Of a DNA stretch of 64,000 nucleotides, positions 1 to 64,000 are shown piece by piece. Source of the stretch: Alphaproteobacteria bacterium (GTDB lineage Bacteria; Pseudomonadota; Alphaproteobacteria; SHNJ01); contig SHNJ01000012.1 of assembly GCA_004295055.1 (NCBI GenBank), positions 1-64,000 of the forward strand. Direction: 5' to 3'. Positions within the stretch are counted from its first letter, which is position 1, and the number at the start of each line of letters is the position of its first letter. A program made the position numbers and the translations under genes. Under the pieces are notes generated by a model, which worked only from the letters and a program-made list of their open reading frames with translations, was not told where the DNA came from and searched no databases.

Positions 1-1
1 A

Positions 2-319
2 TTGGGATTCCCAACCGTCATTATTTGCCTGCGCGATTATCAGCATCCGATGTATGGCGTCTATGCGGTGCGGGTACAAACCAAACATAAAACCGATTTG
101 CCAGGCGTCGCCAATATTGGCATGCGCCCCACTATCGGCGGCAAGGCGGCACGGTGCGAGGCGCATATTTTCGATTTCACCGGCGATTTATATGAACAGC
201 GCGTGGGCGTGGATTTGATTAAATTCATCCGCCCGGAAAAAAAATTCGCTGGCATTGAAGAATTAAAAACTCAAATCGCGCAAGACAGCGAAACCGCTAG
301 AAAAATTTTTTCGATTTAA
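2..319 (+). CDS. ribF: RibF C-terminus, riboflavin kinase / FAD synthetase (5' partial)
   Basis: The window cuts into the gene and only the last ~105 codons are present. RibF converts riboflavin to FMN and then FAD. What remains is the flavokinase domain: LGFPT at the edge, then GVYAVRV, GVANIGMRPT and a C-terminal FDFTGDLY and FIRPEKKF, all typical of the kinase half. The first visible codon is an internal TTG, so this is not a start. ribF before ileS is a usual arrangement in Proteobacteria. The gene stops in an A+T-rich stretch ahead of a hairpin that is oriented better for the opposite strand. Confidence 0.93.
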   Translation: MGFPTVIICLRDYQHPMYGVYAVRVQTKHKTDLPGVANIGMRPTIGGKAARCEAHIFDFTGDLYEQRVGVDLIKFIRPEKKFAGIEELKTQIAQDSETARKIFSI

Positions 320-330
320 TATAATAAAAA

Positions 331-354
331 AACGGGGGCCAATTAGCCCCCGTT
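331..354 (-). terminator. Rho-independent terminator of the 379-711 gene
   Basis: A 9-bp perfect stem (331-339 with 346-354, loop 340-345) is followed on the minus strand by a T-rich tract (330-321). That geometry ends transcription of the minus-strand secreted protein. On the plus strand no T-run follows, so it would act only weakly for ribF. Confidence 0.85.
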
Positions 355-378
355 CGATGATAAAACAATTTTTATAAA

Positions 379-711
379 TTAGCGCATGTCGGAAGTTTTC
401 GGAACTGGGCCGACGGTCCATTCATAGGTTTTTTCTTTCATGGCTTGCTGGCGTTTTTCCATGTTTTCTTTTTTGTTGGCCATTTTCTTTTCAATCAATT
501 CTTTGCGTTTGGCTTGCATAGCTTCGCGCTTCATTTTGGCGTTTTCGCTGTTGGCGGTTACTGGCTGGTGCGCCGGGGTGGCTTTGCCTTCGGCTTTTAC
601 CGCTTGGTGCGCCGGGGTGGAATTGGATTCGGTGATGCTTTTTTGTTGACCTGCCATAGCGGGCAATACGGTGAACATAACCAAAGCAAGGGCGAGGGTT
701 AATAGTCTCAT
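379..711 (-). CDS. Small secreted Lys/Met-rich protein with a TPAHQ repeat
   Basis: Family not recognised. The 110-residue product begins with a clear signal peptide (MRLLTLALALVMF..., cleavage probably after AMA near residue 20). A linker follows with two copies of TPAHQ (about residues 32 and 46), then a charged helical stretch rich in Lys, Glu and Met (about 58-95). It should be periplasmic or secreted. The start is set by GAAAGGA about 6 bases upstream. The gene is alone on its strand, with its own terminator at 331-354. Lys/Met-rich helices occur in some periplasmic metal or stress proteins, but there is no motif to decide. Confidence 0.75.
   Translation of the reverse strand: MRLLTLALALVMFTVLPAMAGQQKSITESNSTPAHQAVKAEGKATPAHQPVTANSENAKMKREAMQAKRKELIEKKMANKKENMEKRQQAMKEKTYEWTVGPVPKTSDMR
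566..620. repeat. Two 16-bp direct repeats inside the secreted-protein gene
   Basis: An identical 16-bp word occurs at 566-581 and 605-620, exactly 39 bp (13 codons) apart and in frame. It encodes the doubled TPAHQ segment and suggests a recent in-frame duplication. Confidence 0.85.
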
Positions 712-939
712 GATGGATTCCTTTCTGATACTGATCTGATACTGAACGTTATTTTGAATACCCTGTCCACCTTACTCGGGTGATTGCGGAATTCAATAAT
801 TATCGACCATAGCGGATAAATTTGTTTGGAATATGGCTAAAGCCTTGATGAATTTCGCCTATCTAAAGGGTAGACATATCAAAATTTCCTGTTATTTTAA
901 TAGCTTATGCAAAAAATCCAAAGGCAAGGGTAACCATAC

Positions 940-3759
940 ATGTCCGAGCAAAAAGACCTTTACAAAAACACGGTATTTCTCCCTAAAACAGATTTTCCAA
1001 TGCGCGCCAATTTGCCGCAAAAAGAGGTGGAGATTTTAAAGCAATGGGAAGCGCAGAAATTATCGGACCAGATTAAGGCCAAAACGCGCGGCCGCGAAAA
1101 ATTCGTGCTGCATGACGGGCCGCCATACGCCAACGGCAATTTGCATATCGGCCATGCGTTGAATAAAATTTTAAAAGACGTCGTCAACCGCAGCCAACGC
1201 GGTTTAGGCAAAGAAGTCGATTATATCCCTGGTTGGGACTGCCATGGTTTGCCGATCGAATGGAAGATCGAAGAAAAATACCGCGAACAGAAAAAAGACA
1301 AAGACCAAGTGCCGATTTTGGAATTCCGCAAGGAATGCCGCGATTTCGCCGCGCATTGGATCGGCGTGCAGCGTGAGGAGTTTAAGCGCCTGGGCGTCGA
1401 AGGCGATTGGGACAACCCTTATTCCACCATGACATTCCCGGCCGAAGCGCAGATTTTCCGCGAGATCGGGAAATTCCTGGTCAACGGGTCTTTGTACAAA
1501 GGCATGAAATCGGTGTTATGGTCGGTGGTGGAAAAAACCGCCCTGGCCGAAGCCGAGGTTGAATATCACGATCATAAATCGCACTGGGTTCATATCCGTT
1601 TCCCGGTTGTCAAAACCAAACTAAAAGAAATCGAAGGCGCTGGCGTTGTCATCTGGACCACGACCCCATGGACCATGCCGGGCAACCGCGCCATCGCGTA
1701 TGGCGAAGAGATTGACTATGTTCTGATCGAATCGGGCGAAGCCGAACCGGAATCTTTGGTAAAAACCGGCACCAAAATGGTGGTCGCGCAAAAATTATTG
1801 GATAGTTTTTGCAAAGAAACCAAAATCAAATCCTATAAAACTTTGGCGGAATTCACCGGCGACAAATTGCTGGGCACCGTGTGCGCTCATCCATGGCGCG
1901 GCAAAGGATATGATTTCAATGTGCCAATGTACGCCGGCGATTTCGTGACGACCGATGCCGGTACCGGCCTTGTGCATATCGCGCCGGGTCATGGTGAAGA
2001 TGACTTTAATTTGGGCATGAAACACAAAATCGAAATCCCAAACACCGTGCAAGGCGACGGAACTTATTACCCGCACGTGCCGATGTTCGCCGGACAACAT
2101 GTATTCAAAGTGCACGACAATATTTGCACCGAAATGCAGGCCGTCGGCGCCTTGATGGCGCGCGGCACCTTAGTGCATTCTTATCCGCATTCCTGGCGTT
2201 CCAAAGCGCCGTTGATTTTCCGCAATACGCCGCAATGGTTTATCGGCATGGAAGAAAACCAATTGCGCCAGCGGTCGTTGCAAGCGATCGACGAAACCAA
2301 ATGGTTCCCGCAATCCGGCCGCAACCGGATTTATTCGATGGTGGAACAACGCCCGGATTGGTGCATTTCGCGTCAACGCGCCTGGGGCGTGCCAATTGCG
2401 GTATTCACCCATAAACAAACCGGCGAACCGCTGCGCGATCAAACCATTGTCGACCGCATCGCCGACGCATTCGAAAAAGAAGGCAGCGATATCTGGTACA
2501 AGGGCGATCCATGTCGTTTCCTGGAACCGGAGTATCCGACATCGGAATACGAACCGAGTTTCGATATCGTCGATGTATGGTTTGAATCGGGATCGACCCA
2601 TGCGTTCGTGCTGGAAGGCCGCGATAATCTTGCCTGGCCATGCAACCTATATCTTGAAGGTTCGGATCAGCATCGCGGCTGGTTTCAATCTTCCTTGCTG
2701 GAATCTTGCGGCACGCGCGGATCGGCGCCATTTAAACAAGTATTGACGCACGGTTTCGTTCTGGATGGCGAAGGCCGCAAAATGTCCAAATCCATGGGCA
2801 ACGTAGTGGCCCCGCAAGAAGTGATCAAGGAATATGGCGCGGATATTTTGCGCCTATGGGTGGTTGGATCGGATTACACCGAAGATTTGCGCATCGGCAA
2901 AGAAATCATCAAACACCAGGTTGAATTGTACCGCCGTATCCGCAACACGATGCGGTACTTGCTGGGCAGTTTGGATGGATATAATCCGACCGAAACCGTG
3001 ACCACCGATAATATGCCGGAATTGGAACGCTGGGTTCTGCATCGCCTCGCCGAACTCGATAAAAAAGTGCGTGATGGATATACCAATTATAATTTCCATC
3101 AGGCGTTCAACGAACTGCATAATTTCTGCGCGGTGGATTTGTCGGCCTTTTATTTCGACATCCGCAAAGATTCCTTATATTGCGATGCCGCCGATTCGGT
3201 TCGCCGCCGCGCCTGCCGCACGGTTTTGAACCATGTATTTATGTGTCTGACCCATTGGCTCGCGCCGGTATTATGCTTTACCGCCGAAGAAGCCTTTGCG
3301 GCTTACGGATCGAAAGAAAGCGTGCATTTGGGCACTTTCCCCGAAGTTCCAGCCGAATGGTTAAATGCGGAATTGGGCACAAAATGGGACAAAGTCCGCG
3401 ATATTCGCGGTGTCATCACCGGCGCGTTAGAAGTCGAGCGCCGCGAAGGCCGCATCGGTTCATCCCTGCAGGCGCACCCGCAAGTATATGTCAGCAAAGA
3501 ACAAGCATCGTTATTGGACGGATTGTCCATGGATGAAATTTGCATTACATCGCAAATCACCATCAGCACCGCCCAAATCCCGAAAGACGCTTTTCAGTCG
3601 GAAGAAATTAAGAATATCGGCGTGGTCAGCAAACTGGCCGAAGGAGACAAGTGCGGACGCTGCTGGCGCATTCTGCCCGAAGTCGGCAAGGCGGCAGAAG
3701 GCCATCATTTGTGCAAACGTTGCGCCGATGCGGTCGATTTGGATGCGTTGGCGGCTTAG
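940..3759 (+). CDS. ileS: Isoleucyl-tRNA synthetase
   Basis: Charges tRNA-Ile and edits mischarged valine. The 939-residue length fits the bacterial enzyme. HIGH lies at residues 69-72, KMSKS at 614-618 within GRKMSKSMGNVV, and the editing domain lies between them (TTTPWTMPGNRA, then GTGLVHIAPGHGEDD). A C-terminal zinc-finger region (CGRCWRI ... CKRC) is present. The ATG has AAGGG nine bases upstream. It is followed immediately by lspA. I see no T-box leader in the 228-base upstream gap, as expected for this class. Confidence 0.98.
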   Translation: MSEQKDLYKNTVFLPKTDFPMRANLPQKEVEILKQWEAQKLSDQIKAKTRGREKFVLHDGPPYANGNLHIGHALNKILKDVVNRSQRGLGKEVDYIPGWDCHGLPIEWKIEEKYREQKKDKDQVPILEFRKECRDFAAHWIGVQREEFKRLGVEGDWDNPYSTMTFPAEAQIFREIGKFLVNGSLYKGMKSVLWSVVEKTALAEAEVEYHDHKSHWVHIRFPVVKTKLKEIEGAGVVIWTTTPWTMPGNRAIAYGEEIDYVLIESGEAEPESLVKTGTKMVVAQKLLDSFCKETKIKSYKTLAEFTGDKLLGTVCAHPWRGKGYDFNVPMYAGDFVTTDAGTGLVHIAPGHGEDDFNLGMKHKIEIPNTVQGDGTYYPHVPMFAGQHVFKVHDNICTEMQAVGALMARGTLVHSYPHSWRSKAPLIFRNTPQWFIGMEENQLRQRSLQAIDETKWFPQSGRNRIYSMVEQRPDWCISRQRAWGVPIAVFTHKQTGEPLRDQTIVDRIADAFEKEGSDIWYKGDPCRFLEPEYPTSEYEPSFDIVDVWFESGSTHAFVLEGRDNLAWPCNLYLEGSDQHRGWFQSSLLESCGTRGSAPFKQVLTHGFVLDGEGRKMSKSMGNVVAPQEVIKEYGADILRLWVVGSDYTEDLRIGKEIIKHQVELYRRIRNTMRYLLGSLDGYNPTETVTTDNMPELERWVLHRLAELDKKVRDGYTNYNFHQAFNELHNFCAVDLSAFYFDIRKDSLYCDAADSVRRRACRTVLNHVFMCLTHWLAPVLCFTAEEAFAAYGSKESVHLGTFPEVPAEWLNAELGTKWDKVRDIRGVITGALEVERREGRIGSSLQAHPQVYVSKEQASLLDGLSMDEICITSQITISTAQIPKDAFQSEEIKNIGVVSKLAEGDKCGRCWRILPEVGKAAEGHHLCKRCADAVDLDALAA

Positions 3760-4239
3760 ATGGCGCGATTCAACGACTATCGAAAAACTGGATTGGCGAT
3801 TGCGGCCATCATTTTGATTTGCGACCTGATTACCAAGCAGTTTTTTCAGAATTTATTGTTCGATCCGCCGCGCAGCATCGAAATCCTGCCGTTTTTCAAT
3901 TTGACCGCTGTTTGGAACAAAGGTGTTTCCTTTGGTTTAATGGCTGGCACCCAAATTTGGCATTTGCTGGCGATTGCCGCCGCCATTACGGTGATTATCA
4001 TCCACTGGTTATGGCGCGCCGAGGATCGTTTTACCGCCGGCGGATGCGGTCTGATTCTGGGCGGGGCAATTGGCAATATTCACGATCGCATCCAATTCGG
4101 AGCGGTGCGGGATTTTTTCGATTTTTATATAGGATCCTATCACTGGCCGGCCTTTAATATCGCGGATTCCGCTGTATTTATTGGCGTCATATTTTTGCTG
4201 TTTTCTACTGTTAAACGTCCTGATAAGATCGCGTCGTAA
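3760..4239 (+). CDS. lspA: Lipoprotein signal peptidase (signal peptidase II)
   Basis: Inner-membrane aspartyl protease that cuts prolipoproteins before the lipidated cysteine. The 159-residue protein has four hydrophobic segments. The conserved blocks are NLTAVWNKGVSFGL, GGAIGN..DR and FNIADSA. The catalytic pair should be D118 (AVRDFFDF) and D136 (NIADS). Its start codon directly abuts the ileS stop, so the two genes are probably co-translated. The next gene encodes a lipoprotein, a natural substrate. Confidence 0.96.
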   Translation: MARFNDYRKTGLAIAAIILICDLITKQFFQNLLFDPPRSIEILPFFNLTAVWNKGVSFGLMAGTQIWHLLAIAAAITVIIIHWLWRAEDRFTAGGCGLILGGAIGNIHDRIQFGAVRDFFDFYIGSYHWPAFNIADSAVFIGVIFLLFSTVKRPDKIAS

Positions 4240-4260
4240 TTTCTATCCTAAAGGTGTTTC

Positions 4261-4797
4261 TTGCGTAAATCGATTTTGGCTTTTTTATTATTGCCGGCGT
4301 TCGCGCTGACGGGCTGTTCCGATTTTAAAGACAATTTGGGCCTAAGCCGCCCCAGTCCGGATGAATTCCGCGTCGTTTCGCGCGCGCCTTTGGTACTTCC
4401 CCCCGATTTCACTTTGCGGCCACCGGCGAATGGCGCCGCCAATTTAGGCGCAGTTACGCCGCGCACAAAGGCCGAATCCGCCCTGCTTGGCACCGACCCT
4501 AATACAAAAAAATCCGATGCGAAATTATCGAACGGAGAATCCAAATTATTGGATCTTACCGGCGGCGATAAATCCGACCCGTCGATCAAGGCCACCATCG
4601 ACCGCGAAAGCGCGCAGCTGGCTGAAGCGAATAAAACATTGTTGGATAAAATCCGCGATTATGAACCGCCCGCGACTTTGGTGGATCCGGTAAAAGAAAA
4701 AGAACGATTGGAAAAAAATAAGGCCGAGGGCAAACCGGCCAACGAGGGCCAAATTCCGATGATCCAACCGAAACGCAAGGGTTTATTCAACCGCTGA
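4261..4797 (+). CDS. DUF3035-type outer-membrane lipoprotein
   Basis: A 178-residue lipoprotein beginning with TTG, with AAGGTG seven bases upstream. The lipobox is LTGC near residue 19. SRPSPDEFRVVSRAPLVLPP is the hallmark of the alphaproteobacterial DUF3035 family. I recall that this family has been linked to the BamF accessory lipoprotein of the outer-membrane assembly machine, but I could not check that here. The C-terminal half is charged and probably disordered. It lies between lspA and an M16 protease, the usual place for this family. Its stop overlaps the next start by one base (TGATG). Confidence 0.85.
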   Translation: MRKSILAFLLLPAFALTGCSDFKDNLGLSRPSPDEFRVVSRAPLVLPPDFTLRPPANGAANLGAVTPRTKAESALLGTDPNTKKSDAKLSNGESKLLDLTGGDKSDPSIKATIDRESAQLAEANKTLLDKIRDYEPPATLVDPVKEKERLEKNKAEGKPANEGQIPMIQPKRKGLFNR

Positions 4798-6131
4798 TGC
4801 GCCAAATATTCGCCCTTTTTCTTGTTATAGCGGCGATTTCAATACCGCTTTCAAGCAACGCGCAAAATCTGGTTTTACAGCAAGCGACTTTGGAAAATGG
4901 CCTGCAACTGGTTGTGGTGCCTAATCACCGCATGCCGATTTTGACCCACATGGTGTTTTACAAAGTCGGCGCCATGGATGAAATAAACGGCAAATCCGGT
5001 CTTGCCCATTTTCTGGAACATTTGATGTTCAAAGGCACGCCAAACGTGCCGGCGGGGGAATTTTCAAAACGCATTGCCGATATTGGCGGCAACGAAAATG
5101 CAATGACTACGTCCGATTACACCGCCTATTTCCAGACCATTGCCAAGGAACATTTGCCGCTGGTCATGGAACTCGAAGCCGACCGGATGCAAAATCTGTC
5201 CATGAGCGAGAAAGATTTCAATTCGGAGAAATCGGTTATTCTGGAAGAACGCCGGTCACGCGTGGGCAACGACCCAGGCGCGATTTTATCCGAAGAAATG
5301 ATGGCGGCGCATTACCGCAATCATCCGTATGGGCGCCCATTGATCGGCTGGGAACATGAGATCGAGGATTTGACCCATCAAGACGTCATGGATTTTCATG
5401 CCCGTTATTACGCCCCCAACAATGCCATCGTGGTGGTTGCGGGCGACGCCGATATCGCCGACGTAAAACCTTTAGCCGAAAAATTTTATGGGTCCATCCC
5501 ATCCAAAACGATCGATCGCGCCGTTGAACCCCAGGAACCGGCCGGGCATGCCAGCCGCAGCCTGGTTTACCGCAGCAACAAAGTCCGCCAGCCGCAATAT
5601 ATAAAATATATTTCCGTGCCCGGATTTTATACCAGTCCCGACCACCGCAACATTGTTTTTGGCCTGGAAGTTCTGGATCAAATACTCAGCGGCCCCAGCG
5701 GCATTTTATACAAAGATCTGGTGGTCGGTAAAAAACTGGCGGTTGGCGTTAACGCTTATTACGATCCCGACAAACGCGGCCCGACCAATTTTGTATTGGG
5801 CGCAACGCCGGCGGAAAAAACTTCGCAAAGCGATTTGGTGAGCGCCATCGACGCGGATATCCGGAATTTCATCAAAACCGGCGTGCAAGACGCCGATTTA
5901 GTCCGCGCCAAAAAATCGTTGCTGGCCGAGGCGATATATGCGCGCGACAATAATTACCGCATGGCTTATGTGGTTGGCGAAGCCCTGGCGCTGGGCGGAA
6001 CGTTACAAGATATCGAAGATTGGGAAAAAAATATCGATGCCGTCAGCAAAGACGATGTGATGATCGCCGCAAGATTGCTGGTTTATGAAGAAGGCGCGAC
6101 ATCTGGCTGGCTGTTGCCGCCAGGGGAGTAA
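4797..6131 (+). CDS. M16 zinc peptidase, catalytic partner
   Basis: Periplasmic insulinase/pitrilysin-family peptidase of 444 residues. A signal peptide covers about residues 1-22. The inverted zinc motif HFLEH sits at 71-75, followed by the usual helix ending in EADRM and by SEKSVILEERR, where the third zinc ligand glutamate lies. The C-terminal M16 domain is intact. It starts by a one-base overlap with the lipoprotein stop and is followed two bases later by a second M16 gene lacking the zinc motif. A catalytic plus non-catalytic heterodimer, as in mitochondrial processing peptidase, is the likely arrangement. Confidence 0.93.
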   Translation: MRQIFALFLVIAAISIPLSSNAQNLVLQQATLENGLQLVVVPNHRMPILTHMVFYKVGAMDEINGKSGLAHFLEHLMFKGTPNVPAGEFSKRIADIGGNENAMTTSDYTAYFQTIAKEHLPLVMELEADRMQNLSMSEKDFNSEKSVILEERRSRVGNDPGAILSEEMMAAHYRNHPYGRPLIGWEHEIEDLTHQDVMDFHARYYAPNNAIVVVAGDADIADVKPLAEKFYGSIPSKTIDRAVEPQEPAGHASRSLVYRSNKVRQPQYIKYISVPGFYTSPDHRNIVFGLEVLDQILSGPSGILYKDLVVGKKLAVGVNAYYDPDKRGPTNFVLGATPAEKTSQSDLVSAIDADIRNFIKTGVQDADLVRAKKSLLAEAIYARDNNYRMAYVVGEALALGGTLQDIEDWEKNIDAVSKDDVMIAARLLVYEEGATSGWLLPPGE

Positions 6132-6133
6132 TC

Positions 6134-7435
6134 ATGAAACGTTTTTTCTTTTTATTCCTTTTGCTGATTTCCATTTCATCCGCCGCGCACGCGGTTGAAA
6201 TTAAATCCGTCACCAGTCCTGGCGGCATTACCGCTTGGCTGATCGAAGACCATACATTGCCGATTATATCGATGGGATTTTCATTCGATGGCGGAAGCAA
6301 ACTGGACCCCATGGGCAAGGAAGGCGCTGGCGACTTTACATCGGCGCTGCTGGATGAAGGCGCAGGGCCTTATAATTCCACCGAATTTCACGACCGGGTG
6401 AAAGAGCTGGCCGCCAGCATTTCCTTTGGCGTCGACAATGACTATTTTTCCGGATCCTTGCGTACATTGACGCAAAACAAAGACGAAGTTTTCGATTTAA
6501 CCAGCGTTGCGCTGGAAAAACCGCGTTTTGATGCGCCTTCCGTAGCCCGTATCCGCAGCCAGTTTATGGCGATTTTAAAACAGAAGGAATCGGATCCCGA
6601 CACTCAGGCCAGCGAATTGTGGTGGAAGACTTATTTTGCCGGACACCCTTATGGCCGGATTTATGATGCAAAATCCATCAATGAGGTACAGAAAAAAGAT
6701 CTGACCAATTATTTGCGCCAAACATTAAACCGCCGCACATTGAAAATCGGCGTGGCCGGGGACATAACGCCCGAAGAATTGGGCGCGGCCCTGGACCGCA
6801 TGTTCAAATTCTTGCCCGATTTCGATCCGGCGATTAAACCCGTTCCATTCGCCGCGCCGCAATCCGGCAACATTGTATTTAAAACCATGGATCAACCGCA
6901 AACTGTCGCGGTATTCGGCCAAAAAGGTTTGAAACGGGACAATCCGGATTTTTATCCGCTATATGTATTGAATCATATTCTGGGCGGCGGCAGTTTTTCA
7001 TCGCGCCTTACCAAAACCGTGCGCGAGGATAAGGGCCTCGCCTATTCCGTATACAGCAGCATCGATACGATGCGGGATGCCGGCATTATTCTTGGCGGCG
7101 TTGCCACCAAGCGCCAGGATTTCGAGCAATCTCTGCAATTGATCCGCCAGGTCTGGGCCGAATTGCCGGACAATCTGACCGCGGAAGATCTTGAAACTGC
7201 TAAAAAATATCTGATTGGATCCTTTCCTCTGCGTTTCAGCTCTACCCCGCAAATAGCCGGGATTTTATTGGCTTTACAGCAGGATAATTTGGGCATAGAT
7301 TTTTTCACCAAACGCAATGATTTGGTCGAGGCCGTGACATTGGATGACGTGCGCCGCGTGGCCAAACAAATTTTAAGCCCGGATTATTTATTATTCGCTG
7401 TCATCGGCGATTATCATCCAGGCAAACGGGAATAG
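6134..7435 (+). CDS. M16-family protein without zinc motif, partner subunit
   Basis: A 433-residue M16-fold protein with a signal peptide (residues 1-20). Where the HxxEH motif belongs it reads GAGDFTSALLDEGAG, so the zinc ligands are gone and it should not cleave peptides alone. Other M16 landmarks survive, including AGHPYGR and the glycine-rich LGGGSFSSRL followed by VREDKGLAYSVYS. Two bases separate it from the catalytic paralogue upstream. It probably completes the substrate cavity of that enzyme. The pgi start follows one base after its stop. Confidence 0.92.
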   Translation: MKRFFFLFLLLISISSAAHAVEIKSVTSPGGITAWLIEDHTLPIISMGFSFDGGSKLDPMGKEGAGDFTSALLDEGAGPYNSTEFHDRVKELAASISFGVDNDYFSGSLRTLTQNKDEVFDLTSVALEKPRFDAPSVARIRSQFMAILKQKESDPDTQASELWWKTYFAGHPYGRIYDAKSINEVQKKDLTNYLRQTLNRRTLKIGVAGDITPEELGAALDRMFKFLPDFDPAIKPVPFAAPQSGNIVFKTMDQPQTVAVFGQKGLKRDNPDFYPLYVLNHILGGGSFSSRLTKTVREDKGLAYSVYSSIDTMRDAGIILGGVATKRQDFEQSLQLIRQVWAELPDNLTAEDLETAKKYLIGSFPLRFSSTPQIAGILLALQQDNLGIDFFTKRNDLVEAVTLDDVRRVAKQILSPDYLLFAVIGDYHPGKRE

Positions 7436-7436
7436 C

Positions 7437-8681
7437 ATGACCGATTCTTACCGGCAGAATATATTTTTTCCAAACGACTTTAATAAAACCGCCTATGACG
7501 CTTTACTGATCAAGGCGAATGATGTTGCGCAAAAAATATCGGCGCAAGTCGCTGGCGGCAATTATCCGTTTTTATCGGCCGCATTAAAAGACGACGGCAC
7601 ACTGGATGCCGCCAGGAAATTTTCTGGCAAGTTTTCCGATGTTGTTGTATTGGGCACTGGCGGATCGTCGCTGGGCGGTAAAACCTGCTGCGCCATCGCC
7701 GATTCAAAAATCAATGTGCATTTTCTGGCCAATGTAGACCCGGATGGGTTTGATCGCGCCCTAAAAAGACTCGACCCGGAAACGACCGGGGTCATCGCCA
7801 TTTCCAAATCCGGCAACACCGCCGAAACACTATGCCAGTTGCATGCAATCGTGGAATGGCTGGGCCATAACAACCTTAAGGAAAAATTGCTGGTTATTAC
7901 CGAAGCTGGCGACAACGTCATGCGAAAAATCGCCGGCCAATTGGGCGTTGCCATCCTTGACCATAATCCTAAAATCGGCGGACGTTATTCGGTTTTATCG
8001 ATTGTCGGCATGTTGCCAGCCGCGATTGCGGGATTGGATATTGCTAAAATCCGCGCCGGCGCGGCGGACATATTAAACCGCGCGTCCACAGCCGATTCCG
8101 CCGCCGCGATTGGCGCCGCCGTCAGCATTACTTTGAACAAACATCATAAAATCAACCAGACGGTGCTGATGCCTTATGCCGACGCGTTAAAAACATTCGC
8201 GGAATGGTACAAACAATTATGGGCGGAAAGCGTCGGCAAAAACGGGCTTGGAACGACACCCATCGATGCGTTGGGCACCGTCGATCAGCATAGCCAGTTG
8301 CAATTATATTTAGATGGCCCACGCGATAAGTTTTATACATTGATTTTGCCGGATCATGCGGAAGAAGGCGCGCGCATCTCCCCACTGAAAAATGCATCCG
8401 ATGATCGACTAGCTTATTTATACGGCCGCACCATGGGCGATTTAATCGCCGCCGAAGGAAAAGCCACCTTGCAAAGCCTGAAAAACAAGGATTTGCCAGT
8501 GCGTTGCATCGAAATCGGCAAATTAAACGAGCACACGCTGGGCGCGTTATTCATGCATTTTATGCTGGAAACCATGATTGGCGCGGAATTGCTGGGCATT
8601 AACGCCTTCGATCAGCCCGCGGTTGAGGAAGGCAAAATCCTGACCAAAAAATATTTGCAAGAATTGCATAACGCGGCTTAA
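7437..8681 (+). CDS. pgi: Glucose-6-phosphate isomerase, short form
   Basis: Interconverts glucose-6-phosphate and fructose-6-phosphate in the cytoplasm. The recognisable blocks are TGGSSLGGKT and SKSGNTAET in the sugar-phosphate binding domains, and QHSQLQLYLDGP with a C-terminal Lys region in the second. At 414 residues it is well below the ~550 of the enterobacterial enzyme and nearer the short forms in Firmicutes and some alphaproteobacteria. It begins one base after the M16 stop, so it belongs to the same transcript. Confidence 0.9.
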   Translation: MTDSYRQNIFFPNDFNKTAYDALLIKANDVAQKISAQVAGGNYPFLSAALKDDGTLDAARKFSGKFSDVVVLGTGGSSLGGKTCCAIADSKINVHFLANVDPDGFDRALKRLDPETTGVIAISKSGNTAETLCQLHAIVEWLGHNNLKEKLLVITEAGDNVMRKIAGQLGVAILDHNPKIGGRYSVLSIVGMLPAAIAGLDIAKIRAGAADILNRASTADSAAAIGAAVSITLNKHHKINQTVLMPYADALKTFAEWYKQLWAESVGKNGLGTTPIDALGTVDQHSQLQLYLDGPRDKFYTLILPDHAEEGARISPLKNASDDRLAYLYGRTMGDLIAAEGKATLQSLKNKDLPVRCIEIGKLNEHTLGALFMHFMLETMIGAELLGINAFDQPAVEEGKILTKKYLQELHNAA

Positions 8682-8685
8682 CCGC

Positions 8686-10431
8686 ATGACCATCCGCATC
8701 CTGCCCAACCATCTTGTCAACCAAATCGCCGCCGGCGAGGTGGTGGAACGGCCTGCGTCGGTGGTCAAGGAATTGGTGGAAAATGCGATTGACGCCGGCG
8801 CCAGCCGGATCGAGGTTTTTATCCGCGGCGGCGGATTAAATAAAATCACCGTGCGCGACAATGGCAAGGGCATGAATGCGGCTGAACTGCCATTGTCGGT
8901 CGAACGCCACGCCACATCGAAACTGACCGACGACAATTTGGATCGTATCGCATCGCTTGGTTTCAGAGGCGAGGCCTTGCCGTCGATCGGTTCTATCGCC
9001 CGCCTGTCCATCACCAGCCGTCCGCAAGATCAAGATAGCGGATTTTCAATCAGGGTCGAAAGCGGCAAGAAATCCAAACCGGTTCCGGCCGCGCATAATA
9101 TCGGCACCAGCATCGATGTCGAAGATTTATTTTACGCCACACCGGCGCGATTGAAATTCATGAAATCGCCAGCGACGGAAAGCGCGCAAATCACCGATAC
9201 GATCCGGCGGTTGGCGCTGGCCTGCCCCCATATCGCATTCGATTTGAACGATGAGGATGGCGCTATTTTAAAATTAAACGCCGGTCAGGGCGATTTCTTT
9301 TCCACCATTCGCGCCCGCGTTGTCGATGTGATGGGCGGCGAATTCGCGGCCAATCATTTGCCAATCGATGTTGAACGGGATGGATACCGTTTATATGGCC
9401 TTGTCAGCATTCCAACCTATAGCCGCGGCAACGCGCAAATGCAGTTTTTTACCGTCAATAATCGCCCCGTGCGCGATAAACAATTATTGGGCGCGCTGCG
9501 AGCCGCCTATCAAGACGTATTGGCCAGCGACCGTTATCCCTATGTCGCGCTATATTTGGATATTCCGGCACAGGATTTGGATGTTAATGTGCATCCGGCG
9601 AAAACCGAGGTGCGGTTCCGCGATGCCAATAAAGTGCGCGGGTTACTGATAGGCGCGATCCGGGCGGCGATTGCCAGCGAACAATCCCTGACATCCAGCA
9701 GCAGCAACCAATCCGCCATGATTATGGCTTTCCAGCGGCGCGAAACGGCGCAAAATTATGTGGCGCAACACCAATCCGGCTTTTCCGATTTTATTCCCAT
9801 GGCGCGCAATCTGGATTCCGCGGCCGCCGAGGCGATTGAAACCCAGATTCATCATCCCCTAGGCGCGGCCGTTGCGCATATTCATGAAAATTATATTGTC
9901 GCGCAAACTGAATCGGGCCTGATTTTAATCGACCAGCACGCCGCCCATGAACGGATTGTGTACGAAAAAATGAAAAATGAAATGGCCGCATCCGGCATTA
10001 AACGGCAGATTTTATTGATTCCGGAAGTGGTCAAATTGCCGGCCGGGCAAAGCCGCGTATTGTTGGAACGCGCGACGGAATTGGAAAAACTGGGATTAAT
10101 GGTGGAAAGTTTCGGCGCAGACGCCATTTTGGTGCGCGAGATACCAAGCATATTGGGCAAAAGTTCGGTTGCCGGGATGATCGAACAATTATCCGCCGAT
10201 TTATCGGATATGGACGGATCGTTGGAATTAGAAAAAAATCTTTGGCAAATATGTTCGACCATGGCGTGCCATGGCAGCGTTAGATCGGGGAGAATTTTAA
10301 ATGCCGCCGAAATGAATGCGTTATTGCGCCAAATGGAACAAACGCCTAATTCCGGCCAGTGCAATCACGGCAGACCGACCTTTATCGAATTGAGTTTGTC
10401 GGATATCGAGAAATTATTTGGCCGCAAATAA
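8686..10431 (+). CDS. mutL: DNA mismatch repair protein MutL with endonuclease motif
   Basis: GHKL ATPase that links MutS mismatch recognition to strand incision. The N-terminal ATPase shows ELVENAIDAG, DNGKGM and GFRGEALPSI. At residues 416-427 the C-terminal domain carries DQHA-x2-E-x4-E, the metal-binding endonuclease signature found in MutL of bacteria lacking MutH. The companion C-terminal motifs CHGSVRSGRI and QCNHGRP are also present. At 581 residues it has a short linker. The last 18 bases overlap the end of convergent rsmD. Confidence 0.97.
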   Translation: MTIRILPNHLVNQIAAGEVVERPASVVKELVENAIDAGASRIEVFIRGGGLNKITVRDNGKGMNAAELPLSVERHATSKLTDDNLDRIASLGFRGEALPSIGSIARLSITSRPQDQDSGFSIRVESGKKSKPVPAAHNIGTSIDVEDLFYATPARLKFMKSPATESAQITDTIRRLALACPHIAFDLNDEDGAILKLNAGQGDFFSTIRARVVDVMGGEFAANHLPIDVERDGYRLYGLVSIPTYSRGNAQMQFFTVNNRPVRDKQLLGALRAAYQDVLASDRYPYVALYLDIPAQDLDVNVHPAKTEVRFRDANKVRGLLIGAIRAAIASEQSLTSSSSNQSAMIMAFQRRETAQNYVAQHQSGFSDFIPMARNLDSAAAEAIETQIHHPLGAAVAHIHENYIVAQTESGLILIDQHAAHERIVYEKMKNEMAASGIKRQILLIPEVVKLPAGQSRVLLERATELEKLGLMVESFGADAILVREIPSILGKSSVAGMIEQLSADLSDMDGSLELEKNLWQICSTMACHGSVRSGRILNAAEMNALLRQMEQTPNSGQCNHGRPTFIELSLSDIEKLFGRK

Positions 10432-10974
10432 ATAGAACCGTATCTTCGCCGCGCCATAAACTCGTTCATCCAGCAATTCCAATTCCGGCAATGTATATTC
10501 TTCTTTTGCCGCAGATTCGATGACGATCAAAGCACGTGGCGACAGCCAATTATTTTGACGCAAAGATTCGATGCAAGGCGCAATCAATCCTTGGTTATAG
10601 GGCGGATCTAAGAATACCAGATCGAACTGTTCCCGCGCCGGCGGCAAATTCAAGGCATCGGCAGAAATAAAATCGCATATGCCTGTCGCTTTCATATCTT
10701 CGGCATTGGCGCGCGCGGTTTTAATGTCGCGGTCGATAAAACACGCATAATCCGCGCCACGCGATAACGCCTCCAGCCCCAGCGCGCCACTGCCGCAAAA
10801 CACATCCAGAACACTTAATTTTTGCGGGATCGGCAAATCGAAAATCGATGCCGGTTTTCCATGCGATAAAATATTGTACAATGCCTGCCGGGCGCGGTCT
10901 GATGTGGGGCGAATATCGTTTCCTGGCGGAACCGACAATTTACGGCCTTTGTAAATGCCGGTGGTAATGCGCAC
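10414..10974 (-). CDS. rsmD: 16S rRNA (guanine-966-N2)-methyltransferase
   Basis: SAM-dependent Rossmann methyltransferase of 186 residues acting on the small ribosomal subunit. The SAM-binding motif is DVFCGSGALGLEALSRGA and the catalytic block is FLDPPYNQGL (DPPY). The N-terminus MRITTGIYKGRKL is typical of the family. The start codon is GTG, overlapping the preceding TAG by one base (TAGTG), so it is coupled to the pseudouridine synthase gene. The 3' end overlaps mutL on the opposite strand. Confidence 0.95.
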   Translation of the reverse strand: MRITTGIYKGRKLSVPPGNDIRPTSDRARQALYNILSHGKPASIFDLPIPQKLSVLDVFCGSGALGLEALSRGADYACFIDRDIKTARANAEDMKATGICDFISADALNLPPAREQFDLVFLDPPYNQGLIAPCIESLRQNNWLSPRALIVIESAAKEEYTLPELELLDERVYGAAKIRFYLFAAK

Positions 10975-11804
10975 TACTTACCCCCAAAATATCCCGGCAG
11001 CAATTTATGCAATTGATCCTCGCCGATTTCCTTGGCCTTTCCGGGCCCAAGATCGCGCAATTCAAACGGCCCATACCCAAGCCGCGTCAAACGGTTCACC
11101 GCCAGACCGAAATGTTGCATCATTTTGCGGATTTCGCGATTCTTGCCTTCGTGCAAGGTAACAAACAGCCACGCATTGCGCCCGGTGGCCTTGTCTATTT
11201 CCACGGTGGCTGGCGCGTATCGCACGCCATCGACCGTTATGCCTTTGCCCAGCCGTTCTATAATTTCCGGCGTAACCGTACCATATACGCGCACGCGATA
11301 ATGGCGCGAAAAACCGTTTTTGGGCAATTCCATGTACCGCGCCAGTCCGCCATCGTTGGTCAGCAAGATCAATCCCTCGCTGTTTAGATCGAGTCTTCCG
11401 ACCGATACCACGCGCGGCAACGATTTCGGCAGAATATCGAAAATGGTCGGACGCCCCTGCGGATCATTGTGCGTAACGACATATCCGAGCGGTTTGTGAT
11501 ACAACCATAATTTGGCTTGTTTCGATTTCCATATAAATGGCCGGTTGTTCACCGTGATTTTATTGATTGGCGAAACCACGCAAGCCGGTGTTTTTAACAC
11601 CTCGCCATCGACCGTAACCCGGCCTTCCAAAATCCATTGCTCGGCCTCGCGCCGCGAACATAATCCCGCATGGGCCAAAACCTTGGCAATACGTTCCGGT
11701 TTGTTTTTAATTGGCGCGGTCGGTTTTTTGGTTTGGAAAGAACGGCGCGAATTGAATTTCTGCGTCACGCGTTTCTTAGCGGCCTGTTTTTTAGGTCTGG
11801 TCAT
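10974..11804 (-). CDS. rluB: RsuA/RluB-family pseudouridine synthase
   Basis: Converts a uridine in rRNA to pseudouridine. A basic Lys/Arg/Gln-rich N-terminal tail (~35 residues) precedes an S4 RNA-binding domain (RIAKVLAHAGLCSRREAEQWI) and the catalytic domain with the active aspartate in GRLDLNSEGLILLTNDG. KNREIRKMMQHFGL is the family's C-terminal block. I place the start at the second ATG (11804): it forms an ATGA overlap with the upstream stop and has a GGGG seven bases away, whereas the ATG at 11810 is too close to it. RluB is the best match; RsuA or RluE cannot be excluded. Confidence 0.9.
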   Translation of the reverse strand: MTRPKKQAAKKRVTQKFNSRRSFQTKKPTAPIKNKPERIAKVLAHAGLCSRREAEQWILEGRVTVDGEVLKTPACVVSPINKITVNNRPFIWKSKQAKLWLYHKPLGYVVTHNDPQGRPTIFDILPKSLPRVVSVGRLDLNSEGLILLTNDGGLARYMELPKNGFSRHYRVRVYGTVTPEIIERLGKGITVDGVRYAPATVEIDKATGRNAWLFVTLHEGKNREIRKMMQHFGLAVNRLTRLGYGPFELRDLGPGKAKEIGEDQLHKLLPGYFGGK

Positions 11805-12520
11805 TGGCATGCCCCGATTAATGCGGAAAATATCTTTGCGTCATGCGGACTGGCCGCGTATTCCGGGTGCCATTGCACGCCCAGGCAAAAACGGTAGGAC
11901 GGGGATTCTATTCCCTCGATCACGCCATCTCCGGCGCGCGCGCTGACAATCGTGCCGGTGGGAACATTTTTAATCGATTGGTGATGCGATGAATTCACCG
12001 CCAAACGATCGACCCCTAAAATACGGTGCAACATCGTGCCAGGCTCCACCGCAATATCGTGCGCGGCTTGATCGAATGGCGGTTTTTGCGAATGTTCGTG
12101 CGCATTCGGCACCGCATCTGGAATATGTTGGATCAAACTGCCGCCAAGCGCCACATTCAATGTTTGCATGCCGTTGCAAATGCCCAATACCGCCTTGCCG
12201 GATTCCAACGCCGCACGAATCAAGGCGATTTCAAAATCGGCGCGCGGGGAGTTTTTAATTTTGGATTTTGGATGCGGCTCTTCGCCATATAATTTTGGAT
12301 CCAAATCGTCGCCCGCGCCCACAATCAAAAACCCATCGCATAATAAGCTGTATGCTGCGACGGCGTCCTTGCGATATGGAATTAAAATCGGATTGCCGCC
12401 GGCATTGGCCACCGCATCGCTGTAATTTTCGCGCATGGCATAATATGGCCGCCATTCCGAAAACCCGCCCGGTTTCGGTTCCTGCCAGTCTGGAATAATG
12501 CCAATCAGCGGTTTTTTCAT
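11801..12520 (-). CDS. C26-family glutamine amidotransferase / gamma-glutamyl hydrolase-like
   Basis: Class I glutamine amidotransferase fold, about 239 residues. The nucleophilic cysteine is in GICNGMQ, with the His and Glu of the triad in VQWHPEYAAS. Related proteins include gamma-glutamyl-GABA hydrolase (PuuD) and other C26 peptidases. The substrate is unknown here, because no putrescine or folate genes are nearby. The ATG at 12520 is preceded by AAGGG, and the protein then begins MKKPLIGIIPDW as usual. Upstream in-frame codons are poorly conserved in style and run into the divergent tadA promoter. It overlaps the rluB start by ATGA. Confidence 0.85.
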   Translation of the reverse strand: MKKPLIGIIPDWQEPKPGGFSEWRPYYAMRENYSDAVANAGGNPILIPYRKDAVAAYSLLCDGFLIVGAGDDLDPKLYGEEPHPKSKIKNSPRADFEIALIRAALESGKAVLGICNGMQTLNVALGGSLIQHIPDAVPNAHEHSQKPPFDQAAHDIAVEPGTMLHRILGVDRLAVNSSHHQSIKNVPTGTIVSARAGDGVIEGIESPSYRFCLGVQWHPEYAASPHDAKIFSALIGACQ

Positions 12521-12567
12521 CTTTTCTGCCCTTGAAGCTCTATTCAATTCTATATAGTTTATACCGT

Positions 12568-13020
12568 ATGCAGAATCAAAATTACATGCAAATCGCGCTG
12601 ACCGAAGCACGGGCGGCCGAGGCCCGTGGCGAAGTGCCTATTGGCGCGGTGGTGGTCGACAAGTCCGGGCAAATTATTGCGCAAGCAGGCAACAGAACGG
12701 AAGAAACGAACGATCCATCCGCCCATGCCGAATTATTAGCATTGCGTATGGCGGCACAAAAAATCGGCGAGCCCAGATTGGTCGATTGCGATTTGTATGT
12801 GACGTTGGAGCCATGCACCATGTGCGCGGCGGCGATCAGCCAATTTCGTGTCCGGCGGTTATATTATGGCGCCTATGATCCCAAGGGCGGCGCGGTCGAT
12901 CATGGCGTTAAATTTTTTGCCTCCCCCACTTGCCACCACGCGCCGGAAATTTACGGCGGCATTATGGAAAGCGAAACCGGCGCGTTATTACGCGGTTTTT
13001 TTGAATCGAAACGCGCATAA
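12568..13020 (+). CDS. tadA: tRNA-specific adenosine deaminase
   Basis: Deaminates adenosine-34 to inosine in tRNA-Arg(ACG). The 150-residue protein shows the zinc/catalytic motifs HAE at 53-55 and PCTMC with C83 and C86. I start it at MQNQNYM. An upstream in-frame ATG at 12532 adds an unsupported leader that would span the divergent promoter region. No Shine-Dalgarno is visible, and a TATAGT box at 12553-12558 lies nine bases before the ATG, so the message may be leaderless. Confidence 0.94.
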   Translation: MQNQNYMQIALTEARAAEARGEVPIGAVVVDKSGQIIAQAGNRTEETNDPSAHAELLALRMAAQKIGEPRLVDCDLYVTLEPCTMCAAAISQFRVRRLYYGAYDPKGGAVDHGVKFFASPTCHHAPEIYGGIMESETGALLRGFFESKRA

Positions 13021-13083
13021 TTCCATATAGAAAAAAACCCGGATTTATTGTATTTTCAAATCCTGCTTAACAAGGGAATTTCC

Positions 13084-14367
13084 ATGAATATTTTGGTCAT
13101 TGGCGGCGGCGCGCGGGAACATGCATTATGCTGGGCAATAACACAATCGCCCGATTGCGGTAAATTATTTTGCGCCCCTGGCAATTATGGCATTTCGCAA
13201 ATCGCCGCAGGCGCCAATATATCCGTGACCGATTTTACTGCGATTACCGATTTTATCAAAACCAACAAAATCGATTTTGTGGTTGTCGGCCCGGAACAAC
13301 CACTAGTCGCCGGACTTGCCGATCATCTGATAAAAATAAATGTGCCTGTATTTGGCCCATCGCAAGCAGCCGCGCAATTAGAAGGATCGAAAGGATTCGT
13401 CAAGGATTTATGCCGCGAACATAATATTCCAACCGCCGGATATGAACGCGTTTACGATGTGCCAGCGGCGGAAAAAGTTATAGCCAGAATGAAAGGCAAA
13501 GTGGTGGTCAAGGCCGACGGGCTGGCCGCCGGCAAGGGTGTTATTATCGCCGAAAATCAAGCCGAAGCGGTCGGAGCGGCAAAAAAATTATTATCGCCTG
13601 GTCCCGAAGGCCATCCGTCGCTGGTTATCGAAGAATTTTTGGATGGCGAGGAAGCGAGCTTCTTTGCCCTGGTCGATGGCGAAACCGTGGTGCCATTGGT
13701 CGCGGCGCAAGATCACAAACGCGCCTTTGATGGCGATCTGGGCCCGAATACCGGCGGTATGGGCGCTTACTCCCCCGCGCCAGTTTTTACCCCCGCCATT
13801 CAACAACAAGTGATGGAAAAAATTATCCGCCCAACCGCGCGCGCGATGGTATCGCGCGGCATGCCGTTTCGCGGCGTGTTATTTGCCGGCCTGATGATTA
13901 CCGAGACCGGACCGCATTTGATTGAATATAATGTGCGGTTTGGCGATCCGGAATGCCAGGCGATTTTGCCCCGCCTGGATGGCGATTGGCTGAAGGTTTT
14001 ATACGCGACCGCGACCGGAAAATTATCCACCCTACCCGCGTTAAAATGGCGCGATATATGTACATTGGGCGTTGTTTACGCCAGCCAAGGGTATCCGGAA
14101 CAATATAAGAAATACACGCCGATCCGCAATTTGGATGCTCTGAAAGGTCTGCCGCATATTCAACTGTTCCATGCCGCAACCAAATGGAATGAAAATCAAA
14201 TCGTTGCCGATGGCGGCCGCGTTTTATCTATAGTTGGCGAAGGCACAACCATTGCCGAGGCGCAAAAACGAGCTTATGACGCGATTGGCAAAATCGACTG
14301 GCCGGACGGTTTTTACCGCAAAGATATTGGCTGGCGCGCGATTGCCGGCAAAAAACAAGTGGCGTAA
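13084..14367 (+). CDS. purD: Phosphoribosylamine-glycine ligase
   Basis: Second step of de novo purine synthesis (ATP-grasp ligase making GAR). The product is 427 residues from MNILVIGGGAREHALCW, with AAGGGA eight bases upstream. A further in-frame ATG at 13048 lacks a good ribosome site. Key blocks are VVGPEQPLVAGLAD, VVKADGLAAGKGV and HLIEYNVRFGDPECQ. The TAA is followed directly by the xseA ATG, a coupled pair. purH, acting late in the same pathway, lies at 28.8 kb. Confidence 0.97.
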   Translation: MNILVIGGGAREHALCWAITQSPDCGKLFCAPGNYGISQIAAGANISVTDFTAITDFIKTNKIDFVVVGPEQPLVAGLADHLIKINVPVFGPSQAAAQLEGSKGFVKDLCREHNIPTAGYERVYDVPAAEKVIARMKGKVVVKADGLAAGKGVIIAENQAEAVGAAKKLLSPGPEGHPSLVIEEFLDGEEASFFALVDGETVVPLVAAQDHKRAFDGDLGPNTGGMGAYSPAPVFTPAIQQQVMEKIIRPTARAMVSRGMPFRGVLFAGLMITETGPHLIEYNVRFGDPECQAILPRLDGDWLKVLYATATGKLSTLPALKWRDICTLGVVYASQGYPEQYKKYTPIRNLDALKGLPHIQLFHAATKWNENQIVADGGRVLSIVGEGTTIAEAQKRAYDAIGKIDWPDGFYRKDIGWRAIAGKKQVA

Positions 14368-15735
14368 ATGGCCGATCCGGCATTTCAAAATTCTCCCAGC
14401 AATATTCCCGAATTTACGGTTTCGGAAATTGCCCATGCGGTTAAACGCGTGGTCGAAGGCAGTTTTGAACGGGTGCGGGTGCGCGGAGAAATATCAGGCC
14501 TAAGCCGCCCGGCATCGGGCCATGTATATTTCAAATTAAAAGACGCGGATGCGGTTTTGGACGGCGTGTGCTGGAAATTCAGCGTGCCGCGATTGAAAAT
14601 AAAACCGGAAGACGGGATGGAAATCATCGCGACCGGCAAGGTTTCAACCTATCCCGGCGGATCGCGATATCAGATTATCGTCGATTCGATCGAACTTGCC
14701 GGCCAAGGCGCATTGTTAAAATTGCTGGAAGAACGCAAGAAAAAACTGGCCGCCGAAGGATTATTCGATCCCGAACGAAAAAAGAAATTGCCGTTCTTGC
14801 CGCGCGTTATTGGCGTGGTGACATCCCCGACTGGCGCCGTTATCCGTGACATCCTGCATCGTTTGGCCGATCGGTTTCCTCGCGATGTATTGGTTTGGCC
14901 GGTGCCGGTGCAGGGCGATGGCGCCGCCGCGCAAATCGCCGCCGCGATTACGGGCTTTGACACAAAATTGCCGGAAAATGGCATTCCAAAGCCCGATGTT
15001 TTAATCGTCGCGCGCGGCGGCGGCAGTATCGAGGATTTATGGGAATTTAACGATGAATCGGTCGTCCGCGCTGTCGCCAATTGTTCAATTCCGGTTATTT
15101 CGGCAGTGGGGCATGAAACCGATGTTACTTTGATCGATTATGTCGCCGATGTTCGCGCGCCGACACCAACCGCGGCGGCGGAATTGGCGGTACCGGTGCG
15201 ATTGCAATTGATCGCCGCCATGGCGGATAAAACCGCAAGACTACAAAATGCCATCGCCAAATTTCTGCAATTGCATAAAAAACATTTGCAAAGCCTGTCC
15301 CGCGGCCTGCCCCACCCGCGCGAACGTTTAGCGATGATGCAGCAGAAACTGGATGAACGCGTTTTACGCCTGTCCAAATCGGTTGCCGCGTTTCTACATG
15401 CGCGAAACCTGCGATTGCATAAGATTCATATTTCGCCCGAATTATTGCGGCTTGACCTGCGCCGCCAAGGGCAACAAATCAAACAATCCGAAGCCCGATT
15501 GCGCCAGGCGATCATACGGCATTTGCAGCGCGCCAAAGATCAGTTTTCCAAACAAACAAGGCTGCTGCAAACCCTGTCTTATGAACGGGTGTTGGAGCGC
15601 GGATTTGCGTTAATGCTGGATCAAAATGGCCAGGCGGTGACTAAAATCGACGCCGTCAATGTCGGCGAAGATTACAGAATTCGTTTGCACGATGGAGAAT
15701 CCACAGCCACGATTAAAGACAAGAAGAGAAAATAG
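14368..15735 (+). CDS. xseA: Exodeoxyribonuclease VII large subunit
   Basis: Catalytic subunit of the single-strand exonuclease that trims DNA in repair. The 455-residue length is normal. The N-terminal OB-fold domain contains VRGEISGL..P.SGHVYFKLKD. The nuclease core has GVVTSPTGAVIRDILHRL, RGGGSIEDLWEFND and AVGHETDVTLIDYVAD, with APTPTAAAELAVP after it. A long helical region (about 270-400) precedes the C-terminus. It abuts purD. xseB is not in the window. It ends base-to-base with convergent lpxK, with no terminator between them. Confidence 0.97.
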   Translation: MADPAFQNSPSNIPEFTVSEIAHAVKRVVEGSFERVRVRGEISGLSRPASGHVYFKLKDADAVLDGVCWKFSVPRLKIKPEDGMEIIATGKVSTYPGGSRYQIIVDSIELAGQGALLKLLEERKKKLAAEGLFDPERKKKLPFLPRVIGVVTSPTGAVIRDILHRLADRFPRDVLVWPVPVQGDGAAAQIAAAITGFDTKLPENGIPKPDVLIVARGGGSIEDLWEFNDESVVRAVANCSIPVISAVGHETDVTLIDYVADVRAPTPTAAAELAVPVRLQLIAAMADKTARLQNAIAKFLQLHKKHLQSLSRGLPHPRERLAMMQQKLDERVLRLSKSVAAFLHARNLRLHKIHISPELLRLDLRRQGQQIKQSEARLRQAIIRHLQRAKDQFSKQTRLLQTLSYERVLERGFALMLDQNGQAVTKIDAVNVGEDYRIRLHDGESTATIKDKKRK

Positions 15736-16704
15736 TTACATAAACCGGCTTAATAATTTTTCCAATTGGCCTGGATCGGACCATTCCACCCGCACGTGAA
15801 TAGGTTCGATATTTTCTTGCAGATTTTGTTCGATGCGCACTAAATCTTTGGCGGTTGTGACCAGATGGGCGCCTTGGCGTTCGGCTTCTTTGATCAGTAA
15901 AACAATTTCCGAGGAATTGAAATAATGATGATCGGGAAAATCATGGGTTTCAATTACATTTAAACCGTAATCCCGCAACATATGGTAAAATTTTTGTGGG
16001 CGGCCGATTCCGGCAAAAGCCATGATTTTCCGGCCCTTCAGTTTTTCGATTTGCCGCGCATCCGGCACCATCCTGGCTTGCAGAATCGGCTTGCTGCTTG
16101 GAATCCTGGCAAATAGATGGTGTTTATCTTGGCCGTACAGAACGATGGTATCGGCGCGATCGACCGCATGATCGAATTTTTCGCGCAATGGCCCGGCCGG
16201 AATGATCCGGCCATTGCCAACGCCATATTCGCCATCCACCACCAGCAACGATAAATCTTTGTGAAGATATGGATTCTGAAATCCATCATCCATCACAATA
16301 ACATCCGCGCCTTCGGATACGGCCAATTTAGACGCGGCGACACGATCTTCGCCGATGACGGTTATGCCCGTGCGGGTCAATAATAAGGCTTCATCGCCAA
16401 CATGAATCGCTTGATGCGCGTGGGGATCGACCACCAATGGACCGCCATAAATGCCCCCATACCCATAACTTAGAAATACCGGGGTTTTATTCTGTTTTTT
16501 AAAAAACTCGCCCAGACTGAGGCAAATTGGCGTTTTTCCCGCCCCGCCAGCCACCACATTGCCGACACAAATAACCGGCACAGATGCCTTGTATGTTTTG
16601 GCGAAATCGCGGCGCATTTTTCCAAGTCCGGCATATAACCAGCTTAAGGGCGTAAAACAACGCGCGGCGGGGCAATCGATATGCCAAAACTCAGGCGTTT
16701 GCAT
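15736..16704 (-). CDS. lpxK: Tetraacyldisaccharide 4'-kinase
   Basis: Phosphorylates the lipid A disaccharide at the inner membrane to give lipid IVA. The P-loop is GNVVAGGAGKTP at residues 49-58 and the DDGFQN block is intact. The N-terminal hydrophobic helix that anchors the family is weak but present. I start at MQTPEFWH (16704), with AGGA eight bases upstream. The ATG at 16713 has its AGG directly adjacent and is less likely. The gene overlaps the waaA end and is last in the ubiA-to-lpxK operon. Confidence 0.94.
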   Translation of the reverse strand: MQTPEFWHIDCPAARCFTPLSWLYAGLGKMRRDFAKTYKASVPVICVGNVVAGGAGKTPICLSLGEFFKKQNKTPVFLSYGYGGIYGGPLVVDPHAHQAIHVGDEALLLTRTGITVIGEDRVAASKLAVSEGADVIVMDDGFQNPYLHKDLSLLVVDGEYGVGNGRIIPAGPLREKFDHAVDRADTIVLYGQDKHHLFARIPSSKPILQARMVPDARQIEKLKGRKIMAFAGIGRPQKFYHMLRDYGLNVIETHDFPDHHYFNSSEIVLLIKEAERQGAHLVTTAKDLVRIEQNLQENIEPIHVRVEWSDPGQLEKLLSRFM

Positions 16705-17989
16705 AGCGCACATCCTGTTGTTGAACAGGGCCTATATAGGGCTGCAAACGCGCCACTACAAAATCTAAAATCCGGTCTTGACTTTGTGCCACGGCAAGCG
16801 CTCGTTGCCCCAGACTTTGAGAAATATAAATATCGCCCAGCAATCTTTGCACATAGGATTGCAATTCCAAATCATTATTTACCACCCAGGCCGCTTGCGC
16901 GGATTGCATCGCCTGATGAAGATCAACAAAATTCTGCATTTGCGGACCATAAACTATGGCGCATCCATATCGCGCCGGTTCCAGCAAATTATGCCCGCCT
17001 TTGACTTTTAAACTGCCGCCCATGAATACGATTTTACAAACGGAGAAAAACAAACCAAGCTCGCCAATCGTATCGGCTAAATATATATCGGTTGAAGCCG
17101 CAATGGCTTGGCCGCGCGAACGCACAGCCACATTCAGCCCCAATATGCGCAATTCATTTTGAATCTTGGTGCTGCGTTGCGGGTGGCGCGGAGCGATAAT
17201 AGTCAAAAGCCCCGGATATTTTTGCCGTAAAACACGATGCGCTTCGCCGATCGATTTTTCCTCGCCCTCATGCGTGCTGGCGGCGCACCATACAAGCCTG
17301 CTGCCTATAGATTGCTGTAACCAATGCCGGTCAGCCTGGCGATAAGGCAGTGGAGCGGCGGCAAATTTTAAATTTCCGGAAATTTCAACTGGCGATGCGC
17401 CAAGCGCCGTAAAATAACGCGCATAAGTTTCATTTTGCGCCAGCACATGAGAAAAGTTTTTCAATAATTGCGCAATAAAACCAGGATTCTTTTGCCAAGA
17501 TTCAAATGATTCATCCGACATGCGCGCGTTCAATAAAACAATATCTATATTGCGCGCCTTGGTTTGGGAAATCAGATTCGGCCATAATTCCGATTCCACC
17601 CAAATGGCGAAATTTGGCATCCAATGATGCAAAAAACTGTCCACCCATCCTGGATGGTCCAGCGGAATATATTGATGCAACAACCGGGAATGCAGGCGTG
17701 GCTTTATAAATTCCGCCGATGTTTTTGTGCCGGTGGTGATTAAAACGGTGATATTCGGATAAAGTATAAATAGCCGTTCGATCAAGGTTAATACCGATTG
17801 GCTTTCGCCGACGCTGGCCGCATGTATCCAAACCAAACGCCCGGCGGGACGTGGCATAGTAGCCCGTCCGAATCGTTCGCATAGACGTTGTGGGTCTTCC
17901 TTACCCAACCGCACACGGATTTTTAAATACAACCGCAAAATCGGGGCGATCGCACGCAGTGTCCATCGATACAGAGTCAGTTTATTCAT
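16691..17989 (-). CDS. waaA: 3-deoxy-D-manno-octulosonic acid (Kdo) transferase
   Basis: GT30 glycosyltransferase adding Kdo to lipid IVA at the cytoplasmic face of the inner membrane. The 432-residue protein has an N-terminal hydrophobic segment, WIHAASVGE with the catalytic glutamate, TTGTKTSAEF, WVESELWPNL, and the C-terminal MGGSLKVKGGHNLLEPA. Start and upstream stop overlap by four bases (ATGA), so it is coupled to the DUF374 acyltransferase. Whether one or two Kdo units are added cannot be read from the sequence. Confidence 0.96.
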   Translation of the reverse strand: MNKLTLYRWTLRAIAPILRLYLKIRVRLGKEDPQRLCERFGRATMPRPAGRLVWIHAASVGESQSVLTLIERLFILYPNITVLITTGTKTSAEFIKPRLHSRLLHQYIPLDHPGWVDSFLHHWMPNFAIWVESELWPNLISQTKARNIDIVLLNARMSDESFESWQKNPGFIAQLLKNFSHVLAQNETYARYFTALGASPVEISGNLKFAAAPLPYRQADRHWLQQSIGSRLVWCAASTHEGEEKSIGEAHRVLRQKYPGLLTIIAPRHPQRSTKIQNELRILGLNVAVRSRGQAIAASTDIYLADTIGELGLFFSVCKIVFMGGSLKVKGGHNLLEPARYGCAIVYGPQMQNFVDLHQAMQSAQAAWVVNNDLELQSYVQRLLGDIYISQSLGQRALAVAQSQDRILDFVVARLQPYIGPVQQQDVRYANA

Positions 17990-18726
17990 GATGCTTTCCG
18001 TTGAGACATCATATCATTAAGCCTGGATTCGTCCAAGGGGATTGGCGTCTGACCGCATAATTGGTCGGAACGATTCGAAACATCTATCAAGTCCTGCTCT
18101 AATTTCTGGCGGTATAGTTCCAGGTCCGCGTCGCTGCAATCTTGCGGCACATGGATAGGATTACCCCATACATAGGCGCCACGCGAAAATGGCAAACAGA
18201 CCAAAAACCGGTCCCAACTTTGTAAAACCTTGCGTTTACTGGTCGCAACCGAAACATTAACGATTGGAATGCCGGTTAGTTTCGCCAGATACACAGGGCC
18301 AGGCGCGGCTTGGAATCGCGGCCCACGCGGCCCATCCGGGGTAATGCCGACACAATAACTCTGTTCAATTTTTTCGACCATTTCCCGCAATGCGGCGCTG
18401 CTGCCGCGCGAGGTGGAGCCTGTAACCGTGCCCACGCCATAATGATGAATAGTTTGTGAAATAAATCTGCCGTCACGATGCTGCGAAATCAAAATCGTCG
18501 CCTTCACCCCTTTGCGCCAGCAACGGCACATGCACAGCAAACGATTATGCCAAAAACAGACGATCATCGGTTTGCCGGCATCCCAAAATGATTCCGGCAC
18601 CGCGCGATTATGGTGTTCCCAGCGCGACGTGTAATACACCAATTCCATATATAAATAGGCAACCCAGGAAATCAGCGATTGCACCAACGAAGATTGAATC
18701 AATTTGCGGCGGAATTTTTTGGACAT
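17986..18726 (-). CDS. DUF374 lysophospholipid acyltransferase-like protein
   Basis: A 246-residue member of the DUF374 family, related to LpxL-like and glycerophosphate acyltransferases. It carries FWHNRLL (a variant of the HxxxxD acyltransferase motif), SQHRDGRFIS, TGSTSRGSSAALREM and ITPDGPRGP. An N-terminal hydrophobic stretch suggests inner-membrane association. In alphaproteobacteria this family commonly sits beside waaA and lpxK, which argues for a role in lipid A or lipoprotein maturation, but its substrate is not established. It abuts the ABC transporter gene upstream and overlaps waaA by ATGA. Confidence 0.9.
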   Translation of the reverse strand: MSKKFRRKLIQSSLVQSLISWVAYLYMELVYYTSRWEHHNRAVPESFWDAGKPMIVCFWHNRLLCMCRCWRKGVKATILISQHRDGRFISQTIHHYGVGTVTGSTSRGSSAALREMVEKIEQSYCVGITPDGPRGPRFQAAPGPVYLAKLTGIPIVNVSVATSKRKVLQSWDRFLVCLPFSRGAYVWGNPIHVPQDCSDADLELYRQKLEQDLIDVSNRSDQLCGQTPIPLDESRLNDMMSQRKAS

Positions 18727-20529
18727 TTACGCGTTCACTGCGTTCAATTGCGGCGCTGGTTGGTTCTGATCCTGGGCCTGATATTGCATGCTATATAATT
18801 TGGCATACGCACCGCCCTTGGCCAGCAATTGTTGATGGGTGCCGGATTCCACCACCCAACCTTGATCGATGACATAAATCAAATCCGCGTTGACGATGGT
18901 CGACAGGCGATGCGCAATCACAATCGTGGTTCTGCCGCGCATCAAATCCTGCAAGGCGCTTTGTACCTGGCGTTCGGTATTGCTGTCGAGCGCCGAGGTT
19001 GCCTCGTCCAGCAACAGAATGGGCGCGTTTTTCAGCATGGCGCGGGCAATCGCCACGCGTTGCCGCTGGCCACCCGACAATTTCGATCCTTGCGGACCAA
19101 CCGGTGTGTCGTATCCATTTGGCATGGACATGATAAATTCATGCGCGCCCGCCGCCTTGGCCGCCTGAATAATATCCAGCTCCCCGGCGTTCTTTTGGCC
19201 ATAGGCAATATTGGCGCGGATCGTATCGTCGAACAGCAAAGTTTCCTGGCTGACCAGCGCCATCGCATCGCGCAGGCTATGCAAAGTTACATCGCGCACA
19301 TTCTGGCCATCAATCACGATAGAACCCTTGCTTACATCATAAAAGCGCGGGATTAGATTTAAAATCGTACTTTTGCCGCCGCCCGATGGACCGACCAGGG
19401 CCGTAGTGCGGCCAGCCGGAATATCCAGTTGCATATTCCATAACGCGGTTTTGCCATTATCATACGAAAATTCGACATCGCGGAATTCGATTTTGGCTTG
19501 AGCCAATTCTAAATCCTTGGCATCCGGAGCGTCGACAATTTTAGACGGCACTTCGAGCAAGTCATAAATACGCTGGGCGGAAGCCATGCCTTCTTGCAAT
19601 CCGGCGTTTAATTTTGCAAGGCCTTTTAACGGCTCATACGCCAACAATAACGCCGTGATAAACGAGAAAAAAGCGCCCGTGGTTTTATAGCCGTCAATAA
19701 CCTGATATCCGCCATAAATAATAACGGCGCAAACCGCGATGGCGCCGAAAAATTCCATAATGGGAGAATTCGCGGAACGATAACGTTGCGAACGTTGGGA
19801 TAAAATATAAAGATTTTCGGTCAAATGTTCGGCGCGGGAAACTTCTTCGTCTTCTGTATTATTCGCCTTCACGTGGCGCATGCCATGAAATACTTGTTCC
19901 AATAATGATGCATACGTGCCCGCGCTGCCCTGCGATGTATACGATAATTTACGCACCTTACGGCCCAATTTGGCAATCGGAAACGCGGTTAAAGGAAAAA
20001 CTACCAGCGCGATAAAAGCCAATTTGGCGTCCTGATAAAACAACATCCCCATCAGGAAAATCAGTGTCAGAATATCCTTGCCCATGCCCGTGATGGTGTT
20101 CGCCACCGCATAACGCAACATCCCTACGTCATATGTAAAGCGCGATACCAACGCGCCAGTTTGCGAACCGTGAAAAAATGCCAGATCCGCGCGCACCACA
20201 TGGCGGAACATCCGGTTTTGCAAATCGCGAATAATGCCCTGGCCAATGCCGTTCATCAGCATCGCCTCGCCATAAGTCGCAAGGCCGCGCACGGCGAACA
20301 ATACGATTACCGCAAGACCGATTGGCCACAGGGCGGCTTCGTTTTTTTCGATAAATATTTTATCCAGAATCGGTTCGATCAATTTTGCAAATGTGGCCGT
20401 GGTCGCGGCGATAATGACCATCATGCACAAGGCCAGACCCAGGCGGCCCTTATAATTTTTAATGTGATCGCGCGCCAAGCGGCGCATAAGAGTACGGGTG
20501 GTAGCAAAATTCGGTTTGATTTTATCCAT
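18727..20529 (-). CDS. MsbA-type ABC exporter (probable lipid A flippase)
   Basis: A 600-residue half-transporter with six membrane helices followed by an ATPase domain: Walker A GPSGGGKST, signature LSGGQRQRVAIARA, Walker B ILLLDEATSALD and a switch histidine in IVIAHRLSTI. It abuts pmbA upstream and the DUF374 gene downstream, inside a lipid A operon, so flipping of lipid A core across the inner membrane is the likely job. I leave the symbol blank because peptide or drug exporters share the architecture. Confidence 0.9.
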   Translation of the reverse strand: MDKIKPNFATTRTLMRRLARDHIKNYKGRLGLALCMMVIIAATTATFAKLIEPILDKIFIEKNEAALWPIGLAVIVLFAVRGLATYGEAMLMNGIGQGIIRDLQNRMFRHVVRADLAFFHGSQTGALVSRFTYDVGMLRYAVANTITGMGKDILTLIFLMGMLFYQDAKLAFIALVVFPLTAFPIAKLGRKVRKLSYTSQGSAGTYASLLEQVFHGMRHVKANNTEDEEVSRAEHLTENLYILSQRSQRYRSANSPIMEFFGAIAVCAVIIYGGYQVIDGYKTTGAFFSFITALLLAYEPLKGLAKLNAGLQEGMASAQRIYDLLEVPSKIVDAPDAKDLELAQAKIEFRDVEFSYDNGKTALWNMQLDIPAGRTTALVGPSGGGKSTILNLIPRFYDVSKGSIVIDGQNVRDVTLHSLRDAMALVSQETLLFDDTIRANIAYGQKNAGELDIIQAAKAAGAHEFIMSMPNGYDTPVGPQGSKLSGGQRQRVAIARAMLKNAPILLLDEATSALDSNTERQVQSALQDLMRGRTTIVIAHRLSTIVNADLIYVIDQGWVVESGTHQQLLAKGGAYAKLYSMQYQAQDQNQPAPQLNAVNA

Positions 20530-21864
20530 CTATTGTCCCGCCAGCGTCATTTGCCCGACACGAATTGTCGGACTGTCGACGCCATATTTAAATTCCAAAT
20601 CATTGGCCGGCGTCAGTTCCATAAACATTTCCGATAAATGCCCGGCGATGGTGACTTCCGATACGGGATAAGCAATCTGCCCGTTTTCAATCCAAAACCC
20701 GGATGCGCCCTGGCTGTAATCGCCAGTAACCAGATTCACTCCCATGCCCATGGTTTCAGTGACATAGAACCCTTGCTTAATATCGGCCATCAATTGTTGC
20801 GGCGTAACCGAACCAGAAGCCAAATAAAAATTGCTGATCGAAGGCGATGGCACACTGGAAACGCCGCGCACCGCATGACCGGTCGAATGCAAACCCAATT
20901 GACGGGCGGAGCGGCAATCCATAATCCAATTCTTTAAATAACCGCCTTCGATAAAATGAATATTGCGCGTCGCGATGCCTTCGGCATCGAACGGCCGGGA
21001 CCGCAAGGCGCGTGGGCGCGATGGATCGTCGATAATATTGATGGAGCCCTTAAATATTTGCTGACCCATTTTCGATTTCAAGAATGATGTGCCACGCGCC
21101 ACCGTCGCGCCATTGATTGCGCTGGCCACATATCCCACAATACCGCGCGCGACGCGCGGATCGAATACCACCGGCACTTGCTGTGTTTTGACTTTGCGCG
21201 GATTCAGGCGCCTTACAGCACGCTCGCCGGCCTTGCGGCCGATAATATCCGGCGAGATCATGTCCTTGTAAAAAACGGCGGAGCTATAATCATAATCGCG
21301 CTCCATCCCGGTGCCTTCGCCGGCAATCACCGATGCCGATACTGAAAAACTCGATTGATCATATTCACCGGCAAGACCATTACTATTTACCAAATAAATT
21401 TTAGAACGGCTGGCGTGCGCGTCGCCGCCTTCGCTTTTGGTAACGCCTTTAACGGCTTGCGCGGCGTCCTCGGCTTTCTTTGCCCATTCTTGCAATTTTT
21501 CTTCGCCAATATCGGAATCATCGGCGTTATGATGCTTATGCTCGCCAATCAAAGAGTCGTTTTTATCGGCAAGGCCGCAATACGGATCATCCGGCGAGGC
21601 CTTGGCCATCGCGACCGCGCGGTCAACCACTTCGTTGATTTCGGTTAAATTGGAATAGGACGAAGATACTACCGATTGTTTTTTACCGATAAATACGCGC
21701 AAACCAACATCGGCCGAGGCGGAGCGTTCCAATTTTTCCAGCTTGCCGTACCGTACCGATACATCCTGGCTAACGGAGTCCACCAAAATAGCGTCGGCCG
21801 CGCTTGCCCCCTTGGCAATCGCTTTACCAATAATATCGCCCAAAAAATTCAAATGATCCGTCAT
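20530..21864 (-). CDS. pmbA: TldE/PmbA-family metalloprotease subunit
   Basis: One half of the TldD/TldE protease, which matures modified peptides and degrades CcdA-like proteins in other bacteria. The protein is ~444 residues. Typical stretches are SVRYGKLEKLERSAS, NSNGLAGEYDQSSFS, VVFDPRVARGIVGYVASAI and a C-terminal NLVTGDYSQGASGFWIENG. The zinc site resides in TldD, which is not in the window. The ATG at 21864 overlaps the ubiA TAA by one base (TAATG), so I prefer it to an in-frame upstream ATG at 21915 lying inside ubiA. Confidence 0.94.
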   Translation of the reverse strand: MTDHLNFLGDIIGKAIAKGASAADAILVDSVSQDVSVRYGKLEKLERSASADVGLRVFIGKKQSVVSSSYSNLTEINEVVDRAVAMAKASPDDPYCGLADKNDSLIGEHKHHNADDSDIGEEKLQEWAKKAEDAAQAVKGVTKSEGGDAHASRSKIYLVNSNGLAGEYDQSSFSVSASVIAGEGTGMERDYDYSSAVFYKDMISPDIIGRKAGERAVRRLNPRKVKTQQVPVVFDPRVARGIVGYVASAINGATVARGTSFLKSKMGQQIFKGSINIIDDPSRPRALRSRPFDAEGIATRNIHFIEGGYLKNWIMDCRSARQLGLHSTGHAVRGVSSVPSPSISNFYLASGSVTPQQLMADIKQGFYVTETMGMGVNLVTGDYSQGASGFWIENGQIAYPVSEVTIAGHLSEMFMELTPANDLEFKYGVDSPTIRVGQMTLAGQ

Positions 21865-22718
21865 TATAAAATCGTTTCCATAAATAAAGCCGAGGATACG
21901 ATCAACCCGGCCCAAATATTGCTTTTAAACCTTGCAAGCGCATTTTGCGCATCGCCCGACAGAAGGGTTAACACCTGCCATAACAACAGGCAACTTAGCA
22001 CAAACATATGGCCAAAGTACACCATGCCAAATCCTTGTAAAACCCCCAGAAATACAAGGATTGACGCCATCCAAACATAGCATAATAAAGCCATGGGATG
22101 CACTGAACCTTGCATTAAAACCGCCGTTGATTTCACGCCAATCCGCATATCGTCCTCTATATCCTGCAAGGCATATATAGTGTCGTAAGCCAAAGTCCAC
22201 AATATCGCCGCCATATATAAAAGACCGGCTGCGGGGTCGAGCCGCCCTTGCAAAGCCGCATATCCAACCAAAATTCCCCAATTAAAGGTAATGCCCAGAA
22301 ACAATTGCGGCCAATAGGTGATACGTTTCATCCATGGGTATAAAGCAACCGGAATAATTGCGCCCAACGCAACGATTCGCGCAAAATTATTTAGAACAAA
22401 TAAAATTGGCAAGGCGCAGACGCACAAAAATATAATCAATATGATCGCCTGTTTCTTGGAAATCTCGCCGCTGGCCAGGGGCCGCATAGCGGTGCGCTCA
22501 ACCTTGGCATCGAAATCGCGGTCGCAAAGATCGTTGTAAATGCATCCGGCGCTGCGCAGTAAAACGCTGCCGATAAAAAACAGGCTCGCGTAATAAATAT
22601 ATGCGGTCAAATCGCCATTCCAGGCAAGCCCAAGCCCCCACAGGCATGGAAAATATAACAGCCAGATCCCAACCGGCTTGTCCCAGCGCGAAAGGCGCGC
22701 AATAGCATTGAAATTCAT
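21864..22718 (-). CDS. ubiA: 4-hydroxybenzoate polyprenyltransferase
   Basis: Integral membrane prenyltransferase that attaches the polyprenyl tail to 4-hydroxybenzoate in ubiquinone synthesis. The 284-residue protein is strongly hydrophobic. The two Asp-rich Mg-diphosphate motifs are NDLCDRDFD (residues 62-70) and DIEDD (186-190). KVERTAMRPLASG follows the first, as expected for UbiA rather than MenA or haem O synthases. It heads the minus-strand operon, divergent from rsmE with a 40-base gap. Confidence 0.96.
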   Translation of the reverse strand: MNFNAIARLSRWDKPVGIWLLYFPCLWGLGLAWNGDLTAYIYYASLFFIGSVLLRSAGCIYNDLCDRDFDAKVERTAMRPLASGEISKKQAIILIIFLCVCALPILFVLNNFARIVALGAIIPVALYPWMKRITYWPQLFLGITFNWGILVGYAALQGRLDPAAGLLYMAAILWTLAYDTIYALQDIEDDMRIGVKSTAVLMQGSVHPMALLCYVWMASILVFLGVLQGFGMVYFGHMFVLSCLLLWQVLTLLSGDAQNALARFKSNIWAGLIVSSALFMETIL

Positions 22719-22723
22719 GGATC

Positions 22724-22751
22724 TTGACCTTTGGCTTTAATGCGATACTCT
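22724..22751 (+). promoter_or_regulatory. Candidate sigma70-like promoter of rsmE, leaderless geometry
   Basis: TTGACC (22724-22729), a 16-base spacer and TACTCT (22746-22751). Transcription would be expected to begin seven to eight bases later, at 22758-22759, which is where the rsmE ATG lies. No Shine-Dalgarno is visible. Confidence 0.5.
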
Positions 22752-22758
22752 CTGCCGC

Positions 22759-23487
22759 ATGAGTACGGAATATAAAGCAAAAACACGGCTTTATCTAGCG
22801 AGCGATTTGGCCGCCGGGCGCGATATCCCCTTGAATAAAGACCAGGCGCATTATTTGCGCAATGTGCTGCGCGCGGATACTGGCGCGAAGATCCATGTTT
22901 TTAACGGCCGCGACGGCGAATATGTGGCCGAATTCGACGGTAAAACATCGATCGTAACCGGCACACAGACAGAATCGCAAAAATCGGATTTGGACGTTTG
23001 GGTTTTATTCGCGCCGGTGAAAAAAGATCAAACCGACTTTATTTTACAAAAATGCACCGAATTGGGCGCATCGGTTTTACAGCCGGTTTTTACCGATTAT
23101 ACCAATACCGAACGGTTTAATATCGAACGCGCCGCCGCCAATGTGATCGAAGCCAGCCAGCAATCGCGGCGATTAACCGTGCCAGCGGTGAAACAAGCCG
23201 ATTCGTTGAAAAATATTCTGGCCGCATGGCCCAAAGACCGTGCGTTGATTTTCTGCGATGAAATGCGGACCTCGCCGCCACTGCCAAAGATTCTAGCGGA
23301 TATGCAGGGTCAAAAACCGGCGTTTTTATCTGGCCCGGAAGGCGGGTTTAGCGCCAAGGAACGCGATTATTTAAACTCTCTGCCGTTTGTGAAATCCGCC
23401 AATCTTGGCCCACGCGTTCTGCGCGCCGAAACCGCCGCCATGACCGGCCTTGCGGTTTATGGCGCGATTTACGGCGACTGGAAATAA
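22759..23487 (+). CDS. rsmE: 16S rRNA (uracil-1498-N3)-methyltransferase
   Basis: SPOUT-fold methyltransferase of 242 residues acting on assembled 30S subunits. The knot region shows FLSGPEGGFSAKERD and LGPRVLRAETAAMTGL, both diagnostic. The N-terminal PUA-like part contains AHYLRNVLRADTGAKIHVFNG. The ATG has no ribosome site and sits at the start point of a predicted promoter, so it may be leaderless. gshA follows 24 bases later on the same strand. Confidence 0.96.
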   Translation: MSTEYKAKTRLYLASDLAAGRDIPLNKDQAHYLRNVLRADTGAKIHVFNGRDGEYVAEFDGKTSIVTGTQTESQKSDLDVWVLFAPVKKDQTDFILQKCTELGASVLQPVFTDYTNTERFNIERAAANVIEASQQSRRLTVPAVKQADSLKNILAAWPKDRALIFCDEMRTSPPLPKILADMQGQKPAFLSGPEGGFSAKERDYLNSLPFVKSANLGPRVLRAETAAMTGLAVYGAIYGDWK

Positions 23488-23511
23488 TTAAACGCGGACT
23501 ATATATCCGGC

Positions 23512-24849
23512 ATGACCATGTTGCAAAAATCCGAATTGATCGAAATTTTTACCCATCAGTCCAAACCGCGCAGCGAATGGAAGATCGGGGTTGAATTCGA
23601 ACGGTTTGCGTTTAATAAAAAAACTTTGAAACCGCTTCCATTTTCCGGCCCGGTCAGCACAACCGCCCTGCTGCAAAAACTAATCGAGAAATACAATTGG
23701 CAGGCCGTTTATGAGGGCGGGAATATTGTCGCCCTGAGACGCGAAACGCAATCCATTACGTTGGAACCTGGCGGCGCGGTGGAATTATCCGGCGCCACAT
23801 TGCCGTCGGTGCATCATTGCTGTAAAAGCGTCAGCACCCATATGCGTGAAACGGAAGATGTGGGTAATGAATTAGACATCGGATTTCTGACGCTTGGATT
23901 TGACCCGAAATGGGACCGCAGCGATTTCACATGGGTTCCCAAAAAACGATACGACATTATGCGCAATTACATGCCGCGCGTTGGCGACATGGGCATCGAC
24001 ATGATGCTGCGCACCGCAACAGTGCAAGTAAATTTGGATTACGAGTCGGAATCCGATATGATCCAGAAAACGCGCATCGGATTGGCGTTACAGCCGATTA
24101 TCGGGGCAATGTTTTCCAATTCGCCATTTAAAAATGGCGGCCTAAATCAATTCCAGTCATACCGCAACCATGTTTGGCTGCACACCGATCCTGCGCGCAC
24201 AGGCAATTTGCCTTTTATGTTCGATAGCGATTCGGGATTCGAAAAATATGCCGATTACTTGCTGGATGTGCCGATGTATTTTGTCATTCGCAACGGACAA
24301 TATATCGACGCCAGCGGCCAATCGTTCCGCGATTTTATGGCGGGAAAACTACCTGCCCTGCCGGGTGAATTCGCCACTGTCGAAGATTGGAAAAATCACA
24401 TTACTTGCGTATTTCCGATTGTCCGGCTGAAACCATGGATCGAAATGCGCGGCGCGGATGGCGGCAGCTGGGAATATTTATGCGCCCTGCCCGCTTTATG
24501 GACTGGATTACTGTACGACGCAGATGCGCAATTGGCCATGACCGATTTAATAAAAAACTGGACCGCGGACGAAAGAAGATCCCTGCATCTGGATACGCCG
24601 AAAATGGGACTACACACCAAATTTCAGGGCGGCACCGTAATCGATATCGCGCGGCAAATTGTAAATATTGCTGAACATGGCTTAAAACGCCGCGATTTCC
24701 GCGACAAAAACGGCGCCGATGAAACTTACTTCCTGAATCCATTAAAAGAGATTTTACAATCCGGCAAAACTCAATCGGATTTGTTAATCGAAAAATTGAA
24801 TGGCGAATGGGGCGGAAAGATAGACCAACTTTTTAATGATCAAAACTAA
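23512..24849 (+). CDS. gshA: Glutamate-cysteine ligase, alphaproteobacterial/plant type
   Basis: First enzyme of glutathione synthesis. The 445-residue protein has WKIGVEFERF near the N-terminus, ITLEPGGAVELSGA, a central RTATVQVNLDYESE and PWIEMRGADGG, all matching the plant/alphaproteobacterial class of glutamate-cysteine ligases rather than the enterobacterial one. It begins MTMLQK; the second ATG two codons in is an alternative. gshB is not in the window. An inverted-repeat element follows its stop. Confidence 0.92.
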   Translation: MTMLQKSELIEIFTHQSKPRSEWKIGVEFERFAFNKKTLKPLPFSGPVSTTALLQKLIEKYNWQAVYEGGNIVALRRETQSITLEPGGAVELSGATLPSVHHCCKSVSTHMRETEDVGNELDIGFLTLGFDPKWDRSDFTWVPKKRYDIMRNYMPRVGDMGIDMMLRTATVQVNLDYESESDMIQKTRIGLALQPIIGAMFSNSPFKNGGLNQFQSYRNHVWLHTDPARTGNLPFMFDSDSGFEKYADYLLDVPMYFVIRNGQYIDASGQSFRDFMAGKLPALPGEFATVEDWKNHITCVFPIVRLKPWIEMRGADGGSWEYLCALPALWTGLLYDADAQLAMTDLIKNWTADERRSLHLDTPKMGLHTKFQGGTVIDIARQIVNIAEHGLKRRDFRDKNGADETYFLNPLKEILQSGKTQSDLLIEKLNGEWGGKIDQLFNDQN

Positions 24850-24867
24850 ACCCGCTAGGCCTAAGGA

Positions 24868-24945
24868 TTTTTGTGATTTTCGAGAACCGGAGCGCAGCGT
24901 ACGTTAAAGTACGCAAGCACCGAAAAGCGCAGAAAATTGCAAAAA
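24868..24945. repeat. 78-bp imperfect inverted-repeat element
   Basis: Two arms begin and end with TTTTTG and CAAAAA, share ATTTTC/GAAAAT further in, and meet at a perfect GCGTAC/GTACGC pair (24897-24902 with 24909-24914) around a six-base loop. The middle of each arm is mismatched. It lies between the convergent gshA and DUF1674 genes. It could be a bidirectional terminator or a REP/MITE-like unit; only one copy is visible here. Confidence 0.6.
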
Positions 24946-24965
24946 GCCAACGGCATAGTCAGGGT

Positions 24966-25115
24966 TTAAAAATCCGTGGTGCGGCCTTTATGTTGCCAAT
25001 CGCCATGCTCGGTCGGATTCTGACCTTTATACCCTCCCACTTCGGGGTCAAGCGGCTGTTTCGGCGCTGGGGCGGGCGCCTTATTTTCCAAGTCTTTGTT
25101 TTTATTGTTATCCAT
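24966..25115 (-). CDS. DUF1674 / succinate dehydrogenase assembly factor 4-like small protein
   Basis: A 49-residue protein read from the minus strand. A Lys/Asn-rich start and a Pro/Ala linker lead to PEVGGYKGQNPTEHGDW and a terminal KGRTTDF. This is the DUF1674 signature, usually GGxxGPEPTRYGDWExKGRxxDF. The mitochondrial homologue SDHAF4 promotes assembly of the flavinylated succinate dehydrogenase subunit. Divergence from rsmB is a frequent neighbourhood for this family. AAGG lies about 14 bases before the ATG, which is rather far. Pro-Glu is replaced by Gln-Asn in the central motif. Confidence 0.85.
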   Translation of the reverse strand: MDNNKNKDLENKAPAPAPKQPLDPEVGGYKGQNPTEHGDWQHKGRTTDF

Positions 25116-25163
25116 GATTGTAATTTGACCTTGCCGCGTTAAAAATCAAGGGTAAATTGGCGC

Positions 25164-26456
25164 ATGGCTTCACCATTACAATCCCGCATCGTCGCGTTGC
25201 AAATGTTGCAGGATATTTTGCGCGACCATAAAGCTATGGATCAATGTTTAAGCACTAATCGTTATTTCGCAAAATTAAGCGCCGAGGATCGCGGTTTTGT
25301 CCGCCTGTTACTGGCAACCGTCTTGCGCCATTTGGGCGAGATTGATGCCGTCTGGCAAGGATTCATGGACAAGAAGTTGCCAAAAAAAGCCTATACCGCC
25401 GCCGATATTTTACGCCTGGGAATCGCGCAATTATTGTTTTTAAAAACCCCCGCCCATGCGGCCATCCATACCAGCGTTGAGTTGGCAAAACATAAAAAAT
25501 TGGATGGATTAAAAAATCTGATCAATGCGGTTCTACGCCGCGCGCAAAGCGAGGGTGAAGTCAAACTGGCGGAATTGAATGCGATTACATTGAACACGCC
25601 GGACTGGTTATACGACAGCTGGGCCAATATTTATGGCAATGATGTCGCAACCGCCATTGCGGCGGCCCATGCGGTCGAGCCTGGGCTCGATATCAGCGTT
25701 AAATCCGATCCTGAAAAATGGGCGGAACGGTTGGGAGCAGCCATATTGCCGAACGGCAGCCTGCGGCTGAAAGTTGGCGGCCGCGTTGATGCCAAGGATG
25801 GTTTTGGCGCTGGCGAATGGTGGGTGCAGGATGTGGCCGCCACGATCCCGGCGCGATTACTGGGTAAAGTGGCCGGTAAAACCGTTATCGATTTATGCGC
25901 CGCGCCAGGCGGCAAGACCGCGCAACTGGCCTCAACGGGTGCAAATGTGATCGCGGTGGATCAAAGCCAAGCACGCATCAAAAGACTGGAACAAAATCTG
26001 CGCCGGTTGAATTTATCGGCTGGAATCGTCTGCGCTGATGCCGCCAGCTGGCAACCGCCGGAAAAAGTATCCCATATTTTATTGGATTCGCCGTGCAGCG
26101 CGACTGGCACGATCCGCCGCCATCCCGATATTCCATATTTAAAAACCAAGGACGATATCAACCGCCTTTCGGAATTGCAGTTAAAAATTCTCCTAAATGC
26201 CACGCAAATGCTGGCCCCAGGCGGGATTCTGGTTTACGCGGTTTGCTCGCTTCAGGATGAAGAAGGTCCGCAAATTATGGCCAAAGCCTTGAAACAAAAC
26301 CCGCAATTGCGGCGTTTGCCGATTACGGCCGCCGATTTACCGGAATTTGCCGATTTGATTAATCCACAGGGGGACGTGCGAACGTTGCCTTGCGACCTCG
26401 GCGATATGGGTGGAATGGACGGATTTTATGTCTGTCGCTTGCAGCTTGGCGCATAA
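25164..26456 (+). CDS. rsmB: 16S rRNA (cytosine-967-C5)-methyltransferase
   Basis: A 430-residue RsmB/Sun protein. An N-terminal NusB-like helical RNA-binding domain (1-~140, RIVALQMLQDIL ... HTSVELAKHKK) precedes the Rossmann methyltransferase domain: DLCAAPGGKTAQLA for SAM, the DSPCSATG motif and the catalytic cysteine in YAVCSLQDEEG. AAGGG lies ten bases before the ATG. It is divergent from the DUF1674 gene, with rpe 17 bases downstream. Confidence 0.96.
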   Translation: MASPLQSRIVALQMLQDILRDHKAMDQCLSTNRYFAKLSAEDRGFVRLLLATVLRHLGEIDAVWQGFMDKKLPKKAYTAADILRLGIAQLLFLKTPAHAAIHTSVELAKHKKLDGLKNLINAVLRRAQSEGEVKLAELNAITLNTPDWLYDSWANIYGNDVATAIAAAHAVEPGLDISVKSDPEKWAERLGAAILPNGSLRLKVGGRVDAKDGFGAGEWWVQDVAATIPARLLGKVAGKTVIDLCAAPGGKTAQLASTGANVIAVDQSQARIKRLEQNLRRLNLSAGIVCADAASWQPPEKVSHILLDSPCSATGTIRRHPDIPYLKTKDDINRLSELQLKILLNATQMLAPGGILVYAVCSLQDEEGPQIMAKALKQNPQLRRLPITAADLPEFADLINPQGDVRTLPCDLGDMGGMDGFYVCRLQLGA

Positions 26457-26473
26457 ACTGCTAACAAAATTAT

Positions 26474-27133
26474 ATGCGCAAAATCAAAATAGCCCCATCG
26501 ATACTGTCCGCCGATTTTTCCAAACTGGGCGATGAAATTCGCGCCATGGAATCGGCCGGCGCCGATTATATTCATATCGATGTGATGGACGGGCATTTTG
26601 TGCCGAATCTTACGTTCGGACCGCCGATTATCAAATCGATCCGTTCGGTTACCAAACTGCCGTTCGATGTGCATTTGATGATCGCCCCTGTCGATCCGCT
26701 GATTCCAGATTTTATTGCCGCTGGCGCGGACATCGTTTCAGTACATCCGGAATCCGGTCCGCATTTGCATCGCACCGTTCAATTAATCAAAAGCGCCGGG
26801 AAAAAAGCAGGCGTTGTGCTGAACCCGTCGACCCCAATCGAATCGATGCAGCATGTTATTTCCGATATCGATTTAATTCTGGTCATGACCGTCAATCCGG
26901 GTTTTGGCGGACAAAAATTCATCGCTTCGCAATTGCCTAAAATCAAAATGTTGCGGCAAATGATCGATCAAACCGGCCGCGATATTGATTTAGAAGTTGA
27001 CGGCGGCATTACATTCGATACCGCGCGCGACGTTATTGCTGTCGGCGCGAATGTATTGGTTGCCGGTACCGCCAGTTTCGCGGGCGGCGCATCCGCATAT
27101 GCGGACAATGTGAAAAAACTGCGCGCGGCCTAG
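26474..27133 (+). CDS. rpe: Ribulose-phosphate 3-epimerase
   Basis: Pentose-phosphate TIM-barrel epimerase, 219 residues. It shows [26 protein letters not shown] with the metal-binding His and Asp, [17 protein letters not shown] and EVDGGI. It lies between rsmB and the heparinase-like gene with short gaps, so it is probably co-transcribed. Confidence 0.97.
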
Positions 27134-27141
27134 GTACGGCC

Positions 27142-28791
27142 ATGGCTAAAAGCGCGACCGCAAAAAAACAAAAAACCGAAAACAAAGGATGGTCCGAACG
27201 CTTGTCGCAATTCGCGCGCAAGGCCGCCTATGCCAGCCCTATTTATTCCGCGATGCTGAATGGCCAAGTGCCGAATCATTTGCAACAAACTCCGCGCGAT
27301 GCCTTCGCGGGCGATATTAATATCGGCAATTTGATTATGCGCGGAATTTTTCCGCTGGCCGGCAAAGATCATCCCGCGCAAACCAAAGGTCATACGATTA
27401 CCTTGTGGCGAGCGCCTTTGATGCAGCAAGCCTTTGACGAATTGCATTCTTTCGCCTGGCTGCGGCATTTGCATGCGGTTGGTGGCAACGCGGCGCGGCA
27501 AACCGCGCGGCAATTATTGGAAGATTGGTTCGCGTCGCACGGAACCTGGGAAGAAAAATCCTGGGCGCCCGGCCTGATTGGGGAGCGCTTGACCGCCTGG
27601 CTATCGCAATACGCGTTTTTCGGCAGTTCTGCAGACGATCATTTCCGCCACCAGTTTTTTCAATCATTGATGCGTCAATTGCGGCATCTGGTACGCATTT
27701 ACGAAGATCAAACCGATGGCCCGGCGCGCATTGCCGCCGTCAAAGGCATGTTATTTTCCGCGCGCGCCTTGGGCGACGATTATCTGGATTTTCCGCAAAT
27801 CGTGATTGAATTGCAAGACGCCATTCACCGGCAGATTCTAGCGGATGGTTGTTATTATCAACGATCGCCAGCCCTGCAAGCGCAGATTTTACAAGATCTG
27901 ATCGAAATCCGTTCTTTATTTACATATGCCCAGATGCCTTTGCCCGAAGGTTTAGGCGAAGCGATTGCCGCGATGGCGCGCGCGCTGCGTCATTTGCGGC
28001 ATGGCGATGGTGGCCTCGCCTTATTTCATGGCGCATTCGAAGATAATGCCGATTTTCTCGATCTGTTATTGGTATCCGCCAATATCAAGGGCAAAGCCGG
28101 AGACATATTAGAAGAATCGGGCTGGCACCGGTTACAAACCGGAAGGTCTTTGTTAATCCTGGACGCCGGATTCGCGCCAAGCAATCCGGAAACCCGCCAT
28201 CAAAGTCCATTAGCAATTGAATTTTCATCTGGGCGCGAACGTATTATCGTTAATTGCGGCAGCGGCATTACCACCGCCGACAATTGGATCGAGGCTTGCC
28301 GTTCCCCCGCCGCGCATTCCACCCTTTCCCTGCGGGATTATTTACCAGCCGAAACCTATTCCATCCAAACCGAGCGAAAATCCGGGGAAGGACAAATTTG
28401 GTTATCCGCGCAAAGCGATGCGTATCGCGGCGCCGGTATTTCCCATACGCGGCAAATTTATGCGAACGCAGCCGGGGACGATATTCGCGGCGAAGATACA
28501 ATCACCCGCCAGATAGCGGCGAACACCCAAGAACCGATTGAATTTACCATCCGGTTTCACCTGCATCCCAAAATCCAATCGATCGAAGCGCAAAATAGCG
28601 TGATTTTACGCACCTCCGGCGGCGCTGGCTGGCGCTTGCGGATGAGCGGCGGCAAACTGGGTCTTGAGAATAGCGTTTATTTAGGGCAAAAAGGACAAGT
28701 CCAAAAGACCAAGCAAATCGTTATTTCCGGCGAGTTACTGGGCGATTCAGCGACGGTCAAATGGGCAATTCAAAAAGAAAGCAAAAAATAA
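27142..28791 (+). CDS. Heparinase II/III-family protein
   Basis: A 549-residue protein of the family annotated as heparinase II/III-like. An N-terminal helical barrel-like region (about 1-330) precedes a beta-rich C-terminal domain (about 330-545, with REDTITRQIAAN-type strands). No signal peptide is evident: the N-terminus is basic (MAKSATAKKQK), so the cellular location is uncertain. In alphaproteobacteria this gene is regularly found between rsmB and purH, as here. The substrate is unknown; polysaccharide lyase activity is only inferred from the fold. Confidence 0.85.
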   Translation: MAKSATAKKQKTENKGWSERLSQFARKAAYASPIYSAMLNGQVPNHLQQTPRDAFAGDINIGNLIMRGIFPLAGKDHPAQTKGHTITLWRAPLMQQAFDELHSFAWLRHLHAVGGNAARQTARQLLEDWFASHGTWEEKSWAPGLIGERLTAWLSQYAFFGSSADDHFRHQFFQSLMRQLRHLVRIYEDQTDGPARIAAVKGMLFSARALGDDYLDFPQIVIELQDAIHRQILADGCYYQRSPALQAQILQDLIEIRSLFTYAQMPLPEGLGEAIAAMARALRHLRHGDGGLALFHGAFEDNADFLDLLLVSANIKGKAGDILEESGWHRLQTGRSLLILDAGFAPSNPETRHQSPLAIEFSSGRERIIVNCGSGITTADNWIEACRSPAAHSTLSLRDYLPAETYSIQTERKSGEGQIWLSAQSDAYRGAGISHTRQIYANAAGDDIRGEDTITRQIAANTQEPIEFTIRFHLHPKIQSIEAQNSVILRTSGGAGWRLRMSGGKLGLENSVYLGQKGQVQKTKQIVISGELLGDSATVKWAIQKESKK

Positions 28792-28809
28792 GTCCTGAAG
28801 TATTAAGTT

Positions 28810-30372
28810 ATGGCCCAAGATTCACGTTCGATTAAACGCGCTTTGATTTCCGTGTCCGATAAAACCGGTTTGGATGAACTGGCGCCCCTGCTCGTTTCCT
28901 ATGGTATTGAAATTTATTCGACCGGCGGCACCGCCAAGGCGCTCGCCGACATGAAAATGCCGCATCACGATATCTCCAAACTGACCGGGTTTCCGGAAAT
29001 CATGGATGGCCGCGTTAAAACTTTGCACCCGCTGGTGCATGGCGGCATTTTGGGCAAACCCGATAAACCGGATCATGCCAAGGCGATTTCGGAACATAAT
29101 ATTAAGCCATTCGATTTGATCGTCGTGAATTTATATCCATTTTCTGAAACTGTCGCCAAAGGCGCGGATTACGATACATGCGTTGAAAACATAGATATTG
29201 GCGGTCCGGCGATGATTCGTGCCGCGGCGAAAAATCACGCCTATGTCACGATCATTACCGATCCGGCCGATTACAAGGAATTTATCGAATCAATGGGCAT
29301 TAATGGCGGCGAAATATCGCTGGATTTCCGCAAGAAAATGGCGATGAAGGCTTTCGCGCTGACCTCGCGTTATGATGCGGCCATTGTGAACTGGATGAAT
29401 GGCCAGGCTGGCGAGGAATTCCCGCAAAGCCTGAATGTTTCTGGTACACGCCAACAAACTTTGCGGTACGGCGAAAATCCGCAACAACGCGCAGCGCTAT
29501 ATCTGAACCCGTCGCAGAAAACCGGCCTTGCCTACGCCAAACAAATTCAAGGCAAGGAATTATCGTATAATAATCTGCTGGACAGCGATGCGGCATTGGA
29601 ATTGATTTGCGAATTCGACGCGCCCAGCATCGCAATTATCAAGCACGCCAATCCTTGCGGCGTTGCCAGCGCCGATGATTTGGCGGCCGCCTATAAAAAG
29701 GCGCTTGCCTGCGATCCCGTCAGTGCGTTTGGCGGCATTATCGCCATGAACCGCAAATTGGATGCGGCCACCGCAACCGCAATCACCGAAATTTTCACCG
29801 AGGTCGTCATTGCGCCCGAAGCCGATGAAGACGCGATTAAATTATTCGCCAAAAAACCGAATTTGCGGCTGTTGTTATTGCCCAATTTCCCCGCGCGAAA
29901 TGCCGAGCATCACACGATCCGCAGCATTAGCGGCGGATATTTGGTGCAAAGCCGCGATGGCGCGGCCGCTAGCCAATCGCAAATCCGCGTTGTGACCAAA
30001 CGCCAACCATCGGCCGAAGAAGTTCAAGATTTATTATTCGCCGAACGCGTTGGCAAACATGTAAAATCGAACGCGATTGTTTACGCCAAGAATCTTTCGA
30101 CCGTCGGCATTGGCGCGGGGCAGATGAGCCGGATCGATTCCGCCCGAATCGCCAAGGCAAAGGCGGCCGAATTGAAATTGGAATTGCGCGGATCGGTTGC
30201 GGCATCGGATGCATTTTTCCCATTCGCCGATGGATTAGAAGCCATTGCCGATGCCGGCACCACCGCCATCATCCAACCCGGCGGTTCGGTGCGCGATAAC
30301 GAAGTCATCGAAGCCGCCGACAAGGCCGGCATTGCGATGGTTTTCACCGGCACTCGGCATTTTAGGCATTAA
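28810..30372 (+). CDS. purH: Bifunctional AICAR formyltransferase / IMP cyclohydrolase
   Basis: Performs the last two steps of IMP synthesis. The 520-residue protein has an N-terminal MGS-like IMP cyclohydrolase domain ([39 protein letters not shown]). A formyltransferase domain follows with [32 protein letters not shown] and a C-terminal [11 protein letters not shown] and IQPGGSVRD. It starts 18 bases after the heparinase-like gene. A strong hairpin follows its stop. Confidence 0.98.
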
Positions 30373-30386
30373 CCCATAAAATTAGA

Positions 30387-30409
30387 CGGCTGGTTTTATA
30401 AACCAGCCG
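30387..30409. terminator. Hairpin between convergent purH and the 30419 gene
   Basis: A perfect 10-bp stem (30387-30396 with 30400-30409) with a three-base loop. The minus-strand flank is T-rich (TAATTTTA) and the plus-strand flank is not, so it probably ends the minus-strand transcript best and also blocks read-through from purH. Confidence 0.7.
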
Positions 30410-30418
30410 CCGGTAAAT

Positions 30419-31273
30419 TCACGCCGCAGTTTTTGCATTTAAAGCGAAATAATCGCCCAATACCGATGGGATTACTGCCGGTTTAATCAAGGTTTCATCC
30501 GCCATTTTAAAAAATTGATCTATGCCTTGATAAATATAAGAAACCAATTCATCGGATTTATTGCCCATTGCGGAATAGTTCTTAAAGGCAGACCGAACAG
30601 CGCTAAGTGCAAAACGAGCGTGATCTGATTCCAGATCCTGGTGCTCCACGACCCAACGGTACAATTGCCTGCCGGTATCGTCTTCCGCCTCCGCCAGTTC
30701 TTTTACCAATACTGGCCAATTCCTTGACATGCATCGGTTCAAAACCGTGAATTCCTGCGCGCCACTGGTCTCGCTTGCCATAAAAAATGCGATACCGGCC
30801 ATAATTCTTCGCAGTTGATCGCATGATTCATCCGGCACAAGCCCGTATCCAATTCTTGTCGACTCCAGTACAGACCGCCGATAAGAATAGTAAGGCTTTT
30901 GCGCCGATTCCAAATTCGCGCGCGCATTTCCGGATAAAACCTGTAAAGAACGCGCGACCAATTCCCGGCGCAGGCTACTGTGCAAGGATGTTTCCATTGT
31001 CTGGCGATCAATGAATTCATCCGTGATTGCCGCGATAATACCGGAACTAACCTCTTCCGCGCCGATGTCGCCAAAATCATCGTCCATAAAGGCCACTTGC
31101 CCGGCCAATTCCAATGCCGCGCCAGGAAAGCCCCGATTGAAGTAATCATAACGAATTAACCAGTCGGCAAATTCATCCGGTTGGCGGATAGTTGATAATC
31201 TGCGACTCAAACGTTCAGCAAATTGTAAGGCTTGTTGTTCCGCATAAGATTTTATGCTGTTGATCTGATCCAT
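30419..31273 (-). CDS. Unknown helical protein, possible haem-oxygenase-like fold
   Basis: A 284-residue, apparently all-helical cytoplasmic protein. The stretch around residues 40-60 (YDYFNRGFPGAALELAGQV) resembles the first-helix region of haem-oxygenase-like enzymes. H211-x3-E215-x2-H218 in VEHQDLESDHARFAL resembles their H...D/E..H metal-ligand helix, and E168 in a preceding helix could be another ligand. This is an inference from motif spacing, not a firm family match. GGAG lies six bases before the ATG. It follows the ankyrin-like gene by 17 bases, so the two probably form an operon ending at the 30387 hairpin. Confidence 0.6.
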   Translation of the reverse strand: MDQINSIKSYAEQQALQFAERLSRRLSTIRQPDEFADWLIRYDYFNRGFPGAALELAGQVAFMDDDFGDIGAEEVSSGIIAAITDEFIDRQTMETSLHSSLRRELVARSLQVLSGNARANLESAQKPYYSYRRSVLESTRIGYGLVPDESCDQLRRIMAGIAFFMASETSGAQEFTVLNRCMSRNWPVLVKELAEAEDDTGRQLYRWVVEHQDLESDHARFALSAVRSAFKNYSAMGNKSDELVSYIYQGIDQFFKMADETLIKPAVIPSVLGDYFALNAKTAA

Positions 31274-31290
31274 TTTTCTCTCCTATTAAT

Positions 31291-32490
31291 TTATTTTGTT
31301 TTTTGTAAAACTATTCCCAGAGCGCCCCTTATGCCCGCAGTCATTTTGCCAAGAGCATTTAACGCGGAAGCCCGTTCCGGACCCGCCGGGAATTGCTGTG
31401 TGACACAGAAATACGCTAAACGGGCATCATCTAAAATCATGGTGGGGAGTTTACCGAGCGCTTTTGATAAACGGGCACGGGTGATATCAGAAGCGCTTTT
31501 CTTTTGTTCGGGACTTTGTATCAACCCTTTTTCATACATCCATTGCACCGCCCAAAGTGGCGCGGCCTCGCAAACATATTGGATAAATGATTGCGGTTTA
31601 GGACGCGGCAACCCGGCGGATTGCTTGCCTGCCTTTTCGGCAGCCAATACCCAAGCCGGATAATTAGGAGCGGCCATCGCCGTTACATCGGGCTTTTGCA
31701 CTGAAAGCTCTTCAAGCACAAATTTTTGTCCGGATCGCAGTGCCTCCATATATGGGGTGCGCCCTTGAATATTGGGCAAATTGGCATCCGCATTATTATT
31801 CATCAAGCTTCGAATAATAGGCGCGATACGCGCCTGGCTAGCGCCGGTTGATGCTAAGTATTGACAATACAATAAAGGCACATCCGCCGGATAACATGGC
31901 GCTTTGGGATCATAGCAGGGTTCAAATTGCGCCTGTATATCGCCGCTTCTGGCATAGGCCCAAATACGCTGATTGGGATTGGCTTCTAATTCACCAAACA
32001 GATATTGCAATAACCCGGTATTGCCTTCATCCACAGCACGTGCAATCGCCGCAAATAAAATGGAAATCTGGCCGCAATATTTTTTGCCATCAACATTGCG
32101 GCGCCCGTCACCCAGCACTGCAAAATCGCGAATACTGGCGCCCTTATTCTGCACCCAGGGTTTTACGCGATCCACACCGAATGCTTCGACATAGGCTTTA
32201 ATATCCGCTGCGCTAAAACAATATGCATTTCCGTTTTTGGCTAATATAGCTTCGATCAAAAGATCGGCGGACAACACCAATCCGCCTGGCGTTGCGCTAG
32301 TCAACGTGGAATCGGATATCAGCAATAACGCGCCGGCAATGCCACAATCGGTTATTGGCCGGCTGTCTTTTATTTTAAGGGCAAGATTCCGGGCCGGTCC
32401 TTTAAGATCGTCCCAACCAACTTTATAAAACTTCCCGCCGCCAATTGTTGTGAAAGTTTGTACATTAACATCTGTAATTATTCCGTTCAT
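31291..32490 (-). CDS. Unknown protein with ankyrin-like repeat
   Basis: About 399 residues from MNGIITDVNV. GGAG lies six bases before that ATG; in-frame ATGs further upstream would run through a terminator hairpin. The middle contains at least one ankyrin-like unit, IRSLMNNNADANLPNIQG with RTPYMEALRSGQ after it, flanked by more degenerate helical pairs. No signal peptide or membrane helix is evident. Cysteines cluster in the 190-240 region. Ankyrin modules bind other proteins, and the probable partner is the next gene in the operon (30419-31273). Function unknown. Confidence 0.65.
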   Translation of the reverse strand: MNGIITDVNVQTFTTIGGGKFYKVGWDDLKGPARNLALKIKDSRPITDCGIAGALLLISDSTLTSATPGGLVLSADLLIEAILAKNGNAYCFSAADIKAYVEAFGVDRVKPWVQNKGASIRDFAVLGDGRRNVDGKKYCGQISILFAAIARAVDEGNTGLLQYLFGELEANPNQRIWAYARSGDIQAQFEPCYDPKAPCYPADVPLLYCQYLASTGASQARIAPIIRSLMNNNADANLPNIQGRTPYMEALRSGQKFVLEELSVQKPDVTAMAAPNYPAWVLAAEKAGKQSAGLPRPKPQSFIQYVCEAAPLWAVQWMYEKGLIQSPEQKKSASDITRARLSKALGKLPTMILDDARLAYFCVTQQFPAGPERASALNALGKMTAGIRGALGIVLQKTK

Positions 32491-32529
32491 TTTATTCTCC
32501 ATGCATCTGAAATTTTTAAAAATAAATAA

Positions 32530-32552
32530 GCCCGGTTTTTCTAAGACCGGGC
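32530..32552 (-). terminator. Rho-independent terminator downstream of the yerC-like gene
   Basis: A 7-bp G+C-rich stem (32530-32536 with 32546-32552) is followed on the minus strand by a T-rich run (TTATTTATTTTT). A second small hairpin, ACCCC-TTTT-GGGGT at 32585-32598, precedes it. Together they end the yerC-like transcript before the ankyrin-like gene. Confidence 0.75.
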
Positions 32553-32578
32553 CAATAAACAATTTATGTGATTAAATG

Positions 32579-32677
32579 TTATTGACCCCTTTTGGGGTGA
32601 TGCATGGAATGGATTGCGGCGCTGGCAGCAACAGCGCTAGTCAAGAAAATGAAATTATTTAATTTGCTGCGGATCAT
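32579..32677 (-). CDS. Candidate 32-residue hydrophobic micropeptide
   Basis: An ORF of 32 codons begins two bases after the yerC-like stop (TAA-TT-ATG), with GAG six bases upstream. It reads MIRSKLNNFIFLTSAVAASA followed by a short tail ending HHPKRGQ: a basic start, one hydrophobic helix and a His/Lys tail, resembling a single-span membrane peptide or a bare signal peptide. It ends just before the two terminator hairpins, so it would share the yerC transcript. It is short enough to be chance, and there is no family match. Confidence 0.35.
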   Translation of the reverse strand: MIRSKLNNFIFLTSAVAASAAIHSMHHPKRGQ

Positions 32678-32679
32678 AA

Positions 32680-32973
32680 TTACTCGCTTAGCCTGTTTAA
32701 AATTGTGCGGTAACCTTGATAAGGTTCGTCTTTTAAAAATCTTGCGACACGGCCAACCGTGGTAACGCTGGCGCCAATTTTTTTCTGAATCTCCCGATAC
32801 GACATTTCGCCCTGGTTCAGAATTTGCGCAATTTGCCAGCGTTCTTCCATATCTTTAATCTCTCCTGGCGTACAAAGATCGCGCATAAAATCGCGGCATT
32901 CTTTTTCGTTACGCAATAATAAGATCGCTTCGTACAAAGAAACCACCTTGGCCTTTTTGTTTTTGACTGACAT
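32680..32973 (-). CDS. YerC/YecD family TrpR-like repressor
   Basis: A 97-residue DNA-binding protein starting MSVKNKKAKVV. The TrpR-superfamily helix-turn-helix is clear: TPGEIKDMEERWQIAQILN, then SYREIQKKIGASVTTVGRVARFL. Relatives are annotated YerC/YecD, and their ligands are mostly unknown. The start at 32973 is preceded by GGACA and a run of AG-rich sequence; an in-frame codon at 33009 is possible. It has its own promoter (33052-33080) with a CTAC-A-GTAG inverted repeat just downstream of the -10, a possible self-operator. Confidence 0.88.
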   Translation of the reverse strand: MSVKNKKAKVVSLYEAILLLRNEKECRDFMRDLCTPGEIKDMEERWQIAQILNQGEMSYREIQKKIGASVTTVGRVARFLKDEPYQGYRTILNRLSE

Positions 32974-33051
32974 TGTCCGGCTCTCTTTCCCTAAAGTGCG
33001 CCACAGCACAAATACTTTTGTAGTTCTGTATTATGGCGCTACTGTAGTGGC

Positions 33052-33080
33052 ATAGTAGTACAATTGGACAGTATGGTCAA
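33052..33080 (-). promoter_or_regulatory. Promoter of the yerC-like gene with adjacent palindrome
   Basis: On the minus strand: TTGACC (33080-33075), a 17-base spacer and TACTAT (33057-33052). Immediately downstream, near the expected start of transcription, lies the nine-base palindrome CTAC-A-GTAG (about 33040-33048). A TrpR-like regulator downstream makes autoregulation plausible. Confidence 0.55.
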
Positions 33081-33115
33081 TAGTTATTATTAAATAAATT
33101 ATCTATATAAAACAA

Positions 33116-33415
33116 TTACTTGTTATTTTTATGGGCAACGGAAGCATTATGGTCATGATTCGAATTAGAGTTTAACGGAGTCAAATTGTGCGAATTGGGA
33201 TTGAACATGATGTGAATTGCTCTGCTGATATTGTGAATATGTGGCATTAGGTTTGGCAGTAGAAATCCAATGTGCCTGTAATCCTGATTGTGTCTGTTAC
33301 CCTTGCTTGGCCAAGCTAAATTAGCTTTTTCATCGATATTGTGCGTGTGATTGTCCACACCGTGCATGGATTGATTCTGATCGGAAAGAAGAGAAGCCGC
33401 TAGATTTTCTACCAT
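33116..33415 (-). CDS. Unknown His/Asn-rich small protein
   Basis: A 99-residue product with about 12 histidines and an unusually high asparagine content (HNISRAIHIM, SNSNHDHNASVAH). It starts MVENLAASLLSDQ, with GGAG nine bases before the ATG, the same style of start as the two genes at 30419 and 31291. It lacks a signal peptide or membrane helix. His/Asn-rich tails often bind nickel, zinc or copper, but no family is recognised. It is expressed from a 99-base A+T-rich gap after convergently read sequence. A fortuitous ORF remains possible. Confidence 0.5.
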   Translation of the reverse strand: MVENLAASLLSDQNQSMHGVDNHTHNIDEKANLAWPSKGNRHNQDYRHIGFLLPNLMPHIHNISRAIHIMFNPNSHNLTPLNSNSNHDHNASVAHKNNK

Positions 33416-33526
33416 GATAGACTCCATTGGGGGTTGATAAGGAAGGACTGTATTGTTGTATTACTATAATGATACATTAATACGGACAAAATACAAGTCA
33501 AGCGATAAAAATAATTATTTTGTTTT

Positions 33527-34579
33527 TTAGATTTTACCGATCCCCAAACGGATGGTTTTTTTAAATAGAGTCGGCAGGGCAACCTGATCCAACTTATTGA
33601 TATTATGCCAAAATCCGCCATCAAACGGATGCCGGTTCATATTTGCCACATAAAGATCCAGCTCGAGGTCAAAATGGGTAAAACTGTGCCGCACTTTGGA
33701 TTTTAATTTATCCCAACCCGTTCCTTTTGGCGCAGACAGGCTGGATTTTTTCTCTGCGCTTTTATGATCCCAATTGGACGATGGCACCTCGATCATGTCG
33801 CCCAGCATCGATTTGCCGGCGCGTTTGCGCAGAAAAATTTGTTTTTTGTCGTTGATGACAATGAATGCCTGCCCATACCGCACCGGTTTATTTTTGTTTT
33901 TAATTTTAACCGGCAACCCCACCGCAATATTCTTCTCGCGCGCCATGCAGTTATTTGTCAGCGGACAAACCGTACATTGCGGAGCATCGATCGAACAAAG
34001 CCCCGCGCCCAAATCCATCATCGCTTGCAAATAATCGCCGGCGCGTTTCTGCGGCGTCAGTTTTGCGGCGTGATTAATTATTTGCGGTTTTGATTTAGGC
34101 AATGGGTCGCGAACCGCAAATAACCTTGCGATAACCCGCTCTACATTGGCATCCACCGCATATTCACTTTGATCGAAAGCGATAGCGGCAATCGCACCGG
34201 CCGTGTAATCGCCGATACCTGGCAATTCCATCAGTGCTTTTTTCGTTGTGGGGAATTCGCCGCCATAATCGCGCACCAAAACGCCAGCGCATTTGTGTAA
34301 ATTCCGCGCGCGGGCATAGTATCCAAGCCCCTGCCATAGCGTTAAAACATCGTCTAAATTTGCCACCGCCAGCGCCGTGACCGTTGGGAAGCGATGGATG
34401 AAGCGCGGGAAATATTTCATCACCGCCGGCACCGTGGTTTGTTGCAGCATAATTTCGGAAACCCAAACATAATATGGGTTTTGAACGGCTCCGGCGGCCG
34501 CGCGCCAAGGCAATTCGCGCCGGTTTTTATCATACCAGGCCAGTAATTTTTGATCTATCGTTTGACGACGTTTTGCCAT
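33527..34579 (-). CDS. mutY: A/G-specific adenine glycosylase
   Basis: Removes adenine mispaired with 8-oxoguanine. The 350-residue protein has the helix-hairpin-helix ELPGIGDYTAGAIAAIAF, the catalytic Asp in AVDANVERVIARLF, and the iron-sulphur loop C-x6-C-x2-C-x5-C (CSIDAPQCTVCPLTNNC). A C-terminal NUDIX-like 8-oxoG recognition domain follows (QIFLRKRAGKSMLGDMIEVP). It is divergent from the dciA-like gene with a 20-base gap, a common alphaproteobacterial pairing. Confidence 0.96.
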   Translation of the reverse strand: MAKRRQTIDQKLLAWYDKNRRELPWRAAAGAVQNPYYVWVSEIMLQQTTVPAVMKYFPRFIHRFPTVTALAVANLDDVLTLWQGLGYYARARNLHKCAGVLVRDYGGEFPTTKKALMELPGIGDYTAGAIAAIAFDQSEYAVDANVERVIARLFAVRDPLPKSKPQIINHAAKLTPQKRAGDYLQAMMDLGAGLCSIDAPQCTVCPLTNNCMAREKNIAVGLPVKIKNKNKPVRYGQAFIVINDKKQIFLRKRAGKSMLGDMIEVPSSNWDHKSAEKKSSLSAPKGTGWDKLKSKVRHSFTHFDLELDLYVANMNRHPFDGGFWHNINKLDQVALPTLFKKTIRLGIGKI

Positions 34580-34599
34580 AGAATCGATGTAGCATAATC

Positions 34600-35109
34600 A
34601 TGGACCAAAACGAGATTGAAATTTATTCTGCCGACGACAGCGAACCATATCCGGTGGTCCGCAGGCCAGGTTCTTATTTGAAACCGGCTTCCAGCCTGGT
34701 GCCGCAATTATTACAGCAAATTCCTGGGTTTGATGCCCGTCTGGCGCAATTATTGACGCAATGGGGCAATATTATCGGCGCGCCGTTAAATCAATTCTGC
34801 GCCCCCGATAAAATTATCCAAAGCCGCAAGGACGATCCATGTATATTGCAATTGCGGGTCATGGGGGCGGCGGCGCTGGAAATTCAGCATCAACAGCCGC
34901 AAATCATTGAACGGATTAATAGTTATTTTGGCCATCGTTTAATTCATGGCTTGCGGTTGGTACAAGGTTATATGCCAAACAAAACCGCCGCCACCGCAAA
35001 GCCGGTTATGCGCCCCGCCAAACCTTCTGAAATTCCAGCCAATTTAAACGAAATAGAACAGCCGGAATTGCGAGAAAGCCTGGCCAAATTGGCGGCCAGT
35101 TTAGATTGA
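34600..35109 (+). CDS. DciA/DUF721 family protein
   Basis: A 169-residue member of the DUF721 family. DciA in many bacteria lacking a DnaC-type loader helps place the replicative helicase DnaB. The family core spans about residues 35-120: LTQWGNIIGAPLNQFCAPDKI, LQLRVMGAAALEIQHQ and the following helices. The C-terminal tail is basic then acidic (ELRESLAKLAASL). The order mutY-DUF721-DsbA-smc is widely conserved in alphaproteobacteria and supports the call. Confidence 0.85.
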   Translation: MDQNEIEIYSADDSEPYPVVRRPGSYLKPASSLVPQLLQQIPGFDARLAQLLTQWGNIIGAPLNQFCAPDKIIQSRKDDPCILQLRVMGAAALEIQHQQPQIIERINSYFGHRLIHGLRLVQGYMPNKTAATAKPVMRPAKPSEIPANLNEIEQPELRESLAKLAASLD

Positions 35110-35255
35110 TAAAAAATCCATTTTATATCAATAAGTTACAAGATTTCCGCCGATGCCTTAATTTCGATCTAAATCCTTGTTATTATTAAAAAATTCCATT
35201 GCTGTGCTGCCGTCTGGTGGGCTACATTCCAGCAACATTTAAAAAGGAGATATGT

Positions 35256-36011
35256 GTGCGCAAAATAATAATCATGATGTTGGCATTTGTCGCTGTTATC
35301 TATGCAGCTGGATTTATTTACGGCGTTATTGCTTATAAAAACGATCCATTCAAACGCATCTCTTCGATTGAAGTGCAACAAGCGTTGGCAGCGGATAACC
35401 ACGCCGATACAACGCCAGCGGCGCCGGAAAACACCAAACCCGCTAAAACTCAAGGCGCAAAAATCCCAGCCGCCGCCGTACCGGATCGCGTATTGGGCAA
35501 TCCAAAAGCACCGGTTGCCATTGTGGAATATGCATCCTTGACTTGTCCGCACTGCGCGCATTTTCACAAAGAAATTTTGCCGGAAATTAAAAAGAATTAT
35601 GTCGACACCGGCCTGGTAAAATTAATTTTCCGCCCATTTCCGTTTGACGGCATCGCGTTAAAAGGCAGCATTATGGCCTATTGCTTGCCGGAAGCGCAGT
35701 TTTATCCATTTATCGATGCGATTTATTCCAGTCAAGAGGAATGGGTACGCGGCAATAACCCGGAAGCGGAACTGAAAAAAATCGCCCGTCTGGCAGGCTT
35801 GACCGAAGAAAAATACAAGGAATGTTCCGGTGAAAAAAGCGCCCTGAACAAACAGATTCTGGAAACCCGCATGAAAGCCGAAAAAGAATTGGGCATTTCA
35901 TCGACCCCGACTTTTTTGATTGGCGGAGAGAAAATCGAAGGCGCCAAGCCGTTTGAGGAATTTAAAGCTGTTCTGGACAATCAATTGAAACAAGGCAAAG
36001 TCCAAAAGTAA
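35256..36011 (+). CDS. DsbA-like thiol-disulphide oxidoreductase
   Basis: Periplasmic, membrane-anchored thioredoxin-fold protein, about 251 residues. It starts at GTG with AAGGAG six bases upstream. The first 25 residues form a hydrophobic helix (MRKIIIMMLAFVAVIYAAGF), then an Ala/Pro/Lys linker, then the catalytic EYASLTCPHC (C97/C100) and the cis-proline region GISSTPTFLIGG. DsbA relatives of this type sit next to smc in many alphaproteobacteria. A longer ORF read from 35199 lacks a ribosome site. Confidence 0.92.
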   Translation: MRKIIIMMLAFVAVIYAAGFIYGVIAYKNDPFKRISSIEVQQALAADNHADTTPAAPENTKPAKTQGAKIPAAAVPDRVLGNPKAPVAIVEYASLTCPHCAHFHKEILPEIKKNYVDTGLVKLIFRPFPFDGIALKGSIMAYCLPEAQFYPFIDAIYSSQEEWVRGNNPEAELKKIARLAGLTEEKYKECSGEKSALNKQILETRMKAEKELGISSTPTFLIGGEKIEGAKPFEEFKAVLDNQLKQGKVQK

Positions 36012-36190
36012 GGGCCGAAAAATAAAGAAAATACTGTGGAAAAGGGGCAAAACCGCATAACTATGCCTCCCTTTTCCGGGGCCAGTCAGCGATAATAATA
36101 TTAGTGACGCAAGCGTAACGAATACGCTGGGTAACATTAGAAAAACAACAATCCGTCAAGGCGGGTTTAAAAGCAAGTAAGGGGCCAATT

Positions 36191-39100
36191 GTGCAATTAA
36201 CTAAACTGCGTTTATCGGGATTCAAATCTTTTGTCGAACCGACCGAACTGGTCTTGGAACCTGGCCTGACCGGAATTGTTGGCCCCAATGGTTGCGGCAA
36301 ATCCAATATCGTCGACGCGTTGAAATGGGTGATGGGCGAAACATCGGCCAAACAATTGCGCGGCGGAGAAATGGACGACGTTATTTTCAACGGCACCCAA
36401 GCACGTCCCGCGCGCAATTTCGCCGAAGTAGTTTTGCACCTGGACAATCAATTGCGCAAAGCACCGGCGAATTTCAACGATGCCGACGCGCTGGAAGTCA
36501 GCCGCCGCATCGACCGCGGCGAAGGATCGACGTATAAAGTCAATGCGCGTGACGTGCGCCAACGTGACGTGCAAACTATTTTCGCCGATGCATCCACCGG
36601 CGCACATTCAACCGCCATTGTCAGCCAAGGCCGCGTCGGCCATTTGGTCAACGCAAAACCGACCGAACGCCGCGCTTTGCTGGAAGAAGCAGCAGGCATT
36701 GTTGGATTGCACGCCCGTCGTCATGAAGCCGAATTGCGTTTGAATGCAGCGGAAAACAACATCAAACGCAGCGAAGATATTTTACGCCAATTGAACGAAC
36801 AATTGGTTTCGCTGAAAAAGCAAGCCAAGCAAGCGGCCGCGTACAAAAGCCTCGCGGACCGTTTCCGCCAGACCGAAGCATTGTTTTTCCATCATCAATG
36901 GGTGGATGTGAATGCGCGTGTTTCATCGGCGCAAACCCGCAAGGGCGAAATTGACGGTGAATTGACCGGGCTTGAAACCGAATTGACCGCAATCAACGCG
37001 CAACAAGCGGAATTGGCCGGAAATATTCCTGCCCTGCGCCAAAAAGAGGCGGAGCGTGCCGCCGCGTTACAACGGTTGAAATTGGCCGAACATGAATTGA
37101 CCGGCGAAGAATCGCGTTTGGCGGCCGCGCAAATGGCGCTGGAACAACGTATCTCGCAAATCCAGAACGATTTGGAACGCGAAAAGCAGCTGGCCGAAGA
37201 CGCGCGTAAAAACATCGATACCGTATCGGCCGAACAAAAAGAAATTTCTGAAATTCAAAACAGCCAGCAAGAAATCGTTGCGAATTTATTGACCGAATTC
37301 CAATCCCGCGAGTCGGCGCAAAAATCCGCGGAAGCCGAACTGCAAAATCTAAGCGATACAATCGGCCGCGAAGAAACACGCTGGTCCGCGCTGGAAGAAC
37401 GCAAAAACCAACTGCAATCGCGCTTAACAAAATTGGCGGATGATTTAACCAAATCGACCGCGCAGCGCGATGAATGGAAGACCAAATTGGATGCCGACAA
37501 TTCCTTGCAATTATGTTTGCAAGCGGTGGTATTCAACGAAGCGGAAGTTAGCAACGCCAAAACCAAATTGGCTGAAGCCGAGCAAAATCTGCAAACCGCG
37601 CAATCGGCGCACGACGACGCGCAAAAACAATCGCAAGAATTTAACGCCAACAAAGCAAAATTGCGCGCCGAGGCCGATGGCTTGCGCGCGATTTTAAGCA
37701 GCGAAAGCGATATCGTCGATCCGATCATGGATCAAGTGCGCGTTAATTCTGGATTCGAAGCCGCATTAAGCGCCGCTTTAGGCGACGATTTATTTGCTGG
37801 CCTGCAAGATTCTGCCGACCGTTTTTGGCGCGGTCTGCCGCCATTTGCGAGCGCGCCGGAATTGCCGCATGGCGCAACCCCATTAAACCAAATGGTCGAA
37901 GCGCCAAAGGAATTGACCCGCGCGTTGTCGCTGGTCGGCGTTGTTGAAAATTTTGAATCGGGACAATTGCTGCAAAATTATCTGTCGATCGGGCAGTGTT
38001 TGGTCAGCAAGAATGGCGATTTGTGGCGTTTCGACGGATATACCGCAAAGGCGCAAGCATCGCAAAAAACCGCAACGCATTTGCGCCATAAAAACCGGCT
38101 GGAAGAAGTTTCCAAGGAACTCGAAAACCTGAATGCGGAGGAAACCCGCATCGCGCAATTGTCGTTCACCGCGCAACAAAATCTAACCGAAGCCAAAGAA
38201 CGTCAACAAACGTCGCGCACCGCGCTGGATACCGCCTATAACGAATTACAAGCTGCGCGTGGCAAACAATCGGATGAAACACAGCGCATCGCCGTTACCC
38301 AGGCGCAATATGAATCGGCGCAGCAAAATTGCGATCGTTTGACGGCGGAACAAACCGAAACCCAAGGCAATTTCGATACATTGATCGCCGAAATGGGCGA
38401 AAAGCCGGATTTCGATGCGATGCGCGCCGATCAGTCGCAAAAACGTTTAAGTGTCGAGGAATTGCGCAATCAAGCGTTCCAGGCGCGCGCCACATATGAA
38501 CAATCCAGCAACGAATCGAAACAACGGGAAACCCGTTTGCAGCAATTGGACAATCAATTGCGCGATTGGCAAAAACGCCTGACGGAAGTCGAATCCCGTC
38601 AAGCCATGTTGGGTGAACGCCAGGAAACCGCGATTGCCGAGCAACAGGAATTGGCCGGCAAGCCCGCCGAATTTGCCGCGCAACGCGAACAATTATTGAT
38701 TCAAATAACCGCCGCCGAAGAATCGCGCAACGAAGCCGCCGATATTTTATCGCAAGCCGAAACCAAACTATCCGAGGTCGATAAATCCGGCCGCGCCCTA
38801 CAAAACAGTATCGGCGCCTTGCGCGAAGAACGCGTCAAGCATCAAACCGCGATAGAATTGGGTGACACCGAACAGCAAAAATTGCGTTACGACATTCAGG
38901 AACGTTTGGAAGCAAGCCCGGAACAATTGCTGGATATCGCCGCATTGAAAGATCCAGCCGATATGCCGGATTTTACCGCAACCCAAAACAAATTAGAACG
39001 TTTGCGCCGCGAACGCGACAATATGGGCCCGGTCAATTTGCGTGCCGATATCGAAGCGACCGAAGTCGAAGAAAAATTGACCAAGCAACAGTCGGAACAT

Positions 39101-39649
39101 GATGAGTTGATCGCCGCAACACTGAAATTGCGTCAGGGAATCAATGAATTGAACAAAGAAGGCCGCGAACGCCTTACCGAAGCCTTTGTGAAGGTAAACG
39201 AAAACTTTTCCCGCCTGTTCACCCGCCTGTTTGGCGGCGGCAAGGCGTATTTGGAATGGACCGAACACGAAGACCCATTGGAAGCAGGCCTTGAAATCTT
39301 TGCATCGCCACCCGGCAAAAAATTGCAAGCGTTATCGTTGTTATCGGGCGGTGAACGCGCGCTTACCGCAATCGCCCTTTTATTCGCGGTATTCGAATGC
39401 AACCCAGCACCAATTTGCGTGCTGGACGAGGTCGATGCGCCATTGGATGAAAGCAACGTCGACCGGTATTGCACCATGCTGGAAGAAATGGCCAAACGCA
39501 ATGACACGCGGTATGTGGTTATCACTCACCACCGCATGACCATGGCCCGCATGCACCGTTTGTTCGGTGTGACTATGGGCGAGCCAGGCGTGTCACAATT
39601 GGTATCGGTCGATCTGCACACCGCCGAAAAAATGCGCGCCACAGCGTAA
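36191..39649 (+). CDS. smc: Chromosome segregation protein SMC
   Basis: Condensin-like ATPase that compacts and segregates the chromosome. The 1152-residue protein starts at GTG with AAGGGG upstream. Walker A GPNGCGKS is at 31-38, the R-loop/Q-loop region and QGRVGHLVNAKPTERR follow, then a long coiled coil, a hinge around 500-640 and a second coil. The ABC signature LSGGERAL begins at 1051, and Walker B is CVLDEVDAPLDE. scpA and scpB are not in the window. The 179-base upstream gap contains two inverted repeats (36038-36046/36069-36077 and 36112-36117/36123-36128) without a T-tract. Confidence 0.98.
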   Translation: MQLTKLRLSGFKSFVEPTELVLEPGLTGIVGPNGCGKSNIVDALKWVMGETSAKQLRGGEMDDVIFNGTQARPARNFAEVVLHLDNQLRKAPANFNDADALEVSRRIDRGEGSTYKVNARDVRQRDVQTIFADASTGAHSTAIVSQGRVGHLVNAKPTERRALLEEAAGIVGLHARRHEAELRLNAAENNIKRSEDILRQLNEQLVSLKKQAKQAAAYKSLADRFRQTEALFFHHQWVDVNARVSSAQTRKGEIDGELTGLETELTAINAQQAELAGNIPALRQKEAERAAALQRLKLAEHELTGEESRLAAAQMALEQRISQIQNDLEREKQLAEDARKNIDTVSAEQKEISEIQNSQQEIVANLLTEFQSRESAQKSAEAELQNLSDTIGREETRWSALEERKNQLQSRLTKLADDLTKSTAQRDEWKTKLDADNSLQLCLQAVVFNEAEVSNAKTKLAEAEQNLQTAQSAHDDAQKQSQEFNANKAKLRAEADGLRAILSSESDIVDPIMDQVRVNSGFEAALSAALGDDLFAGLQDSADRFWRGLPPFASAPELPHGATPLNQMVEAPKELTRALSLVGVVENFESGQLLQNYLSIGQCLVSKNGDLWRFDGYTAKAQASQKTATHLRHKNRLEEVSKELENLNAEETRIAQLSFTAQQNLTEAKERQQTSRTALDTAYNELQAARGKQSDETQRIAVTQAQYESAQQNCDRLTAEQTETQGNFDTLIAEMGEKPDFDAMRADQSQKRLSVEELRNQAFQARATYEQSSNESKQRETRLQQLDNQLRDWQKRLTEVESRQAMLGERQETAIAEQQELAGKPAEFAAQREQLLIQITAAEESRNEAADILSQAETKLSEVDKSGRALQNSIGALREERVKHQTAIELGDTEQQKLRYDIQERLEASPEQLLDIAALKDPADMPDFTATQNKLERLRRERDNMGPVNLRADIEATEVEEKLTKQQSEHDELIAATLKLRQGINELNKEGRERLTEAFVKVNENFSRLFTRLFGGGKAYLEWTEHEDPLEAGLEIFASPPGKKLQALSLLSGGERALTAIALLFAVFECNPAPICVLDEVDAPLDESNVDRYCTMLEEMAKRNDTRYVVITHHRMTMARMHRLFGVTMGEPGVSQLVSVDLHTAEKMRATA

Positions 39650-39650
39650 G

Positions 39651-39728
39651 GTTTCAGGTGTCTGGTATCAGGTTTCGGGTAAGATAATAGCAATTTCAAC
39701 CTGGCACCTGACACCCGATACCTGGCAC
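39651..39728. repeat. Inverted array of eight 7-bp units after smc
   Basis: Four direct heptamers (GTTTCAG, GTGTCTG, GTATCAG, GTTTCGG; 39651-39678) are followed after a 22-base spacer by four inverted heptamers, read on the minus strand as GTGCCAG, GTATCGG, GTGTCAG, GTGCCAG (39728-39701). The common pattern is GTNYCNG. The two halves can pair along their length, with several G-T wobbles. It fills almost the whole gap between smc and the next gene. Confidence 0.85.
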
Positions 39729-39735
39729 CCGTTTC

Positions 39736-40881
39736 ATGCGCAAATTCTTTACCAACCGCGACGTCAATCACATATTTCTGCATAAACTGATATATTATTG
39801 CGGCGAACGCATAGGCTGGATTTTCGGTCCGATTTTTATGCTGCAGTTGGGATATGGCATCGACGTCACGCTGGCCATCTGGTCCGGCATTTTTGCGATG
39901 CGCCTGCCAATCCGGTACCTGTATTTGCGTTCATTTAAATTTTTCGGCCTTACGCGCGCCGTATGTTTTGGACTCGTTTGTTATGCCGGCGCTATGTGTT
40001 TCCTGCCGCACATCAAAGAACGTCCCGACTTGATTCCCTGGTTCTTATTGGTATTCAGCGTTGCAATGACGTTTTACTACACCGCCTTTCATACAATCTT
40101 TGGATTGGTGGGCGATACTGGGAACCGCGGCAAACACATGTCCATGATCAACACGCTATCCACCATACTCAGCGCGTTAATCCCGCTTCTTAGCGCGACA
40201 ATCGTCGGTTTGGCCGGATTTGAAACCCTGTTCAGTATTTCGGCGATATTGATGGTTATTGCCGCCATTCCCTTATGGAAGCTAAAAACTCCCACCCCCA
40301 AATTATTGACCAAACACAGCGAAAAGCAAAAAGCCGCCGTGCGCTGGATCATGAAATATCATTTTTTCTACGCTATCAAGGAATATGCCAGCATATTTCT
40401 TTGGCGGTTTGTGGTGTTCACCATGGTGGGCAGTTTAATGATGTTTGGCACAGTTTTGACCGCCGGGCTGATTTTCTTTGCCATTCTGCAATTATTCGTC
40501 GGCCATTATATCGATAAGGGCCGAGGGTATTTAATGTTAAAAATTGGCACGGCTATCAGTCTTGTGCAAGTATTGATCCGTTCAGCCATACCGGGAGTAC
40601 CTGCGGCCATGGCGGTAACTGAAGGATTATCCATCGGCAATCAATTAATGACCCAGGCGGATGTCAATTTTTACAATCAAGGCAAAACCGCCGAAAGTTA
40701 TTTTCACTACATCTATTGGGCCGAAGTTGCCTGGGACGCCAGCGTTACCGCGATATTGCTAACCATTGCCGGCATGGTTCATATTGGTTTTTCTTTGCAA
40801 ATGATCATGTTAATACTAAGCCCGATCGGGCTTTTGGGCCTGTATTGGATCAATCTTCAGGCTAAAAACGCAACGTCATAA
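39736..40881 (+). CDS. MFS-like multi-span membrane protein
   Basis: A 381-residue protein with about ten to eleven hydrophobic segments and short loops, consistent with a major-facilitator-type carrier. A long basic cytoplasmic loop near residues 185-205 (KLKTPTPKLLTKHSEKQKAA) splits it into two halves, as in MFS proteins. No substrate motif is recognised. It starts eight bases after the heptamer array, and smc read-through would have to cross that hairpin. It is followed by the atp operon promoter. Confidence 0.75.
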   Translation: MRKFFTNRDVNHIFLHKLIYYCGERIGWIFGPIFMLQLGYGIDVTLAIWSGIFAMRLPIRYLYLRSFKFFGLTRAVCFGLVCYAGAMCFLPHIKERPDLIPWFLLVFSVAMTFYYTAFHTIFGLVGDTGNRGKHMSMINTLSTILSALIPLLSATIVGLAGFETLFSISAILMVIAAIPLWKLKTPTPKLLTKHSEKQKAAVRWIMKYHFFYAIKEYASIFLWRFVVFTMVGSLMMFGTVLTAGLIFFAILQLFVGHYIDKGRGYLMLKIGTAISLVQVLIRSAIPGVPAAMAVTEGLSIGNQLMTQADVNFYNQGKTAESYFHYIYWAEVAWDASVTAILLTIAGMVHIGFSLQMIMLILSPIGLLGLYWINLQAKNATS

Positions 40882-40945
40882 AAAATCTTACCCGTCCCAC
40901 CTCGGTTTTATTGTTTTATTTCAGCAATTTGCCCCATTTCCGGCC

Positions 40946-40974
40946 TTGACAAAATCGCCTTAAATCCGTATTTT
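40946..40974 (+). promoter_or_regulatory. Promoter of the atp (F0) operon
   Basis: TTGACA (40946-40951), a 17-base spacer and TATTTT (40969-40974): a consensus -35 with good spacing. The predicted start near 40981 leaves a ~36-base leader before the atpI ATG at 41017. Confidence 0.7.
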
Positions 40975-41016
40975 CCGCGTGACTTTGAAATAATAAAACA
41001 AAGATTCGCGGGGCAA

Positions 41017-41361
41017 ATGGATCAGGCGCATAATCACTTAAGCGCAGAAGACGAAAAGAAACTTCGTCAGTTAGAAAAATTTGGCCAGCGTATCGATGCC
41101 GCCGAGGAAAAGTTGGATGGCAAGCCCAGCGTGATCGCGCAAGCGAACCGTGATTCGGGTCTGGCATGGCGGGTGATGGTGGATATTATCGCGGGTCCGG
41201 CCGTTGGGTTATTGGTCGGGTATGCGTTGGACAAGGCAACCGGATTATCGCCTTTGTTCATTTTGCTGTGTTTTTTTCTTGGTATGGGCGGCGGATTTTT
41301 GAATGCCTATAAAACCGCAACCAAGAAATCGAACGCGGTGGGTTTTAAAAAAGAGAAATAG
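41017..41361 (+). CDS. atpI: AtpI/AtpZ-family ATP synthase accessory protein
   Basis: A 114-residue membrane protein with two hydrophobic helices (MVDIIAGPAVGLLVGYAL and LFILLCFFLGMGGGFLNAY). A charged helical N-terminus contains LRQLEKFGQRIDAAEEKL. In other bacteria AtpI helps assemble the c-ring and may carry Mg2+. It is the first gene of the F0 operon. Its TAG overlaps the Shine-Dalgarno of atpB. Confidence 0.93.
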   Translation: MDQAHNHLSAEDEKKLRQLEKFGQRIDAAEEKLDGKPSVIAQANRDSGLAWRVMVDIIAGPAVGLLVGYALDKATGLSPLFILLCFFLGMGGGFLNAYKTATKKSNAVGFKKEK

Positions 41362-41370
41362 GAGCGATTG

Positions 41371-42102
41371 ATGGCAGGTAAAATGGATCCCTTACACCAG
41401 TTCCAGATTCAGGAATGGATCCCGTTTGAAATCGGCGGATTGTCGCTGCCTTATACCAATTCCGCTTTTTACATGACCACTGCCGTTGTGTTGGCGACCT
41501 TGTTGATGTTAATGGGATCTGTCCGCGCGCAAACTATTCCTGGCCGCACGCAATCGCTGGCTGAAATGTTTTACAATTTCATTTACGGCATGGTGCGCGA
41601 CGCGGCCGGCGACGAAGGCAAAGCCTATTTCCCATTCGTATTCACTTTATTTGCCTTCATTTTATTCGGCAATTTGCTGGGTATGACACCGTACGCCTTT
41701 ACATTTACCAGCCATATTATTGTGACATTCGCGTTGGCATTGACCGTATTTTTATTCGTTACCCTGATCGGTTTTTATCGCCATGGCACGCATTTCTTAT
41801 CGCTGTTCGCGCCGCCAGGCGTGCCGTTGCTATTGGCTCCATTGATTATTCCGATTGAAATTTTTTCGTATCTGGCGCGCCCGATTTCGTTATCGGTGCG
41901 GTTGTTCGCCAACATGCTGGCCGGTCACATTGTATTAAAAGTGATCGCGGCGTTTATTACGATGATGGGTTTGTTCGGCGCGCTATTGTTGCCGTTCAGC
42001 ATTGGATTTGTCGGTTTCGAAATTTTTGTCGCTTTCTTACAAGCGTACATTTTCTCGGTGCTGACATGCGTTTATCTGCATGATGCGGTTCACTTACACT
42101 AG
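41371..42102 (+). CDS. atpB: F0F1 ATP synthase subunit a
   Basis: Proton-channel stator subunit of 243 residues. It starts at ATG with GGAG six bases upstream; a TTG one codon earlier is less likely. The essential arginine lies in the helix SLSVRLFANMLAGH, and the C-terminal helix block is FVAFLQAYIFSVLTCVYLHDA. GNLLGMTPYAFTFTSH is the usual mid-protein motif. It is followed after 65 bases by atpE. Confidence 0.97.
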   Translation: MAGKMDPLHQFQIQEWIPFEIGGLSLPYTNSAFYMTTAVVLATLLMLMGSVRAQTIPGRTQSLAEMFYNFIYGMVRDAAGDEGKAYFPFVFTLFAFILFGNLLGMTPYAFTFTSHIIVTFALALTVFLFVTLIGFYRHGTHFLSLFAPPGVPLLLAPLIIPIEIFSYLARPISLSVRLFANMLAGHIVLKVIAAFITMMGLFGALLLPFSIGFVGFEIFVAFLQAYIFSVLTCVYLHDAVHLH

Positions 42103-42167
42103 GACGCGCGGCAGTAGATAAGTTTTTTTGGTTGAGTAACATTAACGGTTAATAAGGAGATAGAAAT

Positions 42168-42395
42168 ATGGATATGCAAGCCGCAAAAATGATCGGTGCA
42201 GGTCTCGCCATGTTGGGCATGATCGGCGCTGGTATCGGTATCGGTGCGATTTTCAGCAACTTTTTGAACGCTGCCGCCCGCAACCCATCGGCCGTGGATC
42301 AAATCCGCGTTATGACCTTCATCGGCGCCGCTTTCGCCGAACTGTTGGGTCTGTTGTCGTTCGTTATCGCGATTCTGTTATTGTTCGTTGTCTAA
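42168..42395 (+). CDS. atpE: F0F1 ATP synthase subunit c
   Basis: A 75-residue hairpin of two membrane helices forming the rotor ring. The Gly-rich first helix is GAGIGIGA, the polar loop is ARNP, and the ion-binding carboxylate is E58 in AFAELLGLLSF. The residues around E58 do not show the set expected of a sodium ring, so protons are the likely ion. The ATG has AAGGAG upstream, the strongest ribosome site of the operon, consistent with the high copy number of c. Confidence 0.97.
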   Translation: MDMQAAKMIGAGLAMLGMIGAGIGIGAIFSNFLNAAARNPSAVDQIRVMTFIGAAFAELLGLLSFVIAILLLFVV

Positions 42396-42418
42396 TATCT
42401 TAAAAAGGTAATAGCGCC

Positions 42419-42907
42419 ATGATGCCGCAGCTCGATCTTGCCACCTACCCGTCCCAGCTATTTTGGCTGGCGGTGAACTTTGCCCTGTTATATTGGTTGA
42501 TGGCCAAACTGGCCCTGCCACGTATCGGACAAATATTGGATGCACGCGCTGCGGCCATTAAGGCCGATTTGGACAATGCCGCCAAATTAAAGGCGGAAGC
42601 GGAAAATATTATTCTGAATCACGATAAAAACATTGCCGATGCGAAAAATCGGGCGCGCTATCTGGTAAAACAGGCGCACGATGAAATCGCATTCGAACGC
42701 GACAAACAATTAAACGCGCTGGACAAAAAACTGGAAGCGCGCGTTGCCGATGCCGAAGCGAGAATGAACACTGCAAAAGGCAAAATGCTGCAACAAGTCA
42801 ATCCATTGTCCGAAGAACTCGCGAATTTAATGGTACAAAAATTATTGGGCAAAACCCAAACCAATGGCGATTACAACGCGCCGGTTAAAAAAGAAGCAAG
42901 GGGCTAA
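42419..42907 (+). CDS. atpF': F0F1 ATP synthase subunit b'
   Basis: Peripheral-stalk subunit, 162 residues. A single N-terminal membrane helix (PSQLFWLAVNFALLYWLM) is followed by a long Ala/Lys/Glu-rich coiled coil. PSQLFWL with LPRIGQILDARAAAI nearby is the b' signature. Having a second, distinct b gene right after it is the rule in photosynthetic bacteria and alphaproteobacteria, where b and b' form a heterodimer. Confidence 0.94.
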   Translation: MMPQLDLATYPSQLFWLAVNFALLYWLMAKLALPRIGQILDARAAAIKADLDNAAKLKAEAENIILNHDKNIADAKNRARYLVKQAHDEIAFERDKQLNALDKKLEARVADAEARMNTAKGKMLQQVNPLSEELANLMVQKLLGKTQTNGDYNAPVKKEARG

Positions 42908-42909
42908 AC

Positions 42910-43512
42910 ATGAGCACGACTTACACTGTTCTTGCCACATCCGACCTTCATGCCAATGAAGAACCTGGCCACATTGCCACCCAAGGCGTTGAATCTCATG
43001 ATGCTGGCCATCACGCGCCGATTGGCCCGTTTTACATGGACCCTACTTTCTGGGTTGCCCTGTCGATCGTGGTTTTCGCCGTGCTGATTTTTAAAACCGT
43101 CAAGAAAATGTATTTCCAGGCAACCGATAAATATGCCGCCGATGTCGCCAAGCAATTGAAACAGGCCCAGGATCTAAAAGCCGAGGCCGAGGCGATGATC
43201 GTGCAATATCGTGAAAAACAAAAACAAGGCGCAATTGAATGCGAACGCATCATTCAACAAGCCAAAACCGATTCGATCGCCATGCAGCAATCGTCCATGG
43301 CGGAATTAAAAGACATGATTCACGCCCGTGAACAGCAGGCGATGGAAAAAATCAACCGCCTTGAAGCTGAGATTATCAAAGAACTGCGCCAAAAAACCGC
43401 CAATATGGCTATTGATGCGACTCAGCGTATTTTGGTCGAAATTCTGGATGCGCAGAAAAACGCCGCGTTGGTGGATCAAGCCATCCGCGAAATGCCGCAG
43501 AAATTGAATTAA
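42910..43512 (+). CDS. atpF: F0F1 ATP synthase subunit b
   Basis: Second peripheral-stalk subunit, 200 residues, beginning two bases after b'. An unusually long N-terminal leader (~40 residues, rich in His, Ala and Gly) precedes the membrane helix FWVALSIVVFAVLIFKTV. The coiled coil carries the usual Glu/Lys/Gln heptads. The F1 genes (atpHAGDC) are not in the window, as expected for classes that keep F0 and F1 apart. A terminator follows. Confidence 0.93.
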   Translation: MSTTYTVLATSDLHANEEPGHIATQGVESHDAGHHAPIGPFYMDPTFWVALSIVVFAVLIFKTVKKMYFQATDKYAADVAKQLKQAQDLKAEAEAMIVQYREKQKQGAIECERIIQQAKTDSIAMQQSSMAELKDMIHAREQQAMEKINRLEAEIIKELRQKTANMAIDATQRILVEILDAQKNAALVDQAIREMPQKLN

Positions 43513-43526
43513 GTTTTTGGAATTGA

Positions 43527-43551
43527 AAAACCCGGTTAAAGCCGGGTTTTT
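43527..43551 (+). terminator. Rho-independent terminator of the atp operon
   Basis: A 9-bp stem (43527-43535 with 43542-43550, loop TTAAAG) runs into a T-tract of six on the plus strand. This closes the F0 operon. Confidence 0.88.
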
Positions 43552-43578
43552 TATTGCGTAAACAATTGTTTAGCTTGC

Positions 43579-43607
43579 TTGCGGTTGAGAGCGTCCTCTG
43601 ATATATT
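43579..43607 (+). promoter_or_regulatory. Candidate promoter of the HAD-phosphatase gene
   Basis: TTGCGG (43579-43584), a 17-base spacer and TATATT (43602-43607), 30 bases before the ATG at 43638 and just after the atp terminator. Confidence 0.5.
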
Positions 43608-43637
43608 GTCTTTTTTAAAGATACAAACAGGTACGGG

Positions 43638-44660
43638 ATGCTTTTTCGATACACGCCAGCACAAGCCGCCGAGTTAGCGGCAAGGGCTGATTACATAATC
43701 GGCACAGTGGATTTGGATGAAACATTCACCGCGTTCGACCCAGCCATTGGCAGGATCGGTTTCAATACCGCCACACCATTGGCGCGCAAGGCGTTGAATG
43801 GTTTGGATTATGCCAGCAATCATCGCGTAGTCATGGTTACCGGCCGTCCCCGGCAAGAAGCGTATGAGCAAATCAACCACACGCGAATTAACCATGAGAT
43901 GCCTGTCATGTTGCCCATCGGCGCGGAATATGGCGCGTTTTATTCCCCGCGCGAATCCGATTTCGCCGTACCGGTGATTGCCATCGATCCAACGGCACAA
44001 TTAGCCAACAAGGCCATACAAAAATTACGCGATGGATTCACGGCGCACGCCCAACGCCAGGGTTTAACCGTGGTCGTTCAGGACACCACAGAATTAAAAT
44101 GCAGCGTGTTTTTCAATCCCAATCAACCTGACCATAATGCAGCGAATATAGAACCGTTGATTCAGGAATATATTAGGCAGCAAGATCCAAGTGGAGAAAT
44201 GTTGGCCCAATTGGTTTTTAAGCATGGCCCATCTTATGTCGACGTGGTTTGGCAAAAACTCAGCAAATATCAACCGGCTAAAAATATTCTGGCGGCATTA
44301 ATGCAAACCGTTCCGTCTGACGCAAGAATCTTGGCAATTGCCGCTGGCGATGCCGGCGGGGATAAACCGATGTTCCAAGCCGCCACCGAACTTGCGGGGG
44401 CCCATCCCAATATTACTGCTTTGAATATTGGTGTTGGCCAACATCTTAAAGACGCGCAGGAGATCAATTTTTCATTTGCGGAAGCAACCCAGCCAGAATC
44501 GGTGGCTGCTTTTACAGAATTTGTGACAACAGGCTTATTGCCTGCATTTTGCCAATCCAAATTGCAGCGCAAACATATTGAACCGGTTAGCCGCAAAGCA
44601 AATTTGGCCGATCGGGCCATCCGCCGGATTTTTCATGCGCAGCGTCATATTGTTCGATAA
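43638..44660 (+). CDS. HAD-superfamily phosphatase (trehalose-/sucrose-phosphatase-like)
   Basis: A 340-residue cytoplasmic HAD hydrolase. Motif I is VDLDET (nucleophile D25, acid D27), motif II is VMVTGRP, and motif III is AAGDAGGDKPMF. This order and the GDxxxD form resemble the Cof/sugar-phosphatase (IIB) group, including trehalose-6-phosphate phosphatase. No trehalose synthase or other sugar gene is adjacent, so the substrate is unknown. A basic C-terminal tail of about 30 residues has no counterpart that I recognise. It converges on a J-domain gene with a two-base gap. Confidence 0.8.
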   Translation: MLFRYTPAQAAELAARADYIIGTVDLDETFTAFDPAIGRIGFNTATPLARKALNGLDYASNHRVVMVTGRPRQEAYEQINHTRINHEMPVMLPIGAEYGAFYSPRESDFAVPVIAIDPTAQLANKAIQKLRDGFTAHAQRQGLTVVVQDTTELKCSVFFNPNQPDHNAANIEPLIQEYIRQQDPSGEMLAQLVFKHGPSYVDVVWQKLSKYQPAKNILAALMQTVPSDARILAIAAGDAGGDKPMFQAATELAGAHPNITALNIGVGQHLKDAQEINFSFAEATQPESVAAFTEFVTTGLLPAFCQSKLQRKHIEPVSRKANLADRAIRRIFHAQRHIVR

Positions 44661-44662
44661 GC

Positions 44663-45361
44663 CTAAAAAGACTTGTTCAATATTTTTACAGCATCGCTAA
44701 GTTGCGCGATACGAAGCGCGGCATTGGGAGAGGAATGGCCGCTGTCAGGGTGAAAAATCATCGCCAGCATCCGGTAACGAGATTTAATTTCGGTGGCGGA
44801 TGGGTTCGCGCCTGGCGGAAATCCCAAAACATATAAAGCATCAAGCCGCGTGCGCACGCCGCGTTCCAACGGCACAAAAGCCAGTTTTTCAATCATGCCT
44901 TGCAGACGTTGCAATTCCAATTCCGCATTGGCCAATTTGTATGCCGCGCTGCTGGTACCGCGTCCGTCCAACATTAAATTCGCCCAACCTTTTTCCAAAG
45001 ACAGCGCCAGACCCAAAGCCTTGCGAATGCTGGCCGGATTGGTTTTTTGCGGCACGCGCACTTGCAAACGCGGCTTGCGCGGCATGGTGCGCCCGCCCGC
45101 CTTGCCGCCACGGACAGTGACAATATCGCGGTCATTTTTATCGGGATCGCCAGGATCTGGCTGCGATTCGATAATATCTTGCGGAATTAACAACATCACC
45201 GCGCGAGCCAAATCGCCCAATCCCACATTGTCATTTGCCCCGCCGCCATCACTGCGCGTCTGCAAAAGCAATTCCAGCTCGCTGCGAAAGCGGGTGGAGC
45301 ATGGCACAACATAGGCATTATTGCTTTTTTTGCGGGTAGCGGTTTTCTTCATCAATCTCAT
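44663..45361 (-). CDS. J-domain protein with C-terminal J module
   Basis: About 232 residues. The last ~55 residues form a J domain, with helix II, the HPD tripeptide in IFHPDSGHSSPNA and helix III (RIAQLSDAVKILN). J domains stimulate DnaK. The first ~170 residues are basic and low in hydrophobics, with an RVPQKTNPASIRKALGLALS block and no DnaJ zinc fingers, so this is a specialised co-chaperone with an unknown client. The start is uncertain: ATGs at 45361 and 45352 are possible, and a GTG at 45400 would extend it. Confidence 0.75.
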   Translation of the reverse strand: MRLMKKTATRKKSNNAYVVPCSTRFRSELELLLQTRSDGGGANDNVGLGDLARAVMLLIPQDIIESQPDPGDPDKNDRDIVTVRGGKAGGRTMPRKPRLQVRVPQKTNPASIRKALGLALSLEKGWANLMLDGRGTSSAAYKLANAELELQRLQGMIEKLAFVPLERGVRTRLDALYVLGFPPGANPSATEIKSRYRMLAMIFHPDSGHSSPNAALRIAQLSDAVKILNKSF

Positions 45362-45493
45362 ATCACTGCGATTAATATGGGAACTATCGGACAATACCAC
45401 AAGTAATTGTATTTAACCAATATTTAGGGGCACCCGTACATTCTTCCCACAATCTAATGGGGTGGGGTTTGATCAATTTTCCTTAAATTATGC

Positions 45494-45521
45494 TTGTTCC
45501 TGTCCAAAGAAGAATTATGCT
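45494..45521 (+). promoter_or_regulatory. Candidate promoter of the first anchored paralogue
   Basis: TTGTTC (45494-45499), a 16-base spacer and TATGCT (45516-45521). The ATG at 45542 has AAGGA upstream, giving a short leader. The same TATGCT -10 occurs before the paralogous gene at 46605. Confidence 0.4.
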
Positions 45522-45541
45522 ATCCCAAAAGGATGGCATAG

Positions 45542-46525
45542 ATGACACCACAGAAATCAAGAACTTCTCCCTTATTAATCGCCGCGCTGGCGACTGTAAC
45601 TGGCGGTGCTTTTATTTCCTATTGCACAGGATCGGTAAATCCGAATCAAAACGGCGGAAATCATACGTCCACTATTATAAACCCACAAGCGATAACGCCT
45701 CCTGTTTCAAAAAATGCGGAACAATCGCCATCTCCTACACCCCCGAATCCCACAAATGCCCCCAAACAATTGAAAGACGATTTTGAATCCGCAGCCAATC
45801 GTTTTATGCCGCAATTTTATGTTGGCGCCGACAGCAAGATACTGAAAACCGTTTCCTGGACTTCCAGCGACAATCCGGACACTCAACTTTCCATCGATAT
45901 TATCTTCGATCCTGATTGTGCGGACAAAGGATTGGTTGTCCAAAAAACGTTTATTAAAAAAAATCCGGATGGCAGTTACCATTTCACGCGCTTGTATCGC
46001 ATTGCGCCAGCCGATCGAATCAACGTCAATGACGAAGAAAGCTTACAGAACATCAATACGGAAAATCTTGTACCATTAAGAGATAAAATAAATTTTGAAA
46101 TGATCCGTTTTGTGGATGGTCAATTGACTTCTGTTAACCGTTATAGAACGGGTAATCCTGGCCCCGATCTTCCGATCATAGAATACATAACGCCGCACCC
46201 GGCCGGTGGCGTGGAAATCCGGCAACAATTCGAGTCATCGCGCAGTGATGGGCTTGGAATGCGGATGTTGCACAAAGTCGATGGAAAAGATCCCGTTGTC
46301 ACCAGCGAGAATTTCTTCCGCACCGAGAAAAATGGGGACACATTTAATTATCTGCTGCGAATCTATCTGCCAAACAGGACTATTGCGGAATCTTATTTCG
46401 AGCCAGACGCACAAGATCGCCGCAATTCGGTTTTGGTGCGTCAACGCACTGTAGGATCAGACGGAACAGTGATTAGCGATATATCGCCTTTACAAAATGG
46501 TGCTGGAGAACGTGGCGGACGTTAA
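45542..46525 (+). CDS. Unknown membrane-anchored protein, paralogue A
   Basis: A 327-residue protein. An N-terminal hydrophobic helix (about 10-27, LLIAALATVTGGAFISYC) is followed by a Pro/Ser/Asn/Thr-rich linker (about 30-75) and a probably beta-rich domain (about 95-320). The helix ends in SYC but does not give a good lipobox. Residues ~118-235 align with the next gene: both show DI..DP, G..VVQ.T, E-L-N-x3/4-N-x2-P and a shared I..E..Y pattern. Likely exposed in the periplasm. Function unknown. Confidence 0.7.
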   Translation: MTPQKSRTSPLLIAALATVTGGAFISYCTGSVNPNQNGGNHTSTIINPQAITPPVSKNAEQSPSPTPPNPTNAPKQLKDDFESAANRFMPQFYVGADSKILKTVSWTSSDNPDTQLSIDIIFDPDCADKGLVVQKTFIKKNPDGSYHFTRLYRIAPADRINVNDEESLQNINTENLVPLRDKINFEMIRFVDGQLTSVNRYRTGNPGPDLPIIEYITPHPAGGVEIRQQFESSRSDGLGMRMLHKVDGKDPVVTSENFFRTEKNGDTFNYLLRIYLPNRTIAESYFEPDAQDRRNSVLVRQRTVGSDGTVISDISPLQNGAGERGGR

Positions 46526-46569
46526 TCATAATTGTCCCCAGTAATATAATTTCCTTGAAGATCCATTTA

Positions 46570-46598
46570 TTGACGGCAGAGATAGGCAATTTTATGCT
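46570..46598 (+). promoter_or_regulatory. Candidate promoter of paralogue B, leaderless geometry
   Basis: TTGACG (46570-46575), a 17-base spacer and TATGCT (46593-46598). A start seven bases later falls on 46605, the A of the ATG. No Shine-Dalgarno is visible before the gene. Confidence 0.55.
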
Positions 46599-46604
46599 TT
46601 TTCG

Positions 46605-47378
46605 ATGAGTTCTTATCGAAACCGCAATTCTCTATCGCGAATTACAATACTTGGTGCGGCCCTTATCGCCAGTATCGGTTTATTTTGGAGAACGATTTCA
46701 TCATCGACCCCTTTTGTTGCAAGCCCAAAACAGACTCACAAAGAATCCCGCCCGGTTGCAAAAAATACGTTCGCTTACCCGGCCCATAATCCGCCTGCAC
46801 AAAAATACATTGCTGAACCGCAGCAAGAATTAACCGGCATGGCCGCTTTTATTCAAAGCGTTGCTGACACAGGATGCGAATTCACCCCCTGGCCAGATGG
46901 GTTTTTACAAAATTCGGTTCAAGACGATTTCAGCAAATTGGATATCTATCTTGACCCCACTTATTTGGCGCGAGGATATTTGGTGGTGCAACGCACTCAA
47001 CGGGTTGCGCGCGGTGGAAGATTTTCCGTATTTGGATTGCAACGCACCAACCAGTTGGTTCCTTTTGAATTTTACGATCCCAATCATCCGGAAGCATTGT
47101 TGAATTTAGAAGCTGCGAATTTCGAACCGGTTGACATTCAGGGGGACATAAGCGGGGAATTTACAGCCATGCAAAATGGCCGATTTTCCACCATGGTTCA
47201 ATATTACAACGCCTATTATGACAATGAGTGGTCCGCCCAGGGAGCCCCGTCGGTTCGAATAACCAACTTTTCTACCGGTGAAGTAAGCGAGGAATTTCGC
47301 GTTTCCGGCGATAGCGCCACTCTTACCCCAGGTACCAGCCGGCGCCTTTACCAATTATCTGAAATTCGCAGCAGATAA
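46605..47378 (+). CDS. Unknown membrane-anchored protein, paralogue B
   Basis: A 257-residue protein with the same plan as its upstream neighbour: basic start, hydrophobic helix (about 13-27, ITILGAALIASIGLF), low-complexity linker rich in Pro, Ser, Lys and Gln (about 30-75), then a folded domain. Shared positions with paralogue A include LDIYLDPTYLARGYLVVQRT (residues 112-131) against its DIIFDP...GLVVQKT, and EALLNLEAANFEP. It lacks the C-terminal ~80 residues of A. A signal anchor facing the periplasm is likely. No family is recognised. Confidence 0.68.
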   Translation: MSSYRNRNSLSRITILGAALIASIGLFWRTISSSTPFVASPKQTHKESRPVAKNTFAYPAHNPPAQKYIAEPQQELTGMAAFIQSVADTGCEFTPWPDGFLQNSVQDDFSKLDIYLDPTYLARGYLVVQRTQRVARGGRFSVFGLQRTNQLVPFEFYDPNHPEALLNLEAANFEPVDIQGDISGEFTAMQNGRFSTMVQYYNAYYDNEWSAQGAPSVRITNFSTGEVSEEFRVSGDSATLTPGTSRRLYQLSEIRSR

Positions 47379-47435
47379 TTACTATTATATTTCAATAACT
47401 TAATATAGTAAAATCTGAAAAGGATATGATTTTTA

Positions 47436-47463
47436 TTGATAAATTTGTTATTTAGCATATAAC
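47436..47463 (+). promoter_or_regulatory. Candidate promoter of the 57-residue gene
   Basis: TTGATA (47436-47441), a 16-base spacer and TATAAC (47458-47463) in a strongly A+T-rich gap, 34 bases before the ATG at 47498. Confidence 0.5.
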
Positions 47464-47497
47464 TATGCCAATAACCGCTATTAAAAAGGGAAAAGAG

Positions 47498-47671
47498 ATG
47501 GCAACCAATATCGATGAAATTTTAAAAACAATAAAAGAACCTTTGCCTCCGCAAGTACGTTCAGCGCTGGAAGCCGCTTATGATGAAGACGGCGCCGCTT
47601 TAAGTAAAAAAACCCCTCCTCTACCACCTGGATTATCGACACATGCCTTAGTAATAGGGCGTGGACGCTAA
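47498..47671 (+). CDS. Unknown small protein (57 residues)
   Basis: A short soluble protein from MATNIDEILKTIKEPLPPQV. AAAAGAG directly upstream and a promoter at 47436-47463 support it. The first half is an amphipathic helix, the middle is acidic (EAAYDEDGAAL), and the tail is Pro-rich (KKTPPLPPGLS) and ends VIGRGR. An in-frame ATG at 47465 falls at the predicted transcription start and is less likely. No family is recognised. It ends two bases before convergent gcvPB. Confidence 0.5.
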   Translation: MATNIDEILKTIKEPLPPQVRSALEAAYDEDGAALSKKTPPLPPGLSTHALVIGRGR

Positions 47672-47672
47672 C

Positions 47673-49232
47673 CTATTCCGCGGCCATCAGTTTTTTTTCC
47701 GGTTTCCAACGCAAAATTGGATTGCGCGCGGCTTCGGTTTCATTCAAGCGGCGGCGCGGAGTTAAACGCGGAGCGGATTTAAAATAATCGGCATCCGCTT
47801 TGGCTTTTTGTGCCAAACCGCGAATCACGGAAATAAACTGATCCATAGATTGTTTGGATTCTGTCTCGGTTGGCTCCATCAGTAATGCGCCATGCACCAC
47901 CAATGGGAAATACATGGTCATTGGATGATATCCTTCGTCGATCATGGCTTTGGCAAAATCGAGCGTGGTTACGCCGGTACCTTCCAAAAATGTATCGTCG
48001 AACAAGGCTTCGTGCATGCACGGGCCTTCGTATGGAACCGACACGACGTCTTTTAAACAAGCCATTAAATAATTGGCGTTCAATACCGCGTCTTCGGATA
48101 CCTGGCGCAAACCATCCGCGCCGTGGGACAAACAATATGCCATTGCGCGGATAAACATGCCCATTTGGCCGTAAAATGCTTTCAACCGGCCAAAACTTTG
48201 GGCGCTGGCCTTGTCGCCGGTATTTTCAACGACACGGAATCCGCCTTTATCGTGCAAAATCAGCGGCAATGGCGCGTAAGGCGCTAATGCTTCGGACAAA
48301 ACAACCGGACCGGAACCGGGGCCGCCGCCGCCATGCGGCGTCGAGCAGGTTTTATGCAGATTGATGTGCATGCAATCGATTCCCAAATCGCCCGGACGCA
48401 CCCGGCCGATCAGCGCGTTATAATTCGCGCCATCGCAATAGAAATAACCGCCGGCCTCATGAATCAATCGCGAGAATTCCAGAATATCGTATTCGAACAA
48501 TCCGCAAGTGTTGGGATTGGTCAACATGATTGCGGCGACATCATCGCCCAATTTCGCCTTGAACGCTTCGACATCGGCACGGCCATCCGGTTTCTGGGGA
48601 AACGCGTCAACCGTAAAACCGCACAATGCCGCGGTCGCGGGGTTGGTTCCATGCGCGGCCTCTGGCACCAGAACGCGGCGGCGATGGCCCTGGCCCTTGG
48701 CCTCGAGCGCGGCGCGGATTGCAAGCAAACCGCATAATTCACCGTGCGCGCCCGCCGCCGGCGACATAGCCACGGCCGGCATGCCGGTCAAGGTTTTCAG
48801 CCAATGCGCCAGCGTGTCAATCAATTCGAGGGCGCCTTGCACAGTCGATTCAGGCTGCAAAGGATGCAAATCCACAAGACCGGGCAAACGCGCCATTTTT
48901 TCATTCAGGCGCGGGTTATGCTTCATGGTGCAAGAACCAAGCGGAAATAATCCTGTGTCGATGCCATAATTTTTCTGGCTTAGGCGTGTGTAATGACGCA
49001 CGACTTCGGGTTCCGACAAAGAAGGCAATCCAACGCCGCCCTTGCGTTCCAATCCAGCAAGGCGCGTTTTTACCTTTGGATGCGATGGCAAATCGACGCC
49101 GACTTTACCTGGCGTGGAAAGTTCGAAAATCAATGGTTCCTCGACTTGCAACGCCTTGTTTCCCGAAATTGTCTGGATATTGCCGCCGCTGGCGGATTCT
49201 GGTTTGGTTGGTCTGCCTTGCTGACTCATCAT
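47673..49232 (-). CDS. gcvPB: Glycine dehydrogenase (decarboxylating) subunit 2
   Basis: C-terminal half of the split P-protein of the glycine cleavage system, 519 residues. It carries the PLP-binding lysine in HINLHKTCSTPHGGGGPGSGP. Other blocks are GSCTMKHNPRLNEKM and SPAAGAHGELCGLLAI, with FYCDGANYNALIG before the lysine. AGGTG precedes the ATG. It follows gcvPA by nine bases and is last in the gcv operon. Confidence 0.97.
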   Translation of the reverse strand: MMSQQGRPTKPESASGGNIQTISGNKALQVEEPLIFELSTPGKVGVDLPSHPKVKTRLAGLERKGGVGLPSLSEPEVVRHYTRLSQKNYGIDTGLFPLGSCTMKHNPRLNEKMARLPGLVDLHPLQPESTVQGALELIDTLAHWLKTLTGMPAVAMSPAAGAHGELCGLLAIRAALEAKGQGHRRRVLVPEAAHGTNPATAALCGFTVDAFPQKPDGRADVEAFKAKLGDDVAAIMLTNPNTCGLFEYDILEFSRLIHEAGGYFYCDGANYNALIGRVRPGDLGIDCMHINLHKTCSTPHGGGGPGSGPVVLSEALAPYAPLPLILHDKGGFRVVENTGDKASAQSFGRLKAFYGQMGMFIRAMAYCLSHGADGLRQVSEDAVLNANYLMACLKDVVSVPYEGPCMHEALFDDTFLEGTGVTTLDFAKAMIDEGYHPMTMYFPLVVHGALLMEPTETESKQSMDQFISVIRGLAQKAKADADYFKSAPRLTPRRRLNETEAARNPILRWKPEKKLMAAE

Positions 49233-49241
49233 CGCACCTAT

Positions 49242-50585
49242 TTATATTACTTGTTTCAAGCCGTTCACCAGCGCATCCATGTCGGATTCGGTGGTAACTT
49301 CGGTTGCTGCGACAATCAGCAGGTCTTTTAAATTGTCGTTTTTCGGATAAAAGCGCGATACTGGCACACCCGCCAATATTTTTTGCGCGGCCAATTTTTC
49401 AACCACATCGTTCGCTGCTTTTGGCAATTTTACGGTAAATTCATTGAAGAAATTATCCGTAACAATTTCAACGCCCTTAATTGCGGATAATTTATCCGCC
49501 AATTGCACAGCCTTGGCATGATTCAATTCCGCCAATTTGCGATAGCCTTCTTCGCCAAGCAGCGACATGTGAATGGTAAAGGACAAAGCGCACAAGCCCG
49601 CATTCGTGCATATATTGGATGTCGCTTTTTCCCGACGAATATGTTGTTCACGGGTCGACAGCGTAAGAACAAAACCGCGCTTGCCTTCGGCATCGACTGT
49701 CTGGCCGCATAAACGGCCCGGCATTTGCCGAATATCGCGTTCCCGTGCAGCAAATAAGCCCACATAAGGACCGCCAAAGGACAAGTTATTGCCGATCGAT
49801 TGGCCTTCAGCCGCAACGATATCGGCGCCCATTTCGCCCGGCGGCTTCAGCAAGCCCAGCGACACGATTTCAGTCACCGCCACAATCAAATAAACGCCTT
49901 TGGCATGGCAAGCATTGGCCAGTGAAGTCAAATCACTGACCCGGCCATAAAAGCACGGATATTGCACCACCACGCAAGAGGTTTGATAGTCAATGCTTGC
50001 GCTTAAATCTTCACACAAGCCTTTATCGGGCGATAGGGATTCAACTTTGAACCCGGCATACTTGCCGTGGGTTTCGACGATTTCACGGTAATGCGGATGC
50101 AATGCGCCGGACAAAACCACACGGTTGCGTTTGGTCGAACGGTTGGCCATCTGCACCGCTTCGACACAGGCGGTAGATCCGTCGTACATCGACGCATTGG
50201 CGACTTCCATGCCGGTGATCAGCGCCACTTGGGATTGAAATTCAAATAGATATTGCAAGGTGCCTTGAGCGACTTCCGGCTGATACGGCGTGTAGGACGT
50301 CAGAAATTCGCCGCGCTGAATAATATAATCCACGGCAGACGGCACATGGTGCCGATACGCGCCACAACCCAGGAATGAAGGAACCGACGAAGCGCCGATA
50401 TTTTTTGCCGCCATGCCGCGAATGACCGATTCGACTTCGATTTCGCTTTTATACATTGGTAAATCGACGGGGCCCGGCAATACCGCTTTTTTCGGAACGC
50501 CCTTGAACAAATCATCCACCGACGAAACACCGATTTTTTTCAGCATTTGCGCCCGGTCGTTCGCGGTTAATGGTAAATAACGCAT
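49242..50585 (-). CDS. gcvPA: Glycine dehydrogenase (decarboxylating) subunit 1
   Basis: N-terminal half of the P-protein, 447 residues, the partner of GcvPB. It begins MRYLPLTANDRAQMLKKIGV and shows FLGCGAYRHHVPSAVDYI, FLTSYTPYQPEVAQGTLQ, GMEVANASMYDGSTACVEA and GRLCGQTVDAEGKRGFVLTL, typical of the subunit. The split P-protein is common in alphaproteobacteria, archaea and Firmicutes, whereas many Gram-negatives have a single ~950-residue chain. Confidence 0.97.
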   Translation of the reverse strand: MRYLPLTANDRAQMLKKIGVSSVDDLFKGVPKKAVLPGPVDLPMYKSEIEVESVIRGMAAKNIGASSVPSFLGCGAYRHHVPSAVDYIIQRGEFLTSYTPYQPEVAQGTLQYLFEFQSQVALITGMEVANASMYDGSTACVEAVQMANRSTKRNRVVLSGALHPHYREIVETHGKYAGFKVESLSPDKGLCEDLSASIDYQTSCVVVQYPCFYGRVSDLTSLANACHAKGVYLIVAVTEIVSLGLLKPPGEMGADIVAAEGQSIGNNLSFGGPYVGLFAARERDIRQMPGRLCGQTVDAEGKRGFVLTLSTREQHIRREKATSNICTNAGLCALSFTIHMSLLGEEGYRKLAELNHAKAVQLADKLSAIKGVEIVTDNFFNEFTVKLPKAANDVVEKLAAQKILAGVPVSRFYPKNDNLKDLLIVAATEVTTESDMDALVNGLKQVI

Positions 50586-50607
50586 ATCGTCTCCTGCACT
50601 TTATAAA

Positions 50608-50982
50608 TTACAGACCTTGAATATATTTTTTATATTCGTCTTCGCTCATCAAATTGCCGATTTCATTTTGGTTGGCAATTTTGATTTTGAAAAACCATCC
50701 ATCACCCAGCGGCGATTGATTGATCAAGCCCGGATTGCCCGGCAATTTATCGTTAAAACCGATAACCTCGCCGCTCATTGGCGAGTAAACATCGCTGGCG
50801 GCCTTGACCGATTCCACGACGGCGGCTTCTTTAAACTGCTGCACTTGCTTGCCTTTGGCCGGCAATTCGACGAAGACCACATCGCCCAGCTGGCTTTGCG
50901 CATATTCGGAGATACCGATCGTTGCGGTATCGCCTTCGATTTTTACCCATTCATGTTCTTTGGTGAATTTCACTGTGCTCAT
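50608..50982 (-). CDS. gcvH: Glycine cleavage system H protein
   Basis: Lipoyl carrier that shuttles the aminomethyl group between P, T and L proteins. The 124-residue protein has its lipoylated lysine at K60 within VVESVKAASDVYSP. The N-terminus FTKEHEWVKIEGD is standard. AAGGAG precedes the start. It sits between gcvT and gcvPA. Lipoate synthesis genes and the L-protein are outside the window. Confidence 0.98.
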   Translation of the reverse strand: MSTVKFTKEHEWVKIEGDTATIGISEYAQSQLGDVVFVELPAKGKQVQQFKEAAVVESVKAASDVYSPMSGEVIGFNDKLPGNPGLINQSPLGDGWFFKIKIANQNEIGNLMSEDEYKKYIQGL

Positions 50983-51000
50983 AAATATAACTCCTTAGAA

Positions 51001-52116
51001 TTAACCCCGATAATAGCGATATGGAACAAACGGTAAAGCCGTAATTTGTCCCGGTATCAGCTGGTCGCGTATAGATAAGTTTAATTTTGCGCCTATTTCC
51101 GCATACTTAGCATCCACATAGCCCATGGCAATCGGCGCATTTAAAGTCGGACTGAACGTGCCGCTGGTGACAATGCCAATCTTTTCCCCGTTCTGGCCCG
51201 CGATATCGGTATGGCCGCGCGCGATATGACGGCCTTCCGGGCGAATGCCAACCCGCTTGCGCTGCGGACCTTTTTGAAGTTGTTCTTTGATAATTCCTTC
51301 GCCGAGGAAATTACCTTCCACCCGGCGGCGTTTGCCGATGGTCCATTTCAAATCGGCTTCGACCGGCGTAGTGGTTTCATCCAGATCCTGACCGTATAAA
51401 CATAATCCAGCCTCTAACCGCAGCGTATCGCGCGCGCCAAGCCCAATCCAAGAGACATCCGAATTCTTTAGCAACAATTGCGCCACTGCCTCGGCATCTT
51501 TATTATCGATGGCAATTTCAAATCCATCCTCGCCAGTATAGCCCGATCTGGTGATAAAGGCCTTGATACATTTTATTTCCGCCTGAGTCGCATGCATGAA
51601 TTTCAACTTATCAATACCCGGCACCAAAGCCGCAAGCGTCGCCGCGGCCTTTGGCCCCTGCAATGCCAACAAGGATTTTGTGGACAAATATTCCACGCGG
51701 CTTTTATCCAAATATGCTTGGATGTGCGCCAAGTCGACCGATTTGCGCGATGCATTCACCACCAAATATAAACCGCCTTTAACGCGGGTGATCATCAAAT
51801 CATCGATCACCCCGCCTTCAGGATTGGTGAACAGCGAATATTTCATCTGGTTTTCTTGCATTTCCTGAACGTCGGCGACAACCAAACCTTCAAACTGCGC
51901 CACCAAATCCTCGCCATGAATCATGATATGGCCCATGTGCGAAACATCGAACAGGCCGGCGGAATTCCGCACCTGATTATGTTCTCCCATAATGCCTTTG
52001 GGGTACTGGATTGGCATTTCATAGCCGGCAAAATTCACTATCTTGGCGCCGGCCTGGCTGTGCGCCGTATAAAGCGCCGTTTTCCGCATAGTAGAAGATG
52101 GAGATGAAGTGGTCAT
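51001..52116 (-). CDS. gcvT: Glycine cleavage system T protein (aminomethyltransferase)
   Basis: Transfers the methylene group to tetrahydrofolate, releasing ammonia. The 371-residue protein shows VNFAGYEMPIQYPKGI, SAGLFDVSHMGHI, RSGYTGEDGFEIAI and GLGARDTLRLEAGLCLYGQD. Its ATG overlaps the preceding lipoprotein stop by four bases (ATGA), so translation is coupled to that gene, and no glycine riboswitch can lie directly upstream. Confidence 0.97.
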   Translation of the reverse strand: MTTSSPSSTMRKTALYTAHSQAGAKIVNFAGYEMPIQYPKGIMGEHNQVRNSAGLFDVSHMGHIMIHGEDLVAQFEGLVVADVQEMQENQMKYSLFTNPEGGVIDDLMITRVKGGLYLVVNASRKSVDLAHIQAYLDKSRVEYLSTKSLLALQGPKAAATLAALVPGIDKLKFMHATQAEIKCIKAFITRSGYTGEDGFEIAIDNKDAEAVAQLLLKNSDVSWIGLGARDTLRLEAGLCLYGQDLDETTTPVEADLKWTIGKRRRVEGNFLGEGIIKEQLQKGPQRKRVGIRPEGRHIARGHTDIAGQNGEKIGIVTSGTFSPTLNAPIAMGYVDAKYAEIGAKLNLSIRDQLIPGQITALPFVPYRYYRG

Positions 52117-52613
52117 TGATTTACCGCCTTATTTTGGTTTGCCGGTTTTTCCAAACCGACATAAATTGTGTAGTCCGTGCCGGATGCGGCAAAAGAAATT
52201 TCCCGCTGTTCTATCGTTGCGGAATATATCGGATTTTCAGATTTGAATTCGAATGACAAGCTGTCAGATTCCTTGCCGATTATATTTTCGTCTTGATCCA
52301 AGATAGCTATGAAATACCTGGCATCGTTTGGAATATTGATTCCCGGTTTATGGCGTTCGGCCAAAAATTTCATGCCCAACCGCATCGTCATTTGATCGCC
52401 TTGCGCTATGCATTCCGCGGCCAAACGATCAATACTAACTTGCCAAACAGGATTTTCCGGCTCACCACTGGTAATTTCGGCAGCATTTTTGAGAATCAAA
52501 TAATTCGGGCAAGCAACCTTCTTTTCAGGATCGCTTAAACCCAGACTTTGACATCCGGCCAATCCCAAGATGGCCAGCAGCAAAAGAGCGGTTTTTGTAT
52601 GGTTTTGCAACAA
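52113..52613 (-). CDS. Alphaproteobacterial lipoprotein of unknown role
   Basis: About 166 residues. I start at TTG 52613 (LLQNHTKTALLLLAILGLAG), because AAGG lies seven bases upstream; a longer reading to 52694 would overlap ispH. The lipobox is GLAGC, giving an outer- or inner-membrane lipoprotein. CPNYLILKNAAEIT after it resembles a lipoprotein family common in this class that I cannot name. The rest looks beta-rich. It overlaps gcvT by ATGA, so it is transcribed with the gcv genes, an unusual leader for that operon. Confidence 0.75.
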   Translation of the reverse strand: MLQNHTKTALLLLAILGLAGCQSLGLSDPEKKVACPNYLILKNAAEITSGEPENPVWQVSIDRLAAECIAQGDQMTMRLGMKFLAERHKPGINIPNDARYFIAILDQDENIIGKESDSLSFEFKSENPIYSATIEQREISFAASGTDYTIYVGLEKPANQNKAVNQ

Positions 52614-52622
52614 ATTCGAACC

Positions 52623-52651
52623 TTGATAGAATGGGCCAATCCCTATATGGT
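52623..52651 (+). promoter_or_regulatory. Candidate promoter of ispH
   Basis: TTGATA (52623-52628), a 17-base spacer and TATGGT (52646-52651), 29 bases before the ispH ATG and beside the divergent lipoprotein start. Confidence 0.45.
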
Positions 52652-52680
52652 AGCCCCTGGAAAGGGCACAGATTAACCAA

Positions 52681-53661
52681 ATGACCACCCCCAAGCAAGC
52701 GTCACTTAATATTTATCTCGCAGCGCCGAGAGGGTTTTGCGCGGGTGTGGATAGAGCCATCAAGATTGTTGAAAAAACACTGCAAAAATACGGCGCTCCT
52801 GTCTTTGTAAGACATGAAATTGTCCATAACAGACACGTCGTAGAATCTTTAGAACAAAAAGGGGCGGTGTTTGTCAACGAAGTATCCGATGCCCCGCACG
52901 ACCGGCCGATTATTTTTTCCGCCCACGGCGTTGCCAAATCTGTCCCGGCCGAAGCAAAAACACGGCAAATGATTTATGTCGATGCCACTTGTCCGCTTGT
53001 GACCAAGGTTCACAGCTCCGTCAATCATCTGCATGATGAAGGATATCATATCGTGCTGATCGGTCACGAAGGCCATCCGGAAGTCATCGGCACCATGGGT
53101 CAATTGCCAGAAGGCAGCATCGATTTAATTGAAAATATCGAGGATGCAAAAAATATCGATTTATCGCGCGCCGAAAAACTGGCCTATGTCACACAAACGA
53201 CCTTATCAGTCGACGACACCACCGAAATTGTAAAAATCCTCGCCGCACGTTTCCCGCATATCCGTGTGCCGAAAAAAGACGATATTTGTTATGCCACCAC
53301 CAACCGCCAGGAAGCGGTCAAGGCGATGGCCGAAAAATGCGATGCGATTATCGTCATCGGTGCGCCGAATTCATCCAATTCCGTCCGCTTAGTCGAGGTT
53401 GCGGAAAAAGCCGGTTGCCCAAAGGCGATGTTGTTGCAAAGCGCGCGCGATATGGACTGGAACTGGCTGCAGGGCGTCGTAAACCTGGGCATTACCGCGG
53501 GCGCTTCCGCCCCCGAAATTTTAGTCGAAGAATTGATTGATGCTTGCCGGGCAAGGTTTACCGTGACCACACAGAACATTACGACGGCCGAAGAGAATAT
53601 TGAATTCAAACTGCCTAAAATATTGATGGACGATCATGATCAACTTAATCCGCGAACATGA
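52681..53661 (+). CDS. ispH: 4-hydroxy-3-methylbut-2-enyl diphosphate reductase
   Basis: Last enzyme of the non-mevalonate isoprenoid pathway, an iron-sulphur protein of 326 residues. The three cluster cysteines are C20 ([12 protein letters not shown]), C104 (DATCPLV) and C203 ([10 protein letters not shown]). HEIVHN and the GAPNSSNS block near the substrate phosphate are present. It feeds isoprenoid units to ubiquinone (ubiA) and haem O/A (ctaB) synthesis. Its end overlaps the next gene by 26 bases. Confidence 0.98.
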
Positions 53662-53941
53662 GTTGCAGCATTTTCTGGTCGACTATCTGGTCGGCCCGGC
53701 GCTGAATTGTTTTTATATGGGCAATCAAGGCGGAACGGAAGTTTTCCGCCTGGAAACCACCACCGGATTTTATGAATTGCGTTTGTGCGATCAAGCGCCA
53801 TCGAATGATAATGCCATCCCACGCCTTGACGGAACCCGGCATGCTGTTTTGCGCGGCAAAGCCGCAATAATTTTGCGCGAAGGCGCGAACGCCAACACGC
53901 CCTATTATTTTTACAAAGAATCCAATTCCTATGAAGGATAA
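53636..53941 (+). CDS. Unknown 101-residue protein between ispH and rnhA
   Basis: It begins inside ispH (26-base overlap) and ends 11 bases inside rnhA, so it is locked into a coupled three-gene unit, which argues that it is real. [20 protein letters not shown] starts a helical part, followed by a probable beta region ([16 protein letters not shown]) and a tail ending [12 protein letters not shown]. In many alphaproteobacteria homoserine kinase (thrB) sits in this position; this protein is far too short and has no kinase motif. Family not recognised. Confidence 0.7.
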
Positions 53942-54377
53942 TATAGTCCGCATTTATACCGATGGCGCCTGCAAGGGCAATCCTGGTCCAGGCGGCTGGG
54001 CGGCATTATTGATTTATAACGGCACGGAAAAAGAATTAAGCGGTGCCGAAGCCAACACCACCAACAACCGCATGGAATTAATGGCGGCGATTCAGGGTAT
54101 CGAAGCCCTGACCCGTTCAGTTACTGGCGAGCTTTATACCGATAGCCAATATGTGCGCCAAGGCATCACCGAATGGATTCATGGCTGGAAAAAAAATGGC
54201 TGGCGTAATGCGCAAAAAAAACCGGTCGTAAATGCCGATTTATGGCAGCGCCTGGATGAAGCGCAGCAAAAACATAAAATCGAATGGCATTGGGTTAAGG
54301 GCCATGCGGGACACCCCGAAAACGAACGGGTGGATCGGCTGGCGAACAACGCGATTACCGCTTTAAACATAGGCTAA
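53931..54377 (+). CDS. rnhA: Ribonuclease HI
   Basis: Degrades the RNA strand of RNA-DNA hybrids. The 148-residue protein has the full catalytic set: D11 ([15 protein letters not shown]), E49 ([10 protein letters not shown]), D71 (LYTDSQYV) and D135 (NERVDRLAN). The basic helix [18 protein letters not shown] is also present. It overlaps the upstream small gene by 11 bases. Confidence 0.98.
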
Positions 54378-54405
54378 ATGATTAATAATACTGCGTTAAT
54401 AGTAA

Positions 54406-54434
54406 TTGACGATTGTAATCTTTAAAGATACAAT
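54406..54434 (+). promoter_or_regulatory. Promoter with embedded palindrome
   Basis: TTGACG (54406-54411), a 17-base spacer and TACAAT (54429-54434). A perfect 12-base palindrome, ATCTTTAAAGAT (54418-54429), fills the spacer and touches the -10; flanking TTGT/ACAA extends it imperfectly. A repressor bound there would block RNA polymerase. Confidence 0.6.
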
Positions 54435-54461
54435 TACCCTCTGAAATTTTAGGGTTTGAAG

Positions 54462-55139
54462 ATGAAAATATTATACAAAGTTGAAACAACTGCCGCCGAC
54501 AAATCTACACAAAAATTGGCCGCCAGTGGGCAACCGGCCTATGATCACGTGCTGGTAACTTATGAAAACCAGGCTGATCATACATCCATTGTCATCAGTT
54601 ACAGAACTGATTTTCATATACCAGTCATCCCGCAAGATCACCCTCATAAATCATGGCAATGGATTCAAAAAGAAACCGCGCGCCGGAAAAAAGGTGCTGA
54701 AATTATTCAGCAATTTGAACAATATCGCGCAGATCCCGAAGGTTTTTTGGAAGCATTACGAGAACAAGGCGCGGTGGCTGATGACTGTTATATTTATGAT
54801 CCGTCCAGCGAGAAATTTCGCGCTCCTGCACACAGTGTTACAAATACACAAACAGGCCATGAAATATATAGATGTTACGAAACCTGCGGCACTCCTACCA
54901 TGGGACCGGATGGTCAAAAATCGGTCACTTACTCCGATCCTAAAACCGGTCGTGCTATCCAAGAATATAGATATGATCCTAGCACTGGGCTGGTGGCTAG
55001 TGAAGTTGATTGGCGCAATGTAGATGGGGATCGTGTGCCGGCAATCGAATATGTACGCGATAAAACAGGTAATGTTGTTTATAAACTTTGCACTATTTAT
55101 CAACCCCGCCAAAATATATACTATAATTATTACCGATAA
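54462..55139 (+). CDS. Unknown protein, possibly truncated by a frameshift
   Basis: About 225 residues from MKILYKVETTAADKSTQKLA, with AGGG upstream and a strong promoter. Soluble, rich in charged and Tyr residues, with turns such as DPKTGRAIQEYRYDPSTGLV and RDKTGNVVYK that look like repeated beta-hairpins. It ends in a Tyr/Asn-rich run (NIYYNYYR). The +1 frame stays open from before this stop to 55410 and continues in a similar style (IIITDKHGQRTKG), so the stop may result from an indel. No family is recognised. Confidence 0.6.
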   Translation: MKILYKVETTAADKSTQKLAASGQPAYDHVLVTYENQADHTSIVISYRTDFHIPVIPQDHPHKSWQWIQKETARRKKGAEIIQQFEQYRADPEGFLEALREQGAVADDCYIYDPSSEKFRAPAHSVTNTQTGHEIYRCYETCGTPTMGPDGQKSVTYSDPKTGRAIQEYRYDPSTGLVASEVDWRNVDGDRVPAIEYVRDKTGNVVYKLCTIYQPRQNIYYNYYR

Positions 55140-55410
55140 ACATGGTCAACGCACCAAGGGCCCTTATGGTATTCCAGCCGTTATCAGTTATGATATGCGC
55201 TGTCGTACAAAAAAAGTTTATCCGGCAGTTGTTATGCTGGATAACGCTCCTGGTATGCCAGTCTTAAGCGATAAAATTTACAAAAGTCCTGTCTTATTAA
55301 AAGCATGGATCGCCCATTGCGTGAATGGCGCGCCAATCGATACCGGTGTATCTCACGATCGAGCAATGCAAGCCGCGCAGAAACTTAGAACACTAACCGC
55401 CACTCGCTAA
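55075..55410 (+). pseudogene. Open +1-frame extension of the preceding gene
   Basis: The +1 frame is open from within the 3' end of the preceding gene to a TAA at 55410. It encodes TIIITDKHGQRTKGPYGIPA and a folded-looking tail (AWIAHCVNGAPIDTG, SHDRAMQAAQKL). No convincing start with a ribosome site exists, although an ATG at 55072 in this frame is possible. The best reading is the C-terminal part of one frameshifted gene, with the shift near the C- or A-run around 55102-55114. A separate overlapping small gene is the alternative. The interval start is approximate. Confidence 0.45.
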
Positions 55411-55413
55411 AGC

Positions 55414-57402
55414 TTACCGCGCCTCTGTCATGGCGCGTTCCACCGCCGATTCACTCAGCAATTCCGGCAATGGCTTGCCGGTTGGGAACTTGGCACTGTA
55501 CACCGCGTTAAACGGAATTCCATAACGGCCAAAACCAGCCAGATATTTTGCGATACTGTCATTCGGCTTGGTCCAATCGCCGCGCATCAATACGACGTTT
55601 GGCTGCGTTAACAGGCTTTGAATTTTCTGCGATTGCAATACCAAGCGTTCATTCACTTTGCATGTTAGACACCAGTCGGCGGTGACATCGACTACAACAA
55701 TTTTATTTTGCGACACCAAGGTTCCAATTTGCCTTGGATCGAACGCCTGCCATGGCAAAGTTTGCTTTGATGCCGGCGGGTCCATCACATTGGTCGTTTG
55801 CACAACCACAATCGACACCAACCATAATCCGGTAACCAACAGAAATACCGCAAGCACCCTCCGCACAGCAAGCATCCACCGGCCAGGTTTCGGCAGAGCG
55901 TAAACCGCATGCGGATAAACAGCCACGATAAAATACGGCAAGGCCATGCCGAGCCCAATTGCGGTAAAAATGATAAATATTTCGCCAATACCTTGGGACA
56001 GGGCAAACCCCAAGGCCGTACCCAAAAACGGCGCTGAACATGGCGTTGCCAACAATGTCGCAAACGCGCCCATCAAAAATTCTTTGGATAAACTGTGTCC
56101 TTGGGGATCATTGCCCAATCTGCCGATGTTGGCGATAAATTGCGGCAGGCGAATTTCAAATATACCCCACATATTAGCCGCGAAAATAAACACAATAATC
56201 GCCAGGAAAATTAAAAATAACGGCTGTTGAAATTGAATGCCCCAGCCGATTTGCTGACCCGTTAATTTCAGCGCGGTCAAAATTCCGGCCAACGCGAGAA
56301 ACGATACGATAATTCCCGCCGCCGTGGCCATAAATCCTTTACGCACCCAGTGCCGTTCAAAATCATGTTTGGCAATGATTTGCATTAATTTGATCGACAA
56401 TACCGGCAATACGCATGGCATGACGTTCAGAATCAGTCCGCCCAAAATACCAAAGGCGACCATCAGCAATACTTTCTGCCAAGTAAAATTGCCGCCGCCG
56501 ACAACCGGCATCATTGTGGCTTCATGAGCGACCTCGCCGTCCACCATTGTAAAAGTGAATGGAATTTGGGTCAGGTTTTTTAATAGAGCCGGATCATCCG
56601 CATTGACCGCAACCGTAATAATGGCTTTGCGTTTATCCGTATCAATCTTAAATTCCGGAGGACCAAAAGAAATATTTTTATCGCTTTCGATAAAAATATC
56701 CGGCTTTGCAAATCCGTCGGCCTTGATCGCATGAATTTCAAAAACTGGTTTTTGATCGCCGCTGACAAACACATTGTTGATTGCCATTAGACTTTTGATG
56801 CTGTCTTTATCCGGCAATTTCGAAACAAACATTTTAATCAAGCTTGTTTCCTCGGTAATCAAGCTCATCCCTTGCTGCAGATTCAATGCGAATACATATT
56901 TATATGGAACGCAAATCTGGTTGCAGGTCAAATAATCGACACTCGCGTGAATTTGCACAGGTTGGCCGGGTTGAATTAAATCCGCAGTAATCGGCAAAAC
57001 GACTTCTTCGCCATAACCGATGGTTTGAATATCGCCGATACTGACGCGGATCGGCGCCGGCCACAGAAATTGCGCCGATTTAATATTTTGCGATCCTGTC
57101 CAATCGACTTTTGGCGGGTAACCAGCATCCCCCGCGCTGCGCCAGTAAATATGCCATCCGGGTTCCATCTTGAAATGCAAACCCAATTGAATTTGCGGAT
57201 CTTCGCCCACTGTTGGGCTGGTGGCAATCAACCGCACCATGCCATGATCGTTCTGCGCCCATGGCGTTGCATTCCCCGCGCCAGCGTAAATAGTCCCCGC
57301 CCCACCCTGCAATGCCGTGCCAGGGGACGTTTGCGCATAGGTTAAATTTGCCGACAAAAGCACCAAAATTGCGCAAAAAACGCTAAGTATCGAAAGACGC
57401 AT
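55414..57402 (-). CDS. DsbD-family thiol-disulphide interchange protein
   Basis: About 662 residues, an inner-membrane protein that carries reducing power to the periplasm. A signal peptide (1-23) precedes a DsbD-alpha-like domain with C160/C164 (YLTCNQICVPY). About eight membrane helices follow, with cysteines in NVMPCVLPVLS and TPCSAPFLGTALG. A C-terminal thioredoxin domain has C578/C581 (TADWCLTCK). The long N-terminal domain resembles the ScsB-type subgroup. AGGGG lies nine bases before the ATG at 57402. It would partner the DsbA-like protein at 35.3 kb. Confidence 0.92.
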   Translation of the reverse strand: MRLSILSVFCAILVLLSANLTYAQTSPGTALQGGAGTIYAGAGNATPWAQNDHGMVRLIATSPTVGEDPQIQLGLHFKMEPGWHIYWRSAGDAGYPPKVDWTGSQNIKSAQFLWPAPIRVSIGDIQTIGYGEEVVLPITADLIQPGQPVQIHASVDYLTCNQICVPYKYVFALNLQQGMSLITEETSLIKMFVSKLPDKDSIKSLMAINNVFVSGDQKPVFEIHAIKADGFAKPDIFIESDKNISFGPPEFKIDTDKRKAIITVAVNADDPALLKNLTQIPFTFTMVDGEVAHEATMMPVVGGGNFTWQKVLLMVAFGILGGLILNVMPCVLPVLSIKLMQIIAKHDFERHWVRKGFMATAAGIIVSFLALAGILTALKLTGQQIGWGIQFQQPLFLIFLAIIVFIFAANMWGIFEIRLPQFIANIGRLGNDPQGHSLSKEFLMGAFATLLATPCSAPFLGTALGFALSQGIGEIFIIFTAIGLGMALPYFIVAVYPHAVYALPKPGRWMLAVRRVLAVFLLVTGLWLVSIVVVQTTNVMDPPASKQTLPWQAFDPRQIGTLVSQNKIVVVDVTADWCLTCKVNERLVLQSQKIQSLLTQPNVVLMRGDWTKPNDSIAKYLAGFGRYGIPFNAVYSAKFPTGKPLPELLSESAVERAMTEAR

Positions 57403-57490
57403 GATAAAACCCCTGTGCAATTGCGAGAAAACCCTTGGAAAACAATAAAAAGCAAACGAATCCTTAATAATACTCAGTCTACAATAGAGT

Positions 57491-57517
57491 ATCGTGTATA
57501 ATAGAATTACATACGAT
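57491..57517. promoter_or_regulatory. Divergent promoter region with ATCGT/ACGAT inverted repeat
   Basis: The 138-base gap between the DsbD-like gene and algH holds a consensus TATAAT on the plus strand (57497-57502) and another on the minus strand (57521-57516), flanked by ATCGT (57491-57495) and ACGAT (57513-57517). Neither has a convincing -35 box, which may point to an activator. Confidence 0.4.
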
Positions 57518-57540
57518 TATAGCAAGGCCCTACAGCGAAA

Positions 57541-58131
57541 GTGGAAGATTTGAAAGAATTCAAACCCTATAGAGACCCCCGTTATCTTGCTGGCCAAATT
57601 CTGATTTCGATGCCTAATATGCCTGATCCGCGCTTTGAAAAAGCGGTTATTATGCTGTGCGTACACAATGCCGATGGCGCAATGGGCGTTGTCATTAACC
57701 GTCAAAGCAATTCGATTTCCTATCCTGAATTATTGCAACAACTGACCTTACCAACTCATATCATCGATCCGAAAAAACCGGTATTTTACGGCGGCCCGAT
57801 CGAGGCTGGACGGGGCTTTGTTCTGCACAGCGATGACGTAAATCAAGAAAGCACTTTAAAAGTATCGGATGGAATCGCGCTAACCGCAACGGTCGATATT
57901 CTGCGCACTATTGCGGAAGGCCGCGGACCAAACCAATCCCTGTTGGCGCTTGGCTATGCCGGGTGGGGCGCTGGGCAATTGGAATACGAGATTCAAAATA
58001 ATTCCTGGCTGACCGTTCCGCCAGATGCCGCGTTATTGTTCGATGACAATGTCGACACCAAATGGCACCGCGCAATGAGCAAAATTGGCGTATCGTTGCA
58101 CCACTTATCCGATACCGCCGGCCACGCTTAG
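57541..58131 (+). CDS. YqgE/AlgH family (UPF0301) protein
   Basis: A 196-residue cytoplasmic protein of the UPF0301 family. YLAGQILISMPNMPDPRFEKA at the N-terminus, GAMGVVINRQ, VFYGGPIEAGRGFVLHS and LALGYAGWGAGQLEYEI are characteristic. The molecular function is not settled; AlgH was first linked to alginate regulation in Pseudomonas. It starts at GTG. An internal ATG at 57610 would delete part of the conserved N-terminus. It ends overlapping the convergent M16 gene by four bases. Confidence 0.92.
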   Translation: MEDLKEFKPYRDPRYLAGQILISMPNMPDPRFEKAVIMLCVHNADGAMGVVINRQSNSISYPELLQQLTLPTHIIDPKKPVFYGGPIEAGRGFVLHSDDVNQESTLKVSDGIALTATVDILRTIAEGRGPNQSLLALGYAGWGAGQLEYEIQNNSWLTVPPDAALLFDDNVDTKWHRAMSKIGVSLHHLSDTAGHA

Positions 58132-59378
58132 GTTAGCTCGAACTTTTCCCAGACCTTCATGGACTTTTTAGGGCCGATACCGGCCAGGGCCGGTTTTGCC
58201 GATATCATTTTTCCGACAATACGGTGAATATCGGCTGGAGTAACGTTGTCAATTTTCTCGATCAATTCCGCCACGCTCAAGACGCGGCCAAAAGTCAATA
58301 AATGCTGCGCGGTGTTTTCAGCACGGGAAAAAGGTTGCTCCAAAGCCATCAACATGCCGGCCTTTAATTGTTGCTTAGCGCGGTCCAATTCCGCTTTTTT
58401 AATATTACGCGAACTGTCCACCAATTGTTCGCGCAGAACTTCGGCTAATTTAGCCACTTCGCCGGGCGCCGTACCGACATAAATACCAAGCAGGCCGGTA
58501 TCATCCACATTAGATAAAAATGCCGACACCGTGTAGGCCAATCCGCGTTTTTCGCGCACTTCCTGGAACAACCGCGACGAAGACCCGCCGCCCAATAATG
58601 TCGCATATATCGAATAAGCATAATAATCCGGGTCTTTGCCACCGCATGCCGGCAGCGCCAACGACAGATGCGCCTGTTCGGAATCTTTATTTATCAGGAT
58701 ATTTTCGGGTTTATAAACAGATGGAGGGATTGGCGCATCGCTGACTGGCGACAGCTGCCCAAAATATTTTTTAACCCAATCCAGCAATTGCGCGTGATCC
58801 ACCCGGCCGGCTACCGCAATCACGGTTTTCGGCGCGCAATAATGAATCCCGGCATATTTCTTTAAATCTGCACCCGAAATTTTTGCAATCACCTCGGGCT
58901 TTCCAAGGATCGACATGCCCAGCGGCTGATTGCCATAAGCGGCCATTTGCATGTAATCGAAAATAATATCGTCCGGCGTATCGCGCGATAAATTTATTTC
59001 CTGAATAATCACTTGTTTTTCGCGTTCCAATTCTGTGGCATCGAAAGTGGAATTTTGAATCAAATCGGCCAGCAAATCGATCGCCAATTCCGTATCCTGA
59101 TGCATCACCCGCGCGTAATAAGCGGTTAAATCGCGCGACGTATAGGCATTGGTATGCCCGCCAACATTTTCGATTTCTTCAGAAATTTGCAGGGCGGTAC
59201 GGCGCGAGGTGCCCTTGAACAACATATGCTCCAGCAAATGCGCAATGCCGTTTTGTTTGGGCAATTCATTGCGCGTACCGACATCAAACCAAACGCCAAG
59301 CGCCACGGTTTCGATATTCGGCATAAATTCGCTGGCGACGCGTAAACCGCTATCCAAAGTGGTTATTTGGATGCTCAT
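58128..59378 (-). CDS. M16 zinc peptidase (processing-peptidase-like)
   Basis: A 416-residue cytoplasmic M16 protease resembling the beta subunit of mitochondrial processing peptidase. The zinc motif HLLEH is at residues 47-51, and the third ligand lies in EREKQVIIQE. LGGGSSSRLFQEVREKRGLAYTVSAF is the C-terminal landmark. It has no signal peptide, unlike the pair at 4.8-7.4 kb, so it is a different, intact single-chain member. Its ATG overlaps the M32 gene stop by four bases (ATGA). Confidence 0.94.
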   Translation of the reverse strand: MSIQITTLDSGLRVASEFMPNIETVALGVWFDVGTRNELPKQNGIAHLLEHMLFKGTSRRTALQISEEIENVGGHTNAYTSRDLTAYYARVMHQDTELAIDLLADLIQNSTFDATELEREKQVIIQEINLSRDTPDDIIFDYMQMAAYGNQPLGMSILGKPEVIAKISGADLKKYAGIHYCAPKTVIAVAGRVDHAQLLDWVKKYFGQLSPVSDAPIPPSVYKPENILINKDSEQAHLSLALPACGGKDPDYYAYSIYATLLGGGSSSRLFQEVREKRGLAYTVSAFLSNVDDTGLLGIYVGTAPGEVAKLAEVLREQLVDSSRNIKKAELDRAKQQLKAGMLMALEQPFSRAENTAQHLLTFGRVLSVAELIEKIDNVTPADIHRIVGKMISAKPALAGIGPKKSMKVWEKFELT

Positions 59379-60871
59379 GCGGCCTCCAAATAGCGGCGGC
59401 GCAAATGCAATTTAAAAATCTCGGCGTTTAGCGTTTCGCCAGTGGCAGATTTAATTAATTCTGTGGTCGACAATAAACTCGCCTTACCATGCACATTTTC
59501 GCGCAACCATTTTAACAGGCTGGTGAAATCGCCCCTGCCCAAATCGGCGCGAATATTCGGATAAGCCCGTTCGGCTGCGGCGAATAATTGCGCGGCGATC
59601 ATGGCACCTAGCGTATAGGTTGGAAAATATCCAAATGCGCCCGATGGCCAATGCACATCCTGCATGCAGCCATTTCTATCATCCGCTGGCGTCACGCCCA
59701 ATAATTCTTTCAGGCCCTGATTGAACGCGTCCGGCAGATCGGCGATATCGAGATCCCCTTCTATCATCGCCCTTTCCAGGCGATAGCGCAAAATAATATG
59801 CAATGGATAAGTAACTTCGTCCGCTTCGACGCGAATCAGGCTTGGTTCCACCTTGGTCTGCCAGGCGTAAATATTTTTGCCAGTCAACACATCGCGATGC
59901 TCTGGAAATGCTTGTTGCAATAACGGCGCGACATAATTCAGAAACTCCCGGCTACGGCTTGCCTGCATTTCAATCAATAAAGACTGGCTTTCATGCATTG
60001 CCATCCCGCGCGCCTTACCCACCGGCTGATACCGCCAGCCTTTGGGCAGACCGAACTCATATAAGGCGTGACCGGTTTCATGCATCAAACTCATCAGGCT
60101 TTGGATGAAATCATCCTCGCGGTACCGCGTGGTAATGCGGATATCGTCGACCACGCCGCCGCAAAATGGATGGGCGCTGACATCCAGCCGTCCCTGATCG
60201 AAATCAAAACCGGCTTGGTGCATTAATTGCAAACATAGAGTTTTTTGTTTGTCGACGGCAAATGGACCGGACGGCACGGGCGGTATTTTCGCGCGCGCCT
60301 GTCTATCCATCACTTCGCGCATAAATCCCGGCAGGAATTTCAATAAATCGCCGAAAATCCGGTCTAAATCCGGTGTGCGAAGGCCGGGTTCATATTCATC
60401 CATCAAGGCTTCGTATACAGAGCACCGCAAGGCGCTGGATTTAATCCTGGCCTGTTCGCGCAGCAAATCCAGAACCTTCTGCAAAGCTGGTTGCAGCGAT
60501 TTAAAATCGTTTTTCGGCCGCGCTTCCCGCCAAATCAATTCCGATTGCAGCCGCGCATGAATCAATGCTTGTTGCAAATCCTTCGGCACGGCATTGATAT
60601 GAATCCAAATACGGCGCATTTCACGAATATTGGCGCGCTGCCAATCGTCCAGTTTATTATCGCGCTCGGCTTCGTCCAGTTGATCAGGCAATTCCGGGTT
60701 TTGCAGAGTGTCTTGTATCAGGCCTTGGATTTCCGACATTTGCTGGGCCCGGCCAGTACCACTGTTTTTGGGCATCATGGTTTGCATATCCCAGCCGAGC
60801 ATGGCGTTTATTTCTTCGAGTGTGGAGATTCTTGCAAAATTTTGTTCGAGAGTTTTATAAACGCTGCTCAT
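59375..60871 (-). CDS. M32-family carboxypeptidase
   Basis: Thermostable carboxypeptidase Taq-type metallopeptidase, about 498 residues. The zinc motif HETGH is at 264-268, with MHESQSLLIEMQ downstream supplying the third ligand. CGGVVDDIRITTRY and IRVEADEVTYPLHIILRY are also diagnostic of M32. The ATG at 60871 has AAGGG upstream and overlaps the surf1 stop (ATGA). A 46-codon longer reading lies inside surf1 and is unlikely. It sits between a respiratory assembly gene and the M16 gene, with no obvious link in function. Confidence 0.93.
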   Translation of the reverse strand: MSSVYKTLEQNFARISTLEEINAMLGWDMQTMMPKNSGTGRAQQMSEIQGLIQDTLQNPELPDQLDEAERDNKLDDWQRANIREMRRIWIHINAVPKDLQQALIHARLQSELIWREARPKNDFKSLQPALQKVLDLLREQARIKSSALRCSVYEALMDEYEPGLRTPDLDRIFGDLLKFLPGFMREVMDRQARAKIPPVPSGPFAVDKQKTLCLQLMHQAGFDFDQGRLDVSAHPFCGGVVDDIRITTRYREDDFIQSLMSLMHETGHALYEFGLPKGWRYQPVGKARGMAMHESQSLLIEMQASRSREFLNYVAPLLQQAFPEHRDVLTGKNIYAWQTKVEPSLIRVEADEVTYPLHIILRYRLERAMIEGDLDIADLPDAFNQGLKELLGVTPADDRNGCMQDVHWPSGAFGYFPTYTLGAMIAAQLFAAAERAYPNIRADLGRGDFTSLLKWLRENVHGKASLLSTTELIKSATGETLNAEIFKLHLRRRYLEAA

Positions 60872-61593
60872 GATTGTGCCCTTGCCTTTAAACCATAGGC
60901 GATTGTCGCCGCCAATTGCACCAACGCCAGGCCAAACCAAGTCCAGGCATATTGCCGATGATTGTTCGGAATAGACTGCCATAAAGGCGCCCGAGCGGTG
61001 CCATACCAATTAAGATCATTATATAGAATAAAGGGTAAAAATTGGTATCCGGCATAGGCTTCCATGGCCGGAAAATCATGCCAAAACCATTGATTTTCCA
61101 ATGGATTATTGGGAGGGGTAAAGGTTTTTTGGGCTTGCGGCGCCATAAACCAGCCATTCACCGTCACTTCAATTGGAAAAACTTTTTTGGCCGCAGCATT
61201 GGCAATCATGCGATCCCGCATGGCAGGTTCGACCCAGCCAAAATTCACCAGGATCGCCTTGCCATTACCGGTCAGCGGCAAATACAAATCATACCCCAGA
61301 CGTTCTGCCGGATTCGCGGATGGATATGGATTGATCGCGCCTGGACGAAATAGTGGCTTGGTCTGATCGAGCAATCCTTTTCGGGATGTGTAAGTGTATA
61401 ATTGATAACCAGTATTTTCATCAACTGGTAGAGTCATAATACTAACCGCACGCAAATCAAAATCGCGCATTGGAGCCAGCATTGCCTCTTTTTCCTGCAA
61501 GCGCTGTAATTGCCAGCACCCTAAACCGACAAACAATATGAACGCGGCCAGCGAAAAAATATAAAATAAAATCTGCGATTGCTTACTCTTCAT
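60868..61593 (-). CDS. SURF1-family cytochrome oxidase assembly protein
   Basis: About 241 residues with two membrane helices, one at the N-terminus (FYIFSLAAFILFVGLGCWQL) and one near the C-terminus (WTWFGLALVQLAATIAYGL), flanking a periplasmic domain. GCWQLQRLQEKE, VNFGWVEPAMRD and the NNHRQYAWTWFGLA block are SURF1 marks. SURF1 delivers or stabilises haem a for subunit I. The start at MKSKQSQ overlaps the end of the DUF983 gene by 11 bases. Confidence 0.92.
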   Translation of the reverse strand: MKSKQSQILFYIFSLAAFILFVGLGCWQLQRLQEKEAMLAPMRDFDLRAVSIMTLPVDENTGYQLYTYTSRKGLLDQTKPLFRPGAINPYPSANPAERLGYDLYLPLTGNGKAILVNFGWVEPAMRDRMIANAAAKKVFPIEVTVNGWFMAPQAQKTFTPPNNPLENQWFWHDFPAMEAYAGYQFLPFILYNDLNWYGTARAPLWQSIPNNHRQYAWTWFGLALVQLAATIAYGLKARAQS

Positions 61594-61951
61594 GCTGTCC
61601 GGCCAGAATATGATTTTTATATTCAAGTGCAATCATTGCGGATTTTATTCGCGGCAGAATCCAGTATCCCGCTCCCGCCAGCAATATGGGCCAAATCACA
61701 AAATGGTGCCAGGCCGGCGGGTTAAAAGAAAATTCGTACCACAGCACCAAAGGCGAGAAAATAAATCCCAAAATGAAAATGCCGAACGTCGCGGGACCAT
61801 CCCCGCTATCCTGTTCGGCAAGATTCAAATTACATTCAAGGCATCGTGGCTTTACCTTTAAAAACGAAGAAAAAATATTTCCTGCCCCACAACGCGGACA
61901 GCAAAGGCGCAAGCCGCAAGAAAGCGGGGATGGCGTCGAGTAACCGGTCAT
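61583..61951 (-). CDS. DUF983 membrane protein
   Basis: A 122-residue protein of the DUF983 family. The N-terminus has two zinc-ribbon-like pairs, CCPRCG and PRCLECN, followed by two membrane helices (GIFILGFIFSPLVLWYEF and VIWPILLAGAGYWIL). It normally sits between coxC and surf1 in alphaproteobacteria and is presumed to assist oxidase assembly, although its role is unproven. The ATG follows directly on a G-run repeat tract (61955-61987), whose GGG runs would also form its ribosome site. Confidence 0.9.
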   Translation of the reverse strand: MTGYSTPSPLSCGLRLCCPRCGAGNIFSSFLKVKPRCLECNLNLAEQDSGDGPATFGIFILGFIFSPLVLWYEFSFNPPAWHHFVIWPILLAGAGYWILPRIKSAMIALEYKNHILAGQHEE

Positions 61952-61954
61952 TTG

Positions 61955-61987
61955 CCCTAAAACCCTAAACCCAAACCCCTAAACCCC
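61955..61987 (-). repeat. GGGTTTA-type tract, potential G-quadruplex
   Basis: On the minus (coding) strand the 37-base gap between coxC and the DUF983 gene is almost wholly degenerate GGGTTTA heptamers, with five G-runs (61987-61984, 61979-61976, 61972-61970, 61965-61963, 61957-61955) and loops of 3 to 5 bases. This satisfies the usual G-quadruplex pattern. The last run ends three bases before the ATG. Confidence 0.85.
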
Positions 61988-61988
61988 G

Positions 61989-62798
61989 TTAAGCGCCCCA
62001 CCAGTAAACGGCGGCGAACAAGAACAACCATACCACGTCGACGAAATGCCAGTACCAGGCGGCGGCTTCCAAACCGAAATGCTGTTCCGGCGTAAAATGG
62101 CCTTTGATAGAGCGGATCAGGCAAACCAGCAAAAATGTGGTCCCGATCATAACGTGGAATCCGTGGAATCCGGTTGCCATAAAAAATGTGCTTGGATAAA
62201 CGCCATCTTTAAAAGTAAAAGCGGCGTGATGATATTCATAGGCTTGAACGCAGGTAAACAATGCACCCAGCAAAACGGTGCAAATTAAGCCCTGGATCAA
62301 TCCTTTACGATTGCCTTCGAGCAGCGAATGATGCGCCCAGGTTACCGTGGTGCCGGACAGCAGCAGCACCAATGTATTGAATAAAGGCAAATGGAATGGA
62401 TCGAATGGCGAAATGCCTTTTGGCGGCCAAACACCGCCGGTCGCTTCTTTCGGATAAAGGCTGGCATCGAAGAATGCCCAGAAAAATGCGGCAAAAAACA
62501 TTACCTCGCTGGCGATAAACAAAATCATGCCATAGCGATGGTGCAAACGGACGATCGGCGTATGATGTCCTTCGGAATGGGCTTCGCGGACAACGTCGCG
62601 CCACCAGCGGAAAGCCAGAAAACACAACACCGCAAATCCGGCAATAACGCCCGTAAGTCCCAAATTAACATTCAATATTTTCATATCGGGGTGCATATAC
62701 AGCACCGCGCAAATTGCCATGAATCCGGCGGCAAAGGCCGACAAGATTGGCCATATGCTGGGGTCGACCAAGTGAAAATCGTGTTTTTGCTGTGCCAT
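61989..62798 (-). CDS. ctaE: Cytochrome c oxidase subunit III
   Basis: A 269-residue, seven-helix subunit of the aa3 oxidase. It has the characteristic HHRYGMILFIASEVMFFAAFFWAFFD, WPPKGISPFDPFHLPL, GATFTCVQAYEYHHAAF-type stretch, GFHGFHVMIGTTFL and the C-terminal AAAWYWHFVDVVWLFLFAAVYWWG. It lies 15 bases after ctaG. Subunits I and II must lie beyond the window's right edge or elsewhere. Confidence 0.97.
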   Translation of the reverse strand: MAQQKHDFHLVDPSIWPILSAFAAGFMAICAVLYMHPDMKILNVNLGLTGVIAGFAVLCFLAFRWWRDVVREAHSEGHHTPIVRLHHRYGMILFIASEVMFFAAFFWAFFDASLYPKEATGGVWPPKGISPFDPFHLPLFNTLVLLLSGTTVTWAHHSLLEGNRKGLIQGLICTVLLGALFTCVQAYEYHHAAFTFKDGVYPSTFFMATGFHGFHVMIGTTFLLVCLIRSIKGHFTPEQHFGLEAAAWYWHFVDVVWLFLFAAVYWWGA

Positions 62799-62813
62799 AA
62801 TAACCTTCCTTAC

Positions 62814-63380
62814 TTACTGATAATTGGTGGAACCGCTGCTGGAAATCAAATTCTGATCCGGCGCCTTGAAAAATGTATAAGACAATGTGATCGACGTCAC
62901 ATCGTCCAATTGCTTGTCCTGGGCCATGGCCGGATCGATAAAAAACTGCACTGGAAAATCCGCTTCTTCGCCTGGTTTCAAAAAATGGCGCGTGAAACAA
63001 AAACACTGCAATTTATTGAAATAGGCGGCGGTTTTTTCCGGCGTTACATTATACGTCGAAGTGCCTACCACAGGCTCAAGACCGGTATTTTTGACATGAA
63101 AGCTGATGTTGGCCACTTCGCCCAGCTTCACGTCCATCGTGCGCATCGATGGCGCAAAAGACCAGGATAAATTCGGATCGACATCGGTATTAAAACGCAC
63201 CGTAATTACACGGGTACCGATTTCTGTCGGGGCTTTGGCAGCCTTTCTTGCCGTTCCATCAAATCCGGTAACCTGGCAAAATAGCCGGTATAAAGGCGGC
63301 GACGCAAAAGTAAGGCCGGTCATCACCGCCAATATGGTAAGCAGATATAAAACCGTTTTTTGATTTTTATTTCTGTGCAT
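62814..63380 (-). CDS. ctaG: Cytochrome c oxidase assembly protein CtaG/Cox11
   Basis: Copper chaperone that inserts Cu-B into subunit I. About 188 residues from MHRNKNQKTVLYLL: one N-terminal membrane anchor and a periplasmic Ig-like domain. PLYRLFCQVTGFDGTA follows the anchor, and the copper motif is LQCFCFTRHFLKPGEE. The end contains SYTFFKAPDQN. I start at 63380, two bases after the coxF stop; a longer reading would run through coxF. Confidence 0.95.
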   Translation of the reverse strand: MHRNKNQKTVLYLLTILAVMTGLTFASPPLYRLFCQVTGFDGTARKAAKAPTEIGTRVITVRFNTDVDPNLSWSFAPSMRTMDVKLGEVANISFHVKNTGLEPVVGTSTYNVTPEKTAAYFNKLQCFCFTRHFLKPGEEADFPVQFFIDPAMAQDKQLDDVTSITLSYTFFKAPDQNLISSSGSTNYQ

Positions 63381-63382
63381 TG

Positions 63383-63484
63383 TTATCCGCCAATTTTCGC
63401 TATGGTAATCAAGTACATCAGCGCCACAAAACAGCCTAGAACCAACAATAAAACCAAATTTTTTCTTTTGACGTTTGGATTCAT
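63383..63484 (-). CDS. coxF: CoxF-type small membrane protein
   Basis: A 33-residue ORF between ctaB and ctaG. It reads MNPNVKRKNLVLLLVLGCFV followed by a short tail ending ITIAKIGG: a basic start, one membrane helix and the terminal K(I/L)GG that I associate with CoxF-like proteins at this locus. The ATG overlaps the ctaB TGA by four bases (ATGA), and ctaG begins two bases after its stop, so it is embedded in a coupled operon. Role unproven; oxidase assembly is inferred from position. Confidence 0.8.
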   Translation of the reverse strand: MNPNVKRKNLVLLLVLGCFVALMYLITIAKIGG

Positions 63485-64000
63485 CGCACTGCATCCGCCA
63501 TCAAAATCGCAAACACTAAAAATAAATAAAGGATGGAATAACCAAATAATTGTTTGGCGCGCTTTTCCACGATATCTTTCTCGCTACGCCATAATTGAGC
63601 GGCCAGAATCACAAACAATACCGACAACGCGCCTGCGGTAGCGGCATAAAACAAACCGGCCGCGCCAAAATACCAAGGCAACAAAGATGCCGGTATCAAT
63701 GTCAGACTGTAAGCCAAAATATGATTTAGCGTTGATTGCCGGCCCCGCACCACCGGCAGCATGGGAATGCCCGCACGCGCATAATCGCCGGATTTATACA
63801 AAGCCAGGGCCCAGAAATGCGGCGGCGTCCATAAAAAAACCAAAAGAAACATGGAAAGCGGCGCCGCATCAATCGTGCCCGTCGCGGCTGCCCAGCCAAT
63901 CAGCGGCGGAAAGGCGCCAGCCGCGCCGCCAATCACGATATTTTGCGGCGTGCGGCGTTTCAACCAGATCGTATAAACAAATACATAAAATAAAATGGAG
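63481..64000 (-). CDS. ctaB: Protoheme IX farnesyltransferase, C-terminal part (haem O synthase)
   Basis: The gene runs off the right edge; about 173 codons of the C-terminal part are present. It makes haem O from protohaem for the terminal oxidase. The visible sequence enters in frame with YTIWLKRRTPQNIVIGGAAG, which is diagnostic, then PPHFWALALYKSGDYARAGIPMLPVV and three membrane helices. An internal ATG at 63963 is not the start. The stop overlaps the coxF ATG. Confidence 0.97.
   Translation of the reverse strand, partial: SILFYVFVYTIWLKRRTPQNIVIGGAAGAFPPLIGWAAATGTIDAAPLSMFLLVFLWTPPHFWALALYKSGDYARAGIPMLPVVRGRQSTLNHILAYSLTLIPASLLPWYFGAAGLFYAATAGALSVLFVILAAQLWRSEKDIVEKRAKQLFGYSILYLFLVFAILMADAVR

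What the first reader, a model, noticed from the sequence alone, without database searches (positions are those of the whole stretch)
39651..39728. Eight-heptamer inverted array filling the smc downstream gap
Four GTNYCNG heptamers are followed by four in inverse orientation, with exact 7-bp phasing on each side and a 22-base spacer. Pairing covers the whole array with G-T wobbles. Exact heptamer phasing on both arms is not what an ordinary terminator needs and suggests slippage expansion of a mobile or structured repeat.
Basis: seen in the sequence. Interest (0 to 1): 0.6.

Follow-up and report, generated by a model that had tools for sequence, protein, structure and literature searches.

The report
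Hairpin repeats tied to IVP genes
A small hairpin of seven-letter DNA words after the smc gene belongs to a family scattered through this genome, and the same kind of paired seven-letter arrays brackets a poorly understood small protein gene in many bacteria, which points to an overlooked class of tiny, possibly selfish genetic elements.

Summary
In detail: four GTNYCNG heptamers, 22 bases, four inverted heptamers fill the smc/MFS gap. The genome has 19 such two-armed arrays. [quoted passage not shown] The only other IVP gene lies between arms of another heptamer, GGGTNTT, which has its own dispersed family: 16 sites, at least 10 two-armed, one in this window. In many phyla IVP genes are bracketed by inverted period-7 arrays with lineage-specific units: both sides in 33 of 58, other periods 0-3, distant control 0 of 52.

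I conclude that the window array is an IVP-less copy of an IVP element, a hairpin cassette at the 3' ends of genes that works like rRNA intervening sequences. Slippage does not explain it here: no arm exceeds five GGT boxes, and facing arms are mismatched more than chance at position 3. That IVP binds the arrays, and that the elements transpose, is inferred. Ten paper searches showed no description of this association.

The parts
39647..39649 (+). TAA stop codon of smc, directly joined to the first GGT box of the array
   Evidence: stop codon at an array edge in 16 of 19 two-armed arrays of this genome
39651..39678 (+). left arm: four GTNYCNG heptamers (five GGT boxes starting at 39650, 39657, 39664, 39671, 39678)
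39679..39700 (.). 22-base spacer (hairpin loop); no trace of an IVP gene
39701..39728 (-). right arm: four inverted GTNYCNG heptamers (five boxes, seen as ACC on the + strand at 39699, 39706, 39713, 39720, 39727)
61952..61988 (-). one-armed copy of the second heptamer family (GGGTTTA/GGGTNTT type) filling a gap between two minus-strand genes; same unit type as the arms of the genome's second IVP gene

Best explanation
The array is an IVP-less copy of an IVP element. The complete element is a gene for a four-helix-bundle protein of the 23S-rRNA-IVP family (a pentameric ring in its solved homologue), lying between two inverted arrays of a 7-nt unit. It sits at the 3' end of a gene, often supplying or adjoining the stop codon, mostly in the direction of the upstream gene, so it would be transcribed inside the host mRNA and fold into a long hairpin with the IVP message in the loop. 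Shown: the architecture; an IVP gene between arms of the same unit family in this genome; a second IVP gene with its own unit family; dispersed IVP-less copies of both families; placement at stop codons; purifying selection on IVP at one studied site in another genus. Inferred: that IVP binds its cognate boxes (perhaps one box per subunit of the ring, as five boxes per arm would suit), that this drives or once drove spread of the elements in cis and trans, and that the short copies are selfish passengers tolerated because they rest between stop and start codons. The regular mismatches in the short hairpins are probably kept because perfect ones would be cut (RNase III) or deleted (palindrome instability).
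For: GTNYCNG pairs 108 hits and triples 61 hits in the genome, reversed control 14 and 0. PF05635 at C36:2599-2913 between arms at 2554-2574 and 2948-2975; second PF05635 at C24:26593-26907 between GGGTNTT arms, that unit at 16 sites, at least 10 two-armed. Flanks of 58 of 61 IVP loci: period 7 on both sides 33 of 58, on at least one 49 of 58; other periods 0-3 on both sides; far control 0 of 52 both, 1 of 52 either; arm complementarity (SW 14 or more) 51 of 58, mismatched pairs 7 of 58, far flanks 11 of 52. Among the 28 loci from the undirected phylum draw the printed rows give 17 of 28 both and 25 of 28 at least one side. Eight cyanobacterial plasmid IVP genes, those I opened of the 15 listed: period 7 at 16 or more of 21 on both sides in 7 of 8, upstream only in the eighth. 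28 of 29 genomes chosen for mixed-unit or two-armed arrays carry PF05635, 62 of 398 in the phylum draw. Stop codon at an array edge 16 of 19, 0.106 for random placement. IVP co-directional with the upstream gene 44 of 53 resolved of 61. Empty and filled versions of one site in another genus. IVP matches PDB 2gsc, E 3e-20; the X. campestris homologue is described as a homopentameric torus (PMC4990558, passages).
Against: No transposition event, target duplication or empty site was seen for the window copy. IVP at the g67 site is mostly inherited vertically (Mantel r 0.64, p 0.0002), so a high rate of movement is not shown. No IVP remnant was found in the 18 short spacers. In the phylum draw, genomes with a GTNYCNG triple are only weakly enriched for IVP (8 of 28 against 54 of 370, p 0.059); many of those hits look like chance or uniform repeats. 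Only 4 of 116 loci with four exact heptamers have an IVP gene within 400 bp. Unit number elsewhere varies from 1 to 11, so the five-box rule is not general.
Confidence: 0.68

Rival explanations
1. It is a host-useful structure: a 3'-end hairpin that protects or processes mRNA between genes of an operon, recruited from such repeats and kept by selection.
For: Stop-codon placement; vertical conservation of the rpsJ/rplC array with unit number and spacer between genera; an inverted heptamer array also follows smc in the related genus although the unit differs and the downstream gene is not the same; strong fold.
Against: No common neighbour function was noticed; divergent (3 of 14) and convergent (1 of 14) sites occur; identity of facing units is avoided at position 3 rather than preserved.
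Confidence: 0.2
2. It is a plain rho-independent terminator of smc.
For: Strong hairpin after a stop codon.
Against: No terminator-like site at the array, the only one scored is at 39814; the next gene starts 7 bases after the array on the same strand; most resolved copies lie between co-directional genes.
Confidence: 0.04
3. It is a REPIN/REP-type repeat mobilised by a Y1 (RAYT) transposase, or another transposase's MITE; the IVP gene is incidental cargo.
For: Dispersed small inverted structures between genes.
Against: No Y1_Tnp in the genome; IVP is the gene found between the arms here and in unrelated phyla. Other transposase families were not searched.
Confidence: 0.08

Closest known systems
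23S rRNA intervening sequences (IVS) with an S23p/IVP ORF, e.g. Coxiella burnetii (PMC4990558, passages read)
   Same: Same protein family in the loop of a long terminal-inverted-repeat stem, co-transcribed with its host gene; in Coxiella two to three tandem heptamers (GACAGAT) precede the ORF and vary in number between strains.
   Different: Located between protein genes instead of in rRNA; arms are whole inverted heptamer arrays; many IVP-less copies of the arrays; mismatched arms in this genome.
REPINs / REP-RAYT and MITEs
   Same: Small intergenic inverted structures in many copies per genome, presumed non-autonomous.
   Different: No Y1 transposase; unit-periodic arms; the associated gene is a four-helix-bundle protein with no known nuclease domain (recalled).
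Cyanobacterial STRR heptanucleotide repeats (recalled; STRR seen only in the listing)
   Same: Intergenic tandem heptamers; IVP genes on cyanobacterial plasmids are bracketed by such heptamers.
   Different: STRR are described as direct tandem repeats (recalled); a tie to IVP or inverted pairing was not found in the searches.
Avd of diversity-generating retroelements (PMC10053308, passages read)
   Same: PF05635 resembles Avd (4DWL against 2GSC, as that paper states).
   Different: No reverse transcriptase, template repeat or variable repeat was looked for here.

Membership tests
23S rRNA intervening sequence (IVS) | insertion inside an rRNA gene | tested here: not met
   window copy lies between smc and an MFS gene; no Rfam match in the window
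23S rRNA intervening sequence (IVS) | terminal inverted repeats forming a long stem | tested here: met
23S rRNA intervening sequence (IVS) | IVP/S23p ORF in the loop | tested here: not met
   22-base loop in the window copy; met by the sister copy on contig C36
23S rRNA intervening sequence (IVS) | excision by RNase III | not testable with these tools
   needs RNA
IVP element (as defined in this report) | inverted arrays of a 7-nt unit shared with the arms of an IVP gene in the same genome | tested here: met
REPIN / RAYT | cognate Y1 REP-associated transposase in the genome | tested here: not met
   PF01797: no match in the genome; the same search rings in 5 of 14 control genomes
MITE | target site duplication | tested here: inconclusive
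   edges TAAGG/TAGG and CCTTA/CCTA are palindromic, no separate duplication recognised by eye
MITE | cognate DDE-type transposase with matching ends | not tested
   only PF01797 was searched
intrinsic terminator | G+C stem followed by a T tract | tested here: not met

The most novel reading that the evidence does not exclude
IVP genes define a widespread class of mobile elements without a transposase: a pentameric ring protein recognises a ladder of boxes spaced 7 nt in the element's own hairpin (RNA or single-stranded DNA), each IVP lineage with its private heptamer, and moves both itself and array-only copies to the 3' ends of genes; rRNA IVSs, cyanobacterial STRR heptamers and DGR Avd would be branches of one system.
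Probability: 0.3. Interest if true: 0.93.

Novelty: new variant of a known kind. Interest (0 to 1): 0.8.

Why it matters
The IVP family (PF05635, annotated "four helix bundle protein" or "S23 ribosomal protein") has no known function according to the passages read, and the origin and role of IVSs are called unclear there (PMC4990558). A sequence partner that lies next to the gene, differs from gene to gene and is repeated elsewhere in the same genome gives a directly testable ligand for the protein, a candidate explanation for unexplained intergenic heptamer arrays, and a natural experiment on concerted change of two inverted arrays (one locus switched both arms from 7-mers to 8-mers).

Tried and rejected
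Y1/REP transposase as the mover: none in the genome. RNA families: no Rfam match in the window. Compensatory pairing as the reason for the variable positions: rejected, facing units are less alike than chance at position 3 (0.211 against 0.379, p 0.00075 in the hairpin register; 0.19 and 0.38 in registers shifted by one unit). IVP remnants in short spacers: none (best E about 6). G001 homologue of the downstream MFS gene: it follows a murG-like gene (my reading of the translation) with no array, uninformative. The reversed-pattern control is invalid, as it reads as a phase-shifted form of the same unit. Filled and empty g67 sites are interspersed on a tree of the flanking genes, but vertical descent with loss, or recombination, explains this as well as new insertion does. 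Heptamer letters in papers: no paper holds any of 12 array strings. All ten paper searches.

Rows dropped or set by hand: from the pattern hits I used 19 two-armed loci; left out were single-arm or chance hits L039, L042 (a tRNA gene by eye; L290 likewise), L046:3001 (a decayed array), L055, L056:3001, L065, L066, L053:1535. In some searches several arms were extended by hand to four units in phase where one unit missed the exact pattern. Three of 61 IVP loci were dropped for short flanks. The 32 handles (29 genomes) were picked by me from 116 loci for mixed units or two arms; IVP loci are the best-scoring matches, and several from genus g67 share a site, so they are not independent. The 62-of-398 baseline comes from one phylum, the 29 genomes from many. 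In one search one of 30 orthologous sites (L260) could not be read.

Full report
What is there. Between the smc stop (39647-39649) and the next ATG (39736) lies an inverted array of GTNYCNG heptamers, four per arm with a 22-base spacer. The window holds no other run of four, and simulated windows hold no run of three. Both strands fold strongly. No Rfam family matches and no terminator-like site is scored at the array.

A dispersed family. The pair pattern occurs 108 times in the 1.95-Mb genome against 14 for the reversed control, the triple 61 times against 0. The hits resolve into 19 two-armed arrays. Unit letters differ from copy to copy at positions 3, 4 and 6, while GGT boxes recur every 7 nt: 26 of 38 arms span five boxes, 10 four, 2 three, none more (one imperfect box inside a run was allowed). 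In 16 of 19 an open frame of at least 80 codons ends at the array edge, against 0.106 for random placement in the same loci (a control restricted to intergenic places was not run). Of 14 arrays with both neighbours resolved, 10 lie between co-directional genes, 3 between divergent and 1 between convergent genes; 5 of 19 were unresolved.

The arms are not kept complementary. At position 3 facing units are identical in 0.211 of cases against 0.379 expected from re-pairing arms between loci (p 0.00075), only in the hairpin register. The stem is thus a series of short helices with a mismatch in nearly every unit. Selection against perfect stems (RNase III, palindrome loss) is my inference.

The gene between the arms. 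The copy on contig C36 has 373 bases between its arms, encoding a 122-aa protein that matches PF05635, 23S_rRNA_IVP, E 3.7e-37. Its nearest solved structure by sequence is 2gsc, E 3e-20; 2rld is weaker. The genome's only other PF05635 gene, on C24, lies between arms of another heptamer, GGGTTTT/GGGTATT. That unit, searched with two mismatches, occurs at 16 distinct sites among the 30 loci fetched, at least 10 two-armed; 19 of 26 arms have five boxes by a relaxed run count. One of these sites is in this window, 61952-61988, one arm only. So two IVP genes and two heptamer families, each with many gene-less copies, coexist here.

Generality. In 61 IVP loci from many phyla I compared flanks (58 with enough sequence). 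Period 7 stands out on both sides in 33 of 58 and on at least one in 49 of 58; other periods reach 0-3 on both sides; flanks 600-800 bases away give 0 of 52 and 1 of 52. Upstream and downstream flanks are inversely complementary in 51 of 58, against 7 of 58 for mismatched pairs and 11 of 52 far flanks. The unit differs: GGCAGTA, AGTAGTG, GTGAGGC, AGCTATC, GGAACAC and others, with an 8-mer (L195) and a 9-mer (L208) case. Of eight cyanobacterial plasmid IVP genes opened, seven have period 7 at 16 or more of 21 on both sides; the eighth has it upstream only. Of 53 resolved among 61 IVP loci, the upstream gene has the IVP's direction in 44. Not every case fits: L212, L213 and L205, for example, lack the complementarity.

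Association by genome. Of 29 genomes that I chose because they hold mixed-unit or two-armed GTNYCNG arrays, 28 have PF05635 genes, up to 27 copies; in a draw of 398 genomes of the window's phylum 62 do. In that same draw the link with a GTNYCNG triple is weak, 8 of 28 against 54 of 370, and only 4 of the 116 loci have an IVP gene within 400 bases of the array.

Evolution. In genus g67 one site between an acyl-CoA-dehydrogenase-like gene and an mmsB-like gene (names by my reading) could be read in 29 of 30 fetched loci (61 genomes matched). 14 hold an intact IVP cassette, 9 are empty with a 26-29-base gap, and 6 have other contents. Among these, L249 keeps only the IVP 3' end and a short right arm, and L251 has lost most of the IVP (38 aa) while both arms became 8-mers. 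Unit numbers per arm run from 1 to 11. IVP codon positions differ by 0.084, 0.050 and 0.299, so the protein is under purifying selection, and its distances follow those of the flanking genes (r 0.64, p 0.0002). The cassette there is therefore old and mostly vertical, with losses or recombination. In the window's family, the relative G001 keeps the rpsJ/rplC array with a conserved spacer and has an inverted heptamer array right after smc with another unit, GTGGNNA (its fold is weaker, z -1.76).

How it most likely works. The anatomy is that of an rRNA intervening sequence moved to mRNA: co-transcribed hairpin, IVP message in the loop. The published homologue is a five-membered ring (PMC4990558, passages), and five boxes per arm are the commonest number in both families here, so I propose one box per subunit; this is inference, and other genomes with 1 to 11 units show it is not general. 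The short copies would be non-autonomous. Which molecule moves, and by what nuclease, is open.

Known or new. Coxiella's IVS paper already reports tandem heptamers ahead of S23p with strain variation, and quotes the proposal that IVSs were mobile (passages only). PF05635's likeness to Avd is in PMC10053308 (passages only). None of the ten paper searches (listings) showed IVP genes outside rRNA as cassettes with inverted heptamer arrays or their gene-less copies; that library lacks most subscription papers and bioRxiv, so absence is provisional.

Noticed in passing
window 61952-61988: Second heptamer family (CCCTAAA/GGGTTTA), one arm, exactly filling the gap between a coxIII-like gene and the next minus-strand gene.
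   Followed up: yes
L251 (g67 site): Both arms are 8-mers (TAGGGCAG) while the 14 loci of the site with an intact IVP have 7-mers: concerted change of two inverted arrays, with the IVP mostly deleted.
   Followed up: partly
L276 after the smc stop: The related genus has an inverted heptamer array at the same place with a different unit.
   Followed up: partly
L277 and L280: IVP cassettes sit between cas6 and cas4 on two cyanobacterial plasmids.
   Followed up: no
L195, L208: IVP genes flanked by 8-nt and 9-nt periodic arrays.
   Followed up: no
L060:4690-4771: Array in G001 whose left arm mixes GTTAGCT and GGTGTCA type units.
   Followed up: no
L224, L227, L230, L238, L239: IVP cassettes with different heptamers at what looks like the same place, in front of a NuoD-like start, in related genomes.
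   Followed up: no
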